This document shows positions 1 to 33,333 of a DNA stretch of 33,333 nucleotides, in pieces. A program made the position numbers and the translations under genes. How positions within the stretch are numbered: position 1 is the first letter of the stretch; each line of letters starts with the position of its first letter. The notes under the pieces are model-generated. The model was not told where the DNA came from, did no database searches, and saw only the letters and a program-made list of their open reading frames with translations. This DNA is from a virus. The stretch lies in the IMG/VR virus record IMGVR_UViG_3300021138_000105, positions 1 to 33,333 of that record; one strand, given 5' to 3'.

Positions 1-99
1 GTTCTGTTGACCCATACCCATTTGACTTTGACCCATCATAGGGTTCTGTTGACCCATACCCATTTGACTTTGACCCATCATAGGGTTCTGTTGACCCAT
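1..99 (-). repeat. 42-bp in-frame tandem repeat (14-residue Met/Gly/Gln unit)
   Basis: Two identical 42-base copies occupy 1-42 and 43-84, and a third begins at 85 and matches for 15 bases before diverging. On the minus strand each unit encodes MGQQNPMMGQSQMG. More copies may lie left of the window. The period is a multiple of three, so copy number can change without breaking the frame. Confidence 0.95.
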
Positions 100-1584
100 T
101 GACATTGCACCACCTGTATTTTTACCAGATTCTTGAGCACCACCATGGGAACCGCCAACAGTATCTTTTAACCAACTTGCTGCATTTTGACCAGCACCCC
201 CAGCTCCCCATATAGCTTGAGATCCAAATCCAACATGCATTCTTGAACCATCGTTACCCATATATCCTTCGCCCGCACCAATACCAGTTGCTCCTGCTGA
301 TGAAGCAGCCATAACAAACTTTTTGAATATTGGTAGATCTTCGGGGTTTTTCGGTGTTAATTTCTTATCGCCAGAATAGATATCTAAGTCTGCAGCATTA
401 CCATTATCATGCCTGGTTGATCCTGTTCTTTGGCCACCAGAACCTTCTGCTGGTTGACCTCCAGATTTAACTCTCACAGACACACCAGCTTCTTTCGCAG
501 CTCGCTCAAGAACAGAAAGCAATTGTTGGCTTATTGGTAATTTTCTGATAGAGGCTTCTCTCATCTGATCTTGGAAAACTTGACCACCATCAGACTTTAT
601 TGGTGTTTCTGTTTGTGAATTTTGACGCTCGCCACCTTGTTGTTGAGTAGTATCACTTTGTTGTGAATTGCCAGAACCTGAAGATGTAGATCCAGAAGCT
701 AAAGATGCGCCAGAAGTTGAATTGTTTTGTTGATTGTTTGGTGCTGTTTTTCCGCCATGTTTTGCATATTCTTTTAGCCAATCACTTTGGTACTGTGCTA
801 TTTTTTCCGGTGAGACGTCTTTGCTTTTTCCTTCAACATTTCCAGAAAACCAAGCAACAGGAACCTTTGAAACATCATTGTTTGCTTGTTTTAATATTCC
901 TGTTACATATTTGTCAGCCACTTTATCTTGAATTTCTGGCGGCGCATCTTTAGCTCTTGGATATTGTTTGATATCAACACCAGCCTCTTTTGCTCGTAAT
1001 TTCCACGTACTATCAATGAATTGATATGCACCAGATGCAGTAGAAGTATCATTTTGTGCGTTATATTTGCCACCAGATCCTTCTCGAGCTTTTATTGTAT
1101 CAAGAATTGGTTTGTTTTCACCGGAAAATGGTACTGCTGAACCTCCAGCGCCACTATCGACTCCAGGAGGTGATGAAGAATTTAATGTCAGCCCAGCACC
1201 TAAACCCGCAGCGGTTCCTAAAGCTGCACCAATTTTATCAGATAATGAATTGCTGCCACCATTATTGCCCAATCTTTCAGTATTGGACACTAATATTTTT
1301 AGCGTTTTCATTATATCATTTTGATTGGCTATAGACTGCTGTAATAAACTATTAGTGCTTTCTAGTTTTGTTGCAGTTTTATTCGATTTGTCTTCAATAT
1401 CATCAATGTTTGATTGTATGGATTTTATTTGATTCTGTTGTGATGAAAAATGACTTCCTAGATCTTTGCTTATAGATTTGACGGAGTTATTGTTCTCACT
1501 AGCAGTTTGTTTGAACTGACCCTTGATACTGTTTATAGATTGTGTTATTTTTGAAAAAAATGTTGATGGGTCAGCGTTTGTCAT
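1..1584 (-). CDS. Partial tail protein with lysozyme/SLT-like and M15 peptidase-like domains (tape-measure position)
   Basis: The reading frame opens at an ATG at 1584 on the minus strand and stays open for 528 codons to the window edge, so the C-terminus is missing. Residues about 8-100 are polar and heptad-like, probably coiled coil. Around residues 153-270 there is a lysozyme/transglycosylase-like domain: AREGSGGKY with a candidate catalytic Glu168, then SGAYQF (184-189). Residues about 345-475 look like a zinc peptidase of the M15 (D-Ala-D-Ala carboxypeptidase/endolysin) type: H392-x6-D399 in RHDNGNAADLD, and H450 in MHVGF. The end of the visible part is a Met/Gly/Gln repeat. It follows the gp26-like chaperone by two bases. 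Known: tape-measure proteins of many phages sit directly after their frameshifted chaperones and often carry wall hydrolases. Inferred: a tape measure or tail lysozyme that opens peptidoglycan during DNA entry. Domain calls are by motif only. Confidence 0.85.
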   Translation of the reverse strand, partial: MTNADPSTFFSKITQSINSIKGQFKQTASENNNSVKSISKDLGSHFSSQQNQIKSIQSNIDDIEDKSNKTATKLESTNSLLQQSIANQNDIMKTLKILVSNTERLGNNGGSNSLSDKIGAALGTAAGLGAGLTLNSSSPPGVDSGAGGSAVPFSGENKPILDTIKAREGSGGKYNAQNDTSTASGAYQFIDSTWKLRAKEAGVDIKQYPRAKDAPPEIQDKVADKYVTGILKQANNDVSKVPVAWFSGNVEGKSKDVSPEKIAQYQSDWLKEYAKHGGKTAPNNQQNNSTSGASLASGSTSSGSGNSQQSDTTQQQGGERQNSQTETPIKSDGGQVFQDQMREASIRKLPISQQLLSVLERAAKEAGVSVRVKSGGQPAEGSGGQRTGSTRHDNGNAADLDIYSGDKKLTPKNPEDLPIFKKFVMAASSAGATGIGAGEGYMGNDGSRMHVGFGSQAIWGAGGAGQNAASWLKDTVGGSHGGAQESGKNTGGAMSMGQQNPMMGQSQMGMGQQNPMMGQSQMGMGQQN

Positions 1585-1586
1585 TG

Positions 1587-1772
1587 TTAGCCTTTATTCC
1601 TTTGTCTTTCGTCTTCTAATTTTTTTAGATGATTTAGGAGAAATTCCACATATATGTCTCGTTCAAAAGGAATTAAATTTTCAATCTCAGTAATTGAATA
1701 TTTATGGTGCTGAACCATAGAAAAGTTTGTTGAATAGTAATTTTCTAAAGAGTTATGATTCAGCGCCAGGAA
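1587..1772 (-). CDS. gp51-like -1 frame extension of the gp26-like chaperone (probable frameshift product)
   Basis: On the minus strand the -1 frame relative to the gp26-like gene is open from the T-run at 1772-1778 to a TAA at 1589-1587. After slippage it adds 61 residues beginning FLALNHNSLENYY and including QHHKYSITEIE and PFERDIYVEFL, a well-ordered charged, amphipathic segment. The fused protein would have 295 residues if it starts at 2473. An alternative is an independent 43-residue protein starting at the ATG at 1718 (MVQHHKYS). The preceding 18 codons are also free of stops and look protein-like, which favours a fusion. Known: lambda G/GT and many other tail-assembly chaperones use exactly this arrangement. 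Inferred: this is the 'T' part that recruits tube subunits to the tape measure. The assignment to gp51 rests on position and resemblance, not on an alignment. Confidence 0.7.
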   Translation of the reverse strand, partial: FLALNHNSLENYYSTNFSMVQHHKYSITEIENLIPFERDIYVEFLLNHLKKLEDERQRNKG

Positions 1773-2473
1773 AAAAAATCATTTAACGAGCTCAAAACTA
1801 TTTCTCTATCATTATTGAAAGAGTTTTTGTATTTGATAACGTATTCTAATTTTGGTACACTCAATAGAAATTTCTGAATATTTTCGAATATTTTCAAATT
1901 TAAGTTCTCAACAAAATCATTGAGTTCTTTTCTGGAAATTTTTGATGTTTCAAATATCTCATCACCATCATAAACCTTATCAATACAACGAAGAATCAAC
2001 TCAAACATATAATTATCAGTCAAACTCAGAAATTCTTTATCTTCATAAAGAGTAGCTGAAGGATAATTCATTAAAATGCCTGATTTTTCGCTAATTTTTA
2101 TATCATTGCTTACTTTTTCAGGAAATTTTACTTCAATTGAGTTCAAATCAATTTCAAAATCATAAATTTTATCATCTTCATAATCTTTATATGAAGTTTT
2201 TACAATATTGTTGACAGAAAATGATCTCAATTTTAGAAAAATATATTCTAGATCAAAAAGTGCAATTTTATCAACATTGAATTTAACATCCATACAACAA
2301 TTGTTGACAATTTGTTTAATTGCTGAAAGAATATCACCTTCATTACCACTTTCTCTTGCCATAAGCAAAAGTTTTTCTTCTTTAACCAAGAAAGGTCTAA
2401 ACTTTATATTTTTATTAAGAGAAGGTACTTTTATATTATAGATTGGCTGATCAATTTTAGGCAAATTTGACAT
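1760..2473 (-). CDS. 26: gp26-like baseplate hub assembly chaperone
   Basis: The N-terminal SNLPKIDQPIYNI followed by IKFRPFLVKEEKLLLMA is the signature of the T4 gp26-like hub/tail chaperone family. At 237 residues it is slightly longer than T4 gp26 as I recall it (about 208). An upstream in-frame ATG exists at 2485, but the ATG at 2473 has GGAG six bases before it, so I chose 2473. The zero frame ends DFFSWR and stops with TGA just after an 8-T run, where a -1 shift would lead into the gp51-like extension. It follows the tube-fold protein by 18 bases in the leftward operon and precedes the lysozyme/M15 protein. Inferred role: cytoplasmic chaperone acting on the tape measure or hub during baseplate assembly, not a virion part. 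Confidence 0.8.
   Translation of the reverse strand: MSNLPKIDQPIYNIKVPSLNKNIKFRPFLVKEEKLLLMARESGNEGDILSAIKQIVNNCCMDVKFNVDKIALFDLEYIFLKLRSFSVNNIVKTSYKDYEDDKIYDFEIDLNSIEVKFPEKVSNDIKISEKSGILMNYPSATLYEDKEFLSLTDNYMFELILRCIDKVYDGDEIFETSKISRKELNDFVENLNLKIFENIQKFLLSVPKLEYVIKYKNSFNNDREIVLSSLNDFFSWR
1772..1778 (-). promoter_or_regulatory. Candidate -1 ribosomal frameshift slippery heptamer
   Basis: On the minus strand the gp26-like frame reads GAT TTT TTT TCC, so T TTT TTT forms an X XXY YYZ heptamer in the correct phase. The zero frame stops four codons later (TGA at 1762-1760), while the -1 frame runs on for 61 codons. I did not identify a clear downstream stem-loop or pseudoknot by eye. Confidence 0.65.
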
Positions 2474-2491
2474 AATTAACTCCATAATTAA

Positions 2492-3130
2492 TTAGAAAAT
2501 CGGAATAGGATTTTCAAGAACAGAACTTGTAATTGTATAATCAGTATATGCAATAGAAACATTAATTTTAACTAAATTGTCATCATCTGCCCAAGCCAAT
2601 GGAACTTCTCTCAATGAAGTAGGAAATGCTTCATATAGATTTATTCTTTGGACTGCATTTCCTTCTTGGTCATACATTACAATTTGCATAATTGTTGAAA
2701 AATTTGATTTGTATTCTGAAAGATAAGATGGAAACCTATTAATTTCTCCAAAACCAGAACTTTCTGTACCATTAAATTCATATATGGCTCTTACCCAATT
2801 ATACCAATATTGCCAAATACTTGCTTCATTGTCAGATAAAATAGACATCTGTACTTCAGTAAATTGTGCATTATATGGCTGTTTCTGTGTTGGTCCTGCA
2901 CCATAACGATTGACATCTGCGCTGGCTAAATTGATACCAGGTACTTTAACTTGATCAATTCTGAAAGTTTGTAATGTTGACAGCTCATTCAATTGAGATA
3001 AATTGCCACCACTGTTTAACATGTTGCCGAACATTATCGCAGGAGGTTGTATGAACACCTGAAAAGAATTAGACTTTAGATAACCATAATCTTCTAAATT
3101 GGTTTTGAAATTGTTTATGTTAAATGGCAT
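2492..3130 (-). CDS. Tail-tube-fold protein (gp19/gp54-like, probable tube initiator)
   Basis: The protein of 212 residues starts MPFNINNFKT. A longer frame opens at 3187, but that part overlaps the upstream gene and looks like read-through, so the ATG at 3130 is preferred. The segment FRIDQVKVPGINLAS and the later QKQPYNAQFTEV/ WQYWYNWV match the order of strands and helix in myoviral tube proteins. The C-terminal half (EAFPTSLREVPLAWADDDN, then INVSIAYTDY) closely parallels the end of T4 gp19 (a 'WPTN..ELQLDW' and 'LALDYW' pattern). Known: gp19 forms the tube and gp54 of similar fold starts it on the baseplate. With a gp48-like cap encoded nearby, a gp54-type initiator is my preferred reading, but a true tube subunit is not excluded. 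Confidence 0.72.
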   Translation of the reverse strand: MPFNINNFKTNLEDYGYLKSNSFQVFIQPPAIMFGNMLNSGGNLSQLNELSTLQTFRIDQVKVPGINLASADVNRYGAGPTQKQPYNAQFTEVQMSILSDNEASIWQYWYNWVRAIYEFNGTESSGFGEINRFPSYLSEYKSNFSTIMQIVMYDQEGNAVQRINLYEAFPTSLREVPLAWADDDNLVKINVSIAYTDYTITSSVLENPIPIF

Positions 3131-3138
3131 AATTGGAC

Positions 3139-3693
3139 CTAATAAGGAGGTGAACCAGCATATTTTGCGTTGGGATTGATTTTCCACTTTTGCAATGGTA
3201 ACATAACAACTTTAGACCAATCAGAAGGCGAGATATAATAAAATTGTGTTTTGACATGACCGTAAAGATATCGTTTAATACAACTTTCATATCCAGAAAA
3301 TTGGCTATATTTTTTCAGCAATTGATATGATACAACCAATTTGGTGCTATCATCATATTTATTATTATTTGCCAAAGTTGTAAGAGAATTTAACAAAGAA
3401 GCTCTTGCATTAGGTGGCAAATAATGTAAGTTCAAACCTATAAACCCGGAATTTTGAAATTCAATTGGTATCGTTAAAGGATACATATCAAAGAAAGGCA
3501 ATCTGTCTTTGTATTTTGCATCATAATAATACAAATACATTTTACCAATTTCCGGAGATGACATCTGTTTAAGAAGAGGTTTCTTTTTAGCGTTTTCTAC
3601 CTGATCTTTATACCAGGTCACAGAATCTTTTGATGCTCCTATTAAGTTTTTAGAAGCTTCGGTAAGATCATCTTGAAAATCAGATAGTGCCAT
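3139..3693 (-). CDS. Conserved T4-like myovirus protein, function uncertain (possible gp2-like)
   Basis: This 184-residue protein begins MALSDFQDDL with an amphipathic helix, then has IGKMYLYYYDAKYKDRLPFF, a MYPLTIPI strand, GFIGLNLHYLPP and a long helical section ending near SDWSKVVMLPLQKW. I recognise this pattern from T4-like cyanophage genomes, where a protein of this type lies beside the head-completion gene 4; some are annotated as DNA end protector gp2, but I cannot confirm that. Its ATG shares a base with the stop of the gp4-like gene (TAATG), and its stop lies 8 bases before the tube-fold start. The neighbourhood suggests a virion or head-tail joining role. There is no signal peptide or membrane segment. 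Confidence 0.75.
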   Translation of the reverse strand: MALSDFQDDLTEASKNLIGASKDSVTWYKDQVENAKKKPLLKQMSSPEIGKMYLYYYDAKYKDRLPFFDMYPLTIPIEFQNSGFIGLNLHYLPPNARASLLNSLTTLANNNKYDDSTKLVVSYQLLKKYSQFSGYESCIKRYLYGHVKTQFYYISPSDWSKVVMLPLQKWKINPNAKYAGSPPY

Positions 3694-4139
3694 TAAAACT
3701 TAATCCCTAATTCTTTCTCAGTAAAAATATGAAATGACCAACCTCTGTCTTTACAAAAATTTAAAGCTGCTTTCCATTTTGCTTCATTCACACCCCAAGT
3801 TTTAACTTCAGTGATATATCTACTTGTCATTTTTTCTTGTTTTTTGGGTGGAGAAGTTTGTTTAGCAGGTTTTACTTCAATGAGAGCGGTTTCTTTCTTA
3901 CCTTCATTATTTATCTTTGTAACGATGAAGTCAGGAAAATAACGGTGTATTTTGCCATCGATCGGTGATCTATATGGTATTATTATTTCTTCTGAACCCC
4001 ATGTCAAAACATCTTTATGATCGTCTAAATATAACATAAGCTTTAGCTCCCAACTAGATCTATAAACAATCTCTGTTGGGTTGCCTTTGTATTTTTGAGG
4101 GTTTTTGGGCTTGAATTTGCCTTTGTTATATTTTGCCAT
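3693..4139 (-). CDS. 4: gp4-like head completion nuclease
   Basis: The 148-residue protein has the length of T4 gp4 (about 150). The N-terminus is basic (KYNKGKFKPKNPQKYKG), then RSSWELKLM with Glu31, the pair HRYFPDF with Asp70, and ALIEVKP with Glu88 and Lys90. This is the E...PD...ExK order of PD-(D/E)XK/TnsA-like nucleases, with which the T4 head-completion protein is grouped. Known: gp4 acts after packaging to finish heads so that tails can join. It is the first gene of the leftward operon and overlaps its downstream neighbour by one base. The spacer in front of it is shared with the rightward baseplate operon. Confidence 0.85.
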   Translation of the reverse strand: MAKYNKGKFKPKNPQKYKGNPTEIVYRSSWELKLMLYLDDHKDVLTWGSEEIIIPYRSPIDGKIHRYFPDFIVTKINNEGKKETALIEVKPAKQTSPPKKQEKMTSRYITEVKTWGVNEAKWKAALNFCKDRGWSFHIFTEKELGIKF

Positions 4140-4146
4140 GATTCCA

Positions 4147-4154
4147 TATAAATA
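4147..4154 (+). promoter_or_regulatory. T4-type late promoter motif (TATAAATA)
   Basis: An exact TATAAATA lies 42 bases before the ATG at 4197 in the divergent spacer, heading the rightward baseplate operon. T4 late promoters use this -10-like element with phage sigma gp55 and no -35 box. The 57-base spacer also has an imperfect palindrome, AACCTATAGGGTT, at about 4181-4193. I see no exact late motif facing left. Confidence 0.6.
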
Positions 4155-4196
4155 AAAAAAATAATAAGATATTTAGTGTTAACCTATAGGGTTTAG

Positions 4197-5060
4197 ATGG
4201 CCATAATTCAACAAAATATAAATGCGAATAATGCTAGGTTTCCTACACCTAAACAACCACCAATTCAACCACTATCATTTCCTAATGATTTGAATGTTGG
4301 TGATAGAGAATTTTACACACAAATACAATTTCAAAAATATTCGCCATTGTCACAGTTCAATTTAGGAAATTTGAATAGTATAGTTTCTGATCTCAATACA
4401 TTGGTCAATGGGGTCAACGCCATTGGAAGCCTACTTGGTATTCCAGGAACAGGTATCCAATTGGCTACCAATTTTACCCCCGCACCGAATTTGCCTGGTG
4501 CAATATTACTACCAATTCCAAAAAAAATAAATGATGCAACAACATTATCATGGAATGAACAAACAGCTTTGGGTTTAGGTAGTTCTCTTGCGAACATAAT
4601 ACCTGGTCTTGGTGGTGCTATTAATGCGGCTTCGCAAGTCACATCGGCCACAAGTTTTTTGAGTGGTGTTACTGTTAACCCATTTCTTTTTATGTTTTTC
4701 CAAAGACAAAATTTTAAAGAATTTGTTTTACAATGGACATTGACACCAAATACACCAAAAGAATCTACAACAATTTTGAATATAATAAACACTTGTAAAT
4801 CTGCTGCTTTGCCAACAGCACAAGGTGGTGGTTCTCTTTTGCAGTATCCTTTAATTGCACAAATAAGTTTATATCCAAGCGAATTGCAACAACATTTGAT
4901 TTTTAAACCTTGTGCTATAATTTCTGTACAAGCTGATTATACTGGTACTGGTTCTCCATCGTTTTTCAAAAACACAAAACTACCAACTGTCGTTAACCTG
5001 ACATTATCACTCAAAGAAATTCAACTTTGGGATAGTTCAGAATTACCATCAGTAATTTAA
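4197..5060 (+). CDS. 48: gp48-like baseplate tail-tube cap
   Basis: The 287-residue protein has a polar N-terminus, a Gly/Ala/Leu-rich middle (about residues 55-165) and a C-terminal region parallel to T4 gp48: LQWTLTPNTPKE followed by ILNIINTCK resembles 'TWDLTPRSTEDLMAIINIY', IFKPCAIISV resembles 'IFGPCQIQSI', and LPTVVNLTLSLKEIQLW resembles 'LPSTFTLEITMREIITL'. Those T4 strings are from memory. Known: gp48 and gp54 form the junction between hub and tail tube. It is the first rightward gene, behind a late promoter motif, and precedes the gp53-like wedge gene by 9 bases. It is shorter than T4 gp48 (364 residues). Identity as gp48 is likely; a gp54-type junction protein is the alternative. 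Confidence 0.72.
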   Translation: MAIIQQNINANNARFPTPKQPPIQPLSFPNDLNVGDREFYTQIQFQKYSPLSQFNLGNLNSIVSDLNTLVNGVNAIGSLLGIPGTGIQLATNFTPAPNLPGAILLPIPKKINDATTLSWNEQTALGLGSSLANIIPGLGGAINAASQVTSATSFLSGVTVNPFLFMFFQRQNFKEFVLQWTLTPNTPKESTTILNIINTCKSAALPTAQGGGSLLQYPLIAQISLYPSELQQHLIFKPCAIISVQADYTGTGSPSFFKNTKLPTVVNLTLSLKEIQLWDSSELPSVI

Positions 5061-5069
5061 GGTTTAAAA

Positions 5070-5939
5070 ATGGTTGAAAGATATTTCGAAAAATTTCCAA
5101 TTACCAATTATTCAAACAATAATGTTGTTGATATAACAAAACGTTCTACGTTACTCAATAACGTATATAATAATCCATATGTATTTTATCCATATGAAAT
5201 AATAAATGAAAGAGCTGATCAATTAAGTTATCGTTATTATGGCGATCAATTCCAAAGTTGGATTTTATACTTTTCCAATAGAATAATGGACCCATATTAT
5301 GAATGGTATTTGAATGACAGCGAGTTTAACAATTTTATCATTTCAAAATATGAAACTTTTGAATTGGCAAATATAAAAGTTAAATTTTTCAGAAATAACT
5401 GGTATAATCAAGAAAACATAGCAAAAAATTATTTCGATGCTTTGATACCAAGTGTTAAGAAATATTGGGAACCTGTATATGGCTATGATAACCAAATCAC
5501 TTCTTATAAAAGATCAGAAAAAGATTGGGTTGTCAATACAAACGAAATTGTATCTTACACTACTATAACCAATCCAAACGTTTCTGAACCATTTTTTACA
5601 AATGATGAAATTTGTTATGTTAATTATAATGGTTCTATTGGAAGAGGTCAAGTGTTATCTGTTTCTAATACAAATGTTTATTTACATAACGTATTTGGCA
5701 ATTTCATTAATACTGGAAGTGGATATATTACTGGCGCAGAGAGTGGCGCTAATGTGAGTTTTTCTGTTGCTAATACTATTGCTGTTAATATACCAGCTGA
5801 AGAATATGTATATTGGGCACCTGTTACATATTATCAATATGAAATAGAAAAAAACGAATACAATAAAACATTAAATGTCATTGATAAAACATACAGCCAA
5901 AAAATATCAGATGATCTTAAAACATTAATGAACGAGTAA
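5070..5939 (+). CDS. 53: gp53-like baseplate wedge protein
   Basis: The N-terminal 130 residues have the pattern of wedge protein gp53: ADQLSYRYYGDQFQSWILYF, then PYYEWYLNDSEFNNFI. These aromatic-rich segments match the LysM-like fold known for T4 gp53. At 289 residues it is about 90 longer than T4 gp53 (196). The extra part, about residues 165-255, is a beta-rich insert with Gly/Asn turns ahead of a tail of charged helix (KNEYNKTLNVIDKTYSQKIS) that returns to the family pattern. Known: gp53 clamps the inner baseplate, joining wedges to each other and to the hub. It lies between the tube cap and hub genes, with 3 bases to the next ATG. Confidence 0.82.
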   Translation: MVERYFEKFPITNYSNNNVVDITKRSTLLNNVYNNPYVFYPYEIINERADQLSYRYYGDQFQSWILYFSNRIMDPYYEWYLNDSEFNNFIISKYETFELANIKVKFFRNNWYNQENIAKNYFDALIPSVKKYWEPVYGYDNQITSYKRSEKDWVVNTNEIVSYTTITNPNVSEPFFTNDEICYVNYNGSIGRGQVLSVSNTNVYLHNVFGNFINTGSGYITGAESGANVSFSVANTIAVNIPAEEYVYWAPVTYYQYEIEKNEYNKTLNVIDKTYSQKISDDLKTLMNE

Positions 5940-5942
5940 TAA

Positions 5943-7184
5943 ATGGCCATTGGTGATATTAAAATTTCTACTTTGAAAATTGGTGAAATTGATTTGACCA
6001 ATCAAAGTTCCATCAACTTCAGTGGCATTGAAATTATTGAAGATATTTTAAGTCCAACTGGACCCTTTGCGGAATTTAATATTATCGACAGTAATGATGT
6101 TCTTGGACAATCAAATCTAAATGGTTCTTATGATAAAGATGTACAGATAACATTTTCATTGGCGGATATTGGTGGTCCTCAAGCCAATTTCAAATTTAAA
6201 ATGTTGCAAAATAAAAATTTGAAAGATGGTTCTACAGAGAATCAAGGTTCTGGACATAATAAACAATATAGCATTAGATGCTGTTCAGCAGAAATGTTGG
6301 CAGCACAAGGTAATTATGTAAAGAAAAGCTATAACCAACCAACAAGTAAAATGGTTGAAGATATCGTAAAGAATAATTTCAAAAGTGATAAAAGTATTGA
6401 CACTGAAAGCACATTTGGAAGCAGAAGATTTGTTTTTTCAAATGAACATCCAATAAATGCTTTAAGAAAATTGAACGACCAACACGTATCTGATCAAAAC
6501 AAATCATCAGCTTTTATTTTATTCCAACAATGTGATAATGGCAATCAAAAATATGTATTTTCTACATTTGAAAAATTATTCCAACAAGGTCCAGTTGTAA
6601 AATTAAAACAGAGCGCAAGTTTGAACTCTAGTTCTACTTCTGGTTCTGATATGCAAAATTCTATAATGTGGATTAATGTTCCTGATTCATTTTTTACTTT
6701 GACTAGATCATTATCAAAAGTTGAACAAAATTCATACGACCCAACATCTGGTACAACCGATCAAGTAAGTAAGAAAAAACAACAATTTAAATTTGCAGAC
6801 AATAATGGTGTTTATTCTGATCCTCCATCTGTAACTAATGGCGTTCCTGTTCATACAGCACATGATGCTGCAAATAATAAATCACCAACAAAGCTTTCTG
6901 AAGCCAAACAAAACAGATTAGATTTTCTTTCCCAGCTATCACAAAATCATGGTACTTTGGAGATCCCAGGCAATCCACAAATAAAGCTTGGTTCTATGAT
7001 CAGTTTAGATATACCTAGTAAGACAGATAACAATACTTCATCAGGCGAAAAACAATTTAATGGTAATGCATTAGTTGTTTCAATAAGACATAAGATAAAA
7101 CCAGTCGGTCAAAATCCAAGATATACTATGATTCTTGGTGTTGTGAAAGGTTCATACAAAGAAGGTGGCGGTGGCAATGGCTAA
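5943..7184 (+). CDS. 27: gp27-like baseplate hub protein
   Basis: The protein of 413 residues begins with two hub-like beta segments (GDIKISTLKIGEIDLT; INFSGIEIIEDILSPTGPFAEFNI) and continues with alternating strands typical of tail hub proteins (gp27/gpD type). Position settles the call: the gene is immediately followed by the gp5-type OB-fold, its structural partner in the spike. T4 gp27 is 391 residues, so the size fits. Known: a gp27 trimer forms the ring on which the tube stands and from which the gp5 spike hangs. A polar, low-complexity region lies at about residues 215-330 (SASLNSSSTSGS). The C-terminus is EGGGGNG, and its codons overlap the start of the next gene by 8 bases. Confidence 0.72.
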   Translation: MAIGDIKISTLKIGEIDLTNQSSINFSGIEIIEDILSPTGPFAEFNIIDSNDVLGQSNLNGSYDKDVQITFSLADIGGPQANFKFKMLQNKNLKDGSTENQGSGHNKQYSIRCCSAEMLAAQGNYVKKSYNQPTSKMVEDIVKNNFKSDKSIDTESTFGSRRFVFSNEHPINALRKLNDQHVSDQNKSSAFILFQQCDNGNQKYVFSTFEKLFQQGPVVKLKQSASLNSSSTSGSDMQNSIMWINVPDSFFTLTRSLSKVEQNSYDPTSGTTDQVSKKKQQFKFADNNGVYSDPPSVTNGVPVHTAHDAANNKSPTKLSEAKQNRLDFLSQLSQNHGTLEIPGNPQIKLGSMISLDIPSKTDNNTSSGEKQFNGNALVVSIRHKIKPVGQNPRYTMILGVVKGSYKEGGGGNG

Positions 7185-7473
7185 ATTTTATTTTGCTGAA
7201 GTTAGAGATATCATGGATCCACTCAGATCCGGCAGAGTTAAAGTAAGAAAATATGGTTTTGAGAACGATGAACAAAACATCAAAGATGATGATCTTGCTT
7301 GGGCATTACCTCTCCATCCAATTACATCCGCAGCAACTGGAAAAGTTGGAATAATTCCAACAGGATTGATTGTAGGCTCAAGAGTCGTTATAGCTTATAT
7401 GGATAATGATACAGCTGAGCAATACCCAATTGTTATGGGTTCATTTTCTCGTGGTGCACTATTAAAGGAATAA
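7177..7473 (+). CDS. 5: gp5-like OB-fold domain protein (spike base)
   Basis: This 98-residue protein equals the N-terminal OB-fold of T4 gp5 and nothing more. The string FAEVRDIMDPLRSGRVKVR, the LAWALPLHP segment, GIIPTGLIVGSRVVI and QYPIVMGSF correspond one by one to T4 gp5 ('VNNMDPDKLGRVKVR', 'LPWAQPIMP', 'SPTGLVIGSWV', 'QMPMVLGTL'). A GTG at 7165 would add four residues, but the ATG at 7177 gives the usual MAKFYF start and was chosen. T4 gp5 continues into lysozyme and needle domains; here those parts are in other genes, so gp5 is split. It probably trimerises under the gp27-like hub and holds the needle. Confidence 0.88.
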   Translation: MAKFYFAEVRDIMDPLRSGRVKVRKYGFENDEQNIKDDDLAWALPLHPITSAATGKVGIIPTGLIVGSRVVIAYMDNDTAEQYPIVMGSFSRGALLKE

Positions 7474-7474
7474 T

Positions 7475-9025
7475 ATGTCAGTTTCAAATGCCCCATTAGA
7501 TCCATATTTTGGAAAATTAGATCAAGCTCAGAAAGGCATTGATACTGCTTCTGGAGCTGTTTCCGCAGATATTAAAAAGTTTGATTTTCATCCAGTTTCT
7601 GGTGGTACTCCAGTTGGTCAAAAGCCTACAAAATATGCATCTTCAGATAATAATAATACAAGAAAAAATAATCAGGGTCAAGAAGTACTGAAAACTTTGA
7701 AAGATAAGTTTATACCCCATGCAGATTTGCCAACTACTGCATCAGCTCTTCCTGGTTTAGATCTTGCTAAAATTGTAGCACAAGTTGATCCTTCTGGAAT
7801 AGCGCAAGCTTTTCCAAGTATGATTAAACAATTTGCATTAATAAAATCAATAATGAATATAGCTGCTGGTGGAGGCGGTGCTTCAGCAGCACCAACAACA
7901 AGTCAAGTAACAACATTATCAGATGCTTTTTCAGAAGCTCTTTGTATACTTTGTAGTAAAACCAGTTTTGCTCAAGTAATGATATCATTAGATTCTATGT
8001 TGATGAATAAAAATGGCATATATCTAATAGATCCTGGTTATCAAACTATTGTAGAAAACGGCATAACAAATCTTGTCCAAAAAGCTCTTATTTTTGGTGA
8101 AAATAATATCCCAGTGATACCAGATCCTCCTATTGTTTATGGAACTGTGATACCTCCTTCCAATTTATTATTAACAGATGTATTCTATGTTCAAAATTTA
8201 GCCATCAAACAATATTATGCTCCAAATTCAGATCCATATCTTGGGTATATTACATTTTTGAATAATGATGGCACATACAATTATGTAAAAAGAACAGCCA
8301 CAGATTATCCTTATCAAAGTGTAGATGATGAGTGTTTGGCACTGGCGCAAAAAGGTATTGCTACTGATATGTTTTCTTATGTCTTTAACAATACTTTAAC
8401 AGCAGATATATTAAACACTATTTTGATAAACCATAAAGTTCTTCATGAAAATAATGCCATGGATCATGCCATAGGAAAGGGAACCAGTACAAATTTGATG
8501 TCAAACTTGACTGCAATTCTTGGTATTGCAGGAACTGTTGTTAATCTTACTCAAACTTCATTTTTAGGTAAAACCATATTAGGTGGACAAATAAGCCAAG
8601 CATTGGGTTCGTTTTCTAAAAATTTAGCAATGGCTAAAACAATGGCAGGTATGGCAACATCAGCTCTTAAAATACCACCAGCTTTAGCAGGATTAGCAGG
8701 ACTTTCTTCTTTATCTGGTGCGTTATCTGCTGCTGGTATTGCATTACCAAATATAGCATCTGCTGTTGGTGGTATACCTGTTCTTTCTGACATAATAGCT
8801 GCTCGAGGAACCATAGCTGGAATAGCATATGCGGTAGCTTCTGTTTCTAGTTTGGCAAACCAGTTAAGTAGTTCCGGAGGGTCTGTTTCACAAATAAATT
8901 CTAGTGCTTTGGGCCAAACAACTCCGTCATTGAGTTCTATAATAACAGCTATGAAATCAGCAGGATTTTCAGCGGCTGCTATTAAAGCTGCTTCTGATGT
9001 TCTTACAGATATAGGATTAGTATAA
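7475..9025 (+). CDS. Large hydrophobic Ala/Gly-rich protein within the spike operon, function unknown
   Basis: I do not recognise a family for this 516-residue protein. Residues 1-110 are polar and disordered-looking (GGTPVGQKPTKYASSDNN). About 115-330 is a mixed, more globular region with a Gly run (AAGGGGAS), then SFAQVMISLDSMLMNKNGI, and a Tyr/Pro-rich part. Residues about 345-516 consist of successive hydrophobic Ala/Gly/Leu/Ile segments (MSNLTAILGIAGTVV, ALKIPPALAGLAGLSSLSG, AAGIALPNIASAVGGIPVL) separated by Ser-rich linkers. There is no signal peptide. It sits between the OB-fold and needle genes, one base from each, so it is likely co-translated with the spike. Possible roles: a spike-associated or ejected membrane-active protein, or an internal tube plug. 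This is inference from composition and place only. Confidence 0.88.
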   Translation: MSVSNAPLDPYFGKLDQAQKGIDTASGAVSADIKKFDFHPVSGGTPVGQKPTKYASSDNNNTRKNNQGQEVLKTLKDKFIPHADLPTTASALPGLDLAKIVAQVDPSGIAQAFPSMIKQFALIKSIMNIAAGGGGASAAPTTSQVTTLSDAFSEALCILCSKTSFAQVMISLDSMLMNKNGIYLIDPGYQTIVENGITNLVQKALIFGENNIPVIPDPPIVYGTVIPPSNLLLTDVFYVQNLAIKQYYAPNSDPYLGYITFLNNDGTYNYVKRTATDYPYQSVDDECLALAQKGIATDMFSYVFNNTLTADILNTILINHKVLHENNAMDHAIGKGTSTNLMSNLTAILGIAGTVVNLTQTSFLGKTILGGQISQALGSFSKNLAMAKTMAGMATSALKIPPALAGLAGLSSLSGALSAAGIALPNIASAVGGIPVLSDIIAARGTIAGIAYAVASVSSLANQLSSSGGSVSQINSSALGQTTPSLSSIITAMKSAGFSAAAIKAASDVLTDIGLV

Positions 9026-9026
9026 T

Positions 9027-9755
9027 ATGTCATTACCTCCCAACAAAAAAGTTCCAGATGCCAAAGCTTCAACAAGTCCTGGTGATTATCCTTATATTTT
9101 TGGTAGTAGAGATACAAATGGTGCTGGTGTAGTAACTGGCGTTGATCCTAATAAACCGAATGAATCATACAGAAGCGAAATCAATCATGATGGCAGTTTC
9201 GAAACTAGAGAAATATCTGCAGAATTTGATGGTATGGTTACTTCACATAATCATCATGAACGACACAATGCGGGCAGTTCTAGTAAAAATAATGATGGCA
9301 ATGTAGATACTAGTGGCCAAGCCACTATGAATTCTAATGTTAAAGGTGATTCTGGTTCAGCTTCTGGTGGAACAGAATACAAAGGTTCAAATAAAAGTAT
9401 TGGCGGCGCTGCAGACTCATCAACATCAGTATCACCTGGTGGGAAATCTTATAAGTTATACAATGATGATGTAATCGAATATATGTCAAAAGATAAAGCA
9501 TTAAGCGTTGATGGCAATGAAATAATTGCTATTGGTGGTTCATCAGTTTCTATGATATCAGGTGATTATGGTGTTCATGCTCAAGGTAGCGGTGGTTTAG
9601 ATTTACAAAGCGAGTCTAAAGGACAATTAAATTGTCTTTCTGATATTATAATAACAAGCCTTACTACCATAACATTAGTTGTTGGTGCATCATCAATTGT
9701 TTTAACACCATCAACAATAACAATCAAATCACCTAAGATAGATCTGAATCCATAA
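9027..9755 (+). CDS. Needle protein, gp5 C-terminal/VgrG-like beta-helix
   Basis: The 242-residue protein has an N-terminal beta part with SEINHDGSFETRE and a His-rich segment (TSHNHHERHN, about residues 71-80), a Ser/Gly linker, and a C-terminal triple-stranded beta-helix typical of gp5 and VgrG needles: alternating short strands such as LVVGASSIVLTPSTITIKS, ending PKIDLNP. Known: this helix forms the rigid membrane-puncturing shaft. The next gene encodes a PAAR tip, which normally caps such a blunt helix end. It has no lysozyme domain, unlike T4 gp5. The start is the ATG one base after the stop of the hydrophobic protein gene (TAATATG). Confidence 0.85.
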   Translation: MSLPPNKKVPDAKASTSPGDYPYIFGSRDTNGAGVVTGVDPNKPNESYRSEINHDGSFETREISAEFDGMVTSHNHHERHNAGSSSKNNDGNVDTSGQATMNSNVKGDSGSASGGTEYKGSNKSIGGAADSSTSVSPGGKSYKLYNDDVIEYMSKDKALSVDGNEIIAIGGSSVSMISGDYGVHAQGSGGLDLQSESKGQLNCLSDIIITSLTTITLVVGASSIVLTPSTITIKSPKIDLNP

Positions 9756-9761
9756 TAAATA
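9754..9761 (+). promoter_or_regulatory. Possible late promoter, one mismatch (AATAAATA)
   Basis: AATAAATA differs from the T4 late consensus at one base and lies 21 bases before the PAAR gene start, in the 27-base gap that is one of the longer spacers of this operon. The DNA that follows is A-rich with AAAGAAAG close to the ATG. In such AT-rich DNA a chance match is quite possible. Confidence 0.3.
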
Positions 9762-9782
9762 ATATTAAAAAGAAAGAAAAAA

Positions 9783-10088
9783 ATGCCAGCAGCAGCAAGA
9801 GGAAGTGGAGCAGATACAGTTTCAACTCACCATGGTTGTGATGCCACAACTGTCACAGCTGCTTGCTCCGGTGACGTATTCGTCAATAGTAAAGGCATAG
9901 TACGTTTTGGTGATGCAGTTGCATCTCATAATTATCCAGTACCACCTTGTATGCCACATGCACCAACTATGAGTGATAATTGTTCTGGCACAGTATATGT
10001 GAACGGAAAAAAGGCTGCATTTTTAGGTAGTTTGTATGCCGGACATGATATCACGTCAGGATCAACAAACGTAAATATAGGTTTTTAA
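9783..10088 (+). CDS. PAAR-type spike tip protein
   Basis: This 101-residue protein has the usual length and pattern of PAAR proteins. It starts PAAARGSGADTVSTHHGC, with His16, His17 and Cys19; then VNSKGIVRFGDAVASHNYPV, CMPHAPTM (Cys56, His59), VYVNGKKAAFLG and AGHDI (His88). Known: PAAR proteins form a small metal-binding cone on the end of gp5/VgrG needles and sharpen it; the metal is held by three His and one Cys. Here His16/17, His49, Cys56 and His88 are candidates. T4 itself uses gp5.4 for the same job. It follows the needle gene and precedes gp25, a place commonly used for PAAR genes in myoviruses. Confidence 0.88.
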   Translation: MPAAARGSGADTVSTHHGCDATTVTAACSGDVFVNSKGIVRFGDAVASHNYPVPPCMPHAPTMSDNCSGTVYVNGKKAAFLGSLYAGHDITSGSTNVNIGF

Positions 10089-10520
10089 ATGGCTACGAAT
10101 TTAACAAGAGCAGATAGATTTACTGTTAATAATACAAAAAAATTAGAGTTCTTCTCTGACTTTGTAGATACATTTGCAAAAACTCCATATGGCAATCAGC
10201 TTGGTCGTGTGACAAACGAATATTCTGTCAATCAATCACTTAGAAATTTAATAATGACAAATTTAGGCGAACGCCCTTTCCAGCCAAATTTTGGAAGTAA
10301 TGTGTACGATTTTCTATTTGAGCCTAATCTTGAACAATATTTAACTATTTTAGAAAGTTATATAGAAAACACTATAAAAAATAACGAGCCAAGAGTTAAT
10401 GCTCAGGAAATAACTGTATCTACTATTGATGATTATACAATTCAAATTTATATTGTTTACAATATTATAAATAATCCAGCACCTATAACTCTTGCAATTC
10501 TCTTAAAAAGAGTACGATAA
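10089..10520 (+). CDS. 25: gp25-like baseplate wedge/sheath initiator
   Basis: The 143-residue protein matches the gp25/GpW-gp25 family in size (T4 gp25: 132) and motifs: the segment GERPFQPNFGSNVYDFLFEP (60-79) and NEPRV (99-103), whose EPR core is the most conserved signature of the family. Known: gp25 joins the gp6 core of the wedge and presents a handshake strand on which the contractile sheath begins. The gene starts directly at the end of the PAAR stop codon and ends directly before the gp6 ATG, so translation is probably coupled. Confidence 0.92.
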   Translation: MATNLTRADRFTVNNTKKLEFFSDFVDTFAKTPYGNQLGRVTNEYSVNQSLRNLIMTNLGERPFQPNFGSNVYDFLFEPNLEQYLTILESYIENTIKNNEPRVNAQEITVSTIDDYTIQIYIVYNIINNPAPITLAILLKRVR

Positions 10521-12356
10521 ATGGCAAATAGCTCTTTAATTCTTACATCATTAGATTTTGATACATTAAAACAGAATTTCAAAACATATCTTTCTTCGCA
10601 GTCTGTGTTTCAAGATTACAATTTTGATGCTTCGAATATCAGTGTTCTTCTTGATGTTATGTCATACAACTCATATTTGAATTCTTTCTATTTGAATATG
10701 GTTGCATCAGAAATGTTTCTTGATTCTGCTCAAAAATATGATTCTGTAGTTTCGCACGCCAAAGAGTTAAATTATATACCAAGAAGTTACAGTTCAGCAG
10801 AAGCTGAATTGTCATTTACCATCACTACCAATGGTATCCAAAGCCCTTTATATATAAAAAAGGGTTCTAAGTTTTCTGGTGTGAATTCAAACGGTTCATT
10901 TACGTTTATCACAGATTCAGAACAGTCATTTGTTTCTACCAATTCAACATATTCTATTGCGAATTTACAAATATATGAAGGATCATTATTTACTGATTCA
11001 TTCTTTGTTGATTACACTGTAGAAAATCAAAGATTTCTATTATCAAATATCAATATTGACACCAATAGTATTTCTGTTAATGTTATTGAAAATAATGGTT
11101 TGAGTAATACAACCTTTAGCAGAGCTGAAACATTATTTGGTTCAGATTCCTCTTCTCAGATTTACTTTCTACAAGGTGCTGAAAACAACAAATATGAAAT
11201 AATATTTGGAGATGGTTTGTTTGGAAGACAACCTCTAAACGCCAGTATTGTTTCTGTGCAATATAGAGTTACAAGTGGAACTGATGCTCTTGGCATTAGT
11301 AATTTCACACTTGTTCAAGATATTGGTGCAGACAATAACGGATATATTTCAATTTCTGATATTGCTGTTACTGCAAATTCTTCAGGAGCTGCAAATCAAG
11401 AATCAATAGATTCAATCAAATTTTCTGCTCCTCGATATTTCGCAACACAGCAACGAGCAGTTGCATCAGATGACTATGCTTCTCTTGTATTGTCAAACTT
11501 TGGCGGCGTTATATCTGATGTTAATGTTTATGGTGGTCAAGACCTCCCAACAAAACTATATGGTCGTGTTGTTCTTTGTTTAAAACCAGCAGGTTCATTA
11601 ATAGCTCCAAATTATGTAAAAGATGAAATTACAAATTATCTTTTAAATTATATAAGCCTTCCTACACGTGTATTGATCACTGATCCTGATTACTTGTATA
11701 TCGATGTTTCTTCAGTTGTGCAATACAATACATCAGCAACAACCAAATTATCTGTAGACATTCAAAATGCAGTAAGAACAGCTATTAAACAATTCAGTAC
11801 AACTAATCTTGAAGTATTCAATAATGATTTTAGATATAGTAAATTTGTTTATGCCATTGATAACGCTGATCCAAGTATTACAAGTAACAGTACAGAAATT
11901 AATATATCTAAAAGATTAACACCCACATTAAATTATCCTACTTCTTATGTTTTAAATTTCAATAATGCTACTGAAATAGAAATGGCATCACCTGGGTATA
12001 GTCCATCAACTAGTTCTAGATTTTATGATGAACCAGTCGTAACATCTTCTGCATTTACATATGTAGGCAGCGATGGAAATAGCGTTGATTTTTGTTATTA
12101 TAGAGATGATAATTTTGGCATATTGGTAATTTATAAAGTAATCAATAATGTATTTACTATTGTACAAGACAATGCAGGAACTATTGATTATAACACAGGG
12201 TTGATCAATATTAATAATTTGACTACATCTTATTATAATAATTATATTTCGATCTATATGGCTCCAATGAATAAAGATATTGTAGTCTCGCAAGATAAAA
12301 TTCTATTAATTGATTTAGCAGACGTTGATATCAGCGCAATACCAACACAGAAGTAA
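10521..12356 (+). CDS. 6: gp6-like baseplate wedge protein (baseplate J-like)
   Basis: At 611 residues this is close to T4 gp6 (660). The N-terminal DFDTLKQNFKTYLSSQSVF and FDASNISVLLDVMSYNS..YLNSFYLNMVASEMFLDSA match the helical start of gp6-type wedge proteins. The middle has the J-like features KYEIIFGDGLFGRQP and APRYFATQQRAVASDDYASL. Known: gp6 dimers form the continuous inner ring of the baseplate and bind gp25, gp53 and gp7. The C-terminal part, from about residue 470, is beta-rich. The gene lies right after gp25, the usual order in T4-like phages outside the enteric group, and is followed by the gp7-position gene after 4 bases. Confidence 0.9.
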   Translation: MANSSLILTSLDFDTLKQNFKTYLSSQSVFQDYNFDASNISVLLDVMSYNSYLNSFYLNMVASEMFLDSAQKYDSVVSHAKELNYIPRSYSSAEAELSFTITTNGIQSPLYIKKGSKFSGVNSNGSFTFITDSEQSFVSTNSTYSIANLQIYEGSLFTDSFFVDYTVENQRFLLSNINIDTNSISVNVIENNGLSNTTFSRAETLFGSDSSSQIYFLQGAENNKYEIIFGDGLFGRQPLNASIVSVQYRVTSGTDALGISNFTLVQDIGADNNGYISISDIAVTANSSGAANQESIDSIKFSAPRYFATQQRAVASDDYASLVLSNFGGVISDVNVYGGQDLPTKLYGRVVLCLKPAGSLIAPNYVKDEITNYLLNYISLPTRVLITDPDYLYIDVSSVVQYNTSATTKLSVDIQNAVRTAIKQFSTTNLEVFNNDFRYSKFVYAIDNADPSITSNSTEINISKRLTPTLNYPTSYVLNFNNATEIEMASPGYSPSTSSRFYDEPVVTSSAFTYVGSDGNSVDFCYYRDDNFGILVIYKVINNVFTIVQDNAGTIDYNTGLININNLTTSYYNNYISIYMAPMNKDIVVSQDKILLIDLADVDISAIPTQK

Positions 12357-12360
12357 AAAT

Positions 12361-14604
12361 ATGGATTTTGGTATAGAAAAGAAAATATCTAATTTTGTAG
12401 AGAATCAGTTCCCTCAATTCTATCAAGAAGAGGGTCCAGATTTCATATTATTCACAAAAGCTTATTATGAATGGATGGAATCTGAAGGTCAAATAATAAA
12501 CCAATCACGTAGTCTTTTAGAATTAAGAGATATTGATTCTACTTTAGAAAGTTTCCTTGAACACTTTCAACGTAAATATCTTTACGGTATTCCATTCAAC
12601 GTAATCATCAATAAACAATTTCTGTTAAAACATATTCTCGATGTTTATCGTTCAAAGGGAACTATACAGTGTTATAGACTTCTTTTCAAATTGATTTATA
12701 ACCAAGATATTGATATTTACCTTCCTGGTAATGATATATTAAAGCCATCAGATGGTACATGGGTCCAGCCTTTATATTTGGAAATCACACAAAGCAGTTT
12801 AACCGCCAATTTAATTGGTAAAACAATCGTTGGTGCTTCTTCAAATACTACAGCTGTAGTTGAGAATTATATCTCAGAACCAGTCAATCAAAATATAATC
12901 ACTACTCTTTTTATCTCAAATATGATGCCAAGAGGCGGTCAATTTGCTGAGGGTGAAAAAATTGTAAATATCAATGACTCAGGCAACGCACAGATAATTG
13001 AAATAGCACCAAAAATCATAGGTTCATTGAACAGTTTGAGTATCATTAATGGTGGACAAAATTTTAATATTGGTGATATTATAGAAGTTGCACATAGAGA
13101 TATAATAACTAACGCTGTTACGTCAAAAGGCGTTGGGGCTAAATTAAGAGTAACAGGACTATCAAGAGCACAAGGATCTATTAATTTTGATATTGTTAAT
13201 AGTGGGTTTGGGTATACTGCAAATACAAAAACGTTTGTATATAATGGTGTAAATGATAATACTGGAAATGGTGCTTCTTTCAATATTAGTGGATTTTCTT
13301 ATATTAAATCGATACAATATAATACTGATTTGATTGTAGATCATTCTAATACTTTGATAAATTCTGCTACATTTGGGTTTGTAGGGAATACTTCTGCTAA
13401 TAATTCAAGCAATTTGAATCAAGCATTTGCATATCAAAACAATTATTTTGGATCCATTGCTGCATTGAATAATATCAATACAGGTAATAATTATACAAAT
13501 AACCTTAATATATTTGTTAGATCTACACAATTGGCTTCTAAACCACTGAACGGAACAATAACATATACTACATCTTCAAATAATATTACCCTTTCTGGTT
13601 CATATGCAGATTCTTCAATTGGCGCTAATGGATTCCCATTCTATTTCAATGCAAATGATGTAATCTATCTACAAGCCAATTCTTCTAATTCAAGTTCAAT
13701 AGAATTACAAATTATCAAATCTGTTAATAGTAATACATCTATTACTTTATATGGACCTCCAAAATGTAACTCAACTAGTTCAGCCATATTCAAAACCGCT
13801 CCTGTAACATTGCCTTCAAATTTCGCATTATATGAACCTACAATGTTCAGAACAGATAATACAATTAATGGAGAAAATGAGTTAATCAGTGGAACGCCAT
13901 CCATTGGTAACAATATTATTGCAAACACAGTTGCTATTGATTCAGGTAAAGGTTATGTTGATGGTGAAATTGTTTCGGCATATCTATACAATGGATTAAA
14001 TTATGTGACCATTGTTTCCAGCGGTACTAATTATGCCAACCTAGAACCTCTCATTATAACTCGAGATGGTGAATCTTCTCCTGCATCTGGTTATGTGACA
14101 ACTGATAGTTCTGGTGCCATAACATCTGTTGTTCTGACAAATGGTGGTTCAAATTATGTTTCTACACCATCAGTATCAGTAAAAACTTTAAATGGAACAG
14201 GTGCAGTTTTAACTACCAACGTAAATGAATTTAATACTACAGTTCAAATCACTGGCAAAGTAGTAAAATCTGGTGTTGGTAGGAAACAAGGATATTGGTC
14301 AACTACTAGAGGTTTTTTAAATTCAGATAAATACATTCAAGATAGTTATTTTTATCAAGATTACTCTTATCAGATTAAAGCTGCTCTATTACTTGATAAA
14401 TACAAAGATGTTTTGTACAATACATTTCATTCTGCTGGTAGTGAATTATTTGGTCAGTTTTATTTACAAATTGAAGAGCAATCAAGCACTCAATTGTTAT
14501 ATGAATCTCCTGGTGTGACATATCTTTCAGCTACTGTTCCTACCGCAGATTCTACATTAATAACCGCTGATAATTCGTATGTAACTGCAGATCAAATACC
14601 ATAA
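12361..14604 (+). CDS. Baseplate wedge protein at the gp7 position
   Basis: The 747-residue protein starts MDFGIEKKISNFVENQFPQF, then EEGPDFILFTKAYYEWMESE and LRDIDSTLESFLEHFQRKY, a helical N-terminal block that I know from T4-like marine phages immediately after gp6. An in-frame ATG at 12325 would overlap gp6 by 32 bases; the ATG at 12361 gives the family-like start. After about residue 140 the protein is a long Gly/Asn/Ser-rich beta structure (IINGGQNFNIGD, IVNSGFGYTANT, IDSGKGYVDGE, VLTNGGSNYVSTP: four related 'GG.NY/GY' motifs). The end (about 640-735) becomes globular again with KQGYWSTTRGFLNSDKY. Known: T4 gp7 is the large wedge initiator, about 1030 residues. Function as wedge scaffold is inferred from position; it could also be a fibre-anchoring protein. 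Confidence 0.8.
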   Translation: MDFGIEKKISNFVENQFPQFYQEEGPDFILFTKAYYEWMESEGQIINQSRSLLELRDIDSTLESFLEHFQRKYLYGIPFNVIINKQFLLKHILDVYRSKGTIQCYRLLFKLIYNQDIDIYLPGNDILKPSDGTWVQPLYLEITQSSLTANLIGKTIVGASSNTTAVVENYISEPVNQNIITTLFISNMMPRGGQFAEGEKIVNINDSGNAQIIEIAPKIIGSLNSLSIINGGQNFNIGDIIEVAHRDIITNAVTSKGVGAKLRVTGLSRAQGSINFDIVNSGFGYTANTKTFVYNGVNDNTGNGASFNISGFSYIKSIQYNTDLIVDHSNTLINSATFGFVGNTSANNSSNLNQAFAYQNNYFGSIAALNNINTGNNYTNNLNIFVRSTQLASKPLNGTITYTTSSNNITLSGSYADSSIGANGFPFYFNANDVIYLQANSSNSSSIELQIIKSVNSNTSITLYGPPKCNSTSSAIFKTAPVTLPSNFALYEPTMFRTDNTINGENELISGTPSIGNNIIANTVAIDSGKGYVDGEIVSAYLYNGLNYVTIVSSGTNYANLEPLIITRDGESSPASGYVTTDSSGAITSVVLTNGGSNYVSTPSVSVKTLNGTGAVLTTNVNEFNTTVQITGKVVKSGVGRKQGYWSTTRGFLNSDKYIQDSYFYQDYSYQIKAALLLDKYKDVLYNTFHSAGSELFGQFYLQIEEQSSTQLLYESPGVTYLSATVPTADSTLITADNSYVTADQIP

Positions 14605-14617
14605 ACGGAGAAAATAG

Positions 14618-15484
14618 TTGACTCAAAGTAATGTTGTAAATATTGGTAGCAGTCCTAATGATGGAACAGGCGATCCGCTTCGTATTGCCTTTGCTAATAT
14701 CAATGTTCAGTTTGCAAACCTTTTCACCAATTATCAACTATCATCTGCTTTATCAAGCAACGTCATCACATTAACTGCCAATAACACCCAGTTTGTTGGT
14801 TCAGTAACAGCTGCTAATGTTGTTTCCAATGCGCAATTAATTGCTAATCTTGCTAATTATGTATTGACATCAAGCCTATCATCTTCGGGGTATCAAACTG
14901 TAGCTGGGTTGCCTTCTAACGTTGCAACTTTAACTGCTAACAATGCTTCTTATCTTGGTGGTACAGCAGCTGCTTCTTATGCTCTATCAAGCACATTAAG
15001 TAATTATCAAACAACTGCAGGATTAGCTGCAAATGTTGCAACTGTTACTGCTAACAATACATCATTTGTTGGATCAGTATCAGCGGCCAACGTTGTTTCA
15101 AATTCTCAGTTGCAAGCTAATTTATCAAATTATGCAACTACTAATGGTGCAACATTTACTGGAACTGTAACTTTTGGTTCTAATACTGTTGTCAATACTT
15201 CTGTTGTATTTGTGGGTAATAGTTCTCAAAATGCTTATATTACCAGTTCTGGATTATATGTGAATGGTGCTGCATTCGTATCAGGTGGTGGATATTACAA
15301 AGGTAATCAAGGTATTGTTGGTAATCCATCAAATGCAAATAATCTTTTCCGAATCAATGCTAATACTATGTCAAATAATATTACTATTGCTCCGGGTGAA
15401 AATGCATTGACTGTTGGACCTATAAATATAGGTACAGGTAACACATTAACTATTTCAACTGGTGGACGAGTAGTAATCATATGA
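14618..15484 (+). CDS. Tail fibre protein with SPNDGTGDPLR N-terminus
   Basis: The start is TTG at 14618, with GGAG seven bases before it; no better in-frame ATG exists nearby. The N-terminal VNIGSSPNDGTGDPLR is a widespread phage fibre/baseplate anchoring motif. Residues about 45-190 hold related units of the type NVATLTANNASYLGGTAAAS and FVGSVTAANVVSNAQLIANL, the second appearing twice (about 66-85 and 148-167). Such Ser/Thr/Asn-rich repeats usually form trimeric shafts. Total length 288 residues, short for a complete fibre, so it may be a fibre subunit or adaptor. Its stop overlaps the next start (ATGA), which suggests that the following gene encodes the distal part. The receptor is unknown. 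Confidence 0.82.
   Translation: MTQSNVVNIGSSPNDGTGDPLRIAFANINVQFANLFTNYQLSSALSSNVITLTANNTQFVGSVTAANVVSNAQLIANLANYVLTSSLSSSGYQTVAGLPSNVATLTANNASYLGGTAAASYALSSTLSNYQTTAGLAANVATVTANNTSFVGSVSAANVVSNSQLQANLSNYATTNGATFTGTVTFGSNTVVNTSVVFVGNSSQNAYITSSGLYVNGAAFVSGGGYYKGNQGIVGNPSNANNLFRINANTMSNNITIAPGENALTVGPINIGTGNTLTISTGGRVVII
15421..15428 (+). promoter_or_regulatory. Possible internal late promoter (TATAAATA)
   Basis: An exact TATAAATA lies within the last codons of the preceding fibre gene, 52 bases before the ATG at 15481. It could give the fibre cassette its own late transcript. Another exact copy lies deep inside a gene at 24088, so chance matches do occur here. Confidence 0.3.
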
Positions 15485-16119
15485 GCACACTTTCAGTAAC
15501 AACAATAAATACTGCTAATGGAACTACTGATTTAACAATGACATCTGGCAATACTGCCGGTGGTAAGATTATTGTTTCATCTAATGGTGGTCTAGTTCTT
15601 CAAGGCAATTCATCGACTAATACGGTTAATATTTCCGCTACTTCAATGAGTGTTAATGCTGCAATTAATGTTATTAATTCTGCTTCATTTAGTAATACTG
15701 TAACAGTCACTGGCAATGCTACATTTTCTAATGCAGTCACTGTTGCTGCCTCTGGTATCAAATTTTCTGATTCTACTGTACAAACTACTGCAGCAACTTC
15801 TTCGCCATCGGGAAGTATTGCATTAGCATGGGTTAGTTTTACTGGTAATACAGGAACAATTCGCGCTTCTTATAATGTATCAAGTGTAACAAGAAATGGA
15901 ACTGGGGATTATAGCATTAATTTTACAACTCCTTTAACTGATGCTAATTATTCTGTGAGCTTAACAGGATCAGCTACGTATGGTACTGCTTATAGTTCTG
16001 GTTATATAAACAACGCAGTTGCACCTACTACATCTGTATTAAGAGTATTATTCTTAAACACTGTCGGTGGCGGCGCATCTTCTGATCCTACTTACGGAAA
16101 CGTAATAGTTTTCAGATAA
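15481..16119 (+). CDS. Tail fibre protein with ASGIKF module
   Basis: This 212-residue protein begins MSTLSVTTINTANGTTDLTM and has short trimer-type repeats (SASFSNTVTVTGNATFSNAV, about residues 64-84) ending with VAASGIKFSDSTVQTTA, a connector seen in many phage fibres just before the receptor-binding tip. The last 100 residues (IALAWVSFTG to GNVIVFR) form a compact beta-rich domain, probably the tip, with GTGDYSINFTTPLTDANYSV. The same connector occurs in the gene at 17779, indicating a shared shaft with exchangeable tips. The start overlaps the previous stop (ATGA). Binding target unknown. Confidence 0.82.
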   Translation: MSTLSVTTINTANGTTDLTMTSGNTAGGKIIVSSNGGLVLQGNSSTNTVNISATSMSVNAAINVINSASFSNTVTVTGNATFSNAVTVAASGIKFSDSTVQTTAATSSPSGSIALAWVSFTGNTGTIRASYNVSSVTRNGTGDYSINFTTPLTDANYSVSLTGSATYGTAYSSGYINNAVAPTTSVLRVLFLNTVGGGASSDPTYGNVIVFR

Positions 16120-16134
16120 TAACGATATAGGAAT

Positions 16135-16161
16135 TTAATAAATGTCAACATTACAAGTAGC
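16135..16161 (+). repeat. Fibre-gene start repeat, copy B
   Basis: This 27-base stretch, covering 7 bases before the ATG and the first 20 bases of the gene, recurs without mismatch at 17772-17798. A shorter, decayed version lies at 18426-18440. It gives the proteins the same start, MSTLQVAN. Confidence 0.9.
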
Positions 16162-17320
16162 TAATATTTGGTTTGAATCGACTGCTAATAATAGATTACA
16201 GTATTCTGGCTCTAATTCTTTTGTATTAGTTGCTGGTGGTGCTAATACATTAACTGTTAATAGTAATGCAGTCGCAGTTATTAGTGCTGCTACTTTTAGT
16301 AATACAGTTACTATCACTGGTGATACAACAGTTGCCGGTAACTTTTCAATGGCGTCCTCGTTTAAGCGAAACCGCATCATCAACGGAAATATGCTTCTTA
16401 ACCAATACAATGGCACGACAAGCGTTACCCCAACCGCCAGCACCTATAACATGGATAGGTGGACGGCGCAGATGACGCAGGCGAGCAAGTTTAGCATTCA
16501 GCAAGTTGCTCTCAGCACTTTGCCGGGGTTTACTTACTCACAAAACTTCACCGTGGTGACGCCTTATACAGTTGGGGCTGGCGATTATTTTGGAACGGAG
16601 CAGCGCATTGAAGGCTACAATTTTGCTGATTTGGCGTGGGGCACTGCAAACGCCAAGTCCGTTACGTTGTCCTTCTGGGTGTATGCCAATAACACCGGAA
16701 CATACTGTGGCAGTCTGTTCACAAGCACTGGCTCATATGTTTACAACTACACCGTGTCTGCGGCTAATACTTGGCAATACGTAACGGTGACAATACCGGG
16801 AAGCACGGCATATTCTCTTGGCAGCACCACCAATAGCACGGCCGTAATTGTCCGTTGGACATTCACGGCTGGCAGCAATTTTCAAACCACTGCTGGTAGT
16901 TGGGTATCGGGCAACTATGCTGTAACAAGCGGAGCGTTTAACTGGATTGGAACCTCTAGCGCAACCTTCTACATCACCGGCGTCCAACTAGAAGTCGGCA
17001 CCAAAGCTACTCCCTACGAGATGCAAATCTACAGCGATCAGTTGGCGCAGTGTCAGCGGTATTATCAGAATACTCCGTATACAATTGGCGGTGCACAATC
17101 ATTTGCTGGTCAAATTTTATATTTTGCCCTAAATCTTCCAGTATATATGAGAAGTTCTCCCACATTAACAATAAATGGATCTGCAACTACTGGTGGAATG
17201 AATGGCCAGCCATCTGGTTCCGCAAATGCGCAGAGTTTATATTTTTATACAAATCTTTTTTCAGCTATCCTATCTAATGGTACCGCTTTTGGTAATTATA
17301 TTTTAAATGCGGAGCTATAA
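16142..17320 (+). CDS. Chimeric tail fibre protein with carbohydrate-binding-like tip
   Basis: The 392-residue protein starts MSTLQVANIWF and has one ATFSNTVTITGDTTVAGNF shaft unit. From about residue 70 it changes to FKRNRIINGNMLLNQYNG, the start of a jelly-roll, carbohydrate-binding-like domain that is common in fibres of other phages and prophages; YNMDRW, SVTLSFWVYA and VQLEVGTKATPYE..CQRYY are its hallmarks, ending near residue 312. The DNA for residues about 65-312 is roughly half G+C (53% in the line at 16801), against about 35% in neighbouring genes. The final 80 residues return to AT-rich DNA and form another beta domain. Inferred: a receptor-binding module was acquired by recombination. 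Target sugar unknown. Confidence 0.85.
   Translation: MSTLQVANIWFESTANNRLQYSGSNSFVLVAGGANTLTVNSNAVAVISAATFSNTVTITGDTTVAGNFSMASSFKRNRIINGNMLLNQYNGTTSVTPTASTYNMDRWTAQMTQASKFSIQQVALSTLPGFTYSQNFTVVTPYTVGAGDYFGTEQRIEGYNFADLAWGTANAKSVTLSFWVYANNTGTYCGSLFTSTGSYVYNYTVSAANTWQYVTVTIPGSTAYSLGSTTNSTAVIVRWTFTAGSNFQTTAGSWVSGNYAVTSGAFNWIGTSSATFYITGVQLEVGTKATPYEMQIYSDQLAQCQRYYQNTPYTIGGAQSFAGQILYFALNLPVYMRSSPTLTINGSATTGGMNGQPSGSANAQSLYFYTNLFSAILSNGTAFGNYILNAEL
16340..17080. other. GC-rich island inside a fibre gene (imported module)
   Basis: Base composition and codon choice change abruptly: GCG, GGC, ACC, CCG and CGC codons become frequent, in contrast to the A/T-ending codons on each side. A counted line at 16801-16860 has 32 G/C of 60, while 15001-15060 has 21 of 60. 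Limits are approximate. The reading frame continues through both borders. Confidence 0.85.
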
Positions 17321-17322
17321 AA

Positions 17323-17496
17323 ATGTACACTAATGCTCAATATTACAACAAACCAGATGGAACGCAGGCTGGCATCAAAATCCAAATTAACGGCATTGAA
17401 AGTTTTGTGCCGCTTGATCCGGCCAACACGGACTATCAAAACATCATGCAGCTTGTCGCTGAAGGCAAGCTGACCATCGCACCGGCTGGAGCATAA
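17323..17496 (+). CDS. Mini-protein resembling phage fibre-associated XkdW-type proteins
   Basis: A 57-residue frame with ATG at 17323, two bases after the fibre stop, and TAA at 17496. The sequence MYTNAQYYNKPDGTQAG, then INGIESFVPLDPANTDYQNI, then LVAEGKLTIAPAGA matches the general pattern 'IP.DP.N.DY..' followed by 'G' found in small proteins encoded next to phage fibre genes (XkdW-like or fibre-assembly related). The DNA is GC-rich like the island upstream, so it probably travelled with that module. A role as fibre-assembly helper or small tail component is inferred from its neighbours. Translation is likely coupled to the gene before it, and it is followed after 3 bases by the next fibre gene. 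Confidence 0.75.
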   Translation: MYTNAQYYNKPDGTQAGIKIQINGIESFVPLDPANTDYQNIMQLVAEGKLTIAPAGA

Positions 17497-17580
17497 GCCA
17501 TGACCGTCACGATTAACGGAACCTCCGGCGTAACAGCCCCTAACGTTCTTGCCCTGCAATCGGTCCAAACGGCTAATTTT
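17330..17580. other. Second GC-rich island across the mini-gene and the next fibre start
   Basis: The G+C-rich composition resumes at about 17350 after an AT-rich gap (17090-17330) and ends at about 17580, inside the 80-residue fibre gene, where A/T-ending codons return. This suggests the same or a second imported segment with a recombination border inside a gene. Confidence 0.75.
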
Positions 17581-17742
17581 ACCGCTGTTACTATTCCAGC
17601 ATATACAAATGCAGGTACAGCATCAGGTTCACCATCAGCAGCAATTATTACATCGAGACAAATTACTTTTTCACAAACTCCTTCTGGTTCTGGAGAAGGC
17701 AATCTTACTAACGTTACATATACAGCATCAGCGGAGCTTTGA
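17500..17742 (+). CDS. Short chimeric fibre-like protein
   Basis: An 80-residue protein starting MTVTINGTSGVTAPNVLALQ, a common start of fibre proteins in many tailed phages. In those phages the protein is usually much longer, so this may be the head of a fibre whose shaft and tip were lost and replaced by a short tail (TSRQITFSQTPSGSGEGNLT..YTASAEL). The first 27 codons are GC-rich and the rest AT-rich, with a border near 17580. The ending SAEL resembles NAEL at the end of the preceding fibre gene. The preceding stop is 3 bases away. It may be a working short fibre component or a recombination leftover; I cannot decide. Confidence 0.65.
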   Translation: MTVTINGTSGVTAPNVLALQSVQTANFTAVTIPAYTNAGTASGSPSAAIITSRQITFSQTPSGSGEGNLTNVTYTASAEL

Positions 17743-17760
17743 TCATGTACACCAATATCA

Positions 17761-17798
17761 AATACAGGTAATTAATAAATGTCAACATTACAAGTAGC
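17761..17798 (+). repeat. Fibre-gene start repeat, copy C
   Basis: It combines the leader AATACAGGTAATTAA (17761-17775), shared exactly with 18408-18422, and the 27-base gene-start block (17772-17798) shared exactly with 16135-16161. It is thus the link between copies B and D. Confidence 0.9.
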
Positions 17799-18402
17799 AA
17801 ACATTGTTGGTCAACCAACATCTAATTTAGGTACAACTTCTGTTCAATCAGTTGCTGTGTCAGGTACACTAACACAAAATGGTGCTGCTACATTTAGCAA
17901 TACAGTTAATATTACTGGTGCCACTACATTTAGTAATACAACAACACATACTGGTGCTGCTACATTTAGCAATACTATTGCAGTAACTGGAAATGCTGTA
18001 TTCAGTAACTTGGTTACTGTTGCTGCTTCTGGTATTAAATTTCCTGATGGTTCGACACAAACTACTGCCTATAATAATTCTACATTTTCTGGAAATTTAT
18101 CTGGTTCAAGAACATTTGGAACGATTTATCAAAATACATCAGGAAAAGTATTAGTGGTAATACCAAGTGTTTCAAAATCAACAACAGGATATTCATTGTA
18201 TATGAATATTGCAGCTGCAAGTAGCTCGTTAAATTCTGGTGCTTCTTCTGGTGGTACTACATACATTGAAGAAGCTGCTACTTATTATCTTGCTAATGGC
18301 GTTGAAGCGTTTTATGGATTTGTTCCTCCTGGTTGGTATTATAATTTAACAAATGATGGTGATAGTTGGTCTATTAGATATTGGTACGAAATATCATTAT
18401 AA
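17779..18402 (+). CDS. Tail fibre protein with repeated ATFSNT shaft
   Basis: This 207-residue protein starts MSTLQVANIVGQPTSNLG. The shaft has three successive units of about 10-11 residues (GAATFSNTVNIT, GATTFSNTTTHT, GAATFSNTIAVT, about residues 34-68), then VAASGIKFPDGSTQTTA, a very common connector of phage fibres. The last 110 residues form a separate beta-rich tip domain (SGSRTFGTIYQNTSGKVLV ... YGFVPPGWYYNLTNDGDSW), of the type seen in many small fibre tips. The tip differs from that of the gene at 15481 although the connector is alike. It has the AT-rich composition of the phage. A fibre with a receptor-binding tip is a safe call; the target is unknown. Confidence 0.82.
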   Translation: MSTLQVANIVGQPTSNLGTTSVQSVAVSGTLTQNGAATFSNTVNITGATTFSNTTTHTGAATFSNTIAVTGNAVFSNLVTVAASGIKFPDGSTQTTAYNNSTFSGNLSGSRTFGTIYQNTSGKVLVVIPSVSKSTTGYSLYMNIAAASSSLNSGASSGGTTYIEEAATYYLANGVEAFYGFVPPGWYYNLTNDGDSWSIRYWYEISL

Positions 18403-18407
18403 TTTCT

Positions 18408-18440
18408 AATACAGGTAATTAACATATGTCAACATTACAA
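18408..18440 (+). repeat. Fibre-gene start repeat, copy D (decayed)
   Basis: It matches copy C over 33 bases except for the three bases before the ATG. The ATG at 18426 opens a frame of only ten codons (MSTLQNAQTY) before TGA at 18456-18458. It looks like a fibre-gene start whose body was lost, with the cupin mini-gene joined on directly. Confidence 0.85.
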
Positions 18441-18441
18441 A

Positions 18442-18627
18442 ATGCACAAACATACTGAAACAGATGTACATATAACAATTGTTGCTAGAGGTTCTTTTCG
18501 AGTGCATGGTGAAGGTTATGATATAATATCAAAAGCTGGTGATGTATTAGATTGGGATGCTAATCAGTTACATGAATTTATTGCATTAGAGCCTAATTCA
18601 AGAATAGTAAATATCATAAAAGGTTAG
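18442..18627 (+). CDS. Cupin-fold mini-protein
   Basis: This 61-residue protein starts MHKHTETDVHITIVARGSF. His2, His4 and His10 lie where the first cupin motif (HxH...G) would be, with Gly17; the second motif is GDVLDWDANQLHEF with Gly33, Asp34 and His44. The ending NSRIVNIIKG is typical of small cupins that bind a metal between these His residues. It is shorter than most single-domain cupins (about 90-110), lacking the usual N-terminal strands, so it may be minimal or truncated. Its ATG lies within the decayed fibre start of copy D, in another frame. The substrate is unknown. Cupin genes among phage fibre genes are known to me only loosely; a sugar- or receptor-related role is speculation. 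Confidence 0.75.
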   Translation: MHKHTETDVHITIVARGSFRVHGEGYDIISKAGDVLDWDANQLHEFIALEPNSRIVNIIKG

Positions 18628-18638
18628 AACGGAAAGTA

Positions 18639-20198
18639 ATGGGACAGTTATTACCACAATATAGAAAAGCCATAATTGAAGATGTTATCAATTCGATAAC
18701 TGCCAATACATCAGAATATTATGCTTTTGCATCTAATCCAATTGCATTTGTTGGTAGTACCCCTAATACCACCAATGATGATTATTCCAGCACATTTACT
18801 AACGATTGGCAAATGTTATTTGGTAAGAAAATATCAAATGGGAATATTGTACCTGTCATATTAAACAATACTTACAAATCAGGAACAGTATATAATCGTT
18901 ATGACAATACTATTGCAAATCTTTCAAATTATTATGTTGTTTCGCCTCCTTCAACAGTTGGAGGCGGATACAATGTTTATAAATGTATAGATAATGCTAA
19001 TGGGTCAGTTTCTACAGTCCAACCAAATGTTCCTCAACTTGGATCATTTACAACAAGTGATGGGTATACTTGGCGTTATATCACTTCTGTTTCTAGCGCA
19101 CAATACAATGCTACAGCAACAATCAATTATATACCAGCTACCACAAATACTACAGTAGTATCATCGGCATATACATATTCTGGTGTTGAAGTCATTAATA
19201 TTAATGATGGCGGTTCTGGGTATATTTGTGTGGCTAATGGTGTGTTTCCAAGTAATCCAGTTAATACCACAGTTTTACAGATTCAATCTAATGCTTCTGG
19301 TGATAATGATTTTTATACAAAAAATAGCATATACATTTACAACACAGGCTCTCCAACTGGACAATTAAGAACTATTACAAAATATACTTCTTATAATGGG
19401 TTGAATTATGTTTATCTTGATAGCCCTATTGATACCAGCACAGTTTCAACAACTACTAATTATTATATTTCTCCAAAAGTTGTTTTCCAAACAGATGGTA
19501 ACAATCCTCCAGTTGCATTAAGTTATATCAATACATCTGGAAATGTGAATAGTATTTCGACCATTCAAATTATTGATCCCGGATATGGTGTTTCTTGGGC
19601 CAATGTTTCTATTCAAAGTAATACAACTTATGGTTCTGGTGCCAATTTATATGCCATTGTTCCACCTGCTGGTGGCCATGGCAGTAATCCACAAACAGAA
19701 CTTGGTATTGAAGGATTCGTTGTATCGTTTTTCTTTTCTAATACTGAAAACGGAACTATACTTGGTAATACCCAATATAATAAAATTGGATTGTTAAAAT
19801 CACCATATAAGTTTTCAAATACTGCTGGATCACCAAAAACATCTATTCAGAAAACAACAGCATATTCAGCAAATACATTCAGTGCTGTTTTACAAGCAAA
19901 TGTTAATCCATCAGGAACGATATTTACAATTGGGGATACAGTTACTGGTCAATTAACTAATGCAGTAGGAACAGTTGCCTTTTCTAATTCTACAGTTGTG
20001 TGTTTAACAGGTGATAAATACTTTAGTAATAATGAAAAAATTGTATCAAGTAGTGGATTAGTTTTTGCTAACATTTCAATAAATACATTCGGTGATATTT
20101 ACACTAAAGATTTATCTCCCATCTATATTCAAAACATTAGTAATGTTACTCGTTCTTCTACGCAAGCAGAATCCTTTAAATTGATTATCAAGATTTAA
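18639..20198 (+). CDS. 8: gp8-like baseplate wedge protein
   Basis: The 519-residue protein starts MGQLLPQYRKAIIEDVINSI followed by NTSEYYAFASNP, the usual opening of gp8-type wedge proteins in T4-like marine phages. Further family-like segments are NYYVVSPPSTVGGGYNVYKC (about 90-114), DGYTWRYITSVSSAQYN (about 141-157) and a long beta-rich region with ININDGGSGYI. T4 gp8 is 334 residues, so this version is extended in the C-terminal beta part. Known: gp8 dimers bind gp7, gp10 and gp6 in the wedge and trigger shape change. It is separated from the gp7-position gene by the fibre cassette, which looks inserted into a baseplate operon. The stop is followed by the next gene after 13 bases. Confidence 0.78.
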   Translation: MGQLLPQYRKAIIEDVINSITANTSEYYAFASNPIAFVGSTPNTTNDDYSSTFTNDWQMLFGKKISNGNIVPVILNNTYKSGTVYNRYDNTIANLSNYYVVSPPSTVGGGYNVYKCIDNANGSVSTVQPNVPQLGSFTTSDGYTWRYITSVSSAQYNATATINYIPATTNTTVVSSAYTYSGVEVININDGGSGYICVANGVFPSNPVNTTVLQIQSNASGDNDFYTKNSIYIYNTGSPTGQLRTITKYTSYNGLNYVYLDSPIDTSTVSTTTNYYISPKVVFQTDGNNPPVALSYINTSGNVNSISTIQIIDPGYGVSWANVSIQSNTTYGSGANLYAIVPPAGGHGSNPQTELGIEGFVVSFFFSNTENGTILGNTQYNKIGLLKSPYKFSNTAGSPKTSIQKTTAYSANTFSAVLQANVNPSGTIFTIGDTVTGQLTNAVGTVAFSNSTVVCLTGDKYFSNNEKIVSSSGLVFANISINTFGDIYTKDLSPIYIQNISNVTRSSTQAESFKLIIKI

Positions 20199-20211
20199 AT
20201 AGGGAATACAA

Positions 20212-23200
20212 ATGCCATTAAATACCGACCTAAGCGTCGCTCCGTTCTTTGATGATTTTAATGCAAATAATCAATATTATCGTGTACTGTTTAAACCACA
20301 AGTAGCTGTTCAAGCACGTGAATTAAATACCGTACAGTCAATTCTCCAAGATCAAATTGAAAAATTTGGTAACTGGGCGTTTAAGAGCGGTGAGATTGTT
20401 TCTGGTTGTACAATCACAGATAATCCATTAGTTAATTTTGTCAGACTTCAAGATTTTCAAACCAATTCTGCAAGTTTTGATGTTTTATCTCTTGCCAATT
20501 TACAGGTAGTTAGTGCTGTTTCAAACTTGACAGCTACCATTGTTTTTGCTAATTCTGGTTCAGTTTCTAATTATCCTAATACAAATATTCTTTATCTTAG
20601 CTATAAAAATACTGGCAATAATGGCGCTACAGTATTTGCAAATAATGAAACATTGAATTTCTATTCTATACCTTCAACTGGCACTGCAGTCGCAACAATT
20701 AATACATTTGCAAATTCAGTAAGTGCACCAGTAACATCAGGCAACGCCCATGGTATCCATGTCAGTACTGGTGTGATTTTTATCAATGGTGAATTTGTCC
20801 AGATCACAACGCCAACATATGGTATTGTCAACAATTTCGGAACATATGCTGGCAACAACGTTGTTGGATTCCAATTAGCTGAAACTGTAATTACTGAAAA
20901 CCAAGATCCTTCTCTGAATGATAATGCATTAGGTTATTCTAACGAAAATGCTCCTGGAGCGTGGCGCATGAAACTTGTGCCACAATTAATTTCTTTTGAT
21001 CCTTCTTCTGTTACTGCAAATAATTTCGCAACAATTGCGGTTTATAATTATGGATCATTGGTATCAACATCAACACCTAAAAACAATATATATTCAATCG
21101 TTGGCGATCAAATCGCCCAACGTATCTATGATGAAGCAGGTAATTATGTTGTAAACCCATTCAATGTTGATACTGTAACATCAGTTACTGCAAATAGTGT
21201 TGTATCAAGTTTGGATGCTAATTCAGTCCTTGCTAGAGTTTCTACTGGTGTTGGTTATGCACAAGGTCAGCGTGTAGAATTACAACAGACAGCATATATT
21301 AATATGCGCCGTGGAATTGATATTCAAACAAATTTACAACAGCAAATTACATTTAACTATGGTGGTTACTTTGTACTTGATGAAGTTGCCGGAGATTTCC
21401 CATTCTTTTCAGCGCAACAGGTAAGTTTTTATGATACTGTTCAAACAGCAGTCACAAGCCGCAAATATTCTTCATTGACACCAACTGGAAATTTAATCGG
21501 AACAGCATATGCTCGTTGTTTCTCCTATCTTAGCGGAACGGTTGGTTCAAATACAGCACAATACGCTTTACATGTATTCAATGTTCAGATGAATAGTGGT
21601 TACAATACTACTAATATTCAATCAGTTTACTTTAATAATTCTACTAAAGCTGTCGGCGATTTAGCAATTCCTGATATCCAGCAATCTTCAAAGAGCGATC
21701 AACTTTATTCTTTTGGTATAACTGGATTAAAAAATCTAAAATCTACAAACCAAATTGATAATAATACACAATACCTATATCGTACCACTCAATCGTATGC
21801 TGTTAACTCAACACAATTATCTGCATATTCTGTTGGTAACCCAAGTTCTGTAACAGTAACATTAACTGGTTCTGCTGCACATGGAACAGACAATCTTCCG
21901 TATGGAACTGGTATTTTAACTGATATCAATTCAGCAACGTTCAGTTTAGTTCCAACTGCTAATGTTGATTCGTCAAACTTAACAAGCACTGTTAGTGTTA
22001 ATACAACTTCGAATGTTATAACTGGTTCTTCAACAACATTTTTAACAAACTATAATGTTGGTGATATTATTAAAGTGTTTGAAGCTGGAGCCACTTCTGA
22101 ACAACGCACAATCACAGCAATTACTAACAACACATCAATGTCTGTTGATGGTACATTTAGCACATTAAATACTGCTGCAAATTATTGTAAGTCATATATT
22201 GCTGGTAAATTTATTAATATTTCTCAAAGCACATCTGGTCCAAAAACATATGTTAATGTCATTAATACAACAGCATTTTCAATTGTTACTGGTGAAATAC
22301 CATCAGCGTCTGTACCTGTTGATGTGACATTTAATGTTTTAAGAAAAGCAGTATCTCCTGCTTCAAAAGTAATTAATAAATATCGTTTCGTTAAACTTGA
22401 TACTAGAATATCACCAAATGGCCCATGGTGTCTTGGTATCGCAGATATTCATAGAGTAAGAGCTATCTATGGTTCTTCTGATGGATCATACAGTATTGCT
22501 AACCCAATCATAACAACCAATTTTGTATTTGGTACTGGTCAAAAAGATACACATTATGATATGGCATATCTGTATCCAGTTCCAGGATATTCAACTGCTT
22601 CCACACCTTATCTTTTGGTCGAATTAGATTATTTCACAGCAAACACATCTTCTGGTGTAGGATTTTTTACAGTAGAATCATATCCAATCGATGATGCAAA
22701 TACTGCTAATACTAATGCTATTCAGACATCTCACTTACCACTTTATGTTGATAAATCTGGAAATAAAATTACATTAAGAGATTATGTTGATTTTCGTCCT
22801 TTCCCATATAATGTGGCGAATAATACTGGTAATTGTGATATATCAAATACTTCGCAAGTTACTGCTGCCATTAGTTATGCGACAACTATTTTAGGCAATA
22901 ACTATATCACAGCAACAAGCAACACTTCAACTAATCTAGTATTCCAAGTTCCATCAACTGGATTAAATGTTCCAGCATATGGTGGCAATTTCCAGTCAGA
23001 TTACAATTTTTATCTTCCACGTAAAGATTTGATAATGATTACCCCTGATAATCTATTAAAGATTAAAGAAGGCGTATCAAGTACATCACCACAGCCTCCG
23101 CTTTATCCAGATAATGCAATGGTGCTTTCTGTTATCAATGTTCCTGCATATCCATCATTATCTACAGATCAACGTGATGCACTTCTTTCTATTAACCAAT

Positions 23201-24267
23201 CATCAAAAGATTTAGTTCGTGATACTTCTACTGCAATCTCAACCAATCTTGTAACAAACCGTCGCTATACTATGAAAGATATTGGTACGCTTGATAATCG
23301 TATCACTAACCTTGAATATTATCAGTCACTTTCGCTTCTTGAAAAGAAAGCAACTGATATGACAATTACTGATGCAAATGGTTTGAATAGATTTAAAAAT
23401 GGTATTTTCGTAGAAGGATTTACTGACTTCACACAAAGCCAAGTTTCTAATCCAGAATATACTATAGCTATTGACACAACACAGGCATACGGTCGTCCTC
23501 GTATTATCCGTGAAATAATTAATATCGAATTCGATTTAAATGACTCAACAACAGTACAACAAACTGGACGCTTAGTCACACTCCCATATACGGAAAAATC
23601 TTTCCTTGTACAGCCATACGCAACTGCATATCGTTCTGCAGCTCACGTTTCTATGGCTTGGAATGGTAATGTTGTACTTGTTCCTCCTTATGATAATCAT
23701 AATGACATCAATAATACAGGTTCAATTAACATTACTGTTGATTTGGCTACACCTTGGCAAGAATTTGCTAATAGTCCTCTTGGTTCGATTTGGGGAGATT
23801 GGCAAACAACTACAAGCACAACAAGTAAAACAATTTATGATCAACCTGCAGGCGGCACTGGTTCTTATATTCCAGTTGTTGATCTTGGTTATTTGGGAGT
23901 ATTTACTGGCGGTGGTGGTGGAAATAATCCAGTAACTAACGCCGAGGCGCGCGCCGATGCTGTTTCTATTATTCAACAACGATATGGTCCAAACGTTACA
24001 GTTGGCGCATATAATCTAATATATTCGGATATTCGTTTGAAGAAAGATATTTCAATTATCGGTAAACTTCTCAATGGATTGAACCTGTATAAATATCGTT
24101 ACCTATGGAGCAATATCTTCTATGTAGGCGTAATGGCTCAAGAAGTATTAAATGTAATTCCAGATGCTGTTGTACATGATAATAACGGTTATATGTCAGT
24201 AGATTATACTAAGGTTGGTGTGCCATTCCTTACATTTGATCAATGGTTAAATACAAACGGTAAATGA
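20212..24267 (+). CDS. Large DUF4815-type baseplate/tail protein with C-terminal S74-like chaperone domain
   Basis: This is the largest gene in the window, 1351 residues, with AGGGA before the ATG. The start, DLSVAPFFDDFNANNQYYRVLFKPQVAVQARELN..QSILQDQIEKFG, matches proteins I know as DUF4815 family, found beside gp8 in T4-like marine phages. The middle is beta-rich with Asn/Ser/Thr; a helical part appears at about 1005-1080 (LSTDQRDALLSINQSSKDLV, TLDNRITNLEYYQSLSLL). The last 80 residues (1272-1351) begin SDIRLKKDI and contain GVMAQEVLNVIPDAV and MSVDYTKV, the hallmarks of the S74/endosialidase intramolecular chaperone. Known: S74 domains trimerise fibres and often cut themselves off before the Ser. 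Inferred: a gp10-like or fibre-attachment role in the outer baseplate, matured by self-cleavage near residue 1271. Confidence 0.85.
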   Translation: MPLNTDLSVAPFFDDFNANNQYYRVLFKPQVAVQARELNTVQSILQDQIEKFGNWAFKSGEIVSGCTITDNPLVNFVRLQDFQTNSASFDVLSLANLQVVSAVSNLTATIVFANSGSVSNYPNTNILYLSYKNTGNNGATVFANNETLNFYSIPSTGTAVATINTFANSVSAPVTSGNAHGIHVSTGVIFINGEFVQITTPTYGIVNNFGTYAGNNVVGFQLAETVITENQDPSLNDNALGYSNENAPGAWRMKLVPQLISFDPSSVTANNFATIAVYNYGSLVSTSTPKNNIYSIVGDQIAQRIYDEAGNYVVNPFNVDTVTSVTANSVVSSLDANSVLARVSTGVGYAQGQRVELQQTAYINMRRGIDIQTNLQQQITFNYGGYFVLDEVAGDFPFFSAQQVSFYDTVQTAVTSRKYSSLTPTGNLIGTAYARCFSYLSGTVGSNTAQYALHVFNVQMNSGYNTTNIQSVYFNNSTKAVGDLAIPDIQQSSKSDQLYSFGITGLKNLKSTNQIDNNTQYLYRTTQSYAVNSTQLSAYSVGNPSSVTVTLTGSAAHGTDNLPYGTGILTDINSATFSLVPTANVDSSNLTSTVSVNTTSNVITGSSTTFLTNYNVGDIIKVFEAGATSEQRTITAITNNTSMSVDGTFSTLNTAANYCKSYIAGKFINISQSTSGPKTYVNVINTTAFSIVTGEIPSASVPVDVTFNVLRKAVSPASKVINKYRFVKLDTRISPNGPWCLGIADIHRVRAIYGSSDGSYSIANPIITTNFVFGTGQKDTHYDMAYLYPVPGYSTASTPYLLVELDYFTANTSSGVGFFTVESYPIDDANTANTNAIQTSHLPLYVDKSGNKITLRDYVDFRPFPYNVANNTGNCDISNTSQVTAAISYATTILGNNYITATSNTSTNLVFQVPSTGLNVPAYGGNFQSDYNFYLPRKDLIMITPDNLLKIKEGVSSTSPQPPLYPDNAMVLSVINVPAYPSLSTDQRDALLSINQSSKDLVRDTSTAISTNLVTNRRYTMKDIGTLDNRITNLEYYQSLSLLEKKATDMTITDANGLNRFKNGIFVEGFTDFTQSQVSNPEYTIAIDTTQAYGRPRIIREIINIEFDLNDSTTVQQTGRLVTLPYTEKSFLVQPYATAYRSAAHVSMAWNGNVVLVPPYDNHNDINNTGSINITVDLATPWQEFANSPLGSIWGDWQTTTSTTSKTIYDQPAGGTGSYIPVVDLGYLGVFTGGGGGNNPVTNAEARADAVSIIQQRYGPNVTVGAYNLIYSDIRLKKDISIIGKLLNGLNLYKYRYLWSNIFYVGVMAQEVLNVIPDAVVHDNNGYMSVDYTKVGVPFLTFDQWLNTNGK

Positions 24268-24283
24268 TTTTTAGGAGATAAAG

Positions 24284-27004
24284 TTGGCAACACAAGATAT
24301 TACAACAACAGTTCAAACTACTACATCTACACAACAGGGTACGCAGTTAACTGTTCAAGCACAAGCCAGCACAGTATCCGTTGGTAATTTTGTTACAGAT
24401 GTTTCTATTCAACCATATATTGCTTCTAGAGTTGTATCATTTTATGCATACGGTATGCGCCCGAACACAACAGTTCATGTGTTCTTTGATTCTGTTTTAG
24501 TTGATCAATATTGCGCTCCTGGTATAGTTCCAACTTCTATATCAGATACTTCTAATCCTAATTCTATTACAAAAAATGGCCATTGGGGTGATCCTATAAA
24601 GACTGATGCATTTGGCCAGGTTGCTGGACAATTCAATATCCCAGCCGCTACTTTCAAAACTGGTGATCGCATTTTACAAATTGCTGACGTTACTAGTATT
24701 GCACAAGGAAGCGCAGCAATTAGTACTACTGCTTCTGCAACATTTACTGCTTCTAATTTGTCTGTGACTAAACAATTAACTACATTAACAACAATAAATC
24801 CTGAAGTTTCTGTTGTTCCTGTAACAAATACAGTCATCACATCAAATACAACCCAATCTATTGTTATCCATCCAGATATTGGTGTTGTTACTGGAAGTTG
24901 GTCTGAACCTATCGCTCAGGGGTTGACGATTAATACTCCAAGTGGCGAAGCTGGTATTTTTGCTACATCAATTGACATTTATTTTAAACAAAAATCACAA
25001 ATTCAACAAAATGGTGTTACTGTTTACATATGTCAAACTACAAATGGATTTCCTGACACCTCAACAATTTTACCATTTTCAACTGTACACCTTCCATGGT
25101 CAAATGTTGCAATCAATTCCAGTGGCAGTGCCTCATATTCTTTCGCTGGCCCAGCATCAAGTGATACTGTCCAATTCCCAACAACCTTTACGTTTGAAGC
25201 ACCAGTATTTTTGAACAATGGATCTGAGTATGCATTCGTCGTTAAGCCAGATGCTGGTGATCCTGACTATTGGGTTTACAGCGCAAATCTTGGTGATTCA
25301 GATTTAGTAACAGGCGCTCAAGTTGTTAGCCAGCCAGTATTTGGCACTGCGTTTTATGGTGCTACTGATGGTGAATGGACTGCACTTCAAACGGAATATA
25401 TCAAATTCAATCTTCGTCGTGCTGCTTTCTCAAGCCAATCTGGTAATGCTGTATTTCGTAATACCAATACAGATTTCATATCTGTATATAATGTTGGCTA
25501 TGCATGTACTTCTTATGGCATTCTTCCTGGTGATTATATTTTCCAATCAACTAACTCAACACCATCTACAGCAATAACTACAATTAATGGTGTTGTAAAC
25601 ACTTATGATAGTGTAAAGAATATCATATATGTTGACAATTCAACTGGTAATTTTACCAGTAATTCATATATGCAAATTCATCGTTTTGTTAATAATTATG
25701 TTGTTTCAACACCAGGACCAAATACATCAACCCTTATTGCATACGCCAATACTGGCAAATTATACAATCCTATATTAGATGCATTTGTTCCACAGTTCTC
25801 TACAATAACTCCATCAGGAACCACTCTTACTTTTAATGTAAAAGGCATTTCCAACAGTTATTCTGCTGATAGCAAATATACAGGCGTAACTCCTGGAACT
25901 GAAACTGTATTCTTAGACCAGGAAAGAATTATTGCAAGCAAATCAAATGAAGTTGCTTTGAATTCTAGTGCCAAATCTCTGTTTGTAAGAGCAGATATGA
26001 CAACCACTTCAGAATTAATTTCTCCAGTTATTGATACAGTAAGAAATCAAGAACTGGTTATCGGCAATAATATTGATAGTATTTCTTTTATCTACAATGA
26101 GTTTTTCAATTCTGGTTCTTCTAAATCAAAGTATATATCAAAAGTTGTTACATTAGCCAGTGGTCAGGATTCAGAAGATATTCAAATTATGGTAGATGCT
26201 TATCGACCACCAAATTCTGACATCCAAGTTTGGGTTAAGTTTTTGAATGGTTATGATTCAGATCCTATTTCTCAAAAAGTTTGGACTCCTATGATTAATG
26301 TGAGTTCTACTCTATATTCTGATCCTAGTAACCCAAATGATATTAAAGAATTTGCTTTTTCAATTCCTCAATTTTATGGTCCAATTCCTACCACTGGAAC
26401 TATTTCTGTATCCAGTGCTTGTACAGTAGTCAATGGAGTAAGCACTTTATTTGGAACTGATGTTCAAGCTGGCTGGTATATTAATATGCTTGCAAACTCA
26501 ACATTCAGTGAGACATCCAGAAAAGTAATTTCTATTGCAAATACAACCCAGTTAACTCTCGACCAGCCATTTAATGCTTCTGGTGGATATTCTGCTAATG
26601 CTTATTTTGTTGTTGCTCCACCAACAACACCTTATCTTTCTACAAACACACAATATGCATTAACTGGAACTGTCAATACATATATTTCTAATAATGCTAT
26701 TATTGGCTCAGGAACTAACTTTACATCATTATTACCTGGACAGATTATCTATGTTGCTGGTGATGAACAAGCCATTGTATCTATTTCCAATAACACTTTC
26801 CTTACTGTTGGAACTCCATGGTCATCCACAACTGTTGCTAATACTGCTTATATTGTAAATCCAAACGGATTAACATATTTGAACTCAAATTATGCATTAT
26901 TCTCAACATATAAACAATTCCAAATAAAGGTCATTTTACAATCTAATGATAGCTCAAAAGCACCTTTATTGAAGAATGTTAGAGCAATAGCGTTACAGTT
27001 GTAA
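24284..27004 (+). CDS. Large virion structural protein (tail/baseplate region)
   Basis: The start codon is TTG with TAGGAG placed correctly before it; no nearby ATG fits. The protein has 906 residues. After a Thr/Gln-rich N-terminus it has FVTDVSIQPYIASRVVSFYA and RPNTTVHVFFDSVLVDQYC, a pattern common to large structural proteins of T4-like marine phages. The region about 215-345 looks like a lectin-like beta sandwich (GLTINTPSGEAGIFATSIDI, FTFEAPVFLNNGSEYAFVV, DPDYWVYSA). There are then further beta domains, and SGTISVSS-type and GSGTNFTSLLPGQIIYV repeats near the end. It is encoded between the DUF4815-type protein and a coiled-coil mini-protein. Role inferred: outer baseplate or fibre connector; no enzymatic motif is seen. 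Confidence 0.8.
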   Translation: MATQDITTTVQTTTSTQQGTQLTVQAQASTVSVGNFVTDVSIQPYIASRVVSFYAYGMRPNTTVHVFFDSVLVDQYCAPGIVPTSISDTSNPNSITKNGHWGDPIKTDAFGQVAGQFNIPAATFKTGDRILQIADVTSIAQGSAAISTTASATFTASNLSVTKQLTTLTTINPEVSVVPVTNTVITSNTTQSIVIHPDIGVVTGSWSEPIAQGLTINTPSGEAGIFATSIDIYFKQKSQIQQNGVTVYICQTTNGFPDTSTILPFSTVHLPWSNVAINSSGSASYSFAGPASSDTVQFPTTFTFEAPVFLNNGSEYAFVVKPDAGDPDYWVYSANLGDSDLVTGAQVVSQPVFGTAFYGATDGEWTALQTEYIKFNLRRAAFSSQSGNAVFRNTNTDFISVYNVGYACTSYGILPGDYIFQSTNSTPSTAITTINGVVNTYDSVKNIIYVDNSTGNFTSNSYMQIHRFVNNYVVSTPGPNTSTLIAYANTGKLYNPILDAFVPQFSTITPSGTTLTFNVKGISNSYSADSKYTGVTPGTETVFLDQERIIASKSNEVALNSSAKSLFVRADMTTTSELISPVIDTVRNQELVIGNNIDSISFIYNEFFNSGSSKSKYISKVVTLASGQDSEDIQIMVDAYRPPNSDIQVWVKFLNGYDSDPISQKVWTPMINVSSTLYSDPSNPNDIKEFAFSIPQFYGPIPTTGTISVSSACTVVNGVSTLFGTDVQAGWYINMLANSTFSETSRKVISIANTTQLTLDQPFNASGGYSANAYFVVAPPTTPYLSTNTQYALTGTVNTYISNNAIIGSGTNFTSLLPGQIIYVAGDEQAIVSISNNTFLTVGTPWSSTTVANTAYIVNPNGLTYLNSNYALFSTYKQFQIKVILQSNDSSKAPLLKNVRAIALQL

Positions 27005-27008
27005 TAAT

Positions 27009-27218
27009 ATGAATAAATATTATAAGACTGATGTTGAAGGTTATGTAAAAGATATGTCTAGTGGGGCAGTTCTTAATGTCGATCATAGAAAACTTGATGC
27101 ATATAAAAAGCAAAAAAAGTTCTTTGACGATCAGAAAAAAGACACTGACAGATTAAATAAAGTTGAAAATGATATTAGTGAAATTAAACAAATGTTGCAA
27201 CAGTTGTTAAAGAGATAA
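27009..27218 (+). CDS. Small coiled-coil protein
   Basis: A 69-residue, highly charged protein: MNKYYKTDVEGYVKDMSSG, a Lys-rich linker (HRKLDAYKKQKKFFDDQKK) and a C-terminal heptad segment (LNKVENDISEIKQMLQQLL) that should form a coiled coil. Proteins of this design are frequent in the structural regions of T4-like marine phages. It starts 4 bases after the 906-residue protein and precedes a fibre gene by 7 bases. It may be a trimerisation adaptor or a small structural protein; no function is known to me. Confidence 0.78.
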   Translation: MNKYYKTDVEGYVKDMSSGAVLNVDHRKLDAYKKQKKFFDDQKKDTDRLNKVENDISEIKQMLQQLLKR

Positions 27219-27225
27219 CAGATAA

Positions 27226-28017
27226 ATGACAGTTTTAATCCAAAATACAGCCGTAACAAATACCTTTGATTTCTGGCGTAATCGTACGAATGAACTTGCT
27301 TATGCAATGTCAAATAGTGCTGTAACTGTCAACTCAAATACCGCTGTCGGTGATGCTTCAATCACGGGCAATTTTACTGCAAATACTTTAACAACAAATA
27401 CTTTTAATATAACTTCAGTTGTTTATGTTGGCAATTCCACAGTTAATGGTGTGATAAACTCCACTTCTTTTGTTATAGGCACTTCTTCTTATTCTAACAA
27501 TAATGTGAATACATCAACTGGATATTTCTCAAACATTGTTAAAGTTGGTAATTCTACTGTAAATGTTTCTGTTAATTCTTCTAGTATTTCAGTAAGTAAT
27601 TCTACAGCAAATATTAATATAACAATACCAACAAGTGCACAAATATCAAATTCACAGTATTATTTCAATGCTAATGGTTCTTGGTCGCCTATTAGTGTTT
27701 CATCAACACCAATATCAAATAATGTGGTTACTACTACAGGAACAAGCGCCCAATTGGTTGACAGTTACCCTATTGCTTCTTATAATGCTGCAGAATATAC
27801 AATTGCAGCAATTAATCAAGTAGCTAATGGATTTTCAACAACCAAGTTATTAACATTCCATGATAAAGGTAATGGTTATATTACTGAATATGCTACGATG
27901 AATTCAAATGGTTCTTTGGGTGTATTTTCTGCAAACTGTGACGGAACCAATGTAAAATTATGGGTAACTCCAATACCAACTAGTTTAACAGTTAAATTTG
28001 CTAGGGTTATAGTATAA
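27226..28017 (+). CDS. Tail fibre protein with GNSTVN repeats
   Basis: A 263-residue protein. The N-terminus TAVTNTFDFWRNRTNELAYA resembles the anchoring part of fibre proteins in T4-like marine phages, including an FWRNRTNELA helix. Residues about 45-130 contain repeats such as YVGNSTVNGVINSTSFVIG and KVGNSTVNVSVNSSSISVSN, a beta-shaft. The last 110 residues, from about NVVTTTGTSAQLVDSYP, form a tip domain with FHDKGNGYITEYATMNSNGS. The GNSTVNG motif is shared with the fibre gene at 31340. The stop overlaps the next start (TAATG). It opens the second fibre bank of the window. Confidence 0.83.
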   Translation: MTVLIQNTAVTNTFDFWRNRTNELAYAMSNSAVTVNSNTAVGDASITGNFTANTLTTNTFNITSVVYVGNSTVNGVINSTSFVIGTSSYSNNNVNTSTGYFSNIVKVGNSTVNVSVNSSSISVSNSTANINITIPTSAQISNSQYYFNANGSWSPISVSSTPISNNVVTTTGTSAQLVDSYPIASYNAAEYTIAAINQVANGFSTTKLLTFHDKGNGYITEYATMNSNGSLGVFSANCDGTNVKLWVTPIPTSLTVKFARVIV

Positions 28018-28346
28018 TGGCAACAAAGGCTAATCTAGTAGTCGATCAAGGTGCAACATTTTCTACTGATTTAACATTAGAAGATGAGAATGGCAATCCA
28101 ATCTCATTAACAGGCTATACTGCCAATTCTCAAATGAGAAAATGGTACACTTCCTCTAATGTTGCTGCAGTATTTACTACTGCAATTAATTTGGCTAATG
28201 CTATAATAACATTATCATTAACATCAGACCAAACAGGTAATTTAGATTATGGTAGATATGTTTATGATGTAGAAATTTCAAATGGTACTACAGTATCTAG
28301 AGTTGTCGAAGGAATTGTAACGGTAACGCCTCAAGTAACGAGATAA
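28017..28346 (+). CDS. Small Ig-like structural protein
   Basis: The 109-residue protein has an all-beta pattern: ANLVVDQGATFSTDLTLED, NPISLTGYTANSQMRKW, NAIITLSLTSDQTGNLDYG, RYVYDVEISNGTTVSRVVEG, ending in TVTPQVTR. This is like the Ig-like 'baseplate upper/BppU-type' domains of many phages, where 'DQGATF' and 'G.Y.YDVE' are recognisable. It overlaps the preceding fibre gene by one base and is followed by another small gene after 2 bases. It probably decorates or connects fibres. It is AT-rich like its neighbours. No catalytic motif. Confidence 0.78.
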   Translation: MATKANLVVDQGATFSTDLTLEDENGNPISLTGYTANSQMRKWYTSSNVAAVFTTAINLANAIITLSLTSDQTGNLDYGRYVYDVEISNGTTVSRVVEGIVTVTPQVTR

Positions 28347-28348
28347 AA

Positions 28349-28624
28349 ATGACAAACGTTATAGTAGCAAGATCAAGAATAATTCAAGTTTCCACTAATG
28401 CTACTGCAGGTATTATTGATTCAACCAATCCTGTAGTTCTGAAACCAACACCTGTACTAAGCCCTACCAACGAAAGCTTTAGAATCGATCATCTACAAGA
28501 CGTAAATGCTTCTATGGAACTTGATGGCTCCACCCTTGTTTATAATGCCAATACTGGAACATATGTTGTCAAATATCTAGATTTGTCCGAAGTGACTGGA
28601 ACCATGGATGGTGGAAGCTTTTAA
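28349..28624 (+). CDS. Small structural protein with C-terminal DGGSF
   Basis: A 91-residue protein beginning MTNVIVARSRIIQVSTNATA, with a later DHLQDVNASMELDGSTLVYN and an acidic end, VTGTMDGGSF. The ending matches that of the large fibre protein next to it (TLDGGTF). Similar short C-terminal DGGTF endings occur in structural proteins of related phages in my memory. The gene lies in a fibre operon, 2 bases after the Ig-like gene and 31 bases before the 765-residue fibre. Function unknown; a fibre- or capsid-associated decoration is possible. Confidence 0.75.
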   Translation: MTNVIVARSRIIQVSTNATAGIIDSTNPVVLKPTPVLSPTNESFRIDHLQDVNASMELDGSTLVYNANTGTYVVKYLDLSEVTGTMDGGSF

Positions 28625-28627
28625 AAT

Positions 28628-28635
28628 AATAAATA
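28628..28635 (+). promoter_or_regulatory. Possible late promoter, one mismatch (AATAAATA)
   Basis: AATAAATA lies just after the stop of the preceding gene and 20 bases before the ATG at 28656, followed by AAAAAGGA, a good ribosome binding site. It could start late transcription of the long fibre gene. Confidence 0.35.
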
Positions 28636-28655
28636 GATAAAAAGGATTCCAGTAA

Positions 28656-30953
28656 ATGGCAAATAATAGAATTCAAATTAAGCGTTCGGTTTCAAACGGA
28701 AACGTTACTGGTCTCAGTAACGGTGAATTGGCATATACCCAAGTAAGCAATACACTTTGGATTGGTTTACCAGACGGTTCGGCTACTATTTCAATTGGTG
28801 GTGCAAGAAATCCTGGCACATTAACTGCTAATCAAGCACTTGTTGCTAATTCTACTTCTGGTATTGATAGAGTTTATGCTGCTAATGTTGATTTGTCATA
28901 CCTTGGTGCTAATGGAAGTCAAGGTACTTCTGGTTATGTATTGTTTTCTGGAGGCTCGTCTACCAATGCTTATTGGGGTTCTGTTGGCGGTTTAAGCATT
29001 AACGTAGCTTCTCAGTATGCTTGGACTAACACTCAATCATATTCAAATACAATTACATTTAATGGTCCTGTTGTATTAGGTAATACAGTAAGCGCAAATG
29101 GTTCTGTTGGCACTGCTGGCTATGCACTATTATCTGGTGGTCCAGGTTCAAACCTATACTGGAGTTCAGTTGCTGGTCTTGGTGTCAATACAGCAGCTCA
29201 ATACAGTTGGTCTAATACACAATCATTTACAAATACAATTACTTTCAGTGGTAATATTGCATTAACTTCCAACATTTCAACACAAGCAAATAGCTTTGTT
29301 GTTTTTGGTAATTATGGTGATTACACTAATTCTCTCATTTTAACTGCTAATGGTTGGGGGTCAACAGTAGAAGTTGGACCTTCTATTGCGCTTGGTTGGA
29401 ATAGTGCTGGTGGTGGTGGTGCATTTGCTCCTGCCCAAGCAATTCCAGGAAACCAAACTTTCGTAAACACTTCATTATTTTTTACTGGTAATACAACACA
29501 ATACATCAGAGCGACAACAGGTACAGTTACTCTTGGTAACACAGGTACTAGTGCTACTGTTAACTCAACTATCTATACTGGTACTGCAAATAATGCTTAT
29601 TATCTTGGTGGTACAGCAGCTGCTTCATATCAATTAAATAGTACACTAAACGCAAATATAGCTTCTTATCTTCCAAATTATGCTGGTGTTGTTAATGCTT
29701 CTTCATTAACAATTTCTACATTTGGTAGTACAACAAATGGCATAATTGCCAACTCATCATTCTTTGGTTGGGGCAATTCATCAGCAAATGTTACAATTGC
29801 TTGGGATGCTACTGGTCAAGATATATTTTCAATTGCTGGCAATCAAAATAATTATATTGAAGCTGTAATTTACAACGTAAACAGTCAATCTTCAGCTTCT
29901 GCTGACTTTAGTATTAATGATAACCAAGGTCCATATACAAACAATTATATTGACATCGGTATTAATAGTACTGGTTGGTCAAATACTCAGTGGACTATCA
30001 ATGGTCCATCAGATGCTTACGTATATACTGGAAATACTAACCTTGCTGTTGGTACTGCTGGAACAAATCAAGGCAATCTTGTATTCTTTACTGGTGGTAC
30101 ATTAGCTTCTAATGAACGTGTTCGTATTACTCCAGGTGGTAATGTTGGTATCAATAATACCAATCCACTTAATACATTTTCTGTAAATGGTTCAACTTAT
30201 CTTGGTGGAACGCTTAACGTAGCTGGCCTTTCTACTTTTGCTAATGCAACTTTCACCAATATGACTGTTTCTGGAAACCTTGTTGTTTCTGGTGCAGTTA
30301 CAACAATTAATACTACAAGTTTGACAGTTGCTGACCCAATTGTAGAATTCGGTTTAGGTAATGAACTCGTAAGCACAGATGCTGTTGATACTGGTTGGTT
30401 CTCTCCTGCCAATAATACTGGAACTGTTGTTTATTCTGGTATTGCTCGTATCGCTGCACAATCAAATACCACTGTTCCATATTTCAAAGTTTTCGCAACC
30501 GCAACAAATCCAAATACTGCAACAGTTATACCAAGTTCAACGACTGGTGCAATACAAGCTTATTTGTTACCTTATGGTGTTACTGGAGCATTTATTGCCA
30601 ATTCCAGTGTAATCAATATTACTGCTAACAATTCATTAAATTCATCAATTGTTGCTAATAATATTACAGTTGGTGGATTTGTTGCAACTCCTACTTCAGT
30701 AAATATTACTGCTAATGCTTCAGTTTCTTCTGCTCTTATCGCTAATAGCTTAACATTAACAACTGCTCTGCTTGCTACATATGGTGGTACTGGTGTTAAC
30801 ACTTATTCTACTGGTGATATTCTTTATGCTGGTGGTGCTAATCCCACAGCACTAAGTAAATTATCAATTCCTGGTTCTGCTGCTAATGGTCAAGTGTTGA
30901 TGATAACAAATAACCTTCCAGCATATGGTACACTTGATGGTGGAACTTTTTAA
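28656..30953 (+). CDS. Long tail fibre protein
   Basis: A 765-residue fibre with AAGGA before the ATG. The N-terminus MANNRIQIKRSVSNGNVTGL and LSNGELAYTQVSNTLWIGLP is the standard baseplate-proximal start of fibres in T4-like marine phages. Two copies of a module of about 58 residues follow (about 86-142 and 146-202), each with GYxLxSGG, YWxSVxGL and QYxWxNTQS..NTITF. Further modules are YYLGGTAAASYQLNSTLNA, TSSLTVADPIVEFGLGNELV and ATYGGTGVNTYSTGDILYA, a common fibre segment before the end. The C-terminus is GQVLMITNNLPAYGTLDGGTF-like. There is no large independent tip domain. Inferred role: main long fibre, perhaps proximal part, with the distal tip supplied by neighbouring genes. Confidence 0.87.
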   Translation: MANNRIQIKRSVSNGNVTGLSNGELAYTQVSNTLWIGLPDGSATISIGGARNPGTLTANQALVANSTSGIDRVYAANVDLSYLGANGSQGTSGYVLFSGGSSTNAYWGSVGGLSINVASQYAWTNTQSYSNTITFNGPVVLGNTVSANGSVGTAGYALLSGGPGSNLYWSSVAGLGVNTAAQYSWSNTQSFTNTITFSGNIALTSNISTQANSFVVFGNYGDYTNSLILTANGWGSTVEVGPSIALGWNSAGGGGAFAPAQAIPGNQTFVNTSLFFTGNTTQYIRATTGTVTLGNTGTSATVNSTIYTGTANNAYYLGGTAAASYQLNSTLNANIASYLPNYAGVVNASSLTISTFGSTTNGIIANSSFFGWGNSSANVTIAWDATGQDIFSIAGNQNNYIEAVIYNVNSQSSASADFSINDNQGPYTNNYIDIGINSTGWSNTQWTINGPSDAYVYTGNTNLAVGTAGTNQGNLVFFTGGTLASNERVRITPGGNVGINNTNPLNTFSVNGSTYLGGTLNVAGLSTFANATFTNMTVSGNLVVSGAVTTINTTSLTVADPIVEFGLGNELVSTDAVDTGWFSPANNTGTVVYSGIARIAAQSNTTVPYFKVFATATNPNTATVIPSSTTGAIQAYLLPYGVTGAFIANSSVINITANNSLNSSIVANNITVGGFVATPTSVNITANASVSSALIANSLTLTTALLATYGGTGVNTYSTGDILYAGGANPTALSKLSIPGSAANGQVLMITNNLPAYGTLDGGTF

Positions 30954-30958
30954 AAATA

Positions 30959-31075
30959 ATGAGTGAAAGAACTAGTAATTTAATTCATATAACTAATGGT
31001 GTAATAAATAAAAGAATACATAAGAATGATTTAATTCCCGGTGGATTTACTAGAGGTAGAACGTTAAAACTCTAA
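30959..31075 (+). CDS. 38-residue mini-protein with NGVINKRI motif
   Basis: An ATG at 30959, 5 bases after the fibre stop, opens a frame of 38 codons ending at TAA 31073-31075: SNLIHITNGVINKRIHKNDL, then IPGGFTRGRTLKL. The pattern 'TNGV.NKRI....IP.GF..GR' is found at the ends of many phage proteins, including some HNH-type homing endonucleases and fibre-linked proteins, where it looks like a short DNA-binding or adaptor unit. Here it stands alone and is basic. It may be a remnant of such a protein or a genuine mini-gene. Evidence is the motif, its place and its intact frame. Confidence 0.55.
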   Translation: MSERTSNLIHITNGVINKRIHKNDLIPGGFTRGRTLKL

Positions 31076-31109
31076 ACTATATTATTATTGGTACAGGATT
31101 ATTATACAT

Positions 31110-31304
31110 ATGAATGAAGAGTTTGTCAATGCCTATATTGAGATTATGAATAAAAAGATTGAAGAATTGACTCGTTCTGAAATCATGTTACAAACAAGAC
31201 TAGCAATTGCTGAAAGGTTGGTTACTAGTCTACAAGGTGATAATGAAAAATTACAGGCTTCCTTAAATAAGAAAGCCCCAAAGCAAAAAGAGAATGACTT
31301 TTAA
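31110..31304 (+). CDS. Small coiled-coil protein
   Basis: A 64-residue, helix-rich protein: MNEEFVNAYIEIMNKKIEEL, then TRLAIAERLVTSLQGDNEKLQ with heptad spacing of hydrophobic residues, ending in a basic-acidic tail KKAPKQKENDF. It has no membrane segment. It lies between a 38-residue mini-gene and a fibre gene with a 35-base spacer after it. Small coiled-coil proteins of this type recur in tail clusters of T4-like marine phages and may act as trimerisation or assembly helpers. Function not known. Confidence 0.75.
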   Translation: MNEEFVNAYIEIMNKKIEELTRSEIMLQTRLAIAERLVTSLQGDNEKLQASLNKKAPKQKENDF

Positions 31305-31308
31305 TCCT

Positions 31309-31320
31309 CGGTATATACCG
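31309..31320. other. Perfect 12-bp palindrome CGGTATATACCG
   Basis: The palindrome lies 4 bases after the stop of the coiled-coil gene and about 19 bases before the TTG start of the next fibre. It could be an operator or a small hairpin. It lacks a T-run, so it is not a classical terminator. Confidence 0.5.
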
Positions 31321-31339
31321 TTAATGAGGGGAGCCAATA

Positions 31340-32659
31340 TTGGCTAATAATATTATTCAGCATAAGAGAACGTCTACATCTGGACGTACTCCTAATACAA
31401 CCAATTCATCTAATTCACAGTATATTGCTGCTGGTGAATTTGCGCTGAATATGGCAGATCAGATTCTTTATACATCTGATGGCACAAACCTCATTATTGT
31501 TGGTGCTACTCAAAGTAACGCAACGGTTAATAATCATTTTGTTACAAGTTCATTGACTGTTGGAAATGCTGCTATTGGAACAAATAGTGCAGTTAATATC
31601 AATTCAACAGCTGTTGTTGTAGGTAATTCTACTGTAAACGGTAGCATATCAACAAATTCTTCAGTTGCATATTTCACTGGAACATCTTATAATGCTTTGA
31701 ATGCAAATAATGCATCAAATCTTGGCGGAATTGCTGCTGCTTCTTATCAATTAAATTCGACTCTCAATGCTAATATTGCTTCATATCTTCCAAACTATAA
31801 TGGTGTTGTAAACGGATTTTCTTTTACTGTTGGTACAACATTTACAGCAAATAATTCGGGTGTTTGGACAGGTTCAACTACAGATACAACAACTGGAACA
31901 GGCGCAAGTATTCTTACTGATACTAGTTTGTTCATTGGTAATAATGCTTCCAACGCTTCTCTTAATAGTTCTTCACTATCCATTGGTGGTGTTTTAATTG
32001 CAACTAGTACTGGTGCCAATGCTTCTACACTTGGTGGATATACATTTGCTTCACCATCTACTATTGGCAGCGCCACAGCAAATACTGGTACATTTACAAG
32101 TTTAACATCTGCTAACTTAACAACAACCAGTAATACAGTAAATGTTGGTACAGCTGTTGTTATTACTGCAACTGGTAACGTTGGTATTGGTAACAATGCT
32201 CCAACTAATAAATTGTCAGTAAATGGCACATCATATCTTCAAGGCAACGTTCAGTTTACTCAGGGTATTATTGACTCTACTGGTTCACAGGGTAGTCCTG
32301 GCTGGATATTAACAACAAATAGTGCTGGTAACGTATATTGGGCTGCAGCATCTGGCGGCGGTGGCGTTAATACTGCAAACCAATATGTATTCACTAATAC
32401 AATTACATTCAACGCTAACCTTTCTGTAAATGGTGCTATTTTCCTTGGTGGTAGCAATGGTCAGGTTGGTCAAGTATTGACATCTAATGGTGTAGGTAAC
32501 GTATATTGGTCAACTGTATCTGGTGGTGGTTCATTTACAAATGGTTCGTCTATTGCTGTATCTAATATTGCTTATACTAACACAACTGGTACAAGCGTTG
32601 GCGTTGCATATCAGTTCATAAATACTATATCTGGAAGTCTTGACACGGTATTCTCATAA
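31340..32659 (+). CDS. Long tail fibre protein
   Basis: The start is TTG at 31340 with GGGGAG before it. The protein of 439 residues begins MANNIIQHKRTSTSGRTPNT, a fibre N-terminus akin to that of the gene at 28656. Recognisable units are GNSTVNGSIS (shared with 27226), NLGGIAAASYQLNSTLNA plus NIASYLPNYNGVVNG (shared with 28656), and two GQVGQVLTSNGVGNVYWSTV-type modules near the C-terminus (about 312-400). The last segment, SIAVSNIAYTNTTGTSVGVA to DTVFS, is a short beta end. It overlaps the next start (TAATG). Inferred: a fibre shaft whose tip is provided by the lectin-like protein that follows. Confidence 0.85.
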   Translation: MANNIIQHKRTSTSGRTPNTTNSSNSQYIAAGEFALNMADQILYTSDGTNLIIVGATQSNATVNNHFVTSSLTVGNAAIGTNSAVNINSTAVVVGNSTVNGSISTNSSVAYFTGTSYNALNANNASNLGGIAAASYQLNSTLNANIASYLPNYNGVVNGFSFTVGTTFTANNSGVWTGSTTDTTTGTGASILTDTSLFIGNNASNASLNSSSLSIGGVLIATSTGANASTLGGYTFASPSTIGSATANTGTFTSLTSANLTTTSNTVNVGTAVVITATGNVGIGNNAPTNKLSVNGTSYLQGNVQFTQGIIDSTGSQGSPGWILTTNSAGNVYWAAASGGGGVNTANQYVFTNTITFNANLSVNGAIFLGGSNGQVGQVLTSNGVGNVYWSTVSGGGSFTNGSSIAVSNIAYTNTTGTSVGVAYQFINTISGSLDTVFS

Positions 32660-33333
32660 TGGCAAATACAGTTAGCAAACTAGCTAATACTGGTACACTT
32701 GAAACCTATAGCTACATCGACGAAGTAACAAACAACCCTGCTGCGATGGGTAGTATTTCGTTTAATGGTAGTTCTCAATATCTTTCTGCTCCATCAAATG
32801 CTGCATTTACATTAGGTACTGGCGATTTCACTATTGAATGTTGGGTTTATCCAACTACTTTAAGTAGTTATAATGTTATTATTGATATGAGAAATGGCAC
32901 AACGCTTGCAGTAGCTCCACAAATTTATCTTTCTCCTATATTATATTATAACGTAGCGAACGTGAATCAAATTACTGGTCCAAGTATAACCGTTAATACT
33001 TGGTATCATATTGCTGTTTCAAGAAGTAGTGGCGTTACTAAAATGTTTGTTAATGGTTCACAAGTTGGTTCAAGTTATACAGATACAAACAGTTATATTT
33101 TAAACTCACCTAAAATTGGTATAACTAGTGGTTTATCTTCAGGATATTATGCTGGTTATATTTCTAACTTGCGTGTAGTTAAAGGCACAGCATTATACAC
33201 ATCAGCATTTACTCCATCAAATTTACCGTTGACTCCTGTTGTTGGTACATCACTGTTATTGAACACACCATACACTAATGATGCGTTTTTAGATTCAAGT
33301 CCAAACGCTTTTACAGTCACTAACGTCAGTTCT
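32659..33333 (+). CDS. Partial LamG/concanavalin-A-like lectin protein (fibre tip)
   Basis: The ATG overlaps the previous stop (TAATG) and the frame stays open for 225 codons to the window edge, so the C-terminus is missing. Residues 1-25 (MANTVSKLANTGTLETYSYI) are a short anchor. From about 32 there is a LamG-type, concanavalin-A-like fold: GSISFNGSSQYLSAPSNAAF, DFTIECWVYP, TWYHIAVSRSSGVTKMFVNG, then GYISNLRVVKGTALYTSAFT and a following LLLNTPYTNDAFLDSSPNAF. These segments are characteristic of the LamG-3/ConA-like domains found in phage and bacterial surface proteins. Known: such domains bind glycans. Inferred: a receptor-binding tip or side fibre; more domains may follow outside the window. 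Confidence 0.85.
   Translation, partial: MANTVSKLANTGTLETYSYIDEVTNNPAAMGSISFNGSSQYLSAPSNAAFTLGTGDFTIECWVYPTTLSSYNVIIDMRNGTTLAVAPQIYLSPILYYNVANVNQITGPSITVNTWYHIAVSRSSGVTKMFVNGSQVGSSYTDTNSYILNSPKIGITSGLSSGYYAGYISNLRVVKGTALYTSAFTPSNLPLTPVVGTSLLLNTPYTNDAFLDSSPNAFTVTNVSS

Follow-up and report, generated by a model that had tools for sequence, protein, structure and literature searches.

A 2016 review describes G-T frameshifting as conserved in long-tailed phages 'except T4' (PMC5009743). The locus analysed here raises the question of whether a T4-like virus can make two forms of its tail assembly chaperone (TAC) from a single gene. It lies in a stretch of 33,333 nucleotides from an uncultivated virus (IMG/VR record IMGVR_UViG_3300021138_000105, positions 1 to 33,333), called the window in the following. 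The first-pass annotation had proposed a programmed -1 frameshift joining a gp26-like frame to a gp51-like one, by analogy with lambda G/GT, and both the frameshift and the analogy were supported on every comparative test. We consider it highly likely that this T4-like phage has a TAC gene of the lambda G/GT type here, from which short and long forms would arise by a -1 slip on a T-run with the aid of a hairpin; slippage is what we infer from the arrangement and conservation of the sequence.

Layout of the gp26-like locus

The features of the locus are given below, with the evidence for each in brackets.

1..1584, minus strand, running off the window: next gene downstream, probably tape measure or hub (position and coiled-coil-type Pfam matches)
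1587..1772, minus strand: -1-frame C-terminal extension (TAC-C, 'gp51'), 61 codons plus TAA (phrog_634, phrog_150, dN/dS, homologues)
1705..1768, minus strand: predicted RNA hairpin 3' of the heptamer, arms 1768-1756 and 1717-1705 (folding, nulls, pair counts)
1760..1762, minus strand: 0-frame stop TGA of the short form, within the 5' arm of the predicted hairpin (read directly)
1760..2473, minus strand: gene for the 237-aa short form (TAC-N) of the gp26-like tail assembly chaperone (PF12322, phrog_150, AlphaFold, TAC structures)
1772..1778, minus strand: slippery heptamer T_TTT_TTT in gp26 phase, within the 8-T run 1771-1778 (read directly)
2492..3187, minus strand: tail-tube-family gene, directly upstream of the chaperone (phrog_45 tail tube, 1.7e-25; Phage_TTP_2, 7.6e-08)

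The gp26-like gene starts with an ATG at 2473, six bases downstream of a GGAG (2483-2480). Its product matched PF12322 (T4_baseplate) at 4.4e-52 over positions 2-218 of the 219 in the profile, which is the full domain, and phrog_150 at 2.4e-57. On the minus strand the frame ends ...AAT GAT TTT TTT TCC TGG CGC TGA. The in-phase T TTT TTT that had been noticed near this end was found at 1772-1778, followed by three sense codons and then the stop. The -1 frame, described earlier as stop-free for 61 codons and ending just before the next gene, is indeed open from 1772 over that length; its stop (1589-1587) is located 2 nt before the ATG of the following gene at 1584.

The tail-tube-family gene upstream has a GTG start as listed, and its real start may be internal. 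The downstream gene is complete in a second contig of the same virus, L001 (3890-5902), where it encodes 670 aa. Inspected by eye, this protein has an N-terminal coiled coil followed by lysozyme-like and D-Ala-D-Ala-peptidase-like segments. Pfam and family searches with it found no tape measure family match in this virus, and it is possibly a tape measure protein with lytic domains. In HTVC008M, a gene located shortly downstream of the chaperone matches tape measure families.

The fold of the N-terminal domain was predicted with AlphaFold2 from 79 window and locus sequences, giving a gp26 model with a pLDDT of 92.5. Plain Foldseek of this model against the PDB returned nothing at E below 0.001, with the HK97 TAC entry 2ob9 ranked third. 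A second-look alignment placed 3fgx (Z 8.2), 2ob9 (Z 7.1) and 3klu (Z 6.9) at the top, the next row being at 3.8, and all three matches covered gp26 residues 1-96. The entry 2ob9 is titled HK97 tail assembly chaperone (HK97 gp13), and we take 3fgx and 3klu (YqbN) to be TAC homologues as well. Sequence searches of the PDB with gp26 and extension profiles gave chance matches only. As modelled, the N-domain is a TAC fold, which provides independent support for the comparison with lambda G/GT.

Conservation of the extension and of the slippery heptamer

The -1 frame had been judged protein-like from its letters, and this was borne out. The 61-aa extension matched phrog_634, 'baseplate hub assembly catalyst', at 7.7e-26, and also the C-terminal end of phrog_150 (positions 234-281). 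Its dN/dS was 0.12, compared to 0.09 for gp26 itself (22 independent pairs), and differences between pairs of relatives were distributed as 172/95/400 over codon positions 1/2/3. The extension is kept as a protein under strong purifying selection. Its predicted model was mediocre (pLDDT 76.6, pTM 0.53).

Alignment of gp26 homologues had been suggested as a check on conservation of the T-run and of the -1 frame. We gathered 136 loci with gp26 alone as query, ignoring the T-run, and dereplicated them at 80% identity to 117 homologues. The extension was found in 117/117, always in the -1 frame, and T_TTT_TTN in gp26 phase in 115/117, separated from the stop by 0 to 3 sense codons. The codon that precedes the two Phe codons differs (GAT, AGT, TCT, AAT, GCT), yet it always ends in T; the first Phe codon is always TTT, while TTC makes up a third of the Phe codons in these genes. 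Given the residues and the codon usage of the family, the log10 probability of a T at the preceding wobble position together with the first TTT is about -41, a figure that treats the sequences as independent, which they are not fully. This conservation exceeds what the protein alone would impose, and the heptamer conforms in phase to X_XXY_YYZ.

Candidate stimulators and alternative explanations

The sequences carrying the heptamer were divided into the clade of the window (45 sequences, stop 13-16 nt past the heptamer start) and a cyanophage-type clade (the other 70, stop at 7-10 nt). In the window, the 77 bases past the heptamer had a minimum free energy of -18.1 kcal/mol, whereas shuffled versions averaged -6.1 (z -5.0, 0/200 shuffles). 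The predicted stem starts 3 nt past the heptamer and its core 7 nt past it, and the gp26 stop codon is inside the stem. Across the clade of the window the mean z was -3.2, with 38/45 sequences below -2, compared to a mean of -0.2 and 3 sequences below -2 for an upstream control. Some sequences, L004 and L007, have the heptamer and no such hairpin. Since both arms of the hairpin encode conserved protein, the null was obtained by recoding the extension with synonymous codons. Natural sequences were more stable than recoded ones (mean z -2.3; 69% at p<=0.05). In the 9-bp core, 88% of cells were paired, compared to 77% under the synonymous null (maximum of 500: 80%), the pairing being due in part to the conserved protein sequence, as this 77% indicates. 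In an ungapped alignment we counted 12 double changes versus 4.3 after shuffling, and 88% of pairs were kept versus at most 48% when the alignment was slid by up to three columns. RNAalifold gave no consensus structure on the hairpin alignment, and the case for the hairpin is therefore built on the folding of single sequences, the null with synonymous codons and the counting of pairs.

No shared downstream structure was found in the cyanophage-type clade, where 44% of the sequences folded better than their synonymous recodings at p<=0.05. A Shine-Dalgarno-like AGGA, GGAG or GAGG was present upstream in 47/70 of these sequences, against 8% of control positions, at 8-11 nt and mostly 10-11 nt before the heptamer. 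The motif overlaps a conserved Glu-Gly pair, whose Glu is encoded by GAG in 39/48 cases there against 30% gene-wide. The RNA elements near the heptamer are non-random by these comparisons; the hairpin is a probable frameshift stimulator in the clade of the window and GAGG a likely one in the cyanophage-type clade. PMC5009743 discusses stem-loops and 5' Shine-Dalgarno sequences as stimulators. Neither a mention of hairpin or GAGG stimulators for T4-like TAC genes nor any earlier report of them in this gene family was found in the open papers. If both kinds are real, the natural variants could be used as they stand to measure how the ratio of short to long form is adjusted.

Three other explanations of the split frame were considered. 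The extension might be an independent small gene (gp51) that has a start codon of its own and is translated by reinitiation after the gp26 stop without any frameshift. Cyanophage records do annotate a separate gp51 starting just past gp26, and in the Vibrio phages D528 and K452 the gp26 stop overlaps a -1-frame ATG (TAATG), a good fit for coupled reinitiation. In the window, however, the extension frame has no ATG, GTG or TTG before an ATG at 1718, which falls inside the conserved part and for which no ribosome binding site was found. From the upstream stop through codon 14 past the heptamer, the -1 frame was devoid of ATG, GTG and TTG in 55/115 homologues, which leaves their first 14 extension codons without a start, and of ATG in 78/115. 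Since start codons are absent in so many homologues although this early stretch (HNSLENYY) is conserved, separate initiation is not the general route. The annotated gp51 starts moreover vary among relatives, a separate gene would leave the codon-level conservation of the heptamer unexplained, and the single-frame gp51 of T4 indicates that the extension works fused to an N-domain. We regard a separate gene as improbable.

Less probable still is transcriptional slippage, in which RNA polymerase would stutter on the T-run and the altered mRNA be read in one frame. Runs of A or T can cause such slippage and the window has 8 Ts, but about half of the homologues have T_TTT_TTC, with only 6 Ts, and the runs for which slippage has been described in bacteria have 9 (PMC5009743). 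It also requires no codon phase, hairpin or upstream GAGG, all of which are conserved, and on these grounds it was rejected. Finally, homopolymers are error-prone, and the first-pass annotation had itself allowed that the 8-T run might be a sequencing error; a sequencing or assembly fault would then have split one long gene that is really in a single frame. The same 8-T junction is repeated in two other contigs of this virus, L001, which is identical to the window at each of the 2,473 bases compared, and L002, and a relative at 80% identity (L003) likewise has 8 Ts. The same split recurs in 115 diverged sequences, which come from many projects and include isolates. Independent sequences thus carry it, and error was rejected as having next to no likelihood.

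According to the -1 slippage that we favour, most ribosomes would stay in the gp26-like frame as far as its stop at 1760, yielding the short form (TAC-N), the equivalent of T4 gp26. On T_TTT_TTT, with both the P and the A site occupied by tRNA-Phe, a minority would slip back by one base, aided by the hairpin starting 3-7 nt past the heptamer. The shifted ribosomes would then read on for 61 codons, and their product, the long form (TAC-NC), would be the equivalent of T4 gp51. If lambda is a guide, the tape measure protein may be coated by the N-domains, and tail tube subunits may be recruited by the extension of the long form, the rarer of the two.

Compared by layout, position and fold, the locus resembles lambda G/GT in the putative -1 slip with which its chaperone gene ends, its C-terminal extension, its TAC-like N-domain and its probable place between the tail tube and presumed tape measure genes. 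It differs in its heptamer, here T_TTT_TTT, and in the strong predicted hairpin beside the site. E. coli dnaX uses an upstream Shine-Dalgarno sequence and a downstream stem-loop together around its heptamer, whereas here the two candidate stimulators are found mainly in different clades. In dnaX the shift, at about 50%, leads to the shorter product, while here it would lead to the longer one. The TAC genes of Vandenendeviridae and Andersonviridae, compared by description, also have a -1 shift near the end of TAC-N and an extension open in every genome, but they belong to other phage families and have a conserved GTTTTT motif (PMC12846349).

T4 gp26/gp51 and other routes to two forms

Genes 26 and 51 of T4 are separate, as the first-pass annotation had stated, and lie on opposite strands. 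T4 gp26 (208 aa) matched PF12322 at 8.8e-64 and did not match phrog_634; T4 gp51 (249 aa) matched both PF12322 (3.9e-52) and phrog_634 (1.2e-23, residues 147-246). The predicted frameshift product of the window is made of the same two parts as gp51, a gp26-type domain and a phrog_634-type extension. When the extension was compared with T4 gp51 alone, by profile comparison of the 61-aa alignment, the similarity was modest (probability 56%, E 1.1e-4), and the PHROG matches of both were far stronger. Because gp26 and gp51 both match PF12322 and only gp51 matches phrog_634, we identify gp51 as the long form and gp26 as the short one. On these profile matches the two are paralogues, gp26 corresponding to the unshifted product and gp51 to the long product encoded in one frame. 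The idea of a gp26/gp51 chaperone fusion thus stands insofar as the short and long forms match T4 gp26 and gp51; the notion of two unrelated chaperones does not, as gp51 already contains the gp26-type domain. It also follows that the 'gp51' annotated in many cyanophage genomes covers no more than the C-terminal part of the long form, the tail end of the putative frameshift product.

The first-pass annotation had held that homologues without the T-run and with a separately started gp51 would speak against a frameshift. Such homologues occur only outside the group of the window, in T4, RB49-type, Acinetobacter and Klebsiella relatives, and the long gene there is a duplicate. All two-gene Straboviridae examined (T4, JSE/RB49 type, Konradin, KP15) have one short and one long gene. 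In the tree, which is unrooted, their short and long proteins cluster together and are set apart from those of all single-gene phages, and within this cluster the long proteins form a single group (98/97). This fits one duplication in the T4 lineage. By these comparisons, the T4 lineage appears to have replaced a lambda G/GT-type TAC gene by gene duplication, the role of the recoded gene being taken over by the duplicated pair. In Klebsiella phage KP15 (L144 2501-3795) the long and short genes are in tandem on one strand, while those of T4 point in opposite directions; a rearrangement of the pair followed the duplication. The Aeromonas phages 65.2, Aswh_1 and phiWae14 have a single gene with T_TTT_TTC and a -1 extension.

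The first-pass annotation had left open whether a frameshifted product had been described for T4-like phages, and it has. Vladimirov, Gautam and Davidson (Virology 2022, 566:9-15) are cited in a passage of PMC10885494 for some T4-like phages in which a short gene plus a long fused one take the place of frameshifting, and in a passage of PMC12846349 for poly-T signals of frameshifting in the TAC genes of T4-like phages. As described in those passages, the arrangement shares with ours the gene family, the poly-T slippery site and the short and long forms, T4-type phages using two genes. The present virus, a new uncultivated member, very probably makes a two-form chaperone from one gene and is a well-supported new example of this reported arrangement, to which the hairpin and GAGG candidates are added. 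The abstract of the 2022 study is said to state that frameshifting is conserved in several T4-like groups and that T4 uses genes 26 and 51.

Two Vibrio phages, D528 and K452 (2205-2230 in both L027 and L145), have no heptamer, and their TAATG puts an extension-frame ATG on the gp26 stop; this suggests coupled reinitiation in place of frameshifting. In Salmonella phage Se_AO1, of the Ackermannviridae (L026 2290-2480), an extension-like -1 frame is open (phrog_634 match 0.001), with neither a canonical heptamer (the sequence there reads GAG ATT TTC ATT TAA), an early start codon nor a TAATG. Because the Ackermannviridae and Vibrio D528/K452 keep the extension without it, the heptamer appears not to be the only route to its expression. 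T4-like phages may express their TACs in a natural series of ways that all solve one stoichiometry problem and are interchangeable: heptamer plus hairpin in the clade of the window, heptamer plus upstream GAGG in the cyanophage-type clade, TAATG replacing the heptamer in D528/K452 and duplication in the T4 lineage, both stimulator types being new to the gene family. We give this broader scheme an even chance.

Some of the loci gathered (L114-L138) are within metagenome-assembled genomes (MAGs) of many unrelated phyla, among them Bacteroidota, Chloroflexota and archaea, and are most probably phage contigs binned with their hosts or by mistake. In L139 (CP070695.1, a Heimdallarchaeota MAG chromosome), a T4-like phage fragment with tail tube and gp26 is separated by an N gap from the rest, which is unrelated to it and presumably archaeal; the record looks like a scaffolding chimaera.
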